A stretch of DNA of 48,459 nucleotides from a bacterium (GTDB lineage Bacteria; Zhuqueibacterota; QNDG01; DTFT01), in NCBI GenBank assembly GCA_016933415.1, contig JAFGAX010000070.1:1-48459 (forward strand), given 5' to 3'. This document shows, in pieces, positions 1 to 48,459 of the stretch; position 1 is the first letter of the stretch; the number at the start of each line of letters is the position of its first letter. The position numbers were made by a program, and so were the translations under genes. The notes beneath the pieces are model-generated. The model searched no databases, had not been told where the DNA came from, and saw nothing but the letters and a program-made list of their open reading frames with translations.

Positions 1-101
1 ACCCGGTCCGCGGGCCATCCGAAATACTCCGCCAGTCCGCCGCATACACCCGCGATCCAGCGGTCTCTGGAGCGCCTGAGGGTTTTATCCGGAACCGCCA
101 T
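1..101 (-). CDS. PspC-domain protein, N-terminal fragment
   Basis: Reading the minus strand from an ATG at 101 gives 33 codons running off the window edge, starting MAVPDKTLRRSRDRWIAGVC and continuing GGLAEYFGW. The pattern R(S)RDRxIAGVCGGLAEYFGW is the hallmark N-terminus of PspC domains, small membrane proteins linked to envelope stress in the Psp system. The reverse-complement AAAGGAGT lies 5 bases before the ATG and supports this start. The rest of the protein, including its membrane segment, is outside the window, so its partner domains are unknown. It lies downstream of the outer-membrane barrel gene on the same strand, 111 bases away, and may share its transcript. Confidence 0.8.
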   Translation of the reverse strand, partial: MAVPDKTLRRSRDRWIAGVCGGLAEYFGWPADR

Positions 102-212
102 CGGAACTCCTTTCTTGATCCAAAACAGACATCCTCCCGCTGAAAGCCCCGTCGACTCCGGAATCCTGACGCTGTCGATCCGGATCCGCATGGACAGGGG
201 GCTTCCGCGTGG

Positions 213-917
213 TCAGTCCTTTTCCCCCGAGATGGACCAGGATCGGCCGGGTTTCAGGTCGACCAGGACGCCGACCGCCAGCGACCAGTCGCCTGATCCG
301 GGGTCCGCGGGGAGGGACGTTTCGTACTCCGCGACAGCCGGATTTCCCAGTGAGTTCTCGTACGGATCCTCGCCCTTCACCTTGAGGCCGCTGAATCCGA
401 TTTTTCGCACGCGGCCGAAAACGATCCAGCGTTTTCCCAGCCGGAAATCGCATCCGGCCGTGAAATACTGGGCGAAGCCGGCGATGTCCGCCTCGATTTC
501 AGATTCAGTCACGGCCGTGCGGGTTTCGGCGGTCGCGGTGTAGCGGTAAATCCCAGCGCCCAGGCCGATGCAGGGCCTGAGACTGCTCAGGATCACGAGC
601 GGCCTGGATGCCAGCAATTCGATTTCAGCAGGAAAACCGGAGATTCGGGTTTCGGTCCTGTACCGTCCGCCCATCATGAGCGAATTCGTCTCGTAGAACC
701 GGCTGTTTGTGCCGTAACCCCCGGACAACTGGAGGAGGAGGTCATCGGACAGCCTGAATCGAACCAGACCGCATCCGTTCACCGGTGTCGGCGCGTTCGA
801 AAGGGCCACCCCGCCCTCGGGCCGGAATACGGCCGGTCCCAGAGAGACACCCAGCTGCTGGCCGAGGCAGGCGCCGCCGGCCGCCAGCCATGCCGTGAGC
901 ATCAGCGTTTTTTTCAT
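213..917 (-). CDS. Outer-membrane beta-barrel-like protein
   Basis: A 234-aa protein with a clear Sec signal peptide (MKKTLMLTAWLAAGGACLGQ). The rest alternates short hydrophobic and polar stretches (for example LVRFRLSDDLLLQLSGGYG and SLRPCIGLGAGIYRYTATAE), as expected of the transmembrane strands of a small OmpW/OmpA-like barrel. The last stretch, WSLAVGVLVDL, looks like a closing strand, but the protein continues about 15 residues past it instead of ending in an aromatic residue. The ATG at 917 was chosen over a longer upstream reading because GGAGG lies 5 bases before it and the signal peptide starts there. No specific family or ligand can be named. Role inferred: outer-membrane structural or porin-like protein. 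Confidence 0.6.
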   Translation of the reverse strand: MKKTLMLTAWLAAGGACLGQQLGVSLGPAVFRPEGGVALSNAPTPVNGCGLVRFRLSDDLLLQLSGGYGTNSRFYETNSLMMGGRYRTETRISGFPAEIELLASRPLVILSSLRPCIGLGAGIYRYTATAETRTAVTESEIEADIAGFAQYFTAGCDFRLGKRWIVFGRVRKIGFSGLKVKGEDPYENSLGNPAVAEYETSLPADPGSGDWSLAVGVLVDLKPGRSWSISGEKD

Positions 918-1264
918 GCAGTCCTCCGCGAGAGGTGGAATTGGCGAGGGGCCGGTTGAGGGCGCAGAGACAAGCCGAAGGCGCCGTACGGTACGGCCGG
1001 CGTTACCGGATCTGCGCCCGGAGCCTGAACAATGGATTATACGGATTTCATCAGGCCGGGTTCGGCTTAAACCGTGATTTTTCGCGGAGATCCAACGCGG
1101 CATGAGCCGTCCCGCCCGGTATTCCGGTCCGGAATAGAGCCTCTGTTCATCCAACATACGACCGCGGGGCTGGAAAGTCAAGGCGTTTTAAAAAGCGCTT
1201 GATTCTGTCAGCTGAATTGCATACAATTGATTGAAATCAATCATTCACCATTCCAAAAACCGGC
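918..1264. other. Divergent intergenic region before comM
   Basis: This 347-bp spacer separates the minus-strand barrel gene from comM. Besides the comM promoter described separately, a 7-bp inverted repeat (attgatt at 1226-1232, aatcaat at 1235-1241) overlaps the end of the -10 box and could be an operator. I see no convincing gene in the rest. Confidence 0.5.
1199..1227 (+). promoter_or_regulatory. Sigma-70-type promoter of comM
   Basis: TTGATT at 1199-1204, a 17-bp spacer and TACAAT at 1222-1227. Transcription would start near 1234, leaving a leader of about 30 bases. The leader shows no Shine-Dalgarno sequence before the comM ATG. Confidence 0.6.
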
Positions 1265-2806
1265 ATGTTTGCGAAAGTATTGAGCGCGGCAGTGCTGGGC
1301 ATCGAGGGCTACATCGTCCAGGTAGAAACCCATTTCGAGGGCGGATTGCCCGCTTTCGTGACCGTGGGGCTTCCGGACAGCGCAGTCAAGGAATCCAAGG
1401 AACGGGTGTGCGCGGCGATACGGAACGCCGGGTATTACCTGCCGAACAAGCGGATCACGGTGAACCTGGCGCCCGCCGACATCCGGAAGGAGGGGTCCGC
1501 CTATGATCTGCCCATGGCCATCGGCATACTCGCGGCCAGCGGGCAGATCGACCCGGAAAAACTGCGGGATACCGTTGTGCTGGGCGAGCTGGCGCTGGAC
1601 GGCCAGGTCCGTGCCATACGCGGCGGGCTTCCGATTTCGGTCGCGGTGCGCGACGCAGCCGTGCCGCGCATTCTGCTTCCGAAGCAAAACGCGAAAGAAG
1701 CCGCCATGGCCCTGGGGCTGGCCGTGCACCCGGTCGAGACCCTGCGGCAGGCCGTGGAAATCCTTGACGGGGAGGGAACCGACCCGCCCTTTACGGTCCC
1801 GGTGGAGGATGTCTTCGCCCGCGTCGCCTCCTACGGCGTTGATTTTCAGGACGTCAAGGGCCAGGAGCACGTCAAGCGCAGTCTCGAAGTCGCGGCCGCG
1901 GGCGGTCACAATGTGCTGATGATCGGTCCCCCGGGATCGGGAAAGACGATGCTGGCGAAGCGCATCCCGACCGTGCTTCCGGACCTGACGCTTGAGGAGG
2001 CGCTCGAAACCACCAAGATCCATTCGGTCGCGGGCCTTCTGCCCACGGACACCGCGCTCATCGCCACCCGGCCTTTCCGGTCGCCGCACCACACCATCTC
2101 GGACGCGGGTCTCATCGGCGGCGGCCACCTGCCCAGGCCCGGGGAGGTCAGCCTTGCCCACCATGGCGTCCTGTTTCTCGACGAACTCCCGGAATTCCGC
2201 AAGAACGTGCTCGAAGTCCTGCGCCAGCCCATGGAGGACGGCCGCGTCACCATTTCGCGCGCCGCGCTCACGGTCACGTACCCGGCCGTGTTCATGCTGG
2301 TCGCGGCCATGAATCCCTGTCCCTGCGGCCATTTCGGAAACCCCCTGCATTCATGCACGTGCACGGTCATGGACGTTCAGCGGTACCGCTCGCGCATCTC
2401 GGGACCCCTGCTCGACCGCATCGACATCCACGTCGAGGTGCCGGCCATCCCCTACCGGGAGCTGGCGGGACGCGCCACGGGAGAGACATCCGAAGCCGTG
2501 CGGCGACGGGTCATGACCGCGCGGCGCCTGCAGACCGAGCGTTTCAGGGGAAGGCCGGGCGTGTACTGCAACGCGCACATGACGCCGCGGGACATCCGGA
2601 AATACGGGGTCGTGGGTTCCGAATCCGACGTCCTGCTGGGCCGCGCGATCACGCGGCTGGGCCTGTCGGCCCGCGCCTATGACCGCATTCTGAAAGTGTC
2701 CCGGACGATCGCGGATCTGGATGCGTCCGAATCCATACGGCCGCAACACATTTCCGAAGCCATTCAATACCGGAGCCTTGACCGGGACTTCACGACCATG
2801 GTCTGA
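1265..2806 (+). CDS. comM: YifB/ComM family Mg-chelatase-like AAA+ ATPase
   Basis: 513 aa, the usual length for the family. The N-terminal ChlI-like domain (about residues 20-140, [15 protein letters not shown]) is followed by a Walker A motif GPPGSGKT at 221-228, a Walker B region ([10 protein letters not shown], near 302) and the C-terminal Mg-chelatase domain with the Cys cluster NPCPCGHFG. In naturally competent bacteria ComM is a hexameric helicase that promotes branch migration during integration of incoming DNA; in others the role is less clear. The ATG at 1265 has no ribosome site but gives the canonical family start [16 protein letters not shown]. No other competence gene lies nearby. 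Confidence 0.93.
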
Positions 2807-2900
2807 TCCGGCCGTCGCGTGCCGTCCGGATGCATCAGGCATCCGCCGGCTCCAAAAATCCGTCCGGCCGGCGAATCGGTTCCATCTGAAGGAAGAAGAC

Positions 2901-3272
2901 ATGCCCGAATCCATGCTTTCCGTCGCGGACCGGGGCGGGGTGACCGTCGCCACGGTGAAATGCCGCAAGCTGTACCAGCAGGCCGTGCCGGCCTTTCGCG
3001 CGGAAATGCTCGGCCTTGTCGAACAGGGATGCCGGTCCATGCTGGTCGACCTCAGCGGCGTGGACGTGATGAACAGTTCCGCCCTGGGCGTCGTCATCCT
3101 GACCTACGACCGGGTGACCAAGGAAGGCGGACGCTTCGCCGTGGCCGGGCTGGGCGCCATTCTCAAGGAACTTTTCGAACGCATGCACCTGGGGGAGTTG
3201 TTTCCGCTGGCGGGGGATGTGGAGGAGGGAGTCGCGGCGCTGAACGGGCAAGAAAATATCCCTGCCCAATAG
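2901..3272 (+). CDS. STAS-domain anti-anti-sigma factor
   Basis: A 123-aa single-domain STAS protein of the SpoIIAA/RsbV type. The core VDLSGVDVMNSSALGVVIL carries the Ser pair that partner anti-sigma kinases phosphorylate, and the helix-strand order fits a complete domain. Proteins of this family bind and sequester a serine-kinase anti-sigma factor when unphosphorylated. The ATG at 2901 follows GGAAGAAG at 2891-2898 and gives a compact domain; reading further upstream would overlap comM. No RsbW-like kinase is visible in the window, so the partner must be elsewhere. A second STAS protein is at 11188. Confidence 0.85.
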   Translation: MPESMLSVADRGGVTVATVKCRKLYQQAVPAFRAEMLGLVEQGCRSMLVDLSGVDVMNSSALGVVILTYDRVTKEGGRFAVAGLGAILKELFERMHLGELFPLAGDVEEGVAALNGQENIPAQ

Positions 3273-3277
3273 CATGG

Positions 3278-3402
3278 CTATAAAGAACCGTGGGTCACAC
3301 GGTGGGTGCCCCCCTGACGTTTTTTACTTCCACTCGATGGAGGCCTGTAATACGCGTCCAGAGTCGGGCTCCCTGTCTCTCTGATTTGAAGGTTCTTTAT
3401 AG
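3278..3402 (+). ncRNA. Candidate structured RNA (6S-like architecture)
   Basis: A perfect 12-bp inverted repeat (ctataaagaacc, 3278-3289; ggttctttatag, 3391-3402) closes a 125-base segment without a credible gene. Inside, gggtgccc (from 3304) can pair with gggctccc (from 3365) with one mismatch, tgacg with cgtc further in, ttac with gtaa, and cttcca with tggagg around a short loop. A separate small hairpin ccgtg/cacgg (3288-3302) can form in the 5' half. One long rod with an unpaired central region is the architecture of 6S RNA, and CCCCTGA also resembles a 6S segment. It is shorter than typical 6S RNA (about 180 nt), and no terminator T-run follows. Strand is assumed. It may instead be the remnant of a mobile element end. 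Confidence 0.35.
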
Positions 3403-3534
3403 ATGTGGCTGCTACTGGAGCAGGGATCAACACTCCTGTTGCACGGCATCAATTTCCTGAAATTAATCGTGAATGTCAAGTGAAAACGGACGGGCCGGAA
3501 CAAACGGTTCCGTGTTTCGGAAAAGGAGGCGGAG

Positions 3535-4974
3535 TTGAAGGCATGGCAATGGAGTTCGACGATACTGTTCGTTTTGTCCGTGGCCGGGGCGCCGGCCCGG
3601 GATGTCCCGAAGTCCGCCGCAGTGCTCCGCGTCTTTCAGACCGCCAAGGACACACCGGACCGTCTGGCGGAGAAGGCATCGCTTTCATTCGAATCCGTGC
3701 CGGCCGACGCGTTTTTCGACAACCGCATCACCTCGGTCTGGGTGGAGCCGGCGCGGACGTATCAGACCGTCGAGGGCTTCGGCGGCGCCTTCACCGAGTC
3801 CGCGGCCGTAACCTTCTACAAGCTCAGCCCGGCGAAGCGCGCGGCCGTGCTCGATGCGTATTTTGATCCCGTCCGCGGGAACGCGTACACGCTCTGCCGC
3901 ACGCACATCAACAGCTGTGATTTCTCGACCGGAAACTACGCGTACGCCGAGACACCCGGCGATTCCGGGCTGAAGAAATTCACCATCGAAAGGGACCGGA
4001 AGGCGCTGATTCCCCTGATCCGCGAGGCGTTCCGCACGGCCGGCGGTCCGCTCAAGCTGTTCGCCTCTCCGTGGAGCCCGCCGGCCTGGATGAAAACCAA
4101 CGGGAAGATGAACAACGGCGGCAAGCTGAAGCCGGAATGCCGCGGGGTCTGGGCGGAATACTTCGTCCGCTTCATCCGCGAATACGCGAAAGAGGGGATC
4201 CCGATCTGGGGCCTGACACCGCAGAACGAGCCGGAGGCCACCCAGACCTGGGATTCCTGCGTATTTACGGCAGGGGAACAGCGCGACTTCATCCGCGACC
4301 ACCTGGGACCCGCGCTCGAGCGGGCCGGGCTGTTCAGCGTCAAGGTGATCGGGTACGACCATAACCGGAACCGCCTGCCCGAATGGGCGGAAACCATCCT
4401 GTCCGACCCGGACGCCCGTCGGTACGTGTGGGGCATGGGATTTCACTGGTACGTCAGCGATAATTTCGACAATGTGCGGCTGGCGCACGAAATGTTTCCG
4501 GACAAAGCCCTGTTGTTCACCGAGGGGTGCCTCGGGCCCTATGACGCAACGAAACTGGACGACTGGAGCAAGGGCGAAGCCTACGGCAAATCCATACTCG
4601 CGGACCTGAACCGCTGGACCGTGGGCTGGGTGGACTGGAACATCCTGCTCGACGAGACCGGAGGCCCGAATCACGTGGGTAATTTCTGCTTCGCGCCGAT
4701 TCACGCGGATACGCGGACCGACAGCCTGCATTTCATGAATTCCTATCACTACATCGGCCATTTCTCCAGGTTCATCAAACCGGGCGCGGTGCGAATCGCG
4801 TCCGCCGCTTCCGTGGACGAGCTGGAAACCACGGCGTTCCGGAATCCGGACGGTTCCCTGGCGCTCGTGGTCCTGAATCGGACCGGCGAAGCGGTTCCCT
4901 ATGCGGTCAGGCTGGGGGAAAGGTCCGCGAAAACAGAGAGCCCGGCGCATTCGATACGGACGTATGTCTTTTAA
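3535..4974 (+). CDS. Secreted GH30 family glycosidase
   Basis: 479 aa with a short signal peptide (MKAWQWSSTILFVLSVAGAP). The sequence is that of glycoside hydrolase family 30 (glucosylceramidase / beta-1,6-glucanase type): VEGFGGAFTESAA near residue 80, SPWSPPAWMKTN near 180, the acid/base glutamate in PQNEPE (E232) and the nucleophile in LLFTEG (E330). The C-terminal 80 residues form the usual small beta domain. Family members cleave beta-linked glucosides or xylans by a retaining mechanism; the exact substrate cannot be read from the sequence. The start is a TTG, chosen because AAGGAGG lies at 3523-3529, 5 bases before it. The gene stands alone, followed by a terminator at 5061. Confidence 0.88.
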   Translation: MKAWQWSSTILFVLSVAGAPARDVPKSAAVLRVFQTAKDTPDRLAEKASLSFESVPADAFFDNRITSVWVEPARTYQTVEGFGGAFTESAAVTFYKLSPAKRAAVLDAYFDPVRGNAYTLCRTHINSCDFSTGNYAYAETPGDSGLKKFTIERDRKALIPLIREAFRTAGGPLKLFASPWSPPAWMKTNGKMNNGGKLKPECRGVWAEYFVRFIREYAKEGIPIWGLTPQNEPEATQTWDSCVFTAGEQRDFIRDHLGPALERAGLFSVKVIGYDHNRNRLPEWAETILSDPDARRYVWGMGFHWYVSDNFDNVRLAHEMFPDKALLFTEGCLGPYDATKLDDWSKGEAYGKSILADLNRWTVGWVDWNILLDETGGPNHVGNFCFAPIHADTRTDSLHFMNSYHYIGHFSRFIKPGAVRIASAASVDELETTAFRNPDGSLALVVLNRTGEAVPYAVRLGERSAKTESPAHSIRTYVF

Positions 4975-5327
4975 GATGCAAAGCGCACAGGGCGACGCTC
5001 ATGACGCAAAGCGCACAGCGCAAAGCGTACAAGGCGAAGCGCGTGGCGGATAACAGGAGGAAGACGGGAACCCTCTAAAAGAATGTTCCCGTCTTTCTCT
5101 GGAATGGGTCGTGAACCAGTTCGGGAAGCCTGAAAACCGGACCCAGCCGCTTCCCGGAAAGCCATGGGATATGACGAAGGCAGACCAATCCAAATCATAT
5201 CATATTGATATTAATGCCGTTAATACGGTTTAAGTTTCAATTCTCCGCCTCTTTTCCGGTCGATTTTCATATACTTTTTTCAAAAAATTACGTACATTCA
5301 AACAGACGGGGGAATAGGAGCGTATCT
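4975..5327. other. Intergenic region with short repeats before nfeD
   Basis: 353 bp. Just after the GH30 stop, gcaaagcgcacag occurs twice (about 4978 and 5005), followed by degenerate copies of the same word (caaagcgtacaagg), probably a decayed tandem repeat. Then comes the terminator at 5061-5095. The last 130 bases are AT-rich and probably hold the nfeD promoter, but I cannot pick a convincing -35/-10 pair. Confidence 0.5.
5061..5097 (+). terminator. Hairpin terminator after the GH30 gene
   Basis: A perfect 11-bp stem (aagacgggaac, 5061-5071; gttcccgtctt, 5085-5095) with a 13-base loop. The T-run is weak (TCTTTCTCT). A closely similar hairpin follows the sigma-factor gene at 36381, so this is one of a repeated terminator family. 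Confidence 0.6.
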
Positions 5328-6632
5328 ATGAGATTATTAAAGCATTCTGAGGTCTTCAGGGGGTTCCTGACGGCTTTATTCCTGCTCGGCGCAACCGGGC
5401 TGGGAACCGCGAATACCGTGGAAGTTCTGAAAATCGAAGGCGCGATCACGCCCGTGACCGCAAAATACATAGATGAGGCCATCCGCCTGGCCGAAGACAA
5501 CCAGGCCGAGTGCCTGATCATCCAGATGGACACGCCGGGCGGTCTCATGGAAGCCACCTGGAAAATCGATAAATCCATTCTCGCCTCCCTGGTGCCCGTC
5601 ATCGTGTACATCTCTCCCAGCGGAGGCAGGGCCGCCTCAGCCGGTGTCTACATCTCATACGCCAGCCACCTCATCGCCATGGCGCCTTCCACGCATCTGG
5701 GATCCGCGCATCCGGTCGCCATGGGCGGGCAGGACTCCTCGAAGACCATGATGGAGAAGATCACCAACGACGCGGTGGCCCATATCAAGGGTCTGGCCGA
5801 GAAGCGGGGCCGGAACGGCCAATGGGCCGAGCAGGCGGTGCGCGAAAGCGTCTCCATCACCGAAACCGAGGCGGTCTCGAAGAAAGTCGCGGAACTCATC
5901 GCCAAGGACCTCGGCGATCTGCTGGACCAGCTGGACGGACGGACGATCAGGCTCGACAGCGGCGCAGAAAAGACGCTTCAGACAGCGGAGGCCCGGATCC
6001 GGCACTCCGCCATGGACTGGCGCTACCGAATCCTCGACAAGATATCCGATCCCAACATCGCCTATATCCTGATGATGCTCGGCATTTACGGCCTGTTTTT
6101 CGAACTGTCCAATCCGGGCGCCATTCTGCCCGGCGTGATCGGCGGCATTTTTCTGATCCTCGCGTTTTTCGCCCTGCAGGTGCTCACGGTGAATGCATCG
6201 GGTGTTCTGCTCATTCTTCTCGCCATTCTCTTTTTCATCATCGAAGTGAAGATCAACAGCCATGGATTGCTGGCGATTGGAGGAATTGTGGCCATGTTTC
6301 TGGGATCGCTCATGCTGTTCAAGTCCCCGGAAATGCGGGTTTCATTGAGCATCATTGTCACCGCCGTCCTCTGCTCGGCCCTGTTTTTCCTTTTCGCACT
6401 GGCGCTGGCGGCCCGGGCGCACCGGCTGAAAATCACCACCGGCGGAGAGGGTCTGGTCGGCGAGACCGGAACGGTCGTGGATGCCATACGCGGCGAGGGC
6501 AAGATTTCCGTGCACGGGGAAATCTGGGCGGCCCGCAGCGGAAAACCGGTCAAGAAAGGCGAAAAGGTGATCGTCCGGTCGGTCGACGGACTTATTCTGG
6601 AAGTGTCTCCGGTCGAGAGCCGGGGGAAGTGA
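5328..6632 (+). CDS. nfeD: NfeD-family membrane serine protease (long form)
   Basis: 434 aa. A signal/membrane segment ([14 protein letters not shown]) leads into a ClpP-like domain (about residues 30-240) with [11 protein letters not shown] and the protease core [14 protein letters not shown], whose second Ser is the family's nucleophile. Four or more membrane helices follow (about 250-365), then a C-terminal OB-fold NfeD domain (about 370-430: [21 protein letters not shown]). Long-form NfeD proteases cleave the C-terminal tail of their slipin partner; the slipin gene lies 109 bp downstream, matching the conserved pair. The ATG at 5328 was chosen because it starts the signal segment and AGGAG lies 8 bases before it; an in-frame start at 5205 lies in AT-rich leader and is unlikely. 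Confidence 0.9.
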
Positions 6633-6741
6633 TTTTCCGCGTAACTCCGTCCGTTCACACGGTTCCCGCCGCGGCTTAAACGGGGAATCCGAAAGCCGCG
6701 GAAGGGAGTCTTCATCACACACCCATGTATGGGAGGTTGTC

Positions 6742-7500
6742 ATGTCCACTTCATTGGTTGTTGTGCTCTTTTTCGTTTTCTTCCTTCTGGCCAACTCCAT
6801 CCGCATCCTGCGGGAATACGAGCGGGGCGTCATTTTCCGCCTGGGGCGTCTGATCAAGGCCAAGGGCCCGGGACTGATTCTCCTGATTCCGGTCGTCGAC
6901 AAGATGGTCAAGGTCAGCTTGCGCACCATTCCCATGGAAGTGCCCGCGCAGGATGTGATCTCGAAGGACAACATCTCCGTCAAGGTGAATGCCGTGGTGT
7001 ACTTCCGCGTGATCGACGCAAACAAGGCCGTCACCGACGTGCAGGACTACCTGTACGCCACATCCCAGCTCGCGCAGACAACGCTCCGGTCCACACTCGG
7101 CCAGTTCGAGCTCGACCAGCTTCTGTCGGAACGCGAGACCATCAATGAAAAGCTCCAGGACATACTCGACAAGCACACGGGGCCCTGGGGCATCAAGGTG
7201 GCCCTGGTGGAGGTCAAGAATATCGATCTTCCGGACGAGATGAAGCGGGCCATCGCGCGGCAGGCCGAGGCCGAGCGCGAACGCCGGGCCAAGGTCATTC
7301 ACGCGGACGGAGAATTCCAGGCGTCGCAGAAGCTGGCGGACGCGGCTCATATCCTCGGCAAGGAACCGACGTCCATGCAGCTTCGCTTCCTCCAGACCCT
7401 CGTGGAGATCGCGGCGGAGAACAATTCGACCACTTTGTTCCCGATTCCGATCGATCTGTTCAAGCCTTTCCTGGAAAAAGCGGTGGAATCGAAAAAATAA
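6742..7500 (+). CDS. Slipin (SPFH/stomatin-like membrane protein)
   Basis: 252 aa. An N-terminal hydrophobic anchor ([16 protein letters not shown]) is followed by the SPFH/band 7 domain ([21 protein letters not shown] through about residue 190). The helical C-terminal part ([18 protein letters not shown]) is the oligomerisation region typical of slipins. These proteins form ring-like membrane microdomain scaffolds. Pairing with NfeD immediately upstream is a classic conserved operon and supports the identification. The ATG follows GGGAGG with a good spacing. Its C-terminus ends in the hydrophobic [17 protein letters not shown]; such a segment is what the archaeal NfeD homologue cuts. Confidence 0.92.
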
Positions 7501-7624
7501 GCGTCCTCCGCCGGCCGGAAGGCGAACAGCGGTAGGACGGGATCCCCGTCCCCGCCGCATCAAATGGATCCGTCCGGCCGGATGGAACGGAATTGAGCGT
7601 TGAAGCGAAAAAACAAAGGGAAGC

Positions 7625-7987
7625 ATGGATAACCGAATCAAAACGGGCCTCTGGCCGCGGGTGAAATCGGCCGCGGGCTGGGGCCTCTTTCTGGGCATCT
7701 GCGACTATGTGGTGGCCTGGAGCATCACGAACGACATCACCGCATGGGCGGTGCGCGCCGTCGTGCTCGTCCAGACCCTCATGGGCGCTGCGATCGGAGC
7801 GGAGAAATGGTCCGCGTCCTGGTGGGTGAAAGGCCTCGTGTTCGGGCTCGGGTTCAATATCCCGCTGGCCGCGGGACTGGCCCTGCTCGGCGGGGGTTGG
7901 GGGAAAACCCTGGCCGTGTGGATCCCGATAACGGGCGCGGCCATCGGTCTGTTCACGGAATGGATCATGAACAGGAACAGGCCGTGA
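7625..7987 (+). CDS. Small four-helix membrane protein, unknown function
   Basis: 120 aa, almost entirely hydrophobic, with four probable membrane helices at about residues 18-35, 40-58, 66-89 and 92-113. The sequence is not one I recognise. Its stop overlaps the start of the FMN-binding protein gene (TGATG), so the two are translationally coupled. An integral membrane partner next to an exported flavoprotein would fit an electron-transfer role, but this is inference from position only. AAAGGGAAGC precedes the ATG. Confidence 0.7.
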   Translation: MDNRIKTGLWPRVKSAAGWGLFLGICDYVVAWSITNDITAWAVRAVVLVQTLMGAAIGAEKWSASWWVKGLVFGLGFNIPLAAGLALLGGGWGKTLAVWIPITGAAIGLFTEWIMNRNRP

Positions 7988-8391
7988 TGAGAATCCTTAA
8001 AACAGCGGCGCTAAGCTTCTGTCTTGTGACGGCCGTGAACCTGCGGACCGTCGGGTCCGTCAAAGCAGTCACCGGCACCGGCGCGGTCCCGGCCGCGTCC
8101 AGCCTGAACCTCAGGGACGGGATATACAAGGCCGAGAGCCCGGGCTGGACCGGCATGGCTGTGGCCGTGCATGTCGAAGACGGCAGGCTGGCCTGCGTCG
8201 AGGTCCTGAAGGCAAAGGGCACACCCCGGTATTATAACCGCGTCGTGCGTCGCCTGCCCGTTCTGATGAAGGAAAAGGGATCCCCTGAAGTCGACGGCAT
8301 CACCGGAGCCACGCTGTCCTGCAACAGTCTGAAGGAGGCGGTGCGGGCCGCGCTGAATCAGGCCCGGCCCGACACCCTGCCGTCCCGGTAG
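7987..8391 (+). CDS. Exported FMN-binding domain protein
   Basis: 134 aa: a signal peptide (about residues 1-27) and a single FMN_bind domain. The conserved DGITGATLSCNSLKEAV near the end contains the [S/T]GAT motif whose Thr receives covalently bound FMN in NqrC, RnfG and related proteins. The modification is made by ApbE flavin transferase, encoded in this window at 12781. The short single-domain form resembles proteins used in extracytoplasmic flavin electron-transfer chains. Coupled by a 1-base overlap to the membrane protein upstream; AmmeMemoRadiSam genes follow. Confidence 0.85.
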   Translation: MRILKTAALSFCLVTAVNLRTVGSVKAVTGTGAVPAASSLNLRDGIYKAESPGWTGMAVAVHVEDGRLACVEVLKAKGTPRYYNRVVRRLPVLMKEKGSPEVDGITGATLSCNSLKEAVRAALNQARPDTLPSR

Positions 8392-8459
8392 GTTCCCGTG
8401 CGTTCCCGAATTCAAATTCCCCGGGCGGTGTACGCCGCGCGGGAAAAAGGGCGGCGCGG

Positions 8460-9575
8460 TTGAAGACCGCGTTTACCCGGAGACGTTTCCTCGCGGCCGC
8501 AGCCGCAGCCGCGGCAGGCGGCCTGACCAGCCCGGCCGGCCGCCTCTGCGGCGCGGAACGGCCGGCCGGCAGAGAGGCCCGTCATTACCGCAGGCTCGCG
8601 GGAAACAAGGTTCAATGCGGCCTGTGCCCCTGGGAATGCCTGGTGGACGACGGAAAGCGGGGTAAATGCGGCGTGCGGGAGAACCGCGGCGGCCGCTTCT
8701 ACAGCTTGGTCTATGGACGGGTAGCGGCGTCTCACGTGGACCCGATCGAGAAGAAGCCGTTCTACCATCTGCTCCCGGGCAGTCCCGCTTACTCCATGGC
8801 AACGGTGGGGTGCAATTTTGACTGCCGGTTCTGCCAGAACTGGGATCTGGCCCGGAGGCGTCCGGAGGAAGCCCCTGTCCCCGAGCTTTCCGCCGAATCC
8901 GTCGCGGAAGCGGCGGCTCGCGCCCGATGCCCGGTGATCGCCTTCACGTATTCCGAGCCCACGGTATTCAACGAGTTTGCGTTCGACACGGCCGCGGCGG
9001 GCCGGCGTCTGGGCATCCGGAGCGTGGTGGTTTCGAACGGATTCATCCGCAGGGAACCGCTCGAGGACCTGTGCGGCGTGATCGACGGGTATAAAGTCGA
9101 TTTGAAGTCCATGGACGACAGATACTACCGGTCCGTGTGCAGCGGCCGGCTGGCGCCGGTGCTCGAGACTTTGGTCCGGCTGCGTGACCGGAAAGTGTGG
9201 TGCGAAATCGTCTATCTCGTGGTTCCCACGCTCAACGATTCCGACGCCGGTTTCCGAATGCTTTCGCAATGGGTGCTGAAAGAGATGGGGCCGGACGTAC
9301 CGGTCCATTTTTCCCGTTTCTATCCGCAGTACAAACTAAACAACCTGCCGCCGACGCCCGCGGCCACGCTTGAGCGCGCCTGGTCCATCAGCCGCGAGGC
9401 GGGGCTGCATTTCGTCTATCTCGGCAATCTGCCGGGACACGAGGCGGAGAACACATTCTGTCCCGGATGCCACAAGGCCGTCATTCTCCGCTCCGGCTTC
9501 TCCGTGAAGGAAACGCATCTTCGCGACGGACGGTGCGGTTTCTGCGGACGCGTCATACCGGGCGTCTGGGCCTGA
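8460..9575 (+). CDS. amrS: AmmeMemoRadiSam system radical SAM enzyme with Tat signal
   Basis: 371 aa. Cys-rich N-terminal segment C53-x2-C56-x3-C60-x9-C70, radical SAM motif CNFDCRFC (C118, C122, C125), a standard SAM-binding barrel, and a C-terminal zinc-ribbon-like part (CPGC...CGFC). This is the AmrS family, whose reaction is unknown; it always occurs with AMMECR1 and Memo homologues, which here follow 19 bp downstream as a fusion. The N-terminus MKTAFTRRRFLAAAAAAAAG is a good twin-arginine signal, so the folded iron-sulfur protein is predicted to be exported. The start is TTG at 8460; its ribosome site is weak, but the Tat motif fixes the frame and approximate start. Confidence 0.88.
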   Translation: MKTAFTRRRFLAAAAAAAAGGLTSPAGRLCGAERPAGREARHYRRLAGNKVQCGLCPWECLVDDGKRGKCGVRENRGGRFYSLVYGRVAASHVDPIEKKPFYHLLPGSPAYSMATVGCNFDCRFCQNWDLARRRPEEAPVPELSAESVAEAAARARCPVIAFTYSEPTVFNEFAFDTAAAGRRLGIRSVVVSNGFIRREPLEDLCGVIDGYKVDLKSMDDRYYRSVCSGRLAPVLETLVRLRDRKVWCEIVYLVVPTLNDSDAGFRMLSQWVLKEMGPDVPVHFSRFYPQYKLNNLPPTPAATLERAWSISREAGLHFVYLGNLPGHEAENTFCPGCHKAVILRSGFSVKETHLRDGRCGFCGRVIPGVWA

Positions 9576-9594
9576 CCGAAAGGAGGGTCGCGCC

Positions 9595-11115
9595 ATGAAA
9601 CGCAGCGGATGGACCGTTGCCTTTCTGGTTCTCGGATTCTGCCTGTCGTTCTGCCACCAGCGGCAGACGGTTGCGGCCCGGGTGAGGCCCGCGGCCCGGG
9701 CGGGCCAGTTCTACGCCTATTCCGCGACCGAACTCCGCGAGCAGGTCCGGCTCTGCATGTCCAAAGCCGGGGGCGCGGTCCTGAAAGGGGAGATCCGGGG
9801 GATCTGGGCGCCGCACGCGGGCTATGAATACAGCGGCGCGATCGCGGCCGCGGCCTATCGGCAGGTGGCCGGCCGGTCCTACGACGCCGTGCTGGTGGTC
9901 GGACCCAGCCATTACCGGGCGTTTCGGGGCGCGGCCGTGGCCGACTGGGATTCCCTCGCCACGCCTCTCGGCCGTATCGCCGTAGACCGCGGCCTGGTCC
10001 GCGCGCTCACGGCCGCGGATCCGTGGATCACGGTGGTTCCCGGCGTAGACGACGGAGAGCATTCCGTCGAAGTCCAGCTCCCGTTCATCCAGGACGCCCT
10101 TCCGGGAGTGCCGGTCGTGCTGATGCTCACGGGGGACATGCCGCATGACCAGGCTGACAGGATCGCCCGGGCCATTGCCGGGGCCTGCGCCGGCCGGCGG
10201 GTGCTGCTGGTCGCCAGTTCGGATATGTCGCATTTTCCGTCCGCCTCGGACGCACGCCGCTCGGACGCGGAAGTGCTTGCGGCCGTTTCGAAATACGACA
10301 CGAAACGGATTCTGGCGCTCGAGGCCGGGTCGCGGACCCGGGGAATCCGGAATCTGGACTGCGCGCTGTGCGGTTCGGGCGCCCTGGTCACTGTCATGCT
10401 GGCGGCCCGCGCCATGGGCGCGGACCGCGCGGTTCAGCTGGCCTATGCCCATTCGGGGGATGTCACCGGCGACCCGGAGCGGGTGGTCGGGTACGGGGCG
10501 GCAGCCTTTGTCGGTCCGGTCGGTTCACTCAGCAAAGGAGGCGGCAACGTGGAACCGGAATCGCTCAAATTCACAGAGAGTGAGAAAAAAACGCTGTTCC
10601 GTGCGGCGCGTCAGGGCATTCTCGCCGCGCTGGGCGGACAGCGGCCCCCGGAATTCAACATCGAGTCGCCGAATCTGCTCGTCAAGCGCGGCGTGTTCGT
10701 GACCCTGGAGAACCGGGGCCGGTTGCGGGGGTGCATCGGGCATTTCGAGCCCGACCTGCCCCTGTTCGAAATCGTGTCCCAAATGGCCGTCGCGGCCGCA
10801 ACCCAGGATTACCGGTTTGCCCACAACCCGGTCACGGAACGCGAGATGAAGGATATCCACATCAAGATTTCCATCCTGTCCCCGCTCAAGAAGATCGATT
10901 CCGTCGAGGAAATCGAAGTCGGCAGGCACGGCATCTGGGTCCGGCAGGGCATGCGGAGCGGCACCTATCTGCCCGAGGTGGCGGCGGACATGGGCTGGAC
11001 GCGGGAGCAGTTCCTGGAAAGCTGCTGCGCCGAGAAAGCCGGCCTCCCGCCCGACGCCTGGAAGAAGGGCGCGGACATTTACGTTTACACCTCGCAAGTC
11101 CTTCAGGAAAAATGA
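9595..11115 (+). CDS. amrB: AmmeMemoRadiSam B-A fusion (Memo plus AMMECR1)
   Basis: 506 aa. Residues about 27-300 form a Memo-like domain (RPAARAGQFY..., WAPHAGYEYSGAIAAAAY, VGPSHYRAFRG, SSDMSHF), related to extradiol dioxygenases. Residues about 325-500 form the AMMECR1 domain (LVKRGVFVTLENRGRLRGCIG, ISILSPLKKID). The two are separate genes in many genomes and fused in others. The N-terminus is a Sec-type signal (VAFLVLGFCLSFCHQ); the LSFC could be a poor lipobox. Together with the Tat signal on the preceding radical SAM enzyme, this suggests the whole module works outside the cytoplasm. AAAGGAGGG precedes the ATG. Confidence 0.9.
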   Translation: MKRSGWTVAFLVLGFCLSFCHQRQTVAARVRPAARAGQFYAYSATELREQVRLCMSKAGGAVLKGEIRGIWAPHAGYEYSGAIAAAAYRQVAGRSYDAVLVVGPSHYRAFRGAAVADWDSLATPLGRIAVDRGLVRALTAADPWITVVPGVDDGEHSVEVQLPFIQDALPGVPVVLMLTGDMPHDQADRIARAIAGACAGRRVLLVASSDMSHFPSASDARRSDAEVLAAVSKYDTKRILALEAGSRTRGIRNLDCALCGSGALVTVMLAARAMGADRAVQLAYAHSGDVTGDPERVVGYGAAAFVGPVGSLSKGGGNVEPESLKFTESEKKTLFRAARQGILAALGGQRPPEFNIESPNLLVKRGVFVTLENRGRLRGCIGHFEPDLPLFEIVSQMAVAAATQDYRFAHNPVTEREMKDIHIKISILSPLKKIDSVEEIEVGRHGIWVRQGMRSGTYLPEVAADMGWTREQFLESCCAEKAGLPPDAWKKGADIYVYTSQVLQEK

Positions 11116-11123
11116 GAAAACCC

Positions 11124-11152
11124 TTGTAATTTCAGGTGAAAAAGGCTACATT
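11124..11152 (+). promoter_or_regulatory. Promoter of the second STAS gene
   Basis: TTGTAA at 11124-11129, a 17-bp spacer and TACATT at 11147-11152, placed in a short AT-richer gap, with the start codon 36 bases downstream. It would give the STAS gene its own transcript separate from the AmmeMemoRadiSam genes. Confidence 0.5.
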
Positions 11153-11187
11153 TCCCGGATAATGGACCATGCGCATCGGAGGCATGC

Positions 11188-11532
11188 ATGAAAGTGGACG
11201 TGAAAGAACAGGGCACTGCGGCGGTCCTTCTCGTCAAGGGAAACCTGATGGGGGGTCCCGAGACGCTGGCGGTTCATGAAAAGGTCCGCGAGCTGGTCGG
11301 CCTGAAGAAAACGAATGTGGTGATCGATCTGTCCGGCGTGGCCTGGATCAACAGTTCGGGCCTGGGCATGCTCATGGGATGCCTCACGTCGATCCGGAAC
11401 GCGGGCGGGGAGATGCGGGTCACGGGCGTGACGGAGAAGGTCAAGAATCTGTTCGTGATCACCAAACTCATCACGTTATTCGAAACCTATGAAACGGTCG
11501 ACGAGGCGGTCGCCTCTTTCGGTTCGAAATAA
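11188..11532 (+). CDS. STAS-domain anti-anti-sigma factor
   Basis: 114 aa, a complete SpoIIAA-like STAS domain: VVIDLSGVAWINSSGLGMLM carries the regulatory Ser pair, followed by TSIRNAGGEMRVTGVTEKV. Such proteins counteract a serine-kinase anti-sigma factor. CGGAGG sits just before the ATG. It has its own promoter and a strong terminator (11559-11585), so it is a single-gene unit. It is unlike the STAS protein at 2901 outside the core motif, so the two probably serve different partners. Confidence 0.88.
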   Translation: MKVDVKEQGTAAVLLVKGNLMGGPETLAVHEKVRELVGLKKTNVVIDLSGVAWINSSGLGMLMGCLTSIRNAGGEMRVTGVTEKVKNLFVITKLITLFETYETVDEAVASFGSK

Positions 11533-11558
11533 ACGGGTTTCCGGCATTTCCGGCGGTC

Positions 11559-11588
11559 AACGGGCGGGGAATGGACCCGCCCGTTTTC
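11559..11588 (+). terminator. Terminator after the STAS gene
   Basis: A perfect 10-bp GC-rich stem (aacgggcggg, 11559-11568; cccgcccgtt, 11576-11585) followed by TT and a short T-rich end. It separates the STAS gene from the prenyl synthase and argues that the latter's start is downstream of 11590. Confidence 0.65.
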
Positions 11589-11707
11589 ATAGGGCCGGTT
11601 CGCGCGGCAGGTTCGGACCGGACAGCCGGGGCGGGCGGACCCGCAGCGGGGCGGACATCCGAATTCCTGCGGTTGCGTCCGCCTGCGGACGAGGCTTGAG
11701 CGCGGCC

Positions 11708-12781
11708 ATGCTCCGGAACGCCTCGGCTCCGGTCGCTTCCGCGCTGGAGCGGTTCGAAACGGAATTCATCGCGTCGCTCGATGCCGCGGAGAGCGCCGGC
11801 CATCCGGCCCTGAAGGCATCCCGCCTGCTTTCCGGCAAGCGGCTTCGGCCACTGCTCCATCTGCTCGCGCAGGGCGCCGCGGATCCCGAACGGCCGCCGG
11901 AACCCGGCGCCGCGGTTCTCATCGAACTCCTGCATATCGCGAGCCTCCTCCATGATGATGTGGTGGACGGCACAGACAGGCGGCGCGGGTTGAAAAGCCT
12001 GAACGCGGCCGAAGGCAACCGGTTCTCCGTGCTGTCCGGCGACTACCTCATGGCAAAAGCGCTTTCCCTGGCGCTCGGCTTTCCCGATCCCATCGTCACG
12101 CCTGCCCTGTCCCGCGCCCTGCTCGTCATGACCGCCGCGGAGTTGAAGCAGGCGCTGTCCGGCGGCGCCGCGGTGGTGTCCGAATCGGAGGTGCTTGAGA
12201 TCGCCTACGGCAAGACCGCGTGCCTGATGGAGACGGCCTGCGAACTCGGAGGCCGTCTGGCCGGAGCGGACGAAGGCCGGGTCCGGGCGCTGGGCCGGTT
12301 CGGCCGCCATTTCGGCCTTGCCTATCAGATCCGGGACGACATTCAGGACGTCACGGGAGACTCGAAGACACTCGGCAAACCGGTCGGACAGGACGCCAGC
12401 GGCGGGAGATGGACGCTCCCCCTGGTCTACAGCCTGGAGGCATCCGGCGCCGCGGACCGTAAAGCGTGCATGCGCCGCATGGCAAGAAGGACCGCGGCGG
12501 ACGTCGCGTGGATTCACGCGTTCATCCTGCGTCACGGCGGCGCGGAGGCGGCTGAACGGAAAGTGGACGCGGAGCTCGGTGAAGGGGTCCGGCAGCTGTC
12601 CGGTTTCCCGGAATCCGACTGCCGTTCCGGTCTGATTCTGCTTTGCGGCCGGCCGGCCTTCGGCAGGACCGGAACCGCCCCCGGTCAGGAGAAGGATGCG
12701 CCGGAGCAACTGCCGGATCCGGAGCGAAATTCGGCACACACCGGCTTCGGCACGCTCCGGTGTGCCGGGGAAGGCCTTTGA
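11708..12781 (+). CDS. Polyprenyl diphosphate synthase
   Basis: 357 aa. Both aspartate-rich substrate motifs of trans-prenyl synthases are present: DDVVD at 83-87 (HDDVVDGTDRRRG) and DDIQD at 210-214. KRLRP near residue 44 and the KT of AYGKTACL near 165 are also conserved. The enzyme extends allylic diphosphates with isopentenyl diphosphate, making the side chain of a quinone or an undecaprenyl-like lipid. The last 40 residues extend past the usual family end and are rich in Gly, Pro and Glu. The start is uncertain: the ATG at 11708 is preceded by GAGG at a long distance, and a TTG lies at 11696. Its stop overlaps the apbE start (TGATG), so the two are coupled. Confidence 0.85.
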   Translation: MLRNASAPVASALERFETEFIASLDAAESAGHPALKASRLLSGKRLRPLLHLLAQGAADPERPPEPGAAVLIELLHIASLLHDDVVDGTDRRRGLKSLNAAEGNRFSVLSGDYLMAKALSLALGFPDPIVTPALSRALLVMTAAELKQALSGGAAVVSESEVLEIAYGKTACLMETACELGGRLAGADEGRVRALGRFGRHFGLAYQIRDDIQDVTGDSKTLGKPVGQDASGGRWTLPLVYSLEASGAADRKACMRRMARRTAADVAWIHAFILRHGGAEAAERKVDAELGEGVRQLSGFPESDCRSGLILLCGRPAFGRTGTAPGQEKDAPEQLPDPERNSAHTGFGTLRCAGEGL

Positions 12782-13890
12782 TGATTGCATCGACTCAGCG
12801 GCGTCACGTCGCGCTTGTCATCCTATCCGTCCTGCTGGCCTGCCTGTCGGCATGCCGGAGGAGCCGCCTCGCTTCTCCGGTGATTGCCGAGGCTTTTCTG
12901 GTCGACACCCACGTTAAAATTTCGGTTTTCGACGCCGATTCAGGCGAAACGGGCGCCCGGGCGGCTGTTCAGAAATGCATCCGTGAAATGCGCGCGGCAG
13001 AGGGCCGCACCACGGCGCATGTGGACACCAGCGACATCGCACGCGTCAATGCCGCTGCCGGCAGGCGGCCGGTGGCGGTCGGCCCGGAAACCCGCGGCCT
13101 GATTGAAAAGGCCGTTGAAGCGTCGCGTCTGACCCGCGGCGGATACGACGCCGTTCTGGGCGGGCTCAAAATTCTCTGGGGATTCGGAACCGACCGGACG
13201 GCGGTCCCGGACAAGGCCGAGTTGAACCGACGTCTCCGGGTCTCCGGAATGCGCCAGCTCGAGCTCGGGGACGGAACCGTTTTTCTGAAGAACAGCGGCG
13301 CGTCCATGGATCTCGGCGGGCTCGGAGAGGGATACCTGATCGACCTGGCCGTGCGGTCCCTGCGCGGCAGCGGTGTCCGTTCCGGTATCGTGGAGGCCAC
13401 GGGCGATCTCGCGGCTTTCGGCCGGCATCCGGAGCGTCCGTACTGGCGCATCGGCGTCAAGAATCCGCGCGACCCGGAAGGCCGCCTCATGGGGGTGATC
13501 CGGCTGGGGGGGGAGGCGGTCTCAGAGGGTCGTTTTGTGACGACCCTTCAACGTCTCTTCGGGGTGATCCGCCTGAAGGATGAGGCCGTGGCCACATCGG
13601 GCGATTATGAAAGGGTTTTCATCGAGAATGGAAAACGCTACTGCCACATCATCGATCCACGGACCGGTTTCCCGGCCGCGTCCGGGTGCATCAGCGTGAC
13701 CGTGGTGGCTCCGGCCGCATTGGATGCCGACGCGCTGGCCACGGGTCTGTTCACGCTCCATCCGGATACGGCCCTGGCGGTGATCGAGAGCCTGCCGCAT
13801 GTCGAGGGCATTGTCATGACCGAGGCCGACGGCGTCGTTCGCCAGAAGGTTTCCTCGGGTTTGAAGAACCGGTACGACGCGGCGGAATAG
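12781..13890 (+). CDS. apbE: FAD:protein FMN transferase, lipoprotein
   Basis: 369 aa. The lipoprotein signal ends in LACLSAC, placing the enzyme on the periplasmic side of a membrane. ApbE motifs follow: DTHVKISVF, NSGASMDLGGLGEGYLID, AVATSGDYERVF and HIIDPRTGFPA with later DADALATGLF. The enzyme transfers FMN from FAD to a Thr in [S/T]GAT motifs, such as the one in the FMN-binding protein at 7987. It overlaps the prenyl synthase by one base. An insertion of 23 aa (from 13492) interrupts the usual GVIRLKDEAVATSG by repeating GVIRL; it carries a small DNA hairpin. The insertion lies in a loop before the conserved motif, so activity may survive. Confidence 0.93.
   Translation: MIASTQRRHVALVILSVLLACLSACRRSRLASPVIAEAFLVDTHVKISVFDADSGETGARAAVQKCIREMRAAEGRTTAHVDTSDIARVNAAAGRRPVAVGPETRGLIEKAVEASRLTRGGYDAVLGGLKILWGFGTDRTAVPDKAELNRRLRVSGMRQLELGDGTVFLKNSGASMDLGGLGEGYLIDLAVRSLRGSGVRSGIVEATGDLAAFGRHPERPYWRIGVKNPRDPEGRLMGVIRLGGEAVSEGRFVTTLQRLFGVIRLKDEAVATSGDYERVFIENGKRYCHIIDPRTGFPAASGCISVTVVAPAALDADALATGLFTLHPDTALAVIESLPHVEGIVMTEADGVVRQKVSSGLKNRYDAAE
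13492..13560. repeat. In-frame 69-bp insertion/duplication inside apbE
   Basis: The words ggggtgatccg-ctg occur at 13492 and 13561, 69 bases apart, so the reading frame is kept. Between them is a perfect 8-bp hairpin (agggtcgt, 13526-13533; acgaccct, 13540-13547; loop tttgtg). The encoded residues (EAVSEGRFVTTLQRLF) have no counterpart in the ApbE family as I know it. Confidence 0.55.
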
Positions 13891-13989
13891 TTCCGGGTTC
13901 CGCGTTCCGGGTTTAAACAGAAGAACAGATGGAATTATCTTTCAACCCGGAACCCGGAACTCGGAACCCGGAACCCGGAACCCGGAACG
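13891..13989. repeat. GGAACCC-rich inverted repeat
   Basis: The left arm (13891-13913) is built of ttccgggttc units; the right arm (13944-13989) repeats cggaaccc five times. The arms are complementary over more than 15 bp. It lies between apbE and the UXS-like gene and could terminate transcription. A second member of the family is at 23777-23858. Confidence 0.6.
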
Positions 13990-14061
13990 CTTTCTTAACC
14001 ATGAACCATGAACTTTTCAAGATGAACCGATTCGTCGATTGATCAGAAAAGAAGGAAGCAC

Positions 14062-15018
14062 ATGCCAAGAACTCTCGTCACGGGCGGCGCTGGATTTCTC
14101 GGGTCGCATCTCTGCGAGGCCCTGCTCCGCCGCGGGCACGAAGTCATCGCCATGGACAATCTGCTCACCGGCTCGGTGGACAACATCAGTCACATCCGGA
14201 GCGACCGCTTCTCGTTTATACGCTACGACGTCACGAATTACGTGTACGTGGACGGACCGCTGGACTATATCCTGCATTTCGCGTCCCCGGCCAGCCCGCG
14301 CGATTATCTCGAGTTTCCCATCCAGACGCTGAAGGTCGGCTCGCTGGGAACGCACAAGGCGCTCGGTCTCGCACGGGAGAAGAAAGCCGTTTTTCTGCTC
14401 GCCTCCACCTCCGAGGTGTACGGCGATCCGCTCGTCCATCCCCAGCCGGAAACCTACTGGGGCAACGTCGATCCGGTCAGCCCCAGGGGCGTGTACGACG
14501 AGGCCAAGCGGTTCGCGGAGGCGATCACCATGGCCTATCACCGTTCCCACGGCGTGGACACCCGCATCGTCCGCATCTTCAACACCTACGGTCCGCGCAT
14601 GCGGCCCGAGGACGGCCGGGCGGTGCCCGCTTTCGTCCCGCAGGCCCTGCGGGGAGAGCCGATCACGGTTTTCGGGGACGGGAGCCAGACCCGGAGCTTC
14701 TGCTACGTGACGGACCTGGTCGACGGCATTCTGCGCCTGCTGGAGTCCGGCATACACACGCCGGTGAACATCGGCAACCCGGACGAGCGGACCATACTGG
14801 AACTGGTCCACGCCATTCTCGAGATTACCGGCAGCGACAGCGCCGTCGTCCACAGGCCTCTGCCGGTGAACGACCCCAAGGTCCGACAGCCCGACATCAC
14901 ACTGGCTCGGATCCGTCTGGAATGGGAGCCGAAAGTCAGCCTGGAGGATGGATTGAAAACCACCATCGACTGGTTCCGCCGCAAGCTGGGTATGTCCGAT
15001 GCCGGCTCCCGGGCGTGA
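14062..15018 (+). CDS. NAD-dependent UDP-glucuronate decarboxylase-like epimerase
   Basis: 318 aa, extended SDR family. The NAD-binding motif [15 protein letters not shown] is at the N-terminus, the catalytic Ser/Thr region is [10 protein letters not shown], and YDEAK is the YxxxK pair. The phrases [50 protein letters not shown] and [17 protein letters not shown] are characteristic of UDP-xylose synthase (UXS), which converts UDP-glucuronate to UDP-xylose. The product could supply xylose or a related sugar to the LPS genes downstream: its 3' end overlaps the GT9 gene by 20 bases. AAGGAAG precedes the ATG. Confidence 0.87.
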
Positions 15019-16060
15019 AGTAAGGCCTGTGCCCGAGCCGCGAAATGTGCTCCTGATCCGCTTCGGCGCGATGGGTGATGTGATTCTCGCAACGCCCGCC
15101 ATCCGGGCCGCGGCCGCGGCCTGCGGGGCCGGGCGGATCGATTTTCTCACCAAGTCGGCATATCGGCCCCTGGTGCGGAACCACCCGTCCATGGGCCGCG
15201 TGCTGAAGTTCGGGGGCAGGGACGGAGCGGGGTTTTGGAGTATGGTTCGGACCGTGCGTGCCGGCCGATACGACGCGGTGATCGATCTGCAGAACAGCTG
15301 GCGCAGCCGTTTCCTGAGTCTGTTCTCCGGCGCAGAAACGCGGGGCACGGTGAAAATCGGCCGCTGGAAGCGGTTTCTGCTGGTACGTTGCCGCCGCGAC
15401 CGGTACGGGGATGTCCTGCCTGTGCCGTTGAAATACCTGGCCGCGGCATCCGTGATCGGCGCCCGGGATGACGGGAAGGGGCTGGATCTGGCCGTGGATC
15501 CGGAAGAGTCGGAGGCCGCTGCCGGCCTGCTGAAATCGGCCGGGCTCGCAACGGGCAGGCCGCTTATCGCGCTGGCGCCCGGCGCCGGTCGCGCCACCAA
15601 ACGCTGGCCGGCGGAGCGTTTCGGCGCAGTCGCCTCAGCTTTCATTGCAAGGGGATACGCCGCGGCTTTCATCGGGGGGGAGGCGGATAAACCGGCCTGC
15701 GCCGAAGCCCTGAAAAGCGCGGGCGGACCCTCGGCGGATCTGGCCGGTGTTTTCTCCCTGGCCGGAACAGCCGGCCTGATCAGCCGGTCCAGACTGCTGG
15801 TCACCAATGACACCGGGCTCATGCACATGGCCACGGCTCTGCGGGTGCCCTGCGTCGCGGTCTTCGGCCCGACGACGCGCCATTTCGGCTTCTTCCCGTT
15901 CCGCGCGGCCTCCGCCGTGGTCGAGAAGCCGCTCGCGTGCAGACCCTGCTCCTACCACGGCACGGACCGGTGTCCGCAGGGGCATTTCCGCTGTATGCTG
16001 GACATCGAGGCCGGGGAGGTGCTGTCCGCGGCCGAACGGTTACTGATTCCGGAGAACTGA
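14999..16060 (+). CDS. GT9 (heptosyltransferase-like) glycosyltransferase
   Basis: 353 aa. The fold and motifs are those of glycosyltransferase family 9 (WaaC/WaaF/WaaQ): [23 protein letters not shown] at the N-terminus, [20 protein letters not shown] at the start of the second domain, and [29 protein letters not shown] near the nucleotide-sugar site. It adds heptose or another sugar to the LPS inner core on the cytoplasmic face of the inner membrane. It overlaps the UXS-like gene by 20 bases and waaA by one base, showing tight coupling. A GTG at 15030 is an alternative start. Confidence 0.88.
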
Positions 16061-17361
16061 TGGATTCCTTCTATTACGCGGTGTATAACGCGGCCGTTCT
16101 GCCGCTGCTCAGGTTCGCGCTGTTCCTGGGCGCGCTGGTCGATCCCAAAATCCGGCGTGGGCTGAAGGGCCGCAGCGGGCTTTTCAGCCGCCTCGAATCG
16201 GAAACCGCCGGATGCGCCGGCCGTTCCCCGCGTTTCTGGATACACACCAGTTCCATGGGAGAGTTCGAGCAGGCCAAGCCCGTCATCGCCGGACTGCGGG
16301 CCCGGTTTCCCGACGCCTTCATCGCGGTCAGTTTTTTCTCTCCCTCCGGGTACGAGAATGTCCGGTCTTTTCCCGGCGCCGACCTCCTGACCTACATCCC
16401 ATTCGACACCAGGCGGAACGCCGGCCGTTTCCTCTCCATCCTCAGGCCCGACGCCGGAATCGTGGTGCGTCACGACATCTGGCCGAACCACACCGCCGAG
16501 CTCAAGCGGCGGGGCATTCCCGCGTTTCTGATCAACTTCTCGCTCCGTTCCGCGCCGGCGTACCGCAGGTTCTGGACCCGGGGCATGATTCGCATGTGCG
16601 TCCGGCCCTTTGACCATGTGCTCGCGGTTTCGGAACAGACCGCGGACGTGAGCGAAAAATTCAGCCTCTCATCGGTCCGGCCCGAGGTGGCGGGGGACAC
16701 GCGCTACGACCAGGTCGTGCGGCGGACGGAAAACGCAGAGGCCGCGGCCGGGCCCCTGCGGCCTTTGAAACAGGGGCGTTTCGGCATCGTGTTCGGCAGC
16801 ACCTGGCCCACGGACGAGGCCGTGATCACGCCCGTTCTGAAGGCGCTTGCCGTGGAGCATCGCAGGCTGTGGTCGGTTTGGGTTCCGCACGAGCCCACGG
16901 CGGAGCACCTGCAGAACGTCGAATCGCAATGCGCCGGCGCGGGACTTCGGTGTGTCCGGCTTTCGGGTCTTCCGGATGCGCGCGGCGGCGCTTTCGATGT
17001 GCTCCTGGTGGACCGCATCGGCATTCTCGCGGGCCTGTACGCACTGGCGGACGCCGCCTTTGTCGGCGGCGGATTCGGGCCCGGCGTGCACAGCGTGCTC
17101 GAACCCGCGGCTTTCGGAATCCCGGTTTTCTTCGGACCCCGGTGCAGGAATTCCCACGAGGCCGGTCAGCTTGAATCGCGCGGCGGCGGATTTCTCGTCC
17201 GGGACGCTGATTCCTTTCTCCGCGTCCTCCGGCCCATGGTCAACGACTCCGCTGTTCTCAAGAAGGCGGGCGCGTCCGCGCTGGCCCTGGTGCGCGAGAA
17301 TATCGGGGCCACGGACCGCATCGTGCGCCGCCTCGAGGAACGGGTGAAGCCGCGTGCTTGA
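16060..17361 (+). CDS. waaA: 3-deoxy-D-manno-octulosonic acid (Kdo) transferase
   Basis: 433 aa, normal family length. An N-terminal membrane anchor (VLPLLRFALFLGALV) leads to the GT-B fold with WIHTSSMGEFEQAKPVI (the SxGE catalytic region), VVRHDIWPNH, VAGDTRYDQV, FGSTWPTDEAVI and GGFGPGVHSVLEPAAFGIPVFFGP. It transfers Kdo from CMP-Kdo to lipid A precursor, so the cell makes LPS. The ATG overlaps the GT9 stop (ACTGATGG). The 3' end overlaps the start of the first ECF ATPase by 8 bases. Confidence 0.93.
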   Translation: MDSFYYAVYNAAVLPLLRFALFLGALVDPKIRRGLKGRSGLFSRLESETAGCAGRSPRFWIHTSSMGEFEQAKPVIAGLRARFPDAFIAVSFFSPSGYENVRSFPGADLLTYIPFDTRRNAGRFLSILRPDAGIVVRHDIWPNHTAELKRRGIPAFLINFSLRSAPAYRRFWTRGMIRMCVRPFDHVLAVSEQTADVSEKFSLSSVRPEVAGDTRYDQVVRRTENAEAAAGPLRPLKQGRFGIVFGSTWPTDEAVITPVLKALAVEHRRLWSVWVPHEPTAEHLQNVESQCAGAGLRCVRLSGLPDARGGAFDVLLVDRIGILAGLYALADAAFVGGGFGPGVHSVLEPAAFGIPVFFGPRCRNSHEAGQLESRGGGFLVRDADSFLRVLRPMVNDSAVLKKAGASALALVRENIGATDRIVRRLEERVKPRA

Positions 17362-18121
17362 AGTCGAAGGTCTGCAGGCCGTCTACCCCGGAGCCGAATC
17401 CGCACCCGCGCTCCGGGGTGTTTCGTTCCGGATCGCGCCGGGCGAGCGGGTGGCGCTCATGGGATCGAACGGATCCGGCAAGACGACCCTGGTCCGGTGC
17501 ATCGACGGCCTGCTCCGTCCGTCGGCCGGGGACGTCCGGGTCGACGGGTTTTCCGTGCTCCGGCCCGGAGACCTGATGCCCCTGCGCAGGCGCATCGGCC
17601 TGGTTTTTCAGAACCCGGACGATCAGATCGTATCCACCACGGTGGAGCGCGAGATCGCATTCGGTCCCGAAAATCTCGGTGTTCCCACGGAGCAAATCGT
17701 CCGCCGCGTGGACGAGGCGCTCAGGCGGTTCAGGCTCGAACCGGTCCGGTCGCATGCGCCGCATCTGCTTTCAGGAGGCGAGCGCCAGCGGCTCGCGCTG
17801 GCGTCGGTCTGGGTCATGGAACCCGCGTATTACGTTCTGGACGAACCCACTTCGCTTCTCGATCCGGAAGGCCGCGCGGAAATCCGGCGTTTCGTGACGG
17901 AGCGGCCGGATGCGGGATTCCTCATCGTCACCCAGTATCCGGACGAGGCCCTGTTCTGCGGCCGTCTTCTCCTGCTCCGGGAAGGGGCGCTCGTGTTCGA
18001 CGGGCCGGCCGAGACCGCGTTCCGGGACGCTGAATTGTGCCGGGCGGCCGCGGTGGGCGTTCCCGCATCGATCCGTCTCGAGGTTTTCCGGGAGGGCCTG
18101 CGCTCTGAACATCCGGCTTGA
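17354..18121 (+). CDS. ecfA1: ECF transporter ATPase A (EcfA1-type)
   Basis: 255 aa ABC ATPase. Walker A GSNGSGKTT at 37-45, Q-loop in FQNPDDQIVSTTVEREIAFGPENLG (85-109), signature LSGGE at 139-143 and Walker B VLDEP at 161-165. The FQNPDDQ Q-loop is typical of energy-coupling-factor A subunits, which drive uptake (or, in some loci, handling) of vitamins and flavins. The start is GTG at 17354, overlapping waaA by 8 bases. The A' partner follows with a 17-base overlap. No T or S component is visible in the window. Confidence 0.85.
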   Translation: MLEVEGLQAVYPGAESAPALRGVSFRIAPGERVALMGSNGSGKTTLVRCIDGLLRPSAGDVRVDGFSVLRPGDLMPLRRRIGLVFQNPDDQIVSTTVEREIAFGPENLGVPTEQIVRRVDEALRRFRLEPVRSHAPHLLSGGERQRLALASVWVMEPAYYVLDEPTSLLDPEGRAEIRRFVTERPDAGFLIVTQYPDEALFCGRLLLLREGALVFDGPAETAFRDAELCRAAAVGVPASIRLEVFREGLRSEHPA

Positions 18122-18965
18122 ACATCTATCCTATTCATACCGTTCCCCGTTTTTCGAAACCCGGAACGCGCTGCACGATGTATCCGCGATCTTCGGACCG
18201 GGCGAATGCGTCGCGCTCGTGGGCCCGTCCGGATCCGGTAAAACCACGCTCATTCAACACCTGAACGGCCTCCTCCGGCCGACGTCCGGCGCCGTCCTGC
18301 TGGACGGTTTGGACCTGGCGGACCGGAGGACCGACCTGAACGAGGTGCGGCGGAGGATCGGCCTGGTCTTTCAACTGCCCGAGACGCAGCTTTTCGAGGA
18401 GACGGTTTTCGCGGACGTGGCTTTCGGTCCGAAGAACCTCGGCCTTTGCGGCAGCCGATTGGAGTCGGCCGTGGCCGCGGCCATGGAGCGCGTGGGTCTG
18501 TCCTTCGATGCGTATCGGAACCGTTCGCCTTTCCATCTCAGCGGCGGTGAGAAGCGGCGTGCGGCGCTGGCCGGCGTGTTCGCCATGGAGCCCGAGTGGA
18601 TCGTTCTCGACGAGCCCACGGCCGGCCTGGACTGGGAATCGTCCATCCGCGTGGAATCCATCCTGTCCGGATTTCACGGCACGGGCCGCTCGGTTCTGTT
18701 CATCTCGCATGACATGGATCTGGTGGCCCGTCTCGCGGAAAGGGTGATTCTGCTCGAAAAGGGACGCGTGCAATACGACGGGCCGGTGAGGCCGTTCTTT
18801 CTTTCCGATCAGCCGCAACGGGCCGGGCTCGGCAGGCCGTCGGTTACGGCCGCGATGGAATCGTTCAAAAGCCGGGGCATTCCGGTTCGGACCGACGTGC
18901 TCACGATGGAGGAGGCGGAAGCGGAATTGCGGCGCGCGGCTGGACTTGGAGCGATTCAAGACTGA
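18105..18965 (+). CDS. ecfA2: ECF transporter ATPase A' (EcfA2-type), probable CTG start
   Basis: 286 aa. Walker A GPSGSGKTT at 40-48 and a Q-loop reading FQLPETQLFEETVFADVAFGPKNLG, which is the diagnostic A' form. LSGGEKRR is near 145 and Walker B IVLDEP near 166. It pairs with the ATPase just upstream to make the A:A' heterodimer. No ATG, GTG or TTG lies near the right position. A CTG at 18105, 8 bases after GGGAGGG (18090-18096), gives the canonical start MNIRLEHLSYSY, so CTG is the best choice. EcfT does not follow; the next 230 bases are non-coding. Confidence 0.8.
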   Translation: MNIRLEHLSYSYRSPFFETRNALHDVSAIFGPGECVALVGPSGSGKTTLIQHLNGLLRPTSGAVLLDGLDLADRRTDLNEVRRRIGLVFQLPETQLFEETVFADVAFGPKNLGLCGSRLESAVAAAMERVGLSFDAYRNRSPFHLSGGEKRRAALAGVFAMEPEWIVLDEPTAGLDWESSIRVESILSGFHGTGRSVLFISHDMDLVARLAERVILLEKGRVQYDGPVRPFFLSDQPQRAGLGRPSVTAAMESFKSRGIPVRTDVLTMEEAEAELRRAAGLGAIQD

Positions 18966-18968
18966 AGC

Positions 18969-19055
18969 CTTCAATAGCCTGCATCTGTTGCTTGGCCCAC
19001 GCATCGCGGGGTCTTCAATAATCAACATCTGTTGATTGATCCCGCGCAGCGGGAC
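18969..19055. repeat. Two-copy 44-bp tandem repeat with hairpins
   Basis: Copies start at 18969 and 19013, sharing cttcaata, atctgttg and a ccc-cgc-cgggg end. In copy 2 the centre forms a perfect hairpin (atcaac / gttgat) followed by a second one (tcccgc / gcggga). It lies right after the second ECF ATPase and may end that transcript. Confidence 0.55.
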
Positions 19056-19135
19056 CTTAATTATAATATCCTCTGGAATTTACTCTTCAGGAGTTAATTT
19101 TATTCTATAGGGCCGAAATTCGGTGAATTTTTTTC

Positions 19136-19164
19136 TTGACTTTCCGAAAAATATTACTTAAAAT
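19136..19164 (+). promoter_or_regulatory. Promoter of the small zinc-ribbon gene
   Basis: TTGACT at 19136-19141, a 17-bp spacer and TAAAAT at 19159-19164, in a strongly AT-rich stretch, with the start codon 38 bases further on. Confidence 0.65.
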
Positions 19165-19201
19165 ATTTATAATAATTAAATTGAGGGGGGAGAGGAAACA
19201 T

Positions 19202-19378
19202 ATGGAGGAAGTCACCTATCAGGAACTCGTGATTGTGTGCGAGAAATGCAAAACCGTCCGGAAAACCCCGGTTCAAACCTATGAGCAATGTCTTGAACTT
19301 TTCCGTTCCTACAAGTGCCCGAACGGATGCGGCCCCAATCTTTACAGCTTTTTTACGGTTGGCCAGTTGAAAAAATAG
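19202..19378 (+). CDS. Small zinc-ribbon-like protein, unknown function
   Basis: 58 aa, MEEVTYQELVIVCEKCKTV to the end FFTVGQLKK. The cysteines come as CEKC and CPNGC, about 30 residues apart, which suggests one bound zinc. I do not recognise a named family. The ATG at 19202 follows GGGGGGAGAGG and a strong promoter, so it is probably well expressed. A longer in-frame reading from 19136 would start inside the promoter and is rejected. The tRNA cluster begins 69 bases downstream. Confidence 0.75.
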   Translation: MEEVTYQELVIVCEKCKTVRKTPVQTYEQCLELFRSYKCPNGCGPNLYSFFTVGQLKK

Positions 19379-19399
19379 CGTTTTCTGCTGATTTAATCC

Positions 19400-19427
19400 T
19401 TGACAAACCGCCGAAATTTATTAAATT
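19400..19427 (+). promoter_or_regulatory. Promoter of the tRNA-Gly-Cys-Leu cluster
   Basis: TTGACA at 19400-19405 and TAAATT at 19422-19427 with a 16-bp spacer, 20 bases before the tRNA-Gly gene. The same -10 word, TTAAATTATA, is found in front of tRNA-His. Confidence 0.65.
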
Positions 19428-19447
19428 ATAGCCCGAGAGTCAACCAA

Positions 19448-19523
19448 GCGGGAATAGCTCAGTTGGTAGAGCGTCACGTTGCCAACGTGAATGTCGCGGG
19501 TTCAAGTCCCGTTTCCCGCTCCA
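19448..19523 (+). tRNA. tRNA-Gly (GCC)
   Basis: 76 bases. The acceptor GCGGGAA pairs with TTCCCGC, the anticodon loop gttGCCaac reads GCC, the T loop is GGTTCAAGTCC, and CCA is encoded at the 3' end (19521-19523). Confidence 0.95.
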
Positions 19524-19526
19524 ACT

Positions 19527-19602
19527 GGCGGCGTAGCCAAGTGGCTAAGGCGAAGGTCTGCAAAACCTTTATTCAGCGGTTCGACTCCGCTCGCCGCCTC
19601 CA
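19527..19602 (+). tRNA. tRNA-Cys (GCA)
   Basis: 76 bases, 3 bases after tRNA-Gly. The acceptor GGCGGCG pairs with CGCCGCC, the anticodon in tctGCAaaa is GCA, and CCA is encoded at 19600-19602. Confidence 0.95.
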
Positions 19603-19610
19603 AAGGACCG

Positions 19611-19696
19611 GCCGGGATGGCGGAATAGGTAGACGCAAGGGATTTAAAATCCCTTGTCCCGTAAGGGGCGTGCCGGTTCGATTCCGGCTCCCGGTA
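19611..19696 (+). tRNA. tRNA-Leu (TAA)
   Basis: 86 bases with a long variable arm (tgtcccgtaaggggcg region). The acceptor GCCGGGA pairs with TCCCGGT with one G-T pair, and the anticodon in atTTAAaat is TAA. Unlike the two preceding tRNAs, CCA is not encoded (the gene is followed by CTG). Confidence 0.93.
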
Positions 19697-19724
19697 CTGC
19701 ATCCGCGGCGGCCTGGAGTTTCCG

Positions 19725-19751
19725 CCCACCGATCGGTGGGTTGTTTTTTTT
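19725..19751 (+). terminator. Terminator between tRNA-Leu and the HAD gene
   Basis: A perfect 16-base palindrome (cccacc gatc ggtggg, 19725-19740) followed by an almost pure T-run to 19751. It ends the tRNA transcript only about 12 bases before the ribosome site of the HAD gene. Confidence 0.85.
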
Positions 19752-19771
19752 ACGGTGATTTTGGAGGAGTC

Positions 19772-20443
19772 CTGTTCCAGGCAGTCATTTTCGATATGGA
19801 TGGAGTGATTGTAGACACAGAACCACTCCACAAGAAAACAGAACGCGTCACCCTGGCTCCCTTCGGCATTACGTTGACCGATGGAGAACTCGACTCCTAT
19901 ATGGGAACCGAGGCCGGGTTGCTAATGACGCGTTTTATTGAGCGGTTTCACTTAAACGTTACCTTTGACGTTTTATATGCTTCATATAAATCAAATCTCA
20001 TCCGTCTTTTCGGAGAAGGAGTTCCTCCTGTACCCGGGACTTTCGACCTGATTCGAACCCTTTCCGGGGCTGGAGTGCCGATTGCGGTCGGATCCAGTTC
20101 CAACCGCGAGTTGGTTCAACTCGTTCTGTCTCAGACCGGTCTTGCACACCATTTTACAGCTGTGGTGTCGGGAGACGACGCGGCACGCTCCAAGCCGCAT
20201 CCGGACATATTCCTCGAGGCGGCCCGCAGGCTCGGGGTCCTTACCGGGCAGTGCGTGGTCATCGAGGATTCGACGAACGGCGTGGCCGCGGCCAAAGCGG
20301 CCGGCATGTTCTGTGTGGGATTCCGCAATCCGAACAGCACGGGCCAGGATCTGACCCCGGCGGACTGGGTGGTCCGGTCCATGGAGGAAATCACGGTCGG
20401 CAGGTTGCGGGCGCTGACCGGACAGGCGGCCGGCAGGGCCTGA
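19772..20443 (+). CDS. HAD phosphatase, beta-phosphoglucomutase-like subfamily
   Basis: About 223 aa. The HAD motif I FDMDGVIVDTEP is at the N-terminus, motif II is VGSSSNRE, motif III includes SKPHPDIFLEAARRLG, and motif IV is VIEDSTNGVAAAKAAGM. The cap domain (about 20-90) is of the C1 type. Members dephosphorylate or isomerise sugar phosphates; the galactokinase gene downstream fits a sugar role. The start is unclear: no ATG, GTG or TTG lies in the right place. CTG at 19772, after GGAGGA (19763-19768), gives MFQAVIFDMDG and is the best guess, though the spacing is only 3 bases. Confidence 0.83.
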   Translation: MFQAVIFDMDGVIVDTEPLHKKTERVTLAPFGITLTDGELDSYMGTEAGLLMTRFIERFHLNVTFDVLYASYKSNLIRLFGEGVPPVPGTFDLIRTLSGAGVPIAVGSSSNRELVQLVLSQTGLAHHFTAVVSGDDAARSKPHPDIFLEAARRLGVLTGQCVVIEDSTNGVAAAKAAGMFCVGFRNPNSTGQDLTPADWVVRSMEEITVGRLRALTGQAAGRA

Positions 20444-20467
20444 GCCATTTCAGAGAGGATTTGTCTC

Positions 20468-21628
20468 ATGCAGGATCTAGAGCGGCGGTTCTTCGAGGCT
20501 TTCGGGAAGGCTTCGTCATTCCGAGCCGCCGCGCCCGGCAGGGTCAACCTGATCGGCGAGCACACGGATTATAACGACGGATACGTTCTGCCGGTCGCGA
20601 TCCAGTTCAGCGTGACGGTTCTGGCATCGCCCAGGACGGACGGGCGGGTGAACCTGGTGTCCGCGGATTTCGACAGCCGCGTTTCCTTTTCTCTCGATGA
20701 ACCGTTGATCCGTGACGCGTCCGCGGGCTGGAGCGACTACCCCAAGGGCGTGATGTCGGAATTCCTGCAGGCCGGGCTCCGGCCGTGCGGCATGGACGCG
20801 GTGTACCGGGGAGACGTGCCCATCGCCTCCGGCCTGAGCTCCTCGGCCGCGGTCGAGACTGCATTCGCCGTTCTGATCCGGCGGATGAACGGCTTTGCCA
20901 TCGGCGACACGGACCTCGCCCGGCTCTGCCAGGCCGCCGAGAACCGCTTCGTCGGCATGAACTGCGGCATCATGGACCAGTTCATTTCCGCGCTCGGGCA
21001 GGCGAATGCCGCGCTGTTCCTCGATTGCCGGTCGCTCGGTTACGAGATCGTCCCGTTTCCGTCCGACCTGTACGATGTGGTGATTCTCAATACGCGTAAA
21101 AAGCGCGAACTGACGGGCTCGGAGTACAATGAAAGAAGAAGCCAGTGCGAGGAGGGCGTGCGGCTTCTGTCCGGCGCATTGCCCGGCATACGCGCCCTGC
21201 GCGATGTGTCCACTGCGGAATTCGAGCGTCACGCGCCGGGCCTGCCCGAAACCGTGCGGCGGCGCTGCAGGCACGTGGTGGAGGAGGATCAGCGTGTGCT
21301 GGATTTCGTGACCGCGCTCCGCTCGAGGGACGAAGCCTCGATCGGACGGCTCCTGCTCGAATCACACGCGAGCCTGCGCGACCTCTACGAAGTGAGCTGT
21401 CCCGAACTGGACGCGATGGTCGACATCGCCATGTCCGTTCCCGGAACGGTGGGTGCGCGCATGACGGGCGCGGGTTTCGGCGGATGCGCGGTCGCGGTCG
21501 TCCGGCGCGGCACAGGAAAGGCCCTGGCCGAGGCCGTTCTCGAGGAATACCCGAAGCGTACCGGATTGTGCCCGGAACTGTATGAAACCCGGCCCTCGGA
21601 AGGCGCGAGGGCCGAGAAACTGGAATGA
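20468..21628 (+). CDS. galK: Galactokinase
   Basis: 386 aa, normal length. All three GHMP kinase motifs are present: GRVNLIGEHTDYNDGYVLP near the N-terminus (galactokinase signature), IASGLSSSAAVETA (ATP loop, near 118) and GARMTGAGFGGCAVAV near 330. It phosphorylates galactose at C1 in the Leloir pathway. No galT or galE is adjacent, but the HAD enzyme 24 bases upstream is probably in the same transcript. AGAGGATTTG precedes the ATG. Confidence 0.94.
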   Translation: MQDLERRFFEAFGKASSFRAAAPGRVNLIGEHTDYNDGYVLPVAIQFSVTVLASPRTDGRVNLVSADFDSRVSFSLDEPLIRDASAGWSDYPKGVMSEFLQAGLRPCGMDAVYRGDVPIASGLSSSAAVETAFAVLIRRMNGFAIGDTDLARLCQAAENRFVGMNCGIMDQFISALGQANAALFLDCRSLGYEIVPFPSDLYDVVILNTRKKRELTGSEYNERRSQCEEGVRLLSGALPGIRALRDVSTAEFERHAPGLPETVRRRCRHVVEEDQRVLDFVTALRSRDEASIGRLLLESHASLRDLYEVSCPELDAMVDIAMSVPGTVGARMTGAGFGGCAVAVVRRGTGKALAEAVLEEYPKRTGLCPELYETRPSEGARAEKLE

Positions 21629-21632
21629 TGCC

Positions 21633-22580
21633 ATGAACGTCATCGCGATCCCCCTGAAAGAAATCCTCCGGGATTTCTTTTTTTCTTTCGCTTCGGACGC
21701 GCAAAAGCCCGGTCTCGAACGGTCCATACGCGCCAGCGGCATCCTGAATCCGATTCCCGTGCTGGCCGTTGAAGGGGGCTGGCGGCCGGTGGCAGGATTC
21801 AGCCGGATCCGCGCGGCCGAATCAACGGGGCTGAAAACCGTGCCCGGACGCGTGCTGTCCCCGGAAACGCCGGCCTGGCGGCACTTCGCGGACGCGGTTC
21901 TCGAACATGCCGCGACGCGGCCCCTGAATCTGTTCGATAAGGCGAGGATCGTGGATATTCTCAGGCGGGCCGGAGCGCCGGACGCGGAAATAGTCGGCTG
22001 TTGCGGGGAGGCGCTGGAACTCTCCGCGTCCGCCCCGTCTCTTGACGAGCTCGCGGGACTGCTCGATCTGGAGCCTTCCCTGAGGCTCCACCTGGAACGT
22101 TTTCCAACAGCCTTCAAGCAGGCGTCCTTCTTTATGACGCTTGATCCGTCCGGCCGGAAAGCGGCCGCGGATATGGGCCGGCTGCTTCAACTCAGGCCCG
22201 TGGAATTGACCGAGGTCGTACGGACCGCATGGGAAATCAGCCGCCGCGACAGCAGGCCCCTGGACGCGGTTTTGGCCGAAGCGTCCGCGCAAGACTCCAG
22301 GCCGGCAATGAACCGGAACGAGCGGATCGCCGCTCTCAAGAACGGCCTGAAGCGGATGCGGCAGCCGCGGCTGACGGAATGGAATGAATCCCTGAATCGG
22401 GCGAAAAACGGAATGCGGCTTCCGCAGTTCTGTGCGCTCACCTGGGACGCGTCCCTGGAATCGCCGGGACTGCGCCTCGAGGCATTGCTCAGAACGGAAT
22501 CGGATGCGTCCGAACTGGCTCTTGCGCTCGGCGATTCCGGGACACGCGAAGGCCTGTGTTCCATGTTCGAACTGCTCTGA
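21633..22580 (+). CDS. ParB-like nuclease-domain protein
   Basis: 315 aa. Residues about 5-100 form a ParB/Srx-type N-terminal domain: IPLKEILRDFFFSF, LERSIRASGILNPIPVLAVEGGWRPVAGFSRIRAAESTG. The rest is helical and I cannot assign it (NLFDKARIVDILRRAG, TAFKQASFFMTLDPSG). It begins 4 bases after galK and ends exactly where the photolyase-like gene begins, so all three are coupled. It is not a chromosome-partition ParB: no ParA is nearby, and the basic motif GERRxRA is replaced by GFSRIRA. Confidence 0.75.
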   Translation: MNVIAIPLKEILRDFFFSFASDAQKPGLERSIRASGILNPIPVLAVEGGWRPVAGFSRIRAAESTGLKTVPGRVLSPETPAWRHFADAVLEHAATRPLNLFDKARIVDILRRAGAPDAEIVGCCGEALELSASAPSLDELAGLLDLEPSLRLHLERFPTAFKQASFFMTLDPSGRKAAADMGRLLQLRPVELTEVVRTAWEISRRDSRPLDAVLAEASAQDSRPAMNRNERIAALKNGLKRMRQPRLTEWNESLNRAKNGMRLPQFCALTWDASLESPGLRLEALLRTESDASELALALGDSGTREGLCSMFELL

Positions 22581-23750
22581 GTGCGCCCGATGTCTCCGAT
22601 GCAAACGGAAATCCGGTTCGGCTTTGACCGGATTGAAATCGATCCGGAAGCGGTTTCCCATCCGCTGACGGAACGGATACTGGAGCGTCTGCCGGACACG
22701 CCCCGTTCCGTTTCGGACGCGGAAGCCTTCGGCCGATCGATCAGCCGCCTGCCCCTGACCCGGGGCAAGCGGGTGCTCAGGCTCGCGGTCGGACGCGGCA
22801 GTCTCATCAAGCCCTGCCCGGCCACGGCAGAGCCGTATCTCTGCTGCAGGTACACGGTGTTGAACGCCCAGTCCCAGTGTCCCATGGACTGCTCCTACTG
22901 CGTGCTCCAGACCTATCTCGACTCAGCCTGCCAGACCGTTTTCGTGAACATGGATGACATGCTGGAACAGGCCGTCCGCCTGCTCGACGAAAACCCGGGC
23001 CGCCTGTTTCGCATCGGCACGGGCGAGCTCGCGGACAGCCTCGCGCTGGACGAACTGACCGGCACGGCCCGGACGTTCATCGAATTTTTCGCGGCCAGAC
23101 CCAACGCGCTGTTCGAACTCAAGACCAAAACCGTACGGGTGGACGGCGCGCTCGAAGCCGAATCGCGCCGCGCGGTCATCTCCTGGTCCGTGAACCCGCC
23201 CTCCGTCGTCGCGTCCGAGGAGCACGGCGCAGCCCCCCTGGAGCGCCGTCTGGAAGCGGCGGCCCGGGCCGCGGCCGCCGGGTTCCTCGTCGGTTTCCAC
23301 TTCGACCCCATTCTCGATTTTCCGGACTGCGGGAAGGCGTACTCGGACCTGGCGGACCGTCTGTTCGAAGCGGTCGATCCGTCCCGCATCGCCTGGATCA
23401 GCCTCGGCAGTCTGCGTTATCCGCCCAGCCTCGGGGACGTGATCCGGACGCGGTTCCCGAAGAGCCGCATCGGGTACGGAGAAATGATCCGTGGTTTGGA
23501 CGGGAAAATGCGTTATCCCCGGCCGTTGCGCATCGCGCTGTACCGGTCCGTGATGGAACGGATACGACGCAAGTCAGATGACGTGTTTGTCTATTTCTGC
23601 ATGGAATCCGCGGACGTGTGGGAGCGCGTCATGGGATTCGCGCCCGCGGACAATGCCGATCTGGATTTCCGCTTCGCGGAGAGCCTGCACCGTCGATTTC
23701 CGGATATGGGGTTCCCGGTGCCGGAGAGGGGGGAGTATTCCATCGTGTAA
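22581..23750 (+). CDS. Spore-photoproduct-lyase-like radical SAM enzyme
   Basis: 389 aa. The radical SAM motif is CPMDCSYC (C100, C104, C107), preceded by CCRYTVLNAQSQ, the pattern of the SplB family (DNA photolyase acting on spore photoproduct). The order and spacing of the later motifs (RIGTGELADSLALDELT, ISWSVNPP, GFHFDPILDF) also fit SplB. Such homologues occur in many non-spore-formers with unknown substrate. The GTG at 22581 directly abuts the stop of the ParB-like gene; an ATG at 22590 is an alternative. Its 3' side faces the minus-strand radical SAM gene across a repeat. Confidence 0.85.
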   Translation: MRPMSPMQTEIRFGFDRIEIDPEAVSHPLTERILERLPDTPRSVSDAEAFGRSISRLPLTRGKRVLRLAVGRGSLIKPCPATAEPYLCCRYTVLNAQSQCPMDCSYCVLQTYLDSACQTVFVNMDDMLEQAVRLLDENPGRLFRIGTGELADSLALDELTGTARTFIEFFAARPNALFELKTKTVRVDGALEAESRRAVISWSVNPPSVVASEEHGAAPLERRLEAAARAAAAGFLVGFHFDPILDFPDCGKAYSDLADRLFEAVDPSRIAWISLGSLRYPPSLGDVIRTRFPKSRIGYGEMIRGLDGKMRYPRPLRIALYRSVMERIRRKSDDVFVYFCMESADVWERVMGFAPADNADLDFRFAESLHRRFPDMGFPVPERGEYSIV

Positions 23751-23776
23751 CGGTTGGGTTGCGGCTACCCGCTTGA

Positions 23777-23858
23777 GGTTCCGTGTTCAGGGTTTCGGGT
23801 TCCGAGTGGGTGATCAGGGATGTTTCAACCCGGAACCCGGAACTCCGAACACGGAACT
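23777..23858. repeat. GGAACCC-rich inverted repeat (second copy)
   Basis: Left arm 23777-23807 (ggttccgtgttc... gggttccgagt) and right arm 23827-23858 (aacccggaacccgg... gaacacggaact) are largely complementary. It belongs to the family at 13891. Here it lies between two convergent genes and probably acts as a two-way terminator. Confidence 0.6.
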
Positions 23859-23859
23859 A

Positions 23860-25068
23860 TCATTCATTTCGCTCCATCTCCTCCAGTGTCTCCACGATTT
23901 TCCTCGACAGAACCAGCCCTTTCTTCCACCAGTCATTCGCCAGGCCCGCTGAAGCGAGTCGGTCCAGCTTCCGGACCGTAGATGCTGAAATCGCTGATGG
24001 CTTCATTCCGTAATAGGGCGTGCCCGAGAGCGGCAGGAAATAATGCACCTGGTTCCACGCCCCGTACCGGGTTCCCATCCGCCGCATGAATTCCAGGGTC
24101 TCCAGCCGGTCATCCTCCGTTTCCCCGGGAAAGCCAATGATGAAATCGAGCTGGGGCTTGAACCCGGCTTCGCGGATCAGGCCGGCCGCTTTCTCGATGC
24201 TCTCCCTGCCGTGACCGCGGCACACCTGTCGCAGGACGCGTTCTGACCCGGACTGGGCGCCCACGGTGATTTTGCGGTTGGAGCAGTATTCCCGGACAAC
24301 GGCCAGAAGCTGCGGCGTGACGTGATTCGGCCTCACCTCGGAGGGGAATATCCCGTATTCCAGAAACCGGATGCCCATGGATCTGGATTCGGCAAGAAGC
24401 ATTTCAACCGCTTCCGCTGTTTCAAGCCCTTCCTGTTTGTACCCGAACCCGTCCGGGCATATGAAACCCAGACGGAGCAGCATGTTTCTCCGCCTGATTT
24501 CTTTCAGATACAGCCGAACTGAATCCATGGGCCTGTAAACCGGCTTCCGTCCCCGTGTCTGGCAGAAGCGGCAGGCCTGACCGCATCCTCGCATGATCTC
24601 GATGGGAGGGATGAACGGATCCATGCCGGAAAAGGGGAGACTTTGCTCCAGATCATCCAGGGGGTCGGCCCTGAATATCTGTTTTTCCGGCCATTTTCCA
24701 GAACCTGCGAGCGTTTCCAGAAAATCAGGCAGTATTATTTCCCCGTCCCCCTGGAAAACGGCGTCAAAACCCAGTTTCAGCGTGTTTTCCGGATCACCCG
24801 TGGCATGGGGGCCTCCGGCAATGAGCCGGATTCCGGCTTTTTTCCGGAATCTCCGGACATCCGCCCTCACCTCAGGCAGGTGCACGGTCTGGAAGGAAAA
24901 AGCGACTATCGCTTCGTCCGGCACAGAATCAGGGCACAGATCGTCCGCCACCCGGATCGAGAATGACTTCTCGAGGCCGCGTTTTTCAATGGAGGAGAGA
25001 AGAACCGGAATGGAAAAGCGGTTTCCCGGATTCCTGTTGAAAATCAAGGATTTAAGTTGTTTTCTCAT
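23860..25068 (-). CDS. B12-binding-domain radical SAM protein
   Basis: 402 aa. The N-terminal half (about 1-130) is a cobalamin-binding-like fold (VAFSFQTVHLPEVRADVR, IRLIAGGPHATGDPENTL, FDAVFQGDGEIIL). The radical SAM motif CGQACRFC (C162, C166, C169) follows IEIMRGCG, and the C-terminus has the B12-radical-SAM pattern (AQSGSERVLRQVCRGH, LDFIIGFPGETEDD). It resembles a small family first named for an archaeal protein (MJ_1487 type); the substrate is unknown. The ATG at 25068 has no ribosome site. The gene is read toward the repeat at 23777. Confidence 0.8.
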   Translation of the reverse strand: MRKQLKSLIFNRNPGNRFSIPVLLSSIEKRGLEKSFSIRVADDLCPDSVPDEAIVAFSFQTVHLPEVRADVRRFRKKAGIRLIAGGPHATGDPENTLKLGFDAVFQGDGEIILPDFLETLAGSGKWPEKQIFRADPLDDLEQSLPFSGMDPFIPPIEIMRGCGQACRFCQTRGRKPVYRPMDSVRLYLKEIRRRNMLLRLGFICPDGFGYKQEGLETAEAVEMLLAESRSMGIRFLEYGIFPSEVRPNHVTPQLLAVVREYCSNRKITVGAQSGSERVLRQVCRGHGRESIEKAAGLIREAGFKPQLDFIIGFPGETEDDRLETLEFMRRMGTRYGAWNQVHYFLPLSGTPYYGMKPSAISASTVRKLDRLASAGLANDWWKKGLVLSRKIVETLEEMERNE

Positions 25069-25122
25069 GTTTCATACCAATGTACTGAATTGGAATGATT
25101 TTTTCAACATTCCAGGAAGGAG

Positions 25123-25182
25123 ATGATGTTTGAATCCGGAAACATGGTTGACCGGGCAATTTCTTCCAGGCTCTTTTCGTGA
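25123..25182 (+). CDS. Possible 19-residue leader ORF
   Basis: Starting at ATGATG (25123-25128), a short frame encodes MMFESGNMVDRAISSRLFS and stops at 25182. It is preceded by GGAAGGAG, one of the better ribosome sites in the window, but only about one base separates it from the first ATG (4 from the second). There is no larger gene here, and the segment lies in an otherwise empty 279-bp gap. It may be a leader peptide or chance. Confidence 0.25.
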   Translation: MMFESGNMVDRAISSRLFS

Positions 25183-25347
25183 AAAAGAAGAATTTTCAGC
25201 TTAAAACCCTTGTCGAGCCTGATTTCAGGCACGAAAAATTCGGTCCGTAATTTGCATATGTCTACAGTAGGTAGAATTTCAGGCGGGAATTGTTACAGTT
25301 TTGAAATAATCGGCTGGAGTCATTTTCAAACTGAAGCGGGGGTTGTT

Positions 25348-25557
25348 ATGGCGGTTTTACTGGTAGTCTCGTTCCTGGCGGGAGGACTTTTCGGCATGCT
25401 CGGAATGGCCGTGCTTGCGTACGGCGCCAAAGCCAAGTTGATCCACGAGAACCGGATTTACAAGGCCAGGCTAGATTTTCTGGAAAAGGAAAGCCCCAAG
25501 CGCCATTATCAGCCGGTCAAAGACCCCCGCGCCCGGGTGCATGCGCTGGTCAACTGA
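25348..25557 (+). CDS. Small single-span membrane protein, unknown function
   Basis: 69 aa. One N-terminal membrane helix (VLLVVSFLAGGLFGMLGMAVLAYG) is followed by a basic, soluble tail (KARLDFLEKESPKRHYQPVKDPRARVHALVN). The family is not recognised; the layout is like small envelope-associated proteins. The ATG at 25348 is chosen because the frame upstream (from 25210) is AT-rich leader without protein-like composition. A strong terminator follows at 25594. Confidence 0.65.
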   Translation: MAVLLVVSFLAGGLFGMLGMAVLAYGAKAKLIHENRIYKARLDFLEKESPKRHYQPVKDPRARVHALVN

Positions 25558-25593
25558 CCCTGTCACGAAACCTTCTCTTCCTTCACTTCCTTG

Positions 25594-25633
25594 AAAACGC
25601 TCCGTCCGGGAAAATGGACGGAGCGTTTTTTAT
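25594..25633 (+). terminator. Strong terminator before tRNA-His
   Basis: A perfect 14-bp stem (aaaacgctccgtcc, 25594-25607; ggacggagcgtttt, 25616-25629) ending in a T-run. Confidence 0.9.
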
Positions 25634-25635
25634 AC

Positions 25636-25664
25636 TTGATTTCCGCAAGTCATTTTCTTAAATT
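25636..25664 (+). promoter_or_regulatory. Promoter of the tRNA-His-Glu unit
   Basis: TTGATT at 25636-25641, a 17-bp spacer and TAAATT at 25659-25664, 17 bases before the tRNA-His gene. The -10 region TTAAATTATA is the same as in front of the tRNA-Gly cluster. Confidence 0.7.
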
Positions 25665-25680
25665 ATACGGCTTTGTTCAT

Positions 25681-25755
25681 GGTGGGTATAGCTCAGTTGG
25701 TTAGAGCGTCAGGTTGTGGCCCTGAAGGTCACGGGTTCGAGTCCCGTTACTCACC
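25681..25755 (+). tRNA. tRNA-His (GTG)
   Basis: 75 bases including the extra 5' G typical of tRNA-His: GGTGGGTA pairs with TACTCACC over 8 bp with one G-T pair. The anticodon in gttGTGgcc is GTG and the T loop is GGTTCGAGTCC. CCA is not encoded (followed by CAA). Confidence 0.93.
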
Positions 25756-25804
25756 CAAACGGCCGGACTTTTCAGGGTCGTGTTTGACAACCTCGGAAAC
25801 ACTT

Positions 25805-25877
25805 GTCCCCATCGTCTAGAGGCCTAGGACTCAAGATTTTCGATCTTGTAACTGGGGTTCGAATCCCCATGGGGACG
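25805..25877 (+). tRNA. tRNA-Glu (TTC)
   Basis: 73 bases. The acceptor GTCCCCA pairs with TGGGGAC, the anticodon in attTTCgat is TTC, and the T loop is GGTTCGAATCC. CCA is not encoded. Its 3' end and the terminator behind it are duplicated twice downstream (31.2 and 35.2 kb). Confidence 0.94.
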
Positions 25878-25881
25878 CTTT

Positions 25882-25913
25882 AAAAACCCGGATCAGCTGA
25901 TCCGGGTTTTTCC
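25882..25913 (+). terminator. tRNA-Glu terminator, palindromic (repeat copy 1)
   Basis: A perfect palindrome (aaaacccggatca / tgatccgggtttt, 25883-25910) with flanking A and T runs, so it can act in both directions. The unit tccccatggggacgctt directly before it, plus this hairpin, is what recurs downstream. Confidence 0.88.
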
Positions 25914-26520
25914 ATTTCGAAGAGACTTGGCGTTCCTGACCGTTGGTCGGGATAACTGGATTTCGGAGCCCATGGGAGCGCTGAGAGAAAGCCCAGGTTC
26001 TTTATTCCGACAATTTTTCCCGTTGCGGGATACCCCGGTCAATCTTCCGGATCGTACAGATGAGAATTGCAACTGATTCCATTGGGTAATGAACAGGATA
26101 TTTTCCATCTGGAATGAATTTTTTCACTGGATTTTATACTTTTCATTGGTATATTTGAGTATTGAATCATCCGATTGATCGGTATAATCCTTCGTTTCCT
26201 GTCAAGTCATTCGAGCGGTATCCTTATGAAATATCGGATAGCACTATTTCCGATCGCGGTTTGTTTTCCCTGAGTTGAACCGATCGGAGATGTCTATCTG
26301 CCCATTATCATTTGGAGAGGGAAAACCAATAATCGGTCTGTTGATGCAAGATTGACCTTTATATCCGGAGGCATCGCGCCTCTGCTGGGAATCATGGCGG
26401 GATTCGCGTCCCGCCATTTGTGTCTTCGGGTAATGGCATTTTCAACTTTTTGCGAATGAGCCAATTTTCCGACAGTACCGGTTATTTCCGGAGTCTTAGT
26501 AAAAGAGAGGGAGTGGAACC
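25914..26520. other. AT-rich intergenic region before the FG-GAP gene
   Basis: 607 bp without a credible gene. A TATAAT is at 26183-26188 but has no well-placed -35 box. A 9-bp hairpin (atggcggga, 26394-26402; tcccgccat, 26409-26417) lies about 100 bases before the gene. The long leader may be regulatory or simply what remains of island DNA. Confidence 0.4.
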
Positions 26521-29500
26521 ATGAAGAAATCGACCTCGATTGTATTTCTGCTTTTGGCCTCAAAGCTGGTCGGGCCGACCGAATCCGCGGCGCAATGGAC
26601 GCAGACAAACGGCTATTATGCGAAAGCATTCGTGTCCGCCGGATCGAGCCTGTTCATGGGATCCCGGTATAATGGAATTTATTCATCCACAAATGACGGA
26701 TCAAGCTGGGTTTCAGCCAACACCGGCCTGACGACTTCGGATGTCCGCGCACTCGTTTCAAATAGTGGATACCTGTTCGCTGGAACATACGGGGGCGGTG
26801 TTTTTATATCCTCCGACAATGGGGCGAATTGGACTGCGGTCAACACCGGTCTGACAAATCTGAATGTGTTGTCCGTGGCCGCAGGGGGAGGATTGTTATT
26901 CGCAGGCACGAATGGCGGGGGTGCATTCGTTTCCTATAACAACGGGGCAAGCTGGTTCGCAGCAAGCAACGGACTGTCGATTCCAGTTATTCAAGCACTC
27001 GTTTTCCAGGGCGGGTATCTTTTCGCCGGTACCGGAGGCGGAGGCGTATGCATATCGAACAACAACGGAGCGAGCTGGACGCCGGTCAATTCCGGTCTGA
27101 CGAACCTGGACGTCCGAGCGCTCATGGTTAGCGGTTCGAACCTGTTCGCAGGCACCTACGGCGGTGGTATCTTCGTCACCGCTAACCTTGGAGTGAGTTG
27201 GACTTCGACCGGAACCGGTTTGACGAACAGCAATGTGCTGGCGTTGTGCGCCACGGAAGCGAGCCTGTTTGCAGGCACGGACGGCGGGGGAGTGTTCCGG
27301 TCGGGCGACGGAGGAGCAGGCTGGTATACGGTCAACACCGGCCTCGGTGTCATGAACGTGAACGCGATTATCTCCAGTGGCGCCTATCTGTTGGCCGGAA
27401 CCAATGGAGGTGTATTCAGAAGGCTGATGTCGGAAATCGTACCGCCCGTCATCTCTTCAATCACGCCTTCCACCGCAATGGTCGGGGCGAGCGTGACAGT
27501 CTCAGGAAGCAATTTCAGCACCACTCCTTCGAACAACGTCGTGTATTTCGGTTCGGTCCGGGCGACCGTCACGTCGGCAGCCACTAATTCGCTCACTGTC
27601 ACGGTTCCGGCCGGGGCGACCTATGCCCCGGTTACGGTGACGATCGGCCGTCTGACGGGCTATTCGCCGCATCCGTTCCAGCTCACATTCGACGGAGGCG
27701 GTCTCATCTCGACGGAAATTTTTGGTCCGCAGATGGACTGGTCAACGATGGGTAGGCCGTCCCACGCAGCTATCGGTGATTTCGACGCCGATGGAAAGCC
27801 CGATCTGGCGATTTCCCACGTAAGTAGCGGCTATCTCATGATCTACCGAAACCTGAGCACTGCCGGATCATTGTCTTTCGCGGGCAATCCCTCTTTCGGA
27901 TCCTCGTCCAACACAAAATACATCGCGACGGGCGATCTGGATGGCGATGGGAAACTCGATGTGGTTCTGACCAATTACGCCGCCAATACGATTTCTGTGT
28001 ACCGTAACATCAGCCAGCCCGGCATCATCCTATTTGAAGCTAAAGTGGATTTTTGGGCAGGTCCTAGCCCCTTTCAAGTTGCCATTCGGGACCTGGACGG
28101 AGACGGTAAGGCCGATCTTGTGGTCGGGAATGATGTGAATTACACGCTAACCATTATCCGTAATACGCATTTGATTGGAAGCTTCAACGGAAGTTCGTTC
28201 GCAGCCGGTGTGGGTTTTATTACGACTAGTACACCTAGGGGCATTGCCATCTGCGATTTGGATGGAGATGGAAAACCTGATTTGGCGGCTACCAATATTA
28301 ACGGGAACACGATTTCGATCTTACGCAACACGGGTATTACCGGAAATATAACATTTGCATCGAAGGTCGATTTTTCCACAGGACAGGGGCCCAGCCATGT
28401 CGCAATCGGCGATCTGGATGGTGATGAAAAGCCGGACCTTGCGATCGCCAACTCCGAAGATAACTCGGTTTCAGTGTTGAGGAATATCAGCACGGCTGGA
28501 AGCATCACCAGTGGATCTTTCGATCCGAAAGTCGATTTTACGGCGTCCGCCACTTCAGTATCCATCGGCGATATGAACGGTGATGAGAAGCCCGATCTGA
28601 TTGCCAACAAATCCAATCAAGTGTCCCTCTTGCAGAACACAACGATTGCGGGTGGTTTCAATGCCGACTCATTCGCTCCGAGAGTTATTTCTCAACACTC
28701 GTATTATAATATGTATGGCGTCGTGGGCGATCTGGATGGCGACGGTAAACCGGATTGTGTAAACACTAAAACCGACTACAGCCAAGTCTCGATTCTGAGG
28801 AATCTCTTCCCAGAAAAGCCCCAGGAAATCACACTGATATCACCCAACGGTGGCGAGAACTGGGGAGTCGGGAGCAGTCAGAACATAACGTGGACATCAT
28901 TAGGCACCAGTGGATACATCCATATCGAATATTCCACAAACGGCGGGTCGAGTTGGGCGGACGTCATTGCGAGCACGTTGGATGATGGGTCTTATTCCTG
29001 GATCGTTCCAGAAGCTCCCTCGACGAACGGTCTGATCCGGATTTCCGATACGGACGGAACGCCTTCGGATACAAGCGATGCGGTGTTCACGATCTCAATT
29101 CTAATACCCGGAATAACTGAATTCACACCCGGATCTGGGACCATCGGCACAAGCGTTGTAATAACGGGATTCAATTTCAGTGCCGATACAGACAGCAATA
29201 TCGTTTATTTTGGTGCGGTGAGAGCTCCCGTAACGTCAGCGAGTTTGACTTCGCTGAACGTTGTGGTGCCGGCCGGAGCGACCTATGCGCCAATCACAGT
29301 CACAGTTGGAGGTAGGATCGCTTATTCCGCAGATCCCTTCCTGGTGACCTTTGCGGGAGGCGGCTCGATTTCCGACTCAAGTTTCGCGCCCAGATTGTGT
29401 CTCGGAACAGCGGGCACACCCAATAGCGTCGCCGTAGGTGATTTTAATGGGGACGGAAAATCGGACATGGCAATCACAAACAACGACAACAACTATGTGG

Positions 29501-31128
29501 TTTCCATCTATCGGAATAGAAGCGTTATTGGAAGTTTGACCGATAGTTCATTCGCCGCCAAAATGGATCTGGCGACGGCCGACGACCACCCCTATGACGC
29601 GACGATCGCCGATATCGACGGGGATGGAAAACTGGATCTGGCGATAGCGAACATGGGCGTCAATTCGTTCTCTGTGTTCAGAAATACGAGTACCGTCGAT
29701 TCTATTTCGTTTGCCGCAAGAGTCGATTTTGCCACAAACGCAAATCCCTATTGCATTGCAGTGGCCGACATCGACGGCGACGGAAAACCCGATTTGGCGG
29801 CCTTGAATACAGGTAGCGATAACTTTTCAGCATTCAGAAATTCGAGTACAGTCGGTCATATCTCATTTGCAGAAAAGGTGGATTTTCCGACCTGTGATTA
29901 TCCATTCGATATTGCGATGGATGATTTGGACGGGGACGGCAAGCCGGATGCGGCGGTCACTAATTATAACAGTAATACTGTATCTGTACTCCAGAATATG
30001 AGCGATTACGGAAGCATCTCATTCGCGTCTAAGGTTGATTTTAACACAGATGTTACTCCTGTATACATGGTGATCGGTGATTTGGATATGGATGGAAAGC
30101 CCGATTTGGCGATAAATCACAATAGCCGCAATCGTGTGACAGTGATGCGAAATACAAGCGTCACAGGAAGTATCACGAGTGCCTCTTTTGCTGATGAAAT
30201 TGAGTTTATCACAGCAGCGTATCCCTATGGCATTGCTGTCGGTGATTTGGATGGGGACGGTAAACCCGATCTAATGCCGGTGTGTACAGTCGCGAAGAGT
30301 GTCTCCGTATTTAAAAATACAAGCACTGAAGGTGCCATTTCCCTTGCTGCAAATATTGATTTTGGAACAGGAGTTTTCCCCATTTACCCGGCAATTGCCG
30401 ATTTGGATGGAGATGGCAGATCCGATATAGTTGTGGGGGATTATACTGATCAAACGATATCCCTGTGGCGCAATAAAATTGGGTCAGTTTTTTGCAGAAT
30501 AAAAAATTTTCTCGAAGGTTCCTATCAGCCAAGCGGAAGCATGACAACGTATTTGAAAACATCCGGATCAGTTCCATTGACCTCACCTTACCCGGATGGC
30601 CGCACCGTGACTTCGGTTCCGGACGGAGTGACAGATTGGGTCTCGGTGGAACTACGCACTTCAGCTTCGGGTGAATCCGTTGTACAGCGCTCTTTTTTTC
30701 AAAAGAGCGACGGTAATATTGTGGATATGGACGGGGCCACGATGAATCTGGAAATTCCCGGAGCTGGAGATGGAGACTATTTCATCGTGGTGCGGCATCG
30801 AAACCACGGGGCTGTCATGAGCGTCTCAGCTCAATCCTTGAATGTGTTAAGCCCGGATATCTATGATTTTTCGACCGGGCAAGAGAAATACCATGGCACA
30901 GGCGGTGCAAAGCAGTTGGAGGCCGGGGTGTGGGGCATGTGGGCCGGAGACGTGAACCAGGACAAGAATGTGACGACCACGGATTACACGTCCTGGTACA
31001 ATTCCGCTCGGCTGGGAGAGTCGGGGTACAAGGCCACGGACCTCAATATGGACGGTGTCGTGACCACATCCGATTACACGATGTGGTACAACAATGCCAG
31101 GCTTGGGGCGGCATCGCAGGTACCGTGA
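26521..31128 (+). CDS. Giant secreted BNR / TIG / FG-GAP protein with dockerin-like tail
   Basis: 1535 aa, signal peptide at 1-24. Residues about 27-300: six or seven BNR-like repeats of about 42 aa (VxALxxxGxxLFAGTxGGGVFxSxDNGASWTxVNTGL). About 305-390: TIG domain. About 400-765: FG-GAP/VCBS repeats with DLDGDGKPDLA calcium loops. About 765-860: Ig-like segment beginning LISPNGGENWGVGSSQNITW. About 865-945: second TIG. About 950-1320: second FG-GAP block. Residues 1476-1535: two dockerin-like calcium loops, DVNQDKNVTTTDYTSWYN and DLNMDGVVTTSDYTMWYNNA. TIG plus FG-GAP looks like an internal duplication. Probably a surface or secreted adhesion/binding protein. Codon use is AT-richer than in neighbouring genes. 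GAGAGGGAG precedes the ATG. Confidence 0.85.
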   Translation: MKKSTSIVFLLLASKLVGPTESAAQWTQTNGYYAKAFVSAGSSLFMGSRYNGIYSSTNDGSSWVSANTGLTTSDVRALVSNSGYLFAGTYGGGVFISSDNGANWTAVNTGLTNLNVLSVAAGGGLLFAGTNGGGAFVSYNNGASWFAASNGLSIPVIQALVFQGGYLFAGTGGGGVCISNNNGASWTPVNSGLTNLDVRALMVSGSNLFAGTYGGGIFVTANLGVSWTSTGTGLTNSNVLALCATEASLFAGTDGGGVFRSGDGGAGWYTVNTGLGVMNVNAIISSGAYLLAGTNGGVFRRLMSEIVPPVISSITPSTAMVGASVTVSGSNFSTTPSNNVVYFGSVRATVTSAATNSLTVTVPAGATYAPVTVTIGRLTGYSPHPFQLTFDGGGLISTEIFGPQMDWSTMGRPSHAAIGDFDADGKPDLAISHVSSGYLMIYRNLSTAGSLSFAGNPSFGSSSNTKYIATGDLDGDGKLDVVLTNYAANTISVYRNISQPGIILFEAKVDFWAGPSPFQVAIRDLDGDGKADLVVGNDVNYTLTIIRNTHLIGSFNGSSFAAGVGFITTSTPRGIAICDLDGDGKPDLAATNINGNTISILRNTGITGNITFASKVDFSTGQGPSHVAIGDLDGDEKPDLAIANSEDNSVSVLRNISTAGSITSGSFDPKVDFTASATSVSIGDMNGDEKPDLIANKSNQVSLLQNTTIAGGFNADSFAPRVISQHSYYNMYGVVGDLDGDGKPDCVNTKTDYSQVSILRNLFPEKPQEITLISPNGGENWGVGSSQNITWTSLGTSGYIHIEYSTNGGSSWADVIASTLDDGSYSWIVPEAPSTNGLIRISDTDGTPSDTSDAVFTISILIPGITEFTPGSGTIGTSVVITGFNFSADTDSNIVYFGAVRAPVTSASLTSLNVVVPAGATYAPITVTVGGRIAYSADPFLVTFAGGGSISDSSFAPRLCLGTAGTPNSVAVGDFNGDGKSDMAITNNDNNYVVSIYRNRSVIGSLTDSSFAAKMDLATADDHPYDATIADIDGDGKLDLAIANMGVNSFSVFRNTSTVDSISFAARVDFATNANPYCIAVADIDGDGKPDLAALNTGSDNFSAFRNSSTVGHISFAEKVDFPTCDYPFDIAMDDLDGDGKPDAAVTNYNSNTVSVLQNMSDYGSISFASKVDFNTDVTPVYMVIGDLDMDGKPDLAINHNSRNRVTVMRNTSVTGSITSASFADEIEFITAAYPYGIAVGDLDGDGKPDLMPVCTVAKSVSVFKNTSTEGAISLAANIDFGTGVFPIYPAIADLDGDGRSDIVVGDYTDQTISLWRNKIGSVFCRIKNFLEGSYQPSGSMTTYLKTSGSVPLTSPYPDGRTVTSVPDGVTDWVSVELRTSASGESVVQRSFFQKSDGNIVDMDGATMNLEIPGAGDGDYFIVVRHRNHGAVMSVSAQSLNVLSPDIYDFSTGQEKYHGTGGAKQLEAGVWGMWAGDVNQDKNVTTTDYTSWYNSARLGESGYKATDLNMDGVVTTSDYTMWYNNARLGAASQVP

Positions 31129-31196
31129 GGGGAATTTGTCCCAGATTATTTAGTTTTATCGGTTTTGGCGGTGATTGCCGATTACCGGGATTGACG

Positions 31197-31266
31197 AAGC
31201 GTCCCCATGGGGACGCTTAAAAAAACCCGGATCAGCTGATTCGGGTTTTTCCATTCCAAAGAGACC
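31197..31266. repeat. tRNA-Glu end plus terminator, copy 2
   Basis: Starts with a perfect 22-bp palindrome (31197-31218) centred on ccccatgggg, followed by aaacccggatcagctgat and tcgggttttt. From tccccatgg (31202) to about 31266, nearly all bases match the tRNA-Glu end at 25864-25927. The hairpin has one mismatch (gattcgggt instead of gatccgggt), so it still looks like a working terminator for the FG-GAP gene. Confidence 0.75.
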
Positions 31267-31438
31267 CGGCCTTCGCTCGGGATTACCGAGGATCGAATCT
31301 GTCCGCTCTGATTCCAGGCAGCGTACTGCAGGGAATCTTCGTTCCCCATGAGGAGATTCAAACAATCCGGAGAAAACCCCGTTTTTCCAAAAGACATGTC
31401 GGATCGATCCATGAACCACGGGCAAATGGTGTCTGAAA

Positions 31439-31501
31439 TTCCAGGCGTTTCCGGTGCAATGCCGGTAGGCGCAGACCGGCATCCCGGAAAGGCTCCTGGA
31501 A
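31439..31501. repeat. Nested near-perfect hairpin (63 bases)
   Basis: Three nested stems: ttccagg/cctggaa (31439-31445, 31495-31501), tttccgg/ccggaaa (31448-31454, 31484-31490) and atgccggt/accggcat (31459-31466, 31475-31482) with an 8-base loop. It has no T-run, so it is not a simple terminator. It may be a REP-like element or a regulatory RNA fold. Confidence 0.6.
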
Positions 31502-31750
31502 ACGGTCCTGTATGGTTTTCCATTCCGTACAAGCGATATCCTCATGATGCGAATATTTTCCCCGCCGTCAATTTTTCTGGAGTATTTGTCCCGGAAAATG
31601 CTTATCTTAACATCAGTATTGACGAGGCTTTTTCTCTCCCTCCCGGGTGAACCCATCAACCGTTGATCCCCGTGTATCCAGCGGCAGTCGTATCCCAAGG
31701 TCAATACGGTAAAAGGCGCCCTCCCAAGCACCCAAAAAGGGATGTTCGTT

Positions 31751-34039
31751 ATGAGTCAATCTTCCATCCGCTCAAAACTCCGCCGTATCGCATTTATCGG
31801 CAACTACTCGCCGCGTCAATGCGGTATCGCCACATTCACAACCGATTTATGCGAGGCCATCGCCGACCAGTATCGTCAAACCTCCTGCATCGCCCTGCCG
31901 GTCAATGACATTGAGAACGGATATGACTATCCGACCCGTGTGCGTTTCGAATTGACGGAGAAAGACATCGATTCCTTTCGCCGCGCGGCCGACTTTCTGA
32001 ACATCAACAACGTGGATTTGGTATCCCTGCAGCATGAATACGGCATTTTCGGCGGACGGGCGGGCAGCCATATCCTGGAGCTGTTACGCGAGCTGCGAAT
32101 GCCCATCGTGACCACGCTGCACACCATTTTGCGCGACCCCGACCCCGAACAGAAGCGGGTGTTGGAGGAAATCGCGGCATTGTCCGACCGGCTCGTGGTC
32201 ATGAGTGAGCGCGGAGTGGAATTCCTGCGCGGTGTATACGGCGTACAGCCTGAGAAAATCGATCTGATCCCTCATGGAATCCCCGATGTGCCGTTTGAAG
32301 ATTCCAGTTTTCACAAGGATCTGTTCGGCGTTGAAGGCAAGGTCGTTTTGCTGAGCTTCGGCCTGCTTTCCGCGAATAAGGGGATCGAAAACGTGATTTC
32401 CGCCCTGCCGGCCGTTATCGCGCGGCATCCCAACGTGGTGTACATCGTTCTCGGCGCGACTCATCCCAATGTCGTGCGGAAGGAGGGCGAATCCTATCGC
32501 CTGTCCCTGCAATGGCTGGCCCAGGAGAAGGGGGTGGAAGGTCACGTCATTTTCTATAACCGATTCGTCAGTCTGGAAGAACTCGTTCAGTTCATCAGTG
32601 TGGCGGATCTCTACATTACGCCCTATCTCAACGAGGCGCAAATCACCTCGGGCACGCTGGCCTATACCATGGGGGCGGGCAAGGCCGTCATCTCGACGCC
32701 GTACTGGTACGCCGTTGAGATGCTGGCCGAGGGCAGGGGGGCGCTGGTGCCTTTCCGTGATCCCGCGGCGCTGGCCGATCAGGTGATCGGTCTGTTGGAC
32801 AACGAAACCCGGCGGCACGCCATGCGCAAGAAGGCCTATGTGTTCGGGCGGAAGATGATCTGGCCGCAGGTGGCTCGCCGTTACATGGAGAGCTTTGAAC
32901 GCGCTCGGTCGGAGCGCCACCAGTTTACCCATCCGGGCTTCGCGGTCAAGCCGCTGGACGAGCAGACGGGCGAACTCCCTCCCCTGAAGCTGGATCACTT
33001 GCGGCATATGACGGACGAGACCGGAATGCTGCAACACGCCATTTTCACCATTCCCAATTATCGCGAGGGCTACACCACCGATGACAACGCCAGGGCGCTG
33101 ATGGTGAGCGTTCTCCTGGAAGCGCTCGGCATCAAGGAATCACAGGAGCTGGCCTCCCGTTATCTCGCCTTTATATGGTATGCGTTCAACACGGAAACCG
33201 GACGATTCCGCAATTTCATGGATTACCAGCGTCATTGGCTGGATGTCGAAGTGACCGACGATTGCCACGGGCGCACGATATGGGCGCTGGGCACCGTGCT
33301 GGGCCGCTCGAACACGCCGACCCTCCAAAACATGGCGGGCCGGATATTCGAACAGGCCCTGACCGGAATTCGCGACACGACCAGCCCGCGAGCCTGGGCT
33401 TTCTCCCTCATCGGCATCCACGAGTACCTCCAGCGTTTTGCCGGCGATCGAAGGGCCGGACTGGTTCGGGAGGAATTGTCCGGACGGCTGCTGGCGCTGT
33501 ATCAAGGCCACCGTTCGGATGCGTGGCGCTGGTACGAGGACAAGATCACGTATTGCAACGCCGCGCTTCCGCATGCATTGATCTCGAGCGGACAATCGAT
33601 ACCGGATCATGGCATGGCCGAGGCCGGGTTGGAGTCGCTCATCTGGCTGGCTGATTTGCAGCGGGCGGATGTCGAGGGGGGACACTTTATTCCCGTCGGA
33701 TCCAACGGATTTTATCCGAAAGGAGGCGCGCGGGCCCGGTTCGATCAGCAACCCGTGGAGGCGCAGGCCATGGTCTCCGCCTGTCTCGAGGCTTACCGGG
33801 TCACGAAGAACAGGCGCTGGCGCAAGGAAGCCCGCCGCGCCTTCGAATGGTTTCTGGGGCGAAACGATCTGAACCTCCCGGTGTACGACCCGAATACCGG
33901 CGGCTGCCAGGACGGTTTGCATGTCGACCGATTGAACGCGAATCAGGGAGCGGAGTCCACGCTCGCTTTTCTGCACGCCCTGCTGGAATTGAGGCTGACC
34001 GAGAATGTCCCCATCATTAAGGAAGCAAGAACCCCATGA
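31751..34039 (+). CDS. GT4 glycosyltransferase fused to a six-hairpin glycosidase-like domain
   Basis: 762 aa. Residues about 10-390 form a GT-B glycosyltransferase of family 4: IAFIGNYSPRQCGIATFTTDL, LVSLQHEYGIFGG, VVLLSFGLLSANKGIENVI, and the EAQITSGTLAYTMGAGKAVISTPYW sugar-nucleotide site. Residues about 405-755 look like an alpha-toroid domain: NYREGYTTDDNARALM, TDDCHGRTIWALG, and near the end LNANQGAESTLAFLHALLEL. This fusion is typically found beside GH130 phosphorylases, as here (4-base overlap). It probably makes or processes mannose-containing oligosaccharides. ATG 31751 is preferred to 31742 because AAAAAGG then sits 10 bases upstream instead of one. Confidence 0.85.
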   Translation: MSQSSIRSKLRRIAFIGNYSPRQCGIATFTTDLCEAIADQYRQTSCIALPVNDIENGYDYPTRVRFELTEKDIDSFRRAADFLNINNVDLVSLQHEYGIFGGRAGSHILELLRELRMPIVTTLHTILRDPDPEQKRVLEEIAALSDRLVVMSERGVEFLRGVYGVQPEKIDLIPHGIPDVPFEDSSFHKDLFGVEGKVVLLSFGLLSANKGIENVISALPAVIARHPNVVYIVLGATHPNVVRKEGESYRLSLQWLAQEKGVEGHVIFYNRFVSLEELVQFISVADLYITPYLNEAQITSGTLAYTMGAGKAVISTPYWYAVEMLAEGRGALVPFRDPAALADQVIGLLDNETRRHAMRKKAYVFGRKMIWPQVARRYMESFERARSERHQFTHPGFAVKPLDEQTGELPPLKLDHLRHMTDETGMLQHAIFTIPNYREGYTTDDNARALMVSVLLEALGIKESQELASRYLAFIWYAFNTETGRFRNFMDYQRHWLDVEVTDDCHGRTIWALGTVLGRSNTPTLQNMAGRIFEQALTGIRDTTSPRAWAFSLIGIHEYLQRFAGDRRAGLVREELSGRLLALYQGHRSDAWRWYEDKITYCNAALPHALISSGQSIPDHGMAEAGLESLIWLADLQRADVEGGHFIPVGSNGFYPKGGARARFDQQPVEAQAMVSACLEAYRVTKNRRWRKEARRAFEWFLGRNDLNLPVYDPNTGGCQDGLHVDRLNANQGAESTLAFLHALLELRLTENVPIIKEARTP

Positions 34040-34980
34040 GCCATCCATCTCCCGATCTTCTGAGCAGAAATGAACGAAATCCCATCCTGACCTCCTCCGA
34101 CTGGCCCTATCGGGTAAACAGCGTGTTCAATCCGGGCGCCGTGTTGCTTCCCGATGGAACCACTCTGCTTCTCTGCCGGGTTGAAGACCGGCGCGGGCAT
34201 TCCCACTTGTGCGCCGCCCGTTCCGCCAACGGCGTGGACGGCTGGAGAATGGACACGGAGCCGACGCTGTCGGCCGATCCGGAGCGTTTTCCGGAAGAGT
34301 TGTGGGGAATCGAGGACCCGCGCGTCACTTTCATCCCTGAACTCGGCCGGTATGCCGTCGTCTATACCGCATACACGCATGCCGGTCCCGGAGTGGCCCT
34401 GGCGCTCACCGATGATTTCCGAAAATTCGACCGCTATGGACTGATCATGCAGCCCGAAGACAAGGATGCGGCCCTGTTGCCCCGCCGCATCGGCGGCCAA
34501 TGGGCGTTGATTCACCGTCCGGTCAGCGATCCTCAGGCGCACATGTGGATATCCTATTCGCCCGATCTTCGTTCGTGGGGGAACCATCGAAAGATGCTGG
34601 AAGCCCGGCGGGGGGCATGGTGGGATGCGAATAAAATCGGCCTTTCGCCGCCGCCCATTGAGACGCCGCAGGGCTGGCTGGTGATTTATCACGGTGTGCG
34701 GATGACCGCCGGAGGATGCATTTACCGGTTGGGACTGGCGTTGTTTGATCTGCGGAATCCGGAACGTTGTCTGAAACGCGGCGACGAGTGGATATTCGGG
34801 CCGGAAGAACCCTATGAAAGACGGGGAGACGTGGATGATGTCGTCTTTCCTTGCGGCTGCATCCTGGCTCCTGACGGAGACACGCTCAGTCTGTACTACG
34901 GCGCGGCCGATTCGAGCATTGCACTGGCCACGGGCAGTGTCCGCGCCATGCTTGAATGGCTGGAGGTTCAGGACCCCTGA
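34036..34980 (+). CDS. GH130 family beta-mannoside phosphorylase-like enzyme
   Basis: 314 aa with the five-bladed propeller pattern of GH130: NPILTSSDWPYRVNSVFNPGAV, LLLCRVEDRRGHSHL, WGIEDPRVTFI (the ED pair includes the likely catalytic Asp), WALIHRP, WWDANKIGLSPPPIETPQGWLVIYHG (phosphate and sugar site) and YYGAADSSIALATG. Family members cleave beta-mannosides with phosphate. It overlaps the upstream GT fusion by 4 bases (ATGA), so both are translated together. Whether it works on beta-1,4 or beta-1,2 mannosides cannot be read from the sequence. Confidence 0.88.
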   Translation: MSHPSPDLLSRNERNPILTSSDWPYRVNSVFNPGAVLLPDGTTLLLCRVEDRRGHSHLCAARSANGVDGWRMDTEPTLSADPERFPEELWGIEDPRVTFIPELGRYAVVYTAYTHAGPGVALALTDDFRKFDRYGLIMQPEDKDAALLPRRIGGQWALIHRPVSDPQAHMWISYSPDLRSWGNHRKMLEARRGAWWDANKIGLSPPPIETPQGWLVIYHGVRMTAGGCIYRLGLALFDLRNPERCLKRGDEWIFGPEEPYERRGDVDDVVFPCGCILAPDGDTLSLYYGAADSSIALATGSVRAMLEWLEVQDP

Positions 34981-35195
34981 ACCTGCCGGCCGGCGGACCC
35001 TTTTTCCGTTTTCCGGGAACAGCGTACCGCGGGCCCTTGTTTGAACAATTGCGCGGGAATACAAGCGGAAGGGCATTTGACGAATTTTCCCCGCGTCATG
35101 CGTGGCATGAACGCCGGCCTGTTGGCTGCATCCGATGCGTGTTGAGACGATTTGATCAATAAAGGAATTAGTAATCGGCGTTCATTGGGATAATT

Positions 35196-35250
35196 CAAGC
35201 GCCCCCATGGGAACATGAGGCAAAACCGGATGATTCATCCGGTTTTTCTC
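35196..35250. repeat. tRNA-Glu end plus terminator, copy 3 (diverged)
   Basis: aagcgcccccatgggaac matches the corresponding 18 bases of copy 2 at 16 positions. The hairpin behind it has changed sequence (aaaaccggatga, 35222-35233; tcatccggtttt, 35235-35246) but keeps the same design and T-run. About 25 bases upstream of copies 2 and 3 also look related (cgattaccgggatt versus cgttcattgggata). Confidence 0.55.
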
Positions 35251-35367
35251 TGGGAAGGCCTCGAGGCCGGGTAAAAGGTCCGCCGAACCATAACATCGCG
35301 TATACAAGGCGTGTCTGCAGTCTATTTTAAAATCCGCATAAAAGCATTATTAAATATTTAAAATTGC

Positions 35368-35396
35368 TTGATTTATTGATAATTTTTTATTATATT
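35368..35396 (+). promoter_or_regulatory. Promoter of the sigma-factor gene
   Basis: TTGATT at 35368-35373, a 17-bp spacer and TATATT at 35391-35396, in a very AT-rich stretch about 100 bases before the start codon. Confidence 0.6.
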
Positions 35397-35499
35397 CAAG
35401 ATTATAACTTACCCCTCTTTTGCTGCAAAGACGATTTTGCACTCGAATCATGCCGGAAAATGACGGACCAGAGTTGATCAGAGGAGATTTCACCTTCCG

Positions 35500-36348
35500 A
35501 TGATAAAGAGCCGACAGAGCAGAGCCAATTCATCCCTTGATATTTACCTCCAGGAAATCGGAGAGGTCCCGTTGTTGTCGCCCGGGGAGGAAGTCGAACT
35601 GGCGCGGCGGATCCGGCAGGGAGACGAGGAAGCGCTCGAAAAGCTGACCACAGCCAATCTCCGTTTCGTCGTGAGTGTCACCAAGCAATATCAGAACCGG
35701 GGATTGTCCTTCGCCGATCTCATCAATGAGGGGAATGTCGGCCTGATCAAAGCCGCAAGACGGTTCGACGAGACCCGTGGTTTCAAGTTCATCTCGTACG
35801 CGGTGTGGTGGATCCGGCAGTCGATCCAGCAGGCCCTGGCGGAGCATTCCAGAGTGGTCCGGCTTCCCCTGAACCGCATCGGAACGCTGAACCGCATCAG
35901 CAAGGCCTGCGGCGTCCTGGAGCAGGAATTCGGCCGGGATCCCAGCATATCGGAAATCGCCGAGCAGATGGAATTGGAGACGCAGGATGTCATTGACCAC
36001 CTGAGCCTGTCCGGAAAGCAGTATTCGCTCGACGCGCCGATGGGCCACGATTCCGACACAAGCCTGCTGGATGTTGTCAAGGATGAGCATCAGTCCGCTC
36101 CGGACGCCCGTCTGGCCGCGGAATCGCTCCAGGAGGAGATCCGGAAGGCGCTGGACACGCTGACGGAGCGGGAGGCCCGGGTCATCCGGCTGTATTTCGG
36201 CCTGGACAACAGCCGGAGCATGAATCTTGAGGAAATCGGGAATCAAATCCATCTGACCCGCGAGCGGGTGAGACAGATCAAGGAGAAGGGGTTGAAGAAA
36301 CTCCGCCGGAATTCGCGAAGCGGGGCGCTGCAGCAGTATCTGGGATAA
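35500..36348 (+). CDS. rpoD: Sigma-70 factor, short primary (Bacteroidetes-type RpoD)
   Basis: 282 aa. Region 1.2 (SSLDIYLQEIGEVPLLSPGEEVELARRI), region 2 with NLRFVVSVTKQYQNRGLSFADLINEGNVGLIKAARRFDETRGFKFISYAVWWIRQSI, regions 3 and 4 with LTREARVIRLYFGL-type and LTRERVRQIKEKGLKKLR helix-turn-helix. Region 1.1 is absent. This size and the ending QQYLG resemble the housekeeping sigma factor of Bacteroidetes, not the 600-aa RpoD of Proteobacteria. It is either the primary or a closely related group 2 sigma. GAGGAG is at 35481-35486, 13 bases before the ATG, a rather long spacing. A terminator follows at 36381. Confidence 0.9.
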   Translation: MIKSRQSRANSSLDIYLQEIGEVPLLSPGEEVELARRIRQGDEEALEKLTTANLRFVVSVTKQYQNRGLSFADLINEGNVGLIKAARRFDETRGFKFISYAVWWIRQSIQQALAEHSRVVRLPLNRIGTLNRISKACGVLEQEFGRDPSISEIAEQMELETQDVIDHLSLSGKQYSLDAPMGHDSDTSLLDVVKDEHQSAPDARLAAESLQEEIRKALDTLTEREARVIRLYFGLDNSRSMNLEEIGNQIHLTRERVRQIKEKGLKKLRRNSRSGALQQYLG

Positions 36349-36380
36349 GCCGAAAGGACGGATTCGGGAGAATCTACAAG

Positions 36381-36412
36381 ACGGGAACCTCCCTGAAGAA
36401 GGTTCCCGTTTT
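36381..36412 (+). terminator. Terminator after the sigma-factor gene
   Basis: Stem acgggaacc (36381-36389) and ggttcccgt (36401-36409) with an 11-base loop and a short TTT. Its sequence is closely similar to the terminator at 5061 (shared aagacgggaac and gttcccg arms). Confidence 0.7.
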
Positions 36413-36436
36413 GACGGGTAATGATGAAAAATTCCA

Positions 36437-36599
36437 AGACCCCCGCCTGAAGATCGCGGGGGTGACAGGACAGGCGAATAGCCACACCGGAGAGAGGCGG
36501 GTGTGACAGGCGAAGACTCACGCCGGAAAGAGGCGGGGGTGACCGGAAAGGCGAGGACTCGCGCCGGAAGGACGCGTGAGTGACACAGCGCCTTCTGCA
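36437..36599. repeat. Four tandem hairpin-forming repeats
   Basis: Four units of about 36-41 bases, each ending in a variant of gtgacaggcg. The arms differ but stay complementary: cccccgc/gcggggg, cacacc/ggtgtg, cacgcc/ggcg (partial) and ctcgcg/cgcgtgag. Different bases with kept pairing suggest the fold, not the sequence, is maintained. Confidence 0.6.
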
Positions 36600-36696
36600 G
36601 GTTTTATCCCTTGACCCAATCCCTTGAATTAGTTATCTTTGCAAAAATGAAGAGCATACCCGCCCGCCCCATCCGTCCATTTTCGGAGAATCCCGA

Positions 36697-38973
36697 ATGA
36701 CATCCGAACCTGTGCAGAAATCGGAATCAACGCCTTCCTCCGCTGTTTCCCGCTTTTTCCAATCCATTCTCCAATTGATTTTCTCCATGCCCGCGGCGCT
36801 CGTCATGGCCCTGATATTCGCCGTGTCCATCGCGGCCGCCACGTTCATCGAAGCGCGGAGCGGAACGGACGCGGCCCGGGCGGCGGTGTACAATGCCGCG
36901 TGGGTCGAAATTCTCCTCGTCCTCATCGGGCTGAATCTGGCCGCGAACCTGATCCGGCTCCGTTTATGGCGCAAGGGCAAAAGGACGGTCTTCCTCTTCC
37001 ATCTGGCTTTTCTGTTCATCCTGACCGGCGCGGCTGTCACGCGCCATTTCGGATTTTCCGGAACCATGAACATCCGCGAGGGGGAAGCTTCCGATACGAT
37101 GATTTCAGAGAAGACGTCTCAACCGGTCCGGCTTCCGTTCAGCCTGCGGCTGGAGGATTTCCGCGTGGACCGGTACCCCGGGTCCATGAAGCCGTCGGGT
37201 TTCACGAGCGATGTGACCGTCCTGGATCCGGAAAAGGGGATGGAGAAACCGTATTCCATTTTCATGAACCACATCCTGCGTCATCGCGGGTACCGGTTCT
37301 ACCAGTCCTCGTACGACGACGACGAAATGGGAACCATCCTGACCGTGTCCCGCGATCCGGGCATGGTTCCGACCTATGCCGGGTACGTCCTGCTCGGCCT
37401 GTTTCTGCTGGCCAATCTGTTTGCATCGAACGGCCGGTACCGCAGCCTGGGCCGGACGGTCCGCAATTGGTCAGGCGCCGCACTGGCTCTGTTGTTCCTT
37501 GCGGCTGCGCCGGACACCGCAAGGGCCGGGGACGCTTCCGTTGAAGCATCCGGTATCCGGGGCCGCCGGAACTCGCAATCGGCCGTTGAAAAACACTTCG
37601 GCCGGCTGGCGGTTCAGGACAATCAGGGACGCGTCAAGCCGGTTCAGTCCATGATGCTCGAATGGATGCGGTCCGTTCCGGGCCTCGGGAAATACGGGCG
37701 CGGGGACGCGGACCGGATCGCTTTCCTGTTTTTCGTCCGGCCGGATACGGTTCTCCCGTCCGCGGAGACGGCGGATTTCAGCGCGGCCTCCGGTTACCGG
37801 TTTTTCCCCATGCCGGGCGATCCCGCGGGCCGATGGGTGACCGCTGAGACCGCGGAGAAGAGGCTGAACGCCGCGCCCGAACCGGCCGCGGCTTTCGCGG
37901 TCGAATGGGCCGGCGCCATTCGTGAAGCGGGCCTGCGTTCCCGATGGAAACGCGCGGATTCGCTTATTTCCGTACTGGAGGATTTTCAGACATCCCATGG
38001 GGGCCGCTCCCATCCCGGAAGCGGCAGGCTCGACATGGAGGTGCTCCACAACAGGCTCAATGCGTTTGCCCGTCTGGCGCCGGTCGTCTTCTGGGCGGGA
38101 TTGGCGCTTCTCGTTTTTTCCGTGATCGGATCCTTTCGTCCCGGCCGTCCATGGGCGGCCGCTGAGACGGTTCTGACGGTCGCGCTTCCGGCCTGTTTTG
38201 CGGCGCTGACTTGCGGCCTTGGATTGCGCGCCTTCGTGTCCGGACATGCGCCCTGGACCAACCGTTACGAAACCATGGTCTTCATCGCATGGGCCGGTCT
38301 GCTCGCCGGAATCCTGTTCGGACGGCGGAACCGGCCGGCGCTCGCGGCCGCAGGCATCCTGTCCGGTCTTTTTCTGCTGGCCGCGGCCTCGCCGGGCATG
38401 GATCCAAAAATCAACACGCTCGCGCCCGTGCTGAAATCCGTCTGGTTGATCATACACGTCTCGGTCATCACGTCGAGTTACGGCTTCCTCGGGCTCGGCG
38501 CCGTTCTGGCGCTCTTCAACCTGCTTCTTCTCGGATGGTCGGATGGGGAGCGCGTGCGGCGGACCTTTCTCCGCCAGACAGCGGTCACGGAACGCAGTCT
38601 TCTCGTCGGGCTGACCCTGCTCGCCATCGGAAATTTTCTCGGCGCCGTGTGGGCGAATGAAAGCTGGGGCCGGTACTGGGGCTGGGACCCGAAGGAGACG
38701 TGGACCCTGGTCACAATCATTCTCTATGCGGCTGTTCTTCATTTCAGGCTCGTTCCCGGCCTCCGGGGACCGGCTGCGTTCAATGCCGGCGCGCTGTGGG
38801 CCTTCGGCTCGGTGCTGATGACCTACCTGGGCGTGAACCTGTACCTGTCCGGCCTGCATTCCTACGCATCCGGAGCCAAACCAGGACTGCCGGCCGCTGT
38901 TTTTGCCGCCGCCGGGCTCGCGGCGGCGGTGAGCGCCGCGGCGCTGATCCGGGCGCGGAAGTTCCGTTCATGA
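36697..38973 (+). CDS. ccsBA: Cytochrome c synthase, ResB-CcsA fusion
   Basis: 758 aa. The N-terminal part (about 20-250) is ResB-like, with membrane helices and a periplasmic segment. A helix near 260 and a periplasmic stretch follow (about 280-440), then the CcsA part (about 445-758) with the haem-handling motif WANESWGRYWGWDPKETW near 650 and conserved HVSVITSSYGFLGLG. The fused protein exports haem and attaches it to apocytochrome c (System II). Fusion in one chain is common in epsilonproteobacteria and Bacteroidetes. No c-type cytochrome gene lies in the window. The stop overlaps the rho start (ATGA). Confidence 0.9.
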   Translation: MTSEPVQKSESTPSSAVSRFFQSILQLIFSMPAALVMALIFAVSIAAATFIEARSGTDAARAAVYNAAWVEILLVLIGLNLAANLIRLRLWRKGKRTVFLFHLAFLFILTGAAVTRHFGFSGTMNIREGEASDTMISEKTSQPVRLPFSLRLEDFRVDRYPGSMKPSGFTSDVTVLDPEKGMEKPYSIFMNHILRHRGYRFYQSSYDDDEMGTILTVSRDPGMVPTYAGYVLLGLFLLANLFASNGRYRSLGRTVRNWSGAALALLFLAAAPDTARAGDASVEASGIRGRRNSQSAVEKHFGRLAVQDNQGRVKPVQSMMLEWMRSVPGLGKYGRGDADRIAFLFFVRPDTVLPSAETADFSAASGYRFFPMPGDPAGRWVTAETAEKRLNAAPEPAAAFAVEWAGAIREAGLRSRWKRADSLISVLEDFQTSHGGRSHPGSGRLDMEVLHNRLNAFARLAPVVFWAGLALLVFSVIGSFRPGRPWAAAETVLTVALPACFAALTCGLGLRAFVSGHAPWTNRYETMVFIAWAGLLAGILFGRRNRPALAAAGILSGLFLLAAASPGMDPKINTLAPVLKSVWLIIHVSVITSSYGFLGLGAVLALFNLLLLGWSDGERVRRTFLRQTAVTERSLLVGLTLLAIGNFLGAVWANESWGRYWGWDPKETWTLVTIILYAAVLHFRLVPGLRGPAAFNAGALWAFGSVLMTYLGVNLYLSGLHSYASGAKPGLPAAVFAAAGLAAAVSAAALIRARKFRS

Positions 38974-40235
38974 TCGGCAACGGCTCGAAAACCGGACCGG
39001 GCGGAAGGCCGCGGAAGCCCGCAGGGATCCGCGGGCGGTCATCCGCGGCGCCATCCCGCAGCGGCCGGCGAACCGGATCCAGCGTGTCCGTGAAACCCGC
39101 GGGCATGCCCGTTCCGGATCCTGTAGCCGCGCCTCAAGACGCATGGGAAACGACCGGCGTGCTTGAAGTCCTGGCAGGACGCGGCGGATTCCTCCGCGAT
39201 CCCGGACGCTCCTATGCGCCGGGCCCAGGGGACGTCTGGGTTTCGCCCGAGCTGATTCGCGGATACAGGCTGGTCGAAGGGGCCATGGTGCACGGCGACG
39301 CGGCGGACGGGGACCGCGGCCCGCGGCTCCACACCGTCCGCTCCGTGTGCGGTCTGGATCCGGCCCGATTCGCTTCGCGCACCCCGTTCGACCGGCTCAC
39401 GGCCGTGAGCCCGGACCAGCGCATCCGCCTGGGAGACTCAGGCGATCCGTCCATGCGCATCGTCGACCTGGTGGCTCCGATTGGAAAGGGCACGCGTGGC
39501 ATGATCGTGGCGCAGCCGAAAAGCGGCAAGACGACCCTGCTGGAGAAAATGGCCCATGCGGTCCGCGCCGTGGAGCCGGACATGCGCCTCATTGTTCTGC
39601 TCATCGACGAGCGGCCTGAGGAGGTGACGCATTTCCGCAGGCAGGTGGACGCCGAAGTGCTCGCCAGCTCGAGCGACCAGGATGTGGAATCGCATGCGCG
39701 GCTCGCCGAGATGGCGCTCGGCCACATCCGGACCGAATTGGAATGCGGCCGGGACGTATTCGTTCTCGTGGACAGCCTCACGCGCATGGCGCGCGCCTTC
39801 AATCAGGTGACGGCCGGCTCGCGGCGGACGCTCTCAGGCGGTCTGGACGTATCCGCGCTCGAGGTGCCGAGACGGTTTTTCGGCCTGGCCCGGAAGGCCG
39901 AAAACGGCGGATCCGTGACCGTGGTCGCAACAGCCATGGTGGGAACAGGATCGCGTATGGACGACTACATTTTCGAGGAGTTCAAGGGCACAGGCAACAG
40001 CGAGATCATCCTGGACCGTTCGCTGGCGGATAGCCGTATTTTTCCCGCGATTCACATCGCGTCCAGCGGAACCCGAAGGGACGAGAAGCTGATGACGGCC
40101 GGGGAATGGGAAACCGCGGCGCGTCTCCGGAGAAAGTGGATCAAAATGGAACCAGCGGAGGCAATGAAGGAGTTGCTGGCTATCGTGAAACAAACTGATA
40201 ACAATTCCGACTTACCGGGTATGGATGTGATGTGA
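38970..40235 (+). CDS. rho: Transcription termination factor Rho, short N-terminus
   Basis: 421 aa. Cold-shock-like RNA-binding domain at about 60-130 ([39 protein letters not shown]), Walker A PKSGKT at 183-188 (usually PKAGKT), [25 protein letters not shown], and the highly conserved [48 protein letters not shown] block. The usual N-terminal Rho_N helical domain is missing, replaced by about 50 residues rich in Arg, Ser, Gly and Pro. It overlaps ccsBA by 4 bases, an unusual place for rho. It could be the only Rho or a second paralogue. Confidence 0.9.
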
Positions 40236-40386
40236 TTGCCGGGATCGCAGAACCCGCCTTAAGCATAGAATTTCCTTGCTTTTTTCAGGTATTTTTCACA
40301 ATATAAAAACACCAGGAGTTTTTTTCCTGATGCGAGAATCCGCGCGGGCCGTTTTACGACACCGCCGGCATGAAGAGGGTTGAAGT

Positions 40387-42033
40387 ATGTCTCACCGGCA
40401 GTTGAGAACACCCTCATCCCCCAGAAAAACAAAAGCTTCCAGATTGAAGCCGGCCGGACGGCCGTCCAGGCAGACCGGTGCGGCATTCCAACAGCGGAAG
40501 CCGCCTCAGATCGAAACCGTCAAACAGACACGCGCATCGAAAAGCGGCTCCGCTTCCGCGTACACCGACCGCCTCGCCCTTCTTCTGTCCACCGTGAATG
40601 AATTGTCCAAGTGCAAATCACTGGACGGTCTGTGCCGGAGAGCGGTCACGCTCATCCGGTCGCGTTTTCATTTTGACCGGGCCGGCATCGTTTTCTTCAG
40701 CGCGGACGGCAGAACCCTGCTGGGCAGTTACGGCACGGATGAAAAGGGACGGCTTCGGGACGAGCGCGGACGGTCCGGCCCGGTGCTCGATGCGCATGCG
40801 GCCGAAGTGCGGAAGGGCCGCGTCCGCCTGAAAGTGTTCCGGAACGACATCCTGACGGACGGTTGGGGGAAAACGGTCGGCCGGTCGGATCACGCGATGG
40901 CCGCGCTCTGGGACGGACGAGCCGTCATCGGCCTGCTCAGCGCCGATCAGCTGTTCACGAAGCGCCGGATCACGGCCGACGACGCGCGCATTCTCGAGCT
41001 GTTCGCCGCGTCCCTGGGGCACCTGATCACGTTCAAACGCACGGAAATTGAGCTGGCGGAAACCAAGAACCGGCTCGAATACATACTCGGCGCCACCCGG
41101 ACCAACGTCGACATCATCGACGAAGCGTTCAATCTGCAGTACGTCGATCCGGAATGGGTCCGGCGCTACGGTCCGCCGGCCGGCCGGAAATGCTACGCGT
41201 ACTTCATGGGCCGCGACGCCATGTGCCCGAATTGCGGCATTCCCGAGGCGCTGAAAACCCGCCGGATCACCGTGTCGGAGGAAGTGCTGCCCCGCGAGAA
41301 GAACCGGGTGATCGAGGTTCACACCATTCCCTACCGGGAGCCGGACGGACGCTGGATGGTGGCCGAATTCAACATCGACGTCACGGAACGGAAGCGGGCG
41401 GAGGACCGGATGCGGACTTCCATGAAGGAGAAGGAAATCCTCCTGAAGGAAATCCACCACCGCGTGAAGAACAATCTGCAGATGATCGTCAGCCTGCTGA
41501 ACCTGCAAGCCGGGAAGAACAGCGATCCGAAGATACTCGACACCATCGACGTGATCCGCAGGCGTGTTTATTCCATGGCGGTCCTGCACGAGAAATTGTA
41601 CGGATCCCCCGATCTGTCCGGAATCCGGTTCGACGAATACATCCGGTCCCTGGTCAATGACCTGCCGTCGTGCGGTCAGGACGGCGCCCCGGTGCGGCTG
41701 TCGCTCCGTCTGGAGCCCGTGGTGCTCAATTTCGGGCTGGCCGTGCCCTGCGGACTGATTCTCAACGAAGCAGTGACCAATGCCGTCAAGCACGCCTTCG
41801 CCGGACGGGCCGAAGGCCGCATCGAAATCACGCTGCGGAAGGCCCGCGACGGAAGCGTGCGACTGTCCGTGGCCGACGACGGCGTCGGACTGCCCCCGGG
41901 GTTCGACCCGGCGGTGTCGGACTCGCTGGGATTCAAGATCATCGTGATTCTGCTTGAACAGCTCGGCGGCGGGCTGAAAATGGACACCCGCAACGGCACC
42001 AGGCTCACGATCCACCTGCCGGCGGGAGAGTGA
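40387..42033 (+). CDS. GAF-PAS-HisKA_2 sensor histidine kinase
   Basis: 548 aa. A basic, disordered N-terminus (about 1-55), a GAF-like domain (about 60-210: TLIRSRFHFDRAGIVFFS), a PAS domain (about 225-335) that holds CYAYFMGRDAMCPNCG, and a HisKA_2 kinase core with KEIHHRVKNNLQMI (H357/H358) and HATPase with NEAVTNAVKHAF and DDGVGLPPG. There are no membrane segments, so it is cytoplasmic. The CPNC in the PAS domain could bind metal or be redox-sensitive. The downstream receiver genes on the same strand are likely partners. AGAGGG precedes the ATG. Confidence 0.87.
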   Translation: MSHRQLRTPSSPRKTKASRLKPAGRPSRQTGAAFQQRKPPQIETVKQTRASKSGSASAYTDRLALLLSTVNELSKCKSLDGLCRRAVTLIRSRFHFDRAGIVFFSADGRTLLGSYGTDEKGRLRDERGRSGPVLDAHAAEVRKGRVRLKVFRNDILTDGWGKTVGRSDHAMAALWDGRAVIGLLSADQLFTKRRITADDARILELFAASLGHLITFKRTEIELAETKNRLEYILGATRTNVDIIDEAFNLQYVDPEWVRRYGPPAGRKCYAYFMGRDAMCPNCGIPEALKTRRITVSEEVLPREKNRVIEVHTIPYREPDGRWMVAEFNIDVTERKRAEDRMRTSMKEKEILLKEIHHRVKNNLQMIVSLLNLQAGKNSDPKILDTIDVIRRRVYSMAVLHEKLYGSPDLSGIRFDEYIRSLVNDLPSCGQDGAPVRLSLRLEPVVLNFGLAVPCGLILNEAVTNAVKHAFAGRAEGRIEITLRKARDGSVRLSVADDGVGLPPGFDPAVSDSLGFKIIVILLEQLGGGLKMDTRNGTRLTIHLPAGE

Positions 42034-42137
42034 GCCGGATACCGGTCGGCGGAAGGAAGACCGGCCGGCGCGGCGGCGTACGCACGCGCGGGCCGGCTGC
42101 AATGATTTCATCCTGAAAGAATGCCGAGGAGGCCTGA

Positions 42138-42908
42138 ATGGAAAACGACGTGATTCTGCTCGTGGAAGACGAAAAAATTGTGGCGCTGGAAATTCAGGAA
42201 GCACTGAAGAAGCTCGGATACCAGGTGCCCCTGACCGTTTCGTCGGGGGAGGAGGCGATTCAGAAGGCCAGGGAGATCCATCCGGTTCTGGTGCTGATGG
42301 ACATCATGCTGAAAAAGAAGATGGACGGAATCGAGGCGGCGCGCCGGATCAAGGAGGAGGTCGGCACTCCCATCGTGTTCCTCACCGCCCATGGGGACAA
42401 GGAGACGTTCCTGCGGTCGCAGCTGGCTGAACCGTTTGATTTCATCGTCAAACCGGTCATCATGAAGGAGCTCAGCAAGCGCATCGAAATGGCCCTGTTC
42501 CGCTCCCGGATCGAGAAGGAGATGAAGGAAAAGGAGCAGTGGCTCGCGGACACGCTCGACGGCATTTCGGACGCCATCATCACGACCGACATCCGCGGCC
42601 GCATCCGCTTCGCCAACGCGGCCGCATCGGCGCTGACCGGATGGCTTCACGCCGAACTGATCGACCGCCCCGTTCAGGAGATGATCCGTCTGTCCGACGC
42701 CAAAACCGGCGAGGCCCGCACGGTCTTCGGCGGGAAGATGCTCTACGACGGCACCTATATCCATCCGCTTGAGTCGCTGATGCTGGCCACGCGGAAGAGC
42801 ACGTCGACCGCCGTCACGCTGTATGTGGCCCCGATCCGCAACCACCACGGCCAGCTGGCGGGGGCGGTGATCACGGTCAAGGAGGGGTCGGACCGGATGC
42901 GGCCCTGA
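42138..42908 (+). CDS. Response regulator, receiver plus PAS
   Basis: 256 aa. Receiver domain at about 1-125 with phospho-acceptor D55 (VLMDIML), acidic pair VEDE near residue 10, T in FLTAHG and K in FIVKPV. A PAS domain (about 135-250: WLADTLDGISDAIITTDIRGRIRFANAAASALTGW) follows. No DNA-binding or enzymatic output domain. This layout is common in regulators that hand signals to a following kinase. GAGGAGGCC precedes the ATG. Confidence 0.85.
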   Translation: MENDVILLVEDEKIVALEIQEALKKLGYQVPLTVSSGEEAIQKAREIHPVLVLMDIMLKKKMDGIEAARRIKEEVGTPIVFLTAHGDKETFLRSQLAEPFDFIVKPVIMKELSKRIEMALFRSRIEKEMKEKEQWLADTLDGISDAIITTDIRGRIRFANAAASALTGWLHAELIDRPVQEMIRLSDAKTGEARTVFGGKMLYDGTYIHPLESLMLATRKSTSTAVTLYVAPIRNHHGQLAGAVITVKEGSDRMRP

Positions 42909-42930
42909 ACCGCCGTCCGCCCGGCATTTT

Positions 42931-43320
42931 ATGAAAATACTGGTCGTCGAGGACGAGCGCATCCTTTCGCTCAATATCAAACGGTACCTCGCCCGTTTCG
43001 GTCACAACATCTGCGGCACGGCCGAGAACGCCGAGGACGCCGTTGATCTGGCCGGCCGCCACAGGCCGGAACTGATCCTGATGGATGTCAGGCTGAAGGA
43101 CGGAACGGACGGGATCGACGCGGCGCTCCGGATCCGGTCCTTCCTGGACTGCCCCATTCTGTTCACGACAGCCTTCAGTGACGCCGATTCGATCCGGCGC
43201 ATCCGCGCGGTCGAGCGGTCCGACCGTCTCTCCAAGCCGTACGACCTGGCCGGGCTCGCGGCCGCAGTCGGACGGATCATTGAAACGGCGGACGGCCGGA
43301 GCGGTTCCCCGGCAGGCTGA
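42931..43320 (+). CDS. Single-domain response regulator
   Basis: 129 aa: one receiver domain with VVEDER at the N-terminus, phospho-acceptor D52 (ILMDVRL), FTTAFS and RLSKPYD. It sits 22 bases after the REC-PAS gene and before a second kinase, so it is probably part of the same phosphorelay. Confidence 0.87.
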   Translation: MKILVVEDERILSLNIKRYLARFGHNICGTAENAEDAVDLAGRHRPELILMDVRLKDGTDGIDAALRIRSFLDCPILFTTAFSDADSIRRIRAVERSDRLSKPYDLAGLAAAVGRIIETADGRSGSPAG

Positions 43321-43392
43321 ACCGCCGTCCGGCGGAACGCCGGGGCCTGCGGGACGTGCGGAACCGCGCGGCCGATCCGAAAGGAGCCCTGT

Positions 43393-45099
43393 TTGCCATT
43401 CGTCTCGATTCCCGTGATCTGCATGGCTGCGGTCACGTTCTACGTCTCTTTCGTTCATTTTCTGCTGTATACCCGCCGCCGCCATCATCCGGAGGATCTG
43501 TCCTTCGCCATTCTCTGCCTCACCATGGCCTGCTATGACGCATTCAGCGCGGGCGCATACGCGGCGTCGAACGTCGCGGAAGGGTTTCAGTGGCAGAAGG
43601 CCCAGGTCGCAACCCTTTCTCTCATCGGCGCGGCCTACACCTGGTTTGCGACCGATTACGCCCGGCACCGGCGCAAATTCGTCCGGAACGCGGCCGTGGT
43701 TTTTTTCACGGTTTCGGCATTTCTCGTCCTGTTCGTGAGGGAAAATCTGTTCTGGCGCGTTTCAGAACCCGCGGTCAAGCGCCTGGGCCCGTTCCTGGGA
43801 ATCCGCATCACCTATCACGAGGTCGCGCCCGGCCTGTTCACCGAATTTCTGGGCGTCATGGGCTTTCTCGTGTTCGTGTACGTGTTCAGCCTGGTCGCCG
43901 GCGTGGCCCGGAAGGACCGGCTGAGGAGCCTGCCGCTTTTCCTGTCCGCCCTGATTTTCTGCGCCGGCCTCGTGAACGACGCGCTCGTGCACAGCGGCCT
44001 GCTTCGGAATTTCTATATCATTGAATACGCCTACATGGCCATTGTCGTGCTCATGGCCCACATTCTCTCGAACGACGTGGTGGAGAGCGCCGCGTTGAAG
44101 GAGGCGTTTCAGTCGTCCGAGCGGAAATACCGGAGCCTGGTGGACAATTCCCTGGTCGGCATTTTCATCGCCCAGCAGGGACAGATCCGCTTCTGCAACC
44201 AGCAGTTCGCCCGCGTGTTCGACTGCGCGGACGAAAAGACCGCGCGGCTCCACCCCGTGGAAGCCTTCATGCCGTCGGACGATGACACCGAGCCGTCGCA
44301 CTGGATTTACGAGGATTTCGAACTGCCGCAGCGGTTCGAGCGGAGGGGCCGCACCCTGTCGGGCCGCGTCATCGATCTCGAGGTGCTGACCACGCCGATC
44401 GTCTTCGAATCGAAGCCCGCCGTGCAGGGATCGATTCTCAACATCACGGTCCGCAAAACCGCGGAGGCGCTCCTGCAGCGGAACCTGAGCGAGAAAAACA
44501 TCCTTCTGAAGGAGATCCACCACCGGGTCAAGAACAACCTGCAGATCATCATCAGCCTGCTCAACCTGTCCTCCGCCCGGCTGTCAGACTCCGAGATCCA
44601 GCGCGCGCTGGAGGACAGCAACCAGCGGATCCGGACCATGGCCATGATCCATGAGCGCCTGTACCAGTCGGAGGATTTCGAGCGGATCGATTTCCGCGAA
44701 TACACCGTGACCCTGGTGTCCGACCTCATCGTATCGCACCACAGCGGCAACCGGATCAGCCCCCGTTTCGACCTCCGGGTGGGGATATTGAGCCTCGATC
44801 TGGCCATTCCGTGCGGTCTGATTCTCAACGAGCTGGTCACCAACGCGGTCAAGCACGCGTTTCCGGACGAGCGCAGCGGTTTCATCGCGGTGCGGTTCAC
44901 GGAGGACAAGGGCGGCGATTACATCCTGGAAGTCTCGGACGACGGCGTCGGCATGCCCGGACCGCCGGACGCGGAGGGCGCGGATTCGCTCGGCATGAAG
45001 CTCGTGCATGTGCTGACCCAGCAGATCGAGGGACAGCTGGAATTCAGGAACGCGGGGGGATTGACGGCGACGGTCACATTTCCGAAACCGGGAGCGTGA
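43393..45099 (+). CDS. Membrane 7TM-PAS-HisKA_2 sensor histidine kinase
   Basis: 568 aa. Seven probable membrane helices in about 1-225 (starting IPVICMAAVTFYVSFVHFLLY), a PAS domain (about 240-360: YRSLVDNSLVGIFIAQQGQIRFCNQQFARVF), then HisKA_2 with KEIHHRVKNNLQII (H376/H377) and HATPase motifs NELVTNAVKHAF and DDGVGMPG. The sensor half resembles the 7TM sensing modules of other bacterial kinases. The TTG start follows AAGGAG at 43381-43386 with good spacing. No obvious ligand. Confidence 0.87.
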   Translation: MPFVSIPVICMAAVTFYVSFVHFLLYTRRRHHPEDLSFAILCLTMACYDAFSAGAYAASNVAEGFQWQKAQVATLSLIGAAYTWFATDYARHRRKFVRNAAVVFFTVSAFLVLFVRENLFWRVSEPAVKRLGPFLGIRITYHEVAPGLFTEFLGVMGFLVFVYVFSLVAGVARKDRLRSLPLFLSALIFCAGLVNDALVHSGLLRNFYIIEYAYMAIVVLMAHILSNDVVESAALKEAFQSSERKYRSLVDNSLVGIFIAQQGQIRFCNQQFARVFDCADEKTARLHPVEAFMPSDDDTEPSHWIYEDFELPQRFERRGRTLSGRVIDLEVLTTPIVFESKPAVQGSILNITVRKTAEALLQRNLSEKNILLKEIHHRVKNNLQIIISLLNLSSARLSDSEIQRALEDSNQRIRTMAMIHERLYQSEDFERIDFREYTVTLVSDLIVSHHSGNRISPRFDLRVGILSLDLAIPCGLILNELVTNAVKHAFPDERSGFIAVRFTEDKGGDYILEVSDDGVGMPGPPDAEGADSLGMKLVHVLTQQIEGQLEFRNAGGLTATVTFPKPGA

Positions 45100-45204
45100 C
45101 GGGCCGGCCCGGATGCGGTTTTCAGATCATGAGAAAGGGAGGGGGCGTGCGCGTCGGCACCGCCTGCGGGGGGAGGTTTTTCCTGCGATTTCCGGGAGGC
45201 GGCA

Positions 45205-45618
45205 TCAGGCCGGCGGTTTGACGGGAGGCGTTCTTTTCAGCAGTTTGTCGATCATGCCGAGCAGTTTTTCCGGCGAATCACTGCCCTTGATGCTGTAGTA
45301 ATTGGCCCCCAGGTTGATCGCCTTCTGAACATCCGCGAAATCCTTCAGCGTGGTCAGCACCAGCACGGGGATCGCCCGGGTGGCGGCCTCCCCGCGGATC
45401 TTCTTGAGCACTTCCAGGCCGTGAATGTCCGGCAGGATCATGTCCAGGCAGATGAGATGCGGGTTGTGTATCTGGGCGGCCGTCCAGCCCTGTTCGCCTG
45501 TTTCGGATTCGATGACGTCATAGCCCGCGGATTCCAGAACCTTTTTGTAGAAGAGCCGGATGGTGGGGGAATCCTCGACCAGAAGAATCTTGAATTTTTG
45601 TGTCTTGTCCATTTGCAT
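45205..45618 (-). CDS. Single-domain response regulator
   Basis: 137 aa: one receiver domain with LLVEDSPTIR at the N-terminus, phospho-acceptor D59 (ICLDMILPDIHGLEVL), VLTTLKDF and SIKGSDSPEKLL. The usual KP after the last strand is KG here. It is on the minus strand, convergent with the 7TM kinase. A start at 45612 (MDKTQKF) is equally possible; neither has a strong ribosome site. Confidence 0.85.
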   Translation of the reverse strand: MQMDKTQKFKILLVEDSPTIRLFYKKVLESAGYDVIESETGEQGWTAAQIHNPHLICLDMILPDIHGLEVLKKIRGEAATRAIPVLVLTTLKDFADVQKAINLGANYYSIKGSDSPEKLLGMIDKLLKRTPPVKPPA

Positions 45619-45980
45619 TTTGAATGAGTTAGGACCTTGTTTGATCAGGTTATAATATCTGCAATAGTCATACCAAATAATGTATTGTTGTTGAAAAAAA
45701 TACTTAAGCCCATCAAAAACATATATTAATATAAATTTTCAATCCATCTGTGTCCGTCTCAGGACTGAAAAATGTGGCTGGAATCCGTCGATGTCCCTGA
45801 TCCACGCAACCGCCGTCTCCGCGTCCCGTTCCGGCCGAACTCGCGCTTGATTCCATCTGATGTTTTTAATACATTGTTCCGAACCGGATCAATCGCCGGC
45901 TCTCCCGGTTGTCCATCCGGATCGCGGGAGATGCCGCATCGCCCGGCGTTCATCCAAATGACGAGAAGGGAGAAACGGAC
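45619..45980. other. Divergent intergenic region before the ATP-sulfurylase homologue
   Basis: 362 bp, AT-rich in the first 120 bases and GC-richer after. Promoters for both directions probably lie near 45650-45745 (several TATA-like words), but no pair fits well enough to call. The short frame at 45772-45984 on the plus strand has no protein character. Confidence 0.4.
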
Positions 45981-47132
45981 ATGAGTCAGCTGCCCCATGG
46001 CGGAGTCCTGATCAACCGGTACACCGATCCGTCGCTTGCGGACTCCCTGACCGAACGCTGCGGCCGCCTGAAATCGTGGCAGCTTTCGGATTCGGAACTG
46101 TGCGACCTGGAAATGATCGCCTCCGGCGCCTACAGCCCGCTGACCGGATTCATGGGCCGCAGCGATTTCAAGGCCGTTCTGGACAACCACCGCCTGTCCA
46201 AGGGCCTGCCCTGGACGGTGCCGATCCACATCACGGTTCCGGTTTCATTCGCATCCTCCATCCGCTCAAGCGAGGAAATCGCTTTACTCGACGAATTCCG
46301 CAAGCCTGTCGCGATCCTTTCCGTTTCCGACATTTTCGAGTACAATGCGCTGGAATACGCGCACAAGGTGTTCAAGACAACCGACGTGAAACATCCCGGC
46401 GTGTCCGCCCTCTACGCCATGGAGCCCCGCATGCTGGCCGGGGAGGTGACGGTTCTGAGGCGCCGCAGCCACCGGACATTCAACCGGTACCGTCTGGAGC
46501 CGTCGGAAATCCGCGACCTGATCCAGGACCGGAAATGGCGCACAACGGCCGGTTTTGCGTCCGTGGAAACCGTTCATCGGAGGGAGGAATACCAGATCAA
46601 GTGCGTGATGGAAACGGTCGACGGACTGCTGATGCATCCGTTCGTCGGCAAGGCGGCGCCCGGGGAGATCGATCCCGAGGTCCGCATGAAGTGCATCGAG
46701 GCCCTGGTCGACGGTTATTTCGCGAAGGACCGCGTGCTTCTGGCGGCGCTGCCGGGCCGCCCGCGCGCCATGGGCGGACGCGAGGCGGTCTTTCAGGCCA
46801 TCGTGCACAAGAATTTCGGGTGCACGCACTTCATCGCGGGATCCGATTACACCGCGCAGGAGCGCAGCGAGGCGCGGGATCTGATTTCACGGTTCGAGGC
46901 GAAGGAGCTCGGCATCACGCCGATGTTCGTGGACGATGCCTTCTACTGCAAGGCGTGCGGGACCATGGCCACCGAGCGGACCTGCCCGCACACCGGCGTG
47001 GGCCGGCTGTCCTTCAGCGGCGCCGCGATTCAGGATCTGCTGCGGAAGGCGAAACCCCTGCCCCTGGAGTGCACGCGCGCCGAGATCGGCTTGATCATGC
47101 TCGAAGCGGTGCGGGACGCGAAAAAGCCGTAG
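45981..47132 (+). CDS. ATP sulfurylase homologue with altered active site
   Basis: 383 aa, similar in length and order to prokaryotic sulfate adenylyltransferase (Sat). Conserved parts: SGAYSPLTGFMG near 50, VDGLLMHPFVG near 214, RMKCIEALVDGYFAKDRVLL, GREAVFQAIVHKNFGCTHFI near 270, and the zinc-binding FYCKACGTMATERTCPH (C323, C326). But the catalytic motif, normally QTRNPxHRAHE, reads ASVETVHRREE at 193-203, and the second nucleotide motif GRDHAG reads GSDYTA at 287-292. Sulfate activation is therefore doubtful. No APS reductase or other sulfur gene is in the window. AGAAGGGAG precedes the ATG. Confidence 0.85.
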   Translation: MSQLPHGGVLINRYTDPSLADSLTERCGRLKSWQLSDSELCDLEMIASGAYSPLTGFMGRSDFKAVLDNHRLSKGLPWTVPIHITVPVSFASSIRSSEEIALLDEFRKPVAILSVSDIFEYNALEYAHKVFKTTDVKHPGVSALYAMEPRMLAGEVTVLRRRSHRTFNRYRLEPSEIRDLIQDRKWRTTAGFASVETVHRREEYQIKCVMETVDGLLMHPFVGKAAPGEIDPEVRMKCIEALVDGYFAKDRVLLAALPGRPRAMGGREAVFQAIVHKNFGCTHFIAGSDYTAQERSEARDLISRFEAKELGITPMFVDDAFYCKACGTMATERTCPHTGVGRLSFSGAAIQDLLRKAKPLPLECTRAEIGLIMLEAVRDAKKP

Positions 47133-47137
47133 GCGGG

Positions 47138-47428
47138 TCAGCGCATTTCAACGAGGGTGGCGCCCCAGCCCCCGGATTCGGGAGGGGCGTCATAAAAACG
47201 GAGCACGTCGGGGCGCGACTTGAGGAAACGGATCACCTCGAATTTCATCCGGCTCCGGCCCTTGCCGTGCACGATGCGGAGCGAGCGGAGGCCGAGCGAG
47301 ACGGCGTTTTCCAGGAACGCGCCGAGCACTTCGGGCGCCTGTTCGGGAAAGAACCCGTGCAGGTCGAGCGTGTCTGTGACCCGCACAGGCTCCGGATAAT
47401 ACAGATCCCCTTCGTCCTGCGGCGGCAC
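47138..47428 (-). CDS. Smr-domain protein
   Basis: 96 aa, a stand-alone Smr domain: DTLDLHGFFPEQAPEVLGAFLENA (the LDLHG motif), RIVHGKGRSRMKFEVIRFLKS (the HGKG motif) and a C-terminal GGWGATLVEM. Smr domains bind or nick nucleic acids, as in the C-terminus of MutS2. The GTG start at 47428 is 3 bases after the stop of the lipoprotein gene. Convergent with the Sat homologue, with 5 bases between. Confidence 0.85.
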   Translation of the reverse strand: MPPQDEGDLYYPEPVRVTDTLDLHGFFPEQAPEVLGAFLENAVSLGLRSLRIVHGKGRSRMKFEVIRFLKSRPDVLRFYDAPPESGGWGATLVEMR

Positions 47429-47431
47429 CGT

Positions 47432-47914
47432 TCAGCGCTTCCGGTGGATGCGGACGCGGACATAACCGGTTCCCGAAATTTCGAAGGGGATGTTCGTGCC
47501 GTCCCGGTTGTAAAAGGGCTCCGGAATGCTGGGGGAGAGGGAGTAAAGCGCGGGTTCGGTCGGGATATGGAGCCAGTAGGAAGTATCCGTGCCCAGGGTG
47601 TCCGCGCGTATTCCGCGGGTGCCGTCCAGGGCCGTCAGGTCGATTGCGTACACATCGCCGTTCTCGGCCTCCAGAAAACACTGATAGGACCCCGCGGCAA
47701 CGGTTTTCCGGTCGTCATCGCGGCCGTCCCAGAAAAAGATGTAGCGTCCCGGTATGCCGTTGCCCTCGCAGACCGTACGAACCAGGGCGCCTTTCTTCAC
47801 CTCCGTCGGGCTGTCACAGCCGGTCGGAACCGCCGCGGCGCACAGGAGCAGGAGCGGAAGCGCGGCGTAGCGGCCGGCCCTCGCCGCCGCGGTCAGAAAT
47901 TCCACGGTTTGCAC
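47432..47914 (-). CDS. Lipoprotein of unknown function
   Basis: 160 aa. Signal with lipobox AVPTGC near residue 33. The mature part contains FFWDGRDDDRKTVAAGSYQCFLEAENGD, resembling a FlgD-like Ig repeat as used in C-terminal sorting or surface proteins. No specific function can be named. The start at 47914 overlaps the end of the PK_C gene by 22 bases; a GTG at 47907 would also serve. Confidence 0.7.
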   Translation of the reverse strand: MQTVEFLTAAARAGRYAALPLLLLCAAAVPTGCDSPTEVKKGALVRTVCEGNGIPGRYIFFWDGRDDDRKTVAAGSYQCFLEAENGDVYAIDLTALDGTRGIRADTLGTDTSYWLHIPTEPALYSLSPSIPEPFYNRDGTNIPFEISGTGYVRVRIHRKR

Positions 47915-48459
47915 AGAATTCCCCGTATCCGCAGATCGAAAAACCGGCTCACGTTCGCGGGCCGGAGCACGAGCGCCGTGTCGGCGCCCGATCCGGTGCC
48001 GCCCACCGCGATGATGTCGCGGTCCGTGCGGACCCAGCCCGCGTCCGCGGCCATCAGCGCGGTTTCGACCGCCACTTTCACGCCCTGCCCGAACGTCCGC
48101 AGGGCGTTGGCGATGATCTCCTCGACCTCATAGGTGCCGAACTTGATCCGGACCGCGCGGCCGATGCCGCCGAAGGCGTGCTGGCAGGTCAGGACGCGGC
48201 CGCCGGCGCTTTCGATCTTCCGCCGGTTGTCCGGAAGCATCTCCGACTCGTCCGGGGTCAAGAATCCGTGGACGTGCGAGACCACGATCACGTCCCGGCC
48301 CGCGAGGCGGCCGGCGGCCTCGACCCCCGTGGCGCCGGAGGTGCTGGCCGTCAGAATCGTGCGGAGACCGAGACGGTCCGACCATTCCCCCGCGATGCGC
48401 AGGGTTTCATCCGTGTTGCCGGGTCCCGGATTCTCGAAATAAACGGTCTGATAGTCCAT
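47893..48459 (-). CDS. Pyruvate-kinase alpha/beta (PK_C) domain protein
   Basis: 188 aa starting at the very edge of the window (ATG complement at 48457-48459). MDYQTVYFENPGPGNTDETL followed by TILTASTSGATGVEAAGRL and DRDIIAVGGTGSGADTALVL are the patterns of stand-alone proteins homologous to the C-terminal domain of pyruvate kinase. Their function is unknown; the domain binds allosteric effectors in the enzyme. The family's usual N-terminus fits this ATG, so the protein is probably complete, but the true start could lie outside the window. Confidence 0.8.
   Translation of the reverse strand: MDYQTVYFENPGPGNTDETLRIAGEWSDRLGLRTILTASTSGATGVEAAGRLAGRDVIVVSHVHGFLTPDESEMLPDNRRKIESAGGRVLTCQHAFGGIGRAVRIKFGTYEVEEIIANALRTFGQGVKVAVETALMAADAGWVRTDRDIIAVGGTGSGADTALVLRPANVSRFFDLRIRGILCKPWNF

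Follow-up and report, generated by a model that had tools for sequence, protein, structure and literature searches.

Described systems closest to the locus

Flavin-based extracellular electron transfer (EET) is described from Listeria, where the locus includes PplA, FmnB (ApbE), FmnA and EetB, and where EetB, FmnA, EcfA and EcfA' export FAD for use by ApbE (PMC9973259). ApbE also serves the flavinylated subunits of Rnf and Nqr complexes, and DUF2271 proteins are a demonstrated class of ApbE substrate (PMC8238504). The membrane cytochromes associated with flavinylation (DUF4405, MsrQ and PepSY) rely on conserved histidines (PMC11334425). AmmeMemoRadiSam (TIGR04335, TIGR04336 and TIGR04337) is a three-component system of AMMECR1, Memo and the radical-SAM enzyme AmrS; Memo-Ammecr1 systems are mentioned in PMC7159879.

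The window analysed here is a 48,459-nucleotide stretch of a 2.70-Mb draft genome (G000), which is 76% complete and forms genus g1 together with a sister genome (G010). The comparison set comprises 81 other genomes of the phylum. The neighbourhood comparison covers 80 loci around AmrS genes, taken from 43 genomes of the phylum, and the order-level synteny map covers 12 genomes including G000, with the window genes projected as far as the contigs reach. As the genomes are fragmented and incomplete, gene absences are soft. Tat and Sec signals were called by motif, and the N-terminal hydrophobic signal of the FMN_bind protein was assigned by inspection.

An earlier note on this DNA had likened it to Listeria-type flavin EET loci and suggested that it may be a new variant of an extracytoplasmic flavin redox chain. 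The genes it named within 11 kb, interleaved with AmmeMemoRadiSam and LPS genes, are all present and intact, with small changes of coordinates, and their named domains score above the Pfam cut-offs. In common with Listeria (PMC9973259), there are an ApbE lipoprotein, an FMN_bind protein, a prenyl synthase and ECF ATPases in the window, as well as an EetB-family gene elsewhere in G000. By contrast with Listeria, the FMN_bind protein of the window has a single domain and can be missing from the block instead of being a constant member, the EetB-like and EcfT genes are unlinked to ApbE so that only EcfA and EcfA' are local, and the remainder of the block consists of LPS and housekeeping genes. 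Comparison with the 81 other genomes does not support a dedicated Listeria-type locus. The 11 kb is better explained, with a probability of roughly 0.7, as part of an order-conserved envelope block that includes a general ApbE and an exported AmmeMemoRadiSam paralogue, and not as a purpose-built electron-export locus. This reading draws on direct observation of which genes are present, of their synteny, of signal motifs and conserved catalytic motifs, and of a cytosolic paralogue encoded separately.

A conserved envelope gene block

The block has the order NfeD, slipin, TM4, (GNAT-like), (FMN_bind or nitroreductase), AmrS, Memo-AMMECR1, STAS, polyprenyl synthase, ApbE, UDP-sugar enzyme, heptosyltransferase, KdtA, EcfA and EcfA'. 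This order recurs across the taxonomic order (12 genomes from six families) wherever contigs reach, with a few members missing in some genomes. The block genes given with coordinates here and below are all on the + strand of the window. The upstream end is formed by an NfeD/SppA-type membrane serine protease (5205..6632), recognised by a weak TIGR00706 match and by synteny in all relatives reaching it, and by a slipin of the SPFH/Band 7 type (6742..7500; PF01145, 131 bits; synteny). Beyond the AmmeMemoRadiSam genes lie a STAS anti-sigma-factor-antagonist-like protein (11188..11532; PF01740, with TIGR00377 above its cut-off) and a polyprenyl diphosphate synthase (about 11708..12781, start chosen by inspection; PF00348, 170 bits), which reaches no chain-length equivalog model. 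The LPS-type genes that follow ApbE encode an NAD-dependent epimerase/dehydratase of the UDP-glucuronate decarboxylase type (14062..15018; PF01370 and PF16363), a heptosyltransferase-like GT9 protein (14999..16060; PF01075) and a KdtA/WaaA Kdo transferase (16060..17361; PF04413). Synteny supports each of these five assignments. Outside the block, a 6S RNA match at window positions 3255-3429 (- strand) scores 46.5 bits, just above the Rfam gathering score of 46.4, and the downstream region carries tRNA-Gly, tRNA-Cys and tRNA-Leu (19448-19697) and tRNA-His and tRNA-Glu (25682-25878).

FMN_bind is a variable member of this block. It adjoins TM4 or the GNAT-like gene in five of the 12 genomes (G000, G010, G011, G012 and G014); in the other seven (G008, G009, G013, G015, G016, G017 and G018), TM4 and AmrS lie on one contig and FMN_bind is absent from the interval between them. 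Because the block order is inherited across the order and FMN_bind is variable, the co-location of genes in the window is read as inherited synteny, and as an electron-export locus the arrangement therefore matters little. The co-occurrence across relatives that the earlier note proposed as a check holds for ApbE and EcfA/EcfA', which remain only a few kb apart order-wide, but breaks down for FMN_bind.

A predicted exported AmmeMemoRadiSam system

Radical-SAM enzymes are generally assumed to act in the cytoplasm, which provides SAM and low-potential reductants. The AmrS of the window (8460..9575, TTG start; TIGR04337, 359.5 bits against a cut-off of 220) begins with MKTAFTRRRFLAAAAAAAAGG, a Tat-type signal by motif. 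The next gene (9595..11115) encodes a Memo-AMMECR1 fusion that scores above the cut-offs of TIGR04336 (232 bits) and TIGR04335 (168 bits) and has a lipoprotein-like N-terminal signal (LGFCLSFC); Sec or lipoprotein N-termini are likewise found, by motif, on the Memo-AMMECR1 proteins of relatives. These export signals of AmrS and Memo-AMMECR1 went unmentioned in the earlier note. The window system resembles AmmeMemoRadiSam in that AmrS, Memo and AMMECR1 are all above family cut-offs and together in one operon. It differs in the Tat signal of AmrS, in the fusion of Memo and AMMECR1 behind a Sec/lipoprotein signal, and in its coexistence, among relatives, with an AmrS and a Memo that are cytosolic and encoded separately: a shorter, signal-less AmrS occurs at a separate site in most order genomes, and all order genomes but G000, which is incomplete, have at least two Memo genes (a long fusion and a short form). 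TatC is found in 12 of 12 order genomes.

In a midpoint-rooted tree of 83 AmrS sequences, the 36 with a Tat motif all fall into one clade, the node of which has weak local support (0.42). The non-Tat members of this clade are two sequences with contig-truncated N-termini and one sequence from Bacteroidia. The exported class is also distinguished from the other AmrS class by 13 alignment positions. The CxxxCxxC motif and the N-terminal four and C-terminal four cysteines are invariant in 38 of the 38 exported-clade sequences compared; thus, the exported form looks catalytically intact. AmrS and Memo-AMMECR1 appear to represent a phylum-wide exported paralogue of a separate cytosolic paralogue, with localisation predicted by motif only. 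In such a system, AmrS would acquire its fold and its Fe-S clusters in the cytoplasm before leaving by Tat, and Memo-AMMECR1 would leave by Sec or as a lipoprotein. A literature search, mostly without subscription papers, found no paper that connects Tat export or flavinylation with radical-SAM AmmeMemo proteins.

The surroundings of exported AmrS vary among families. In family f6, a nitroreductase-family gene fills the pre-AmrS slot of FMN_bind (L055:6285-6944 and L056:6278-6967), and in families f7-f9 (L058, L060 and L064) an RseC-type membrane protein follows AmrS (PF04246 tested in L058). In other families, a DUF362-type protein with its own Tat-like signal is encoded beside exported AmrS operons (L078, L080, L083, L085, L088, L094, L098, L100, L103, L106, L108 and L110; PF04015 tested in L078). 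A Prolixibacteraceae locus (L004) encodes an AmrS with a KR-type signal.

ApbE, its putative clients and flavin supply

The ApbE of the block is a lipoprotein of the FAD:protein FMN transferase family (12781..13890; PF02424, 242 bits), and its gene overlaps that of the polyprenyl synthase by one base. It is the single ApbE match in the 76%-complete G000 genome and has a dN/dS of 0.17 between G000 and G010. Four relatives (G008, G014, G016 and G018) have no ApbE other than that of the block, and FMN_bind proteins and Rnf/Nqr membrane subunits (PF03116/PF02508) are encoded on other contigs of theirs. Since the sole copy lies in the block and such clients lie elsewhere, this ApbE is best read as the general extracytoplasmic flavin transferase of the genome. 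Rnf/Nqr subunits encoded elsewhere are among its apparent clients in relatives, which comes close to the finding that the earlier note had named as contrary to its own proposal (partners that clearly belong to Nqr or Rnf elsewhere). Another likely substrate is a signal-bearing TPR-DUF2271 protein encoded directly upstream of etfB, with a DGITGAS motif in G000 (C68, L155:740-2275) and a TGAS motif in G018 (C148, L157:43-1677). DUF3570 is absent from the order.

The FMN_bind protein (7987..8391; PF04205, 42.6 bits against a cut-off of 22) is a single-domain protein of 134 amino acids with an N-terminal export signal, and is single-copy by profile match in the 76%-complete G000. Its candidate site for covalent FMN, DGITGATLS (VDGITGATLS), fits the pattern D-x-x-[ST]-G-A-[TS], and the GATLS motif is invariant across six FMN_bind sequences from four families. 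The domain is 92% identical between G000 and G010, with a dN/dS of 0.10. These features make the FMN_bind domain a plausible exported substrate for flavinylation by ApbE. The protein shares its substrate motif family with the flavinylated subunits of Rnf and Nqr (PMC8238504), which the block ApbE appears to serve in relatives, but it is short, scores only 18.3 and 16.8 bits against the curated RnfG and NqrC models (cut-offs 102 and 144), and is encoded outside the rnf operon, which in G000 is on contig C92. It may be a small FMN carrier outside the cytoplasm, one of several substrates that ApbE has in the lineage, and in some genera its gene adjoins TM4 or the GNAT-like gene. The possibility that it is the sole ApbE substrate of G000 is rejected in view of the TPR-DUF2271 protein with its TGAS motif.

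TM4 (7625..7987) is an order-specific membrane protein of 120 amino acids that belongs to no known family. The AlphaFold model has four helices (mean pLDDT 85.5); TM4 has no match in Pfam or NCBIfam and no confident match among PDB folds, and no His or Cys is invariant among 10 aligned homologues. The TGA of its gene overlaps the ATG of FMN_bind in both G000 and G010, and this translational coupling in genus g1 hints at a joint role. Similarly to the DUF4405, MsrQ and PepSY cytochromes (PMC11334425), TM4 is small, multi-helical, membrane-bound and encoded beside a flavinylation substrate. It differs from them in having no conserved histidines and in being retained where the substrate is missing; thus, TM4 is not a protein of that kind. 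The earlier note had taken TM4 as the membrane partner of FMN_bind, a pairing at odds with its occurrence in all 12 order genomes whether FMN_bind is present or not. With neither conserved ligands nor a fold match, TM4 is rejected as an electron-transfer partner.

The last two genes of the block encode an EcfA-type ATPase (17354..18121; best match TIGR04520, 236 bits, below the curated equivalog cut-off of 315) and an EcfA'-type ATPase (18105..18965; best match TIGR04521, 294 bits, below the curated equivalog cut-off of 330), both also supported by synteny. An EcfT gene, which the earlier note suggested looking for elsewhere in the genome, is present on contig C124, beside a truA-like gene, and is accompanied by an EetB-family S-component gene on contig C53, next to a NusG-II-like gene. 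With these genes in G000, an exporter of the Listeria type (PMC9973259) could be assembled, and it is plausible by analogy that an ECF system supplies ApbE with flavin: FAD could be delivered by a transporter of EcfT, the EetB-like S-component and the EcfA/EcfA' of the block, the genes being unlinked and the ATPases shared. No flavin riboswitch is found at the gathering threshold in the window or near ecfT. Both flavinylation and the supply of flavin through an ECF transporter are likely components of the biology of the block.

Alternative explanations

The gene set invites a reading as a new Gram-negative flavin electron-transfer chain, in which FAD would be exported by EcfA/EcfA', FMN_bind would be flavinylated by ApbE, and electrons would pass from a quinol with a locally made prenyl chain to TM4 and then to the FMN_bind protein. 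All of the parts lie within 11 kb, ApbE, the synthase and the ECF ATPases stay together across the order, the genome has an EetB-family gene, and the TM4 and FMN_bind genes overlap. Such a chain is nonetheless unlikely, as seven of the 12 genomes are missing FMN_bind from the block and retain all else, TM4 has neither a conserved His nor a conserved Cys that could bind heme or Fe-S, and no fold match, and ApbE has other clients. Of the extracytoplasmic flavin chain put forward in the earlier note, what survives is a plausible exported ApbE substrate, the order-wide proximity of ApbE and EcfA/EcfA' and a plausible ECF flavin exporter; the chain as a whole gives way to envelope-gene synteny with a variable FMN_bind. 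A related proposal draws on the Rnf of genus g1. In G000 (contig C92, L136:9400-12600), the Rnf operon consists of RnfC and RnfD followed directly by TatC, and the same reduced arrangement with TatC following is found in G010 (C70 and C99; L138 and L137); in relatives, the rnf operon is complete and has TatC as its last gene. Neither g1 genome has RnfA or RnfE, and no RnfG lies between RnfD and TatC. The reduced Rnf could make the local FMN_bind more important here than in relatives, and FMN_bind might even replace RnfG, giving a minimal NADH-to-periplasm flavin chain. The missing subunits, the purifying selection on the remaining RnfD (dN/dS 0.20) and the finding of no other FMN_bind protein in either g1 genome are consistent with this replacement. 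It is judged very improbable given that the RnfD flavinylation motif is altered (LTAASP compared to ITGATP), that relatives whose Rnf is intact also encode members of this small FMN_bind subfamily, and that both g1 genomes are incomplete.

FMN_bind may alternatively give electrons to the adjacent exported AmrS, which would reduce SAM or another ligand outside the cytoplasm and modify an envelope molecule together with Memo-AMMECR1. The gene order invites this speculation: in G000, G012 and G014, FMN_bind immediately precedes Tat-AmrS in the same orientation, and the contig of G010 ends just after FMN_bind. An exported Fe-S enzyme also requires an extracytoplasmic reductant, and other redox genes occupy the slot elsewhere (the nitroreductase of f6) or follow AmrS (RseC in f7-f9). 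The proposal is quite doubtful and unlikely to hold in general, because FMN_bind is missing from the surroundings of most exported AmrS loci; in G011, moreover, FMN_bind lies with TM4 and the GNAT-like gene on a contig that carries no AmrS. We know of no extracytoplasmic source of SAM. The fuller version, a complete AmmeMemoRadiSam outside the cytoplasm that modifies an envelope molecule with an AmrS reduced, in some genera, by a covalently flavinylated FMN_bind protein, is just as doubtful.

Significance of a predicted exported radical-SAM system

The conserved envelope block thus remains the preferred reading, and the exported radical-SAM system is its unusual part and a better lead than electron export. 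A Tat-exported AmrS that is phylum-wide and looks catalytically intact would raise the question of how SAM, electrons and substrate are provided beyond the cell membrane. In humans, Memo and AMMECR1 are disease-related proteins of unclear primary function, and the bacterial operon offers a route to that function.

Follow-up and report, generated by a model that had tools for sequence, protein, structure and literature searches.

The window, a stretch of 48,459 nucleotides that forms contig C37 of genome G000, probably (with a probability of roughly 0.6) encodes an AmmeMemoRadiSam pathway that works outside the cytoplasm. Its SAM would come from, or be shared with, a membrane protein in which a spermidine-synthase-like (SpdSyn-like) domain lies between two bundles of seven transmembrane (TM) helices, here called the 7TM-SpdSyn-like-7TM protein. 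This figure, like the gradings of the other claims, is a judgement and was not computed. Judging from the signals, the AmmeMemoRadiSam module is very likely exported, and the 7TM-SpdSyn-like-7TM protein is likely to be functionally linked with it. Radical SAM chemistry outside the cytoplasm seems somewhat more probable than its absence, and we suggest only tentatively that the membrane protein supplies the SAM. What can be established from sequence is that the signals are there and conserved across the clade, that the catalytic motifs are intact, and that the three proteins co-occur. The features are listed in Table 1.

The radical SAM enzyme AmrS scored 359.5 bits against TIGR04337 (cut-off 220) and 75.4 bits against the Pfam profile Radical_SAM, PF04055 (cut-off 29.5). 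Its N-terminus reads MKTAFTRRRFLAAAAAAAAGG and contains the twin-arginine (Tat) signal that an earlier note on this DNA had described. The signal belongs to AmrS, because TTG 8460 is the only in-frame ATG, GTG or TTG before the conserved cysteines begin (CGLC, codon 8616). The next possible start, GTG 8643, already lies within the cysteine cluster. Barring a rare start codon, this survey rules out a start after the signal, an objection that the earlier note had itself raised. AmrS thus combines an RR motif and an h-region with Tat machinery in the same genome, which encodes TatC (221 bits), as expected for a Tat substrate. The AlphaFold2 model of AmrS has a mean pLDDT of 90.9, with low values over the first ~35 residues, and its nearest solved fold is the PFL-activating enzyme (PDB 3cb8, TMt 0.81). 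The cysteines C118, C122 and C125 (CX3CX2C) and the residues E166 and P167 of the SAM-binding loop were invariant in 22 AmrS sequences, both Tat and non-Tat. The genome itself comprises 2.7 Mb in 227 contigs and is 76% complete.

In the gene next to AmrS the B and A parts are fused, so the genes of the AmmeMemoRadiSam module are contiguous. The fusion scored 232 bits against TIGR04336 (cut-off 26) and 168.4 bits against TIGR04335 (cut-off 99). From ATG 9595, which is preceded by AAGGAGGG, it has a hydrophobic N-terminus, in agreement with the Sec-type signal read there previously. A start at GTG 9682, the only alternative in this frame, would drop the signal, and no ribosome site was seen before this codon. 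The signal reads LSFC, where a relative of the same genus has LSAC, a canonical lipobox. In 15 exported fusions H74, H106 and C259 of Memo, which we take to be ligands, were invariant, as was the LRGCIG motif of AMMECR1.

Table 1. Features of the exported AmmeMemoRadiSam module, its neighbours in the window and the membrane protein from another contig of the genome.
Feature	Position	Strand	Basis or remark
Small membrane protein, without family match	7625..7987	+	Conserved at the same place in the order (10 Tat loci)
Small FMN_bind protein, signal-like N-terminus, DGITGATLS motif	7987..8391	+	PF04205
AmrS, AmmeMemoRadiSam radical SAM enzyme, Tat-signal form	8460..9575	+	TIGR04337
AmrS twin-arginine signal and low-confidence linker, ~38 residues	8460..8573	+	RR motif, alanine-rich h-region
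Memo-AMMECR1 (B-A) fusion, Sec-type signal	9595..11115	+	TIGR04336, TIGR04335, Pfam Memo and AMMECR1
Signal peptide of the fusion	9595..9681	+	Hydrophobic N-terminus
STAS-domain protein	11188..11532	+	TIGR00377, 65.5 bits; syntenic within the order; no role in the function assumed
ApbE, FAD:protein FMN transferase, lipoprotein-like N-terminus	12781..13890	+	Pfam ApbE
7TM-SpdSyn-like-7TM protein of the window's genome	G000:C169:68284-70536		Profile A2; not near AmrS

The earlier note had named beforehand a signal check on the relatives of AmrS, and this check found the signal throughout the clade. A TIGR04337 search of 59 genomes (G000 and 58 relatives) gave a match in 57, over the cut-off in 52, with two copies in many. 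The comparison set consisted of 108 non-redundant AmrS loci, 58 Tat and 50 non-Tat. It omits the 1.5-kb-flank duplicates L001-L031, the loci L032/L052 and L046, where a contig end truncates the N-terminus, the partial locus L081 and the weak loci L083-L085. Also left out are the fragments from G026 and G055, both with a Tat signal, and the copies of G036, G048, G053, G054 and G057, which lack one. A strict test for RR plus a hydrophobic segment was passed at 52 of the 58 Tat loci and at none of the 50 non-Tat loci. With KR allowed these counts became 55/58 and 0/50, the three failures (L034, L044, L069) having been placed in the Tat set by eye. Of 747 further long ORFs at these loci, 31 passed the strict test, and against this background a chance RR motif is ruled out. 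A hydrophobic upstream stretch without RR occurred at 3/50 non-Tat loci.

In a quick maximum-likelihood tree built without the signal columns and rooted only by a very distant outgroup, a single change splits the 58 Tat from the 50 non-Tat AmrS. The window AmrS falls in a starred Tat clade of 10 and also in one of 38. Named Tat members come from Thermodesulfobacteriota, MAGs labelled as Myxococcota, Acidobacteriota, Planctomycetota, Bacteroidota, Ignavibacteriota, Bacillota and Pseudomonadota. The extended AmrS of Bacillota has RR and a lipobox after the h-region in 5/7 cases and a plain TM anchor instead of RR in 2/7; the lipobox pattern was matched by 8/54 other Tat loci. As far as the sequences go, the Tat signal on AmrS is a clade trait.

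The partner of AmrS follows the same division. A Memo-AMMECR1 fusion adjoins AmrS at 33/58 Tat loci and 0/50 non-Tat loci, and the fusions have a hydrophobic N-terminal signal that is missing from stand-alone Memo proteins in those genomes. The two forms were told apart by ORF length, Pfam and, later, profile A5. The fused form was present in 39/59 genomes (G000 included), with contig-edge fragments in G011, G014, G021 and G046 scored as present, and absent from 20/59 as judged from ORF lengths. Because the fusion is present in 39/59 genomes and the stand-alone Memo carries no signal, most of the genomes studied here appear to hold a cytosolic and an exported AmmeMemoRadiSam set together. Memo is wholly absent from several Tat-AmrS genomes (G076, G077, G080, G082, G083, G085), and therefore exported AmrS cannot always serve Memo-AMMECR1. 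A second Tat-bearing radical SAM protein, weakly AmrS-like, adjoins 11/58 Tat loci and 0/50 non-Tat loci. DUF362 was found near 20/58 Tat loci, where among those listed its own RR motif is mostly present, and near 3/50 non-Tat loci, two of which were inspected and showed no signal. Its occurrence near both kinds of locus rules it out as an export marker, and the DUF362 protein looks like a partner of both AmrS forms.

The 7TM-SpdSyn-like-7TM protein (~720-870 aa) adjoins 11/58 Tat loci and none of the 50 non-Tat loci. It also neighbours AmrS in L263 and L278 and the exported Memo-AMMECR1 in L293. Its gene is mostly unlinked to AmrS in the window's phylum and linked in some loci of other phyla. 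Profile A2, built from 11 copies mostly of Tat loci and hence biased toward detection in Tat genomes, found the protein in 39/59 genomes, with scores of 435-976 bits except where only a fragment at a contig edge was present (G029, G041, G050, G055). In the other 20 genomes A2 gave either no match or a partial one of no more than 178.6 bits. Within the phylum the protein was thus present in 39/39 genomes with the exported set and 0/20 without it, the 39 being the same genomes that hold the fused exported Memo-AMMECR1. Tat AmrS was seen in 36 of these 39, the window's genome included; in the other three the AmrS N-terminus is cut by a contig end (G001, G008) or the contig ends at the place (G043).

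This pattern recurred in other samples. Among 29 named genomes the protein occurred in 25/25 with signal-bearing AmrS, where we count G073 with RK for RR and split or partial A2 matches in G066, G071, G076 and G087, and in 0/4 without. Of 23 further genomes of the phylum, 11 had both the protein and the fusion, 7 had neither, and 5 were discordant (G091, G093, G100, G101, G103), all of these MAGs that are 56-86% complete. Joint change was also seen in contrasts within families, namely f8 (G017 vs G013 and G025), f18 (G049) and f7 (G094).

The soluble domain of the 7TM-SpdSyn-like-7TM protein is predicted to face outside, on the same side as AmrS, because the K/R bias puts the N-terminus inside and seven helices precede the domain. 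In all 43 full-length copies K and R are richer in the loops that place the domain outside (0.145 vs 0.046 per residue), and the structure model (mean pLDDT 76.6) has 7+7 helices, seven of them before the domain. The best 50 Foldseek matches listed were all spermidine synthases or aminopropyltransferases. In view of these matches and the 7+7 helices we do not class the membrane protein as an MFS transporter. According to the portion of PMC10349129 that treats this motif, the D/E of GxG(D/E)G is required in spermidine synthases to bind decarboxylated SAM (dcSAM). This position was non-acidic in 46/46 copies (L, A, V, P, F, I, M or S), and the protein does not qualify as a spermidine synthase. 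An Asp at what we take to be the aminopropyltransferase catalytic position is kept in 9/46 copies, and a presumably ribose-binding E in 40/46. Since the dcSAM acid is lost throughout and the catalytic Asp is mostly lost, while the ribose E is mostly kept, the domain is expected to bind SAM or a relative of it and not to make polyamines.

A radical SAM enzyme outside the cytoplasm would need electrons there, for which the earlier note had pointed to the neighbouring flavoproteins and had proposed a correlation with FMN_bind/ApbE neighbours across the family. In the window, the FMN_bind protein scored 41.2 bits against PF04205 (cut-off 22) within ORF 7744-8391, and its start, ATG 7987, overlaps the preceding stop. 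Its DGITGATLS is presumably the flavinylation motif of the family. ApbE scored 241.6 bits against PF02424 (cut-off 25.6) and 124.3 bits against NF007774, which is under the equivalog cut-off of 498. The window thus holds what defines a flavinylated system, an FMN_bind protein with a flavinylation motif and a nearby ApbE, and the FMN_bind protein is a candidate electron carrier in this lineage.

The proposed correlation did not extend beyond one order. FMN_bind adjoins AmrS at 2/58 Tat loci, the window and L042 (G006), and in most other loci of the window's order a GNAT-like gene occupies this slot. ApbE was found near 7/58 Tat loci, all from the window's order; at the 48 Tat loci outside the order, the 7 kb inspected contain none. 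These seven make up 7/10 Tat loci of the order, the available stretch of the remaining three ending short of the ApbE position, and ApbE is conserved at this place in the order. FMN_bind/ApbE is therefore ruled out as a general partner of exported AmrS. Elsewhere a NapH-like membrane 4Fe-4S protein lies near 5/58 Tat loci and RseC near 4/58, both with 0/50 at non-Tat loci. No electron carrier is universal among the Tat AmrS loci. An electron source outside is still plausible, as a lineage-dependent supply, and the flavoprotein idea holds at most for the window's lineage. SAM supply, which the earlier note leaves aside, is a harder problem than electrons, and there the 7TM-SpdSyn-like-7TM protein is the stronger lead.

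In the pathway that we propose, AmrS would fold in the cytoplasm, acquire its [4Fe-4S] clusters there and leave by Tat, while the Memo-AMMECR1 fusion, lipoprotein-like in some relatives, would leave by Sec. Outside, AmrS would act as a PFL-activase-like radical SAM enzyme on Memo-AMMECR1 or on the substrate of Memo-AMMECR1. The SAM would come from, or be shared with, the 7TM-SpdSyn-like-7TM protein encoded elsewhere in the genome. Membrane carriers that differ between lineages would deliver the electrons, in this one FMN_bind with ApbE and in others NapH-like or RseC-linked systems. A more sweeping version, in which across at least seven phyla the 14-TM protein brings SAM to exported AmrS, and in some lineages also to the adjacent second exported radical SAM protein, while membrane Fe-S or flavin carriers give the electron, is doubtful.

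The co-occurrence data, the outward-facing domain and the spermidine synthase fold found by Foldseek would also fit a different role for the membrane protein. It may itself be an extracytoplasmic SAM-dependent methyltransferase, or a similar enzyme, that shares its exported substrate with AmrS; SAM would then get outside by another route. The lost acid of GxG(D/E)G speaks for this, since the part of PMC10349129 on NHMT describes the same loss in a methyltransferase. However, the source of SAM is left unexplained, two 7TM bundles seem excessive for a membrane anchor, and the catalytic Asp, kept in so few copies, weakens any view based on spermidine synthase chemistry. With regard to electrons, exported AmrS might have its dedicated donor in the FMN_bind protein, which the ApbE encoded nearby would flavinylate. 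Both genes stand in the window with export signals, ApbE is conserved wherever the stretches of the order reach, and extracytosolic flavinylated carriers are established (PMC8238504). Yet the restriction of both genes to a few Tat loci of a single order makes a dedicated donor rather unlikely.

Alternatively, AmrS might be exported without SAM chemistry outside, either pre-loaded or as an Fe-S or redox sensor of the envelope with PAS/GAF and SpoIIE partners. By Pfam, a PAS/GAF regulator adjoins 15/58 Tat loci and 0/50 non-Tat loci, and a GAF-SpoIIE protein adjoins 11/58 but also 5/50; the lack of a universal electron carrier points the same way. The invariance of the SAM-binding and cluster residues in Tat and non-Tat AmrS, which a sensor need not keep, and the co-occurring membrane protein with a SAM fold make such a role improbable. 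The two Bacillota copies with a plain TM helix for RR might even suggest that the signals are mere membrane anchors and that the catalytic domain of AmrS is cytoplasmic. This is hardly credible: the charges put the N-terminus inside and hence the enzyme outside, the lipoboxes of the five other Bacillota copies require translocation, and a Sec signal is present on the partner. The best reading of signals that are real and clade-wide places a radical SAM enzyme, together with its partner, on the outside of the membrane. The observation of the earlier note stands, and is wider than stated there.

To our knowledge, radical SAM enzymes are taken as intracellular, where SAM and low-potential electrons are found, and no availability of SAM outside bacterial cells is known, which speaks against the proposed pathway. 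In our literature search the phrases periplasmic, exported or extracytoplasmic radical SAM were absent among the matches listed, and no paper combined radical SAM, a Tat signal and an extracytoplasmic location. A search for SAM exporters returned only yeast mitochondrial carriers, in a review. If the proposed pathway is real, SAM and a strong reductant must both reach the outer surface of the membrane. AMMECR1 and Memo, uncharacterised families with human members, would gain a compartment and a partner with which to test their chemistry.

The nearest described analogue of the 7TM-SpdSyn-like-7TM protein is NHMT, presented in the relevant part of PMC10349129 as a fungal seven-TM methyltransferase of secreted LPMOs. 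By that account, NHMT likewise combines 7TM with a SpdSyn-like domain, has lost the dcSAM acid, and needs SAM on the secretory side. Unlike NHMT, the bacterial protein carries another 7TM bundle behind the domain, and it is found in the same genomes as an exported radical SAM enzyme. Compared with the fused MFS/spermidine synthase family NF037959 (cut-off 40), of the three copies scored those of L293 (56.1) and L076 (63.6) pass, whereas that of the window's genome (25) stays below, and the model has 7+7 helices. The window resembles flavinylated extracytosolic systems in having FMN_bind and ApbE with export signals, here beside AmrS, but this pair is not common to other exported AmrS loci. The main text of two flavinylation surveys (PMC8238504, PMC11334425), when searched by term, named neither radical SAM nor AMMECR1 nor Memo.

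The enzyme with the nearest solved fold, the PFL-activating enzyme (TIGR02493), offers a possible model of how AmrS may work, without AmrS being classed as one: it scored 55.2 bits where the equivalog cut-off is 231.75. It also differs in its extra N- and C-terminal cysteine motifs and in being exported. We know of no reaction assigned to the AmmeMemoRadiSam system, and the five papers found to name it do so once each. On Memo-AMMECR1 systems, PMC7159879 cites Burroughs et al. (2019). In most genomes of the phylum the cytosolic AmmeMemoRadiSam (TIGR04337/TIGR04336/TIGR04335) is a distinct, paralogous set encoded at other loci. The module of the window passes the same cut-offs, has contiguous genes and keeps the active-site residues, but differs from the cytosolic set in the Tat signal of its AmrS and the Sec signal of its B-A fusion.

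The gene order around the AmmeMemoRadiSam module of the window is kept across genomes of the window's order, and the stretch concerned is listed in the table below together with a presumed RnfB-like gene from another locus.

Coordinates of the conserved stretch and of a presumed RnfB-like gene
Feature	Location	Content
Genes in conserved order	window 3535-17361	NfeD, SPFH, STAS, polyprenyl synthase, ApbE, NDP-sugar epimerase, heptosyltransferase-like, WaaA-like
Presumed RnfB-like gene	L324:2407-3279 (G007)	

Relatives also encode a further Memo-like paralogue (for instance on contigs G033:C46 and G012:C145), which is distinct from both the stand-alone and the fused forms. The open frames of this third type span about 395-490 aa, with a Memo match of about 120-176 bits.

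Several loci carry additional radical SAM genes. A tandem pair of AmrS genes, both Tat-bearing, occurs at L259 (G068), L260 (G064) and L265 (G065), where it adjoins a gene that by eye appears aminotransferase-like. At 11 other loci (L054, L056, L058, L062, L063, L070, L071, L074, L076, L077, L079), the Tat AmrS gene is adjoined on the opposite strand by a gene for a second Tat-bearing radical SAM protein, which weakly resembles PFL activase.

A gene for a gingipain-like peptidase of family C25, as assigned by a Pfam run on the L106 copy only, adjoins Tat AmrS in L106 and L097, and in L130 on the opposite strand. In genome G007, the gene that we take from its sequence to be RnfB-like lies two genes away from the 7TM-SpdSyn-like-7TM gene. 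At L272 (G064), Tat AmrS is divergent from a cluster that looks respiratory and that, as judged by motifs only, encodes multihaem cytochromes along with a Tat-bearing iron-sulfur protein.

Follow-up and report, generated by a model that had tools for sequence, protein, structure and literature searches.

The window, a 48,459-nucleotide stretch spanning contig JAFGAX010000070.1, carries at positions 45981-47132 (+) a gene for a degenerate, stand-alone ATP sulfurylase (Sat) homologue of 383 amino acids, identified from the open reading frame, Pfam, an AlphaFold model and structural matches. The reading frame runs to residue 383 with no internal stop and is preceded by the ribosome-binding site AAGGGAG (45966-45972, +), which upstream alignment shows to be conserved in the sister species, in keeping with a preliminary description of this DNA that had called the gene intact with a good ribosome site. 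A search upstream of the gene for a riboswitch or other structured RNA returned none. Its neighbours are a divergently transcribed single-domain response regulator (45205-45618, −) and a convergent Smr-domain gene (47138-47428, −), both conserved in the sister species, and the Sat-like gene therefore stands alone, without an adjacent APS kinase. The response regulator adjoins a cluster at 40387-45099 in which two HisKA_2 sensor kinases (40387-42033 and 43393-45099) enclose two further response-regulator genes (42138-42908 and 42931-43320). Elsewhere the window holds one gene in which a ResB-like domain is combined with a cytochrome c assembly domain of CcsA type (36697-38973), a 6S RNA match (3255-3429, −; 46.5 bits against an Rfam gathering score of 46.4) and small tRNA clusters at 19448-19696 (three genes) and 25682-25877 (two genes).

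Pfam domains cover the full length of the protein in the arrangement that defines the Sat fold family, with an N-terminal PUA-like domain (PUA_2, residues 5-160; 45993-46460, +; 1.6e-45; dN/dS 0.086 against the sister species) followed by the ATP-sulfurylase catalytic domain (PF01747, residues 169-374; 46485-47102, +; 4e-54). The AlphaFold model (pLDDT 91, pTM 0.89) has ATP sulfurylases as its top structural matches, the first being that of M. thermolithotrophicus (8A8D), and the fold is thus conserved. Translation and alignment also place a complete Cys3-His zinc site, CKACGTMATERTCPH (C323, C326, C335 and H337; 46947-46991, +), in domain III, as in zinc-type Sats. These results agree with the initial identification of the gene as an ATP sulfurylase homologue with fold markers and zinc site kept. 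The protein scores below the cut-offs of the two closest NCBIfam sulfate adenylyltransferase models (NF003166, 351.7 < 387; TIGR00339, 272.7 < 322.95).

Replacement of the substrate-binding loops

Alignment bears out the two motif replacements originally read from the sequence, in the RNP/HxxH loop (ASVETVHRREE for QTRNPxHRAHE, residues 193-203; 46557-46589, +) and in the GRD loop (GSDYTA for GRDHAG, residues 287-292; 46839-46856, +), and extends the losses well past them. The GxxKxxD loop reads GKAAPGE, with Lys and Asp lost (residues 223-229; 46647-46667, +), the strand-10 loop reads PRAMGG for MRYAGP (residues 261-266; 46761-46778, +) and SGTxxR has become SGAAIQ, in which the pyrophosphate-binding Arg is Gln (residues 346-351; 47016-47033, +). 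The loops of functional ATP sulfurylases, namely QxRNPxHxxH, GRDHA, GxxKxxD and the SGTxxR arginine, are accordingly all missing from this protein. Conserved residues lost beyond the two main motifs are K226, D229, M261, Y263, P266, H272, R276 and R351, and the Tyr-Gly that follows the GRD loop is deleted. A comparison with 48 relatives that are canonical or nearly so yields 76 positions with at least 90% conservation; 25 of these are altered here, mostly in the substrate groove, and 22 of the altered states are common to the window protein and its sister, the three exceptions being position 226 (changed in the sister too) and positions 369 and 373 (where the sister has the consensus). The losses include an Arg at 195 that is invariant in 48/48 relatives and near-invariant Arg residues at 288 and 351, whereas the first His of HxxH (H199) and G287 and D289 of GRD are kept.

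When residue roles are transferred from the A. vinosum ATP sulfurylase (PMC3779200), in whose numbering Q199, R201 and A299 bind sulfate, R201 and N202 the alpha-phosphate, and N202, H208 (the second His) and R365 (of SGTxxR) pyrophosphate, while K234 and D237 belong to the mobile GxxKxxD loop and R296 and H298 contact the ribose, the equivalents of these residues prove to be changed in the window protein. Among charged residues, four Arg and one Lys are lost and two Glu gained; net charge at the groove-loop positions is −1 in the window protein and −2 in its sister, whereas canonical proteins average about +2. ATP sulfurylase activity has very likely been lost.

Conservation and selection in a two-genome clade

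The genus has one other genome (JAUCQC01 Bin_019; G001/L032), which holds an orthologue with 93% identity, likewise located between response regulator and Smr genes. Its motifs are ASVETAHRREE and GSDYTA, with V198A as the one difference within the new motifs, so the replacements are not a chance reading. On the point raised in the preliminary description, conservation in a clade as opposed to uniqueness to a single sequence, the changes are common to both genomes of the genus and thus not unique to one, the clade amounting to two genomes. The nearest relatives beyond the sister have at most 43% identity and canonical motifs; none above that value was present in 82 genomes covering the whole phylum or in 396 from the phylum to which locus L034 belongs, and viral contigs contained no close relatives of the variant. 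A peptide-pattern scan of all genomes in the collection, which requires exact 8-residue matches and may miss relatives at 50-70% identity, recovered the sister and otherwise canonical or fused forms only. The tree groups the window and sister proteins with 100/100 support, at the end of a stem branch of 2.34 changes per site; the pair lies within the canonical zinc-type Sats, its exact position among them being weakly supported. We caution that the variant is defined by two sequences, both from incomplete metagenome-assembled genomes (76% and 84% complete) of one genus.

Between window and sister, the Sat-like gene has a dN/dS of 0.12 at a dS of 0.36, similar to the values for the flanking response regulator and Smr genes (0.13 and 0.11), which argues that the gene is maintained by purifying selection and upholds the earlier statement that it is not decaying. 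Constraint on the groove is nevertheless relaxed: the groove loops differ at 7/51 positions (13.7%) in the variant pair and the rest of the protein at 18/317 (5.7%), compared with 1/357 and 198/2213, respectively, in seven canonical sister-species pairs (Fisher p = 7e-7 for the loop-versus-rest contrast between variant and canonical pairs). This contrast is strong but not independently replicated, given one variant pair and loop boundaries chosen post hoc, drawn from motif positions after an initial domain-wise look at dN/dS. In canonical Sats the N-terminal domain evolves faster than the catalytic domain, but in the variant pair it evolves more slowly (p = 0.003). Constraint in the variant pair has shifted off the active site, although faster groove evolution could alternatively reflect adaptation to a new substrate.

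Pathway context and interpretation

Within the phylum, 27 genomes with a canonical Sat were checked; all have an APS kinase, which in 26 of them lies within 2 kb of a Sat gene or is fused to it. The exception, G017, is the only Sat-bearing genome among those checked to have sulfite-reductase-family genes, which it carries on the same contig as Sat (G017:C58:13801-15624). From this pairing of Sat genes with APS kinase we infer that Sat in the phylum mostly serves PAPS synthesis. By contrast, APS kinase (PF01583) had no match in either variant genome; since these are 76% and 84% complete, its absence is likely but not proven, and the missing part could hold such a kinase or another Sat. CysH/CysD, sulfite reductase and AprA likewise gave nothing above cut-off in the two variant genomes (76% and 84% complete), but the absence of CysH/CysD and sulfite reductase was dropped as specific evidence, most canonical-Sat genomes of the phylum also being without clear matches. 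Phylum-wide, matches to CysH and sulfite reductase are few or weak; the informative contrast is that in APS kinase.

We consider it probable that the gene, once part of a sat-cysC module that made PAPS, now encodes a pseudoenzyme and that its folded protein is kept under selection for a non-catalytic role. It would descend from a normal zinc-type ATP sulfurylase making PAPS, in this phylum nearly always encoded beside an APS kinase; in the ancestor of the genus the APS kinase would have been lost and the sulfurylase groove rebuilt, such that ATP, sulfate and pyrophosphate would no longer be bound. Purifying selection would then have kept the folded protein, which most likely serves as a scaffold or regulates a partner by binding it with its N-terminal domain and the surface that remains, as inactive sulfurylase-like domains do within APS kinases from Thiobacillus denitrificans and Entamoeba histolytica. 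The gene is maintained although its catalytic residues are gone, as expected of a pseudoenzyme, the loss of activity itself being predicted from sequence. Against this reading stand the small base of two sequences from incomplete genomes and the retention of H199, G287 and D289.

A non-catalytic role is the best single explanation, and a new activity is possible. More broadly, once PAPS synthesis had been lost, the stand-alone ATP-sulfurylase fold of this uncultivated genus may have been recruited for some new ligand or partner, whether in signalling or regulation or as a new enzyme, a possibility we hold only tentatively. The preliminary description had thought a pseudoenzyme or a new nucleotidyl-transfer activity likely. 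The first option has gained from the loss of the sulfate, alpha-phosphate and pyrophosphate ligands, from loops that now vary more than any other part of the protein and from the failure to find an APS-using enzyme in either genome; the second, now the less likely of the two, has lost ground through the missing triphosphate-binding residues, the acidic groove and the loop differences between two sister species. A neofunctionalised enzyme, with the groove rebuilt for another nucleotidyl transfer or reaction around a new active site of S194, V195, E196, H199, E202, S288, D289, Y290 and T291, would fit the near-identity of the new motifs in both species (V198A excepted), the retained H199, G287 and D289, and a long stem branch (2.34) followed by purifying selection. 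We nonetheless consider it unlikely because nearly all phosphate ligands are gone, the gene is alone, without pathway context, and the groove loops differ more between sisters than the remainder does, unlike an active site.

Continued ATP sulfurylase activity, unusual or weak and relying on alternative residues, would agree with the conserved fold, zinc site, domain order and H199, but is very improbable in view of the lost Arg residues at 195, 288 and 351, the scores under the NCBIfam cut-offs, the lack of a detected downstream APS-using enzyme in either variant genome and the reported inactivity of TdAPSK of T. denitrificans despite its milder changes. A pseudogene in early decay would explain the missing pathway partners and loosened groove loops, and is the least credible reading, with the frame intact in two species at this divergence, dN/dS equal to that of neighbouring genes, and ribosome site and synteny conserved.

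Returning to the pseudoenzyme reading, annotation pipelines could call this gene a sulfate adenylyltransferase, and sulfate activation would then be inferred in an organism probably incapable of it. A free-standing inactive sulfurylase, selected without its partner, would also offer a clean case for the role of the fold without catalysis.

Comparison with known sulfurylases and sulfurylase-like domains

The window protein resembles the zinc-bearing, Sat-type enzymes of M. thermolithotrophicus (8A8D) and T. thermophilus (1V47) in domain order, fold, zinc site and about 35% identity (TM 0.88 for its model against 8A8D), but their RNP/HxxH, GxxKxxD, GRD and SGTxxR loops are replaced in it. No stand-alone Sat pseudoenzyme was found in the literature searched, in which inactive sulfurylase domains are known only as parts of APS kinases. 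PMC13213808 and PMC6715247 describe such domains in the T. denitrificans and E. histolytica enzymes as stabilising or activating the kinase, and report TdAPSK (3CR8) to be without sulfurylase activity. The T. denitrificans domain (QARQPMHRAQ and GGEHQP) shares with the window protein the sulfurylase fold and the loss of the RNP Asn, the second His of HxxH and the GRD Arg; it is fused to APS kinase and proposed to stabilise the hexamer of that kinase, whereas the window protein stands by itself and has changed further. In E. histolytica an inactive sulfurylase fold is likewise kept for a non-catalytic purpose, kinase activation (PMC13213808), but the domain is fused to the kinase and has lost one substrate-binding loop, a different set of residues from that lost here.

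In Sulfuricaulis, a fusion of Sat to APS kinase (L038:5893-7818; closest PDB match T. denitrificans 3CR8) likewise contains a degenerate sulfurylase domain, with a degenerate GRD loop (EHDYDD) and an altered RNP loop. It differs from the window protein in being a TdAPSK-like fusion, and its degeneration is probably an independent loss because the tree puts it on a long branch of its own. The window protein, which carries no APS kinase domain, is probably like TdAPSK and EhAPSK in being a pseudo-sulfurylase, but it lies outside that fused family.
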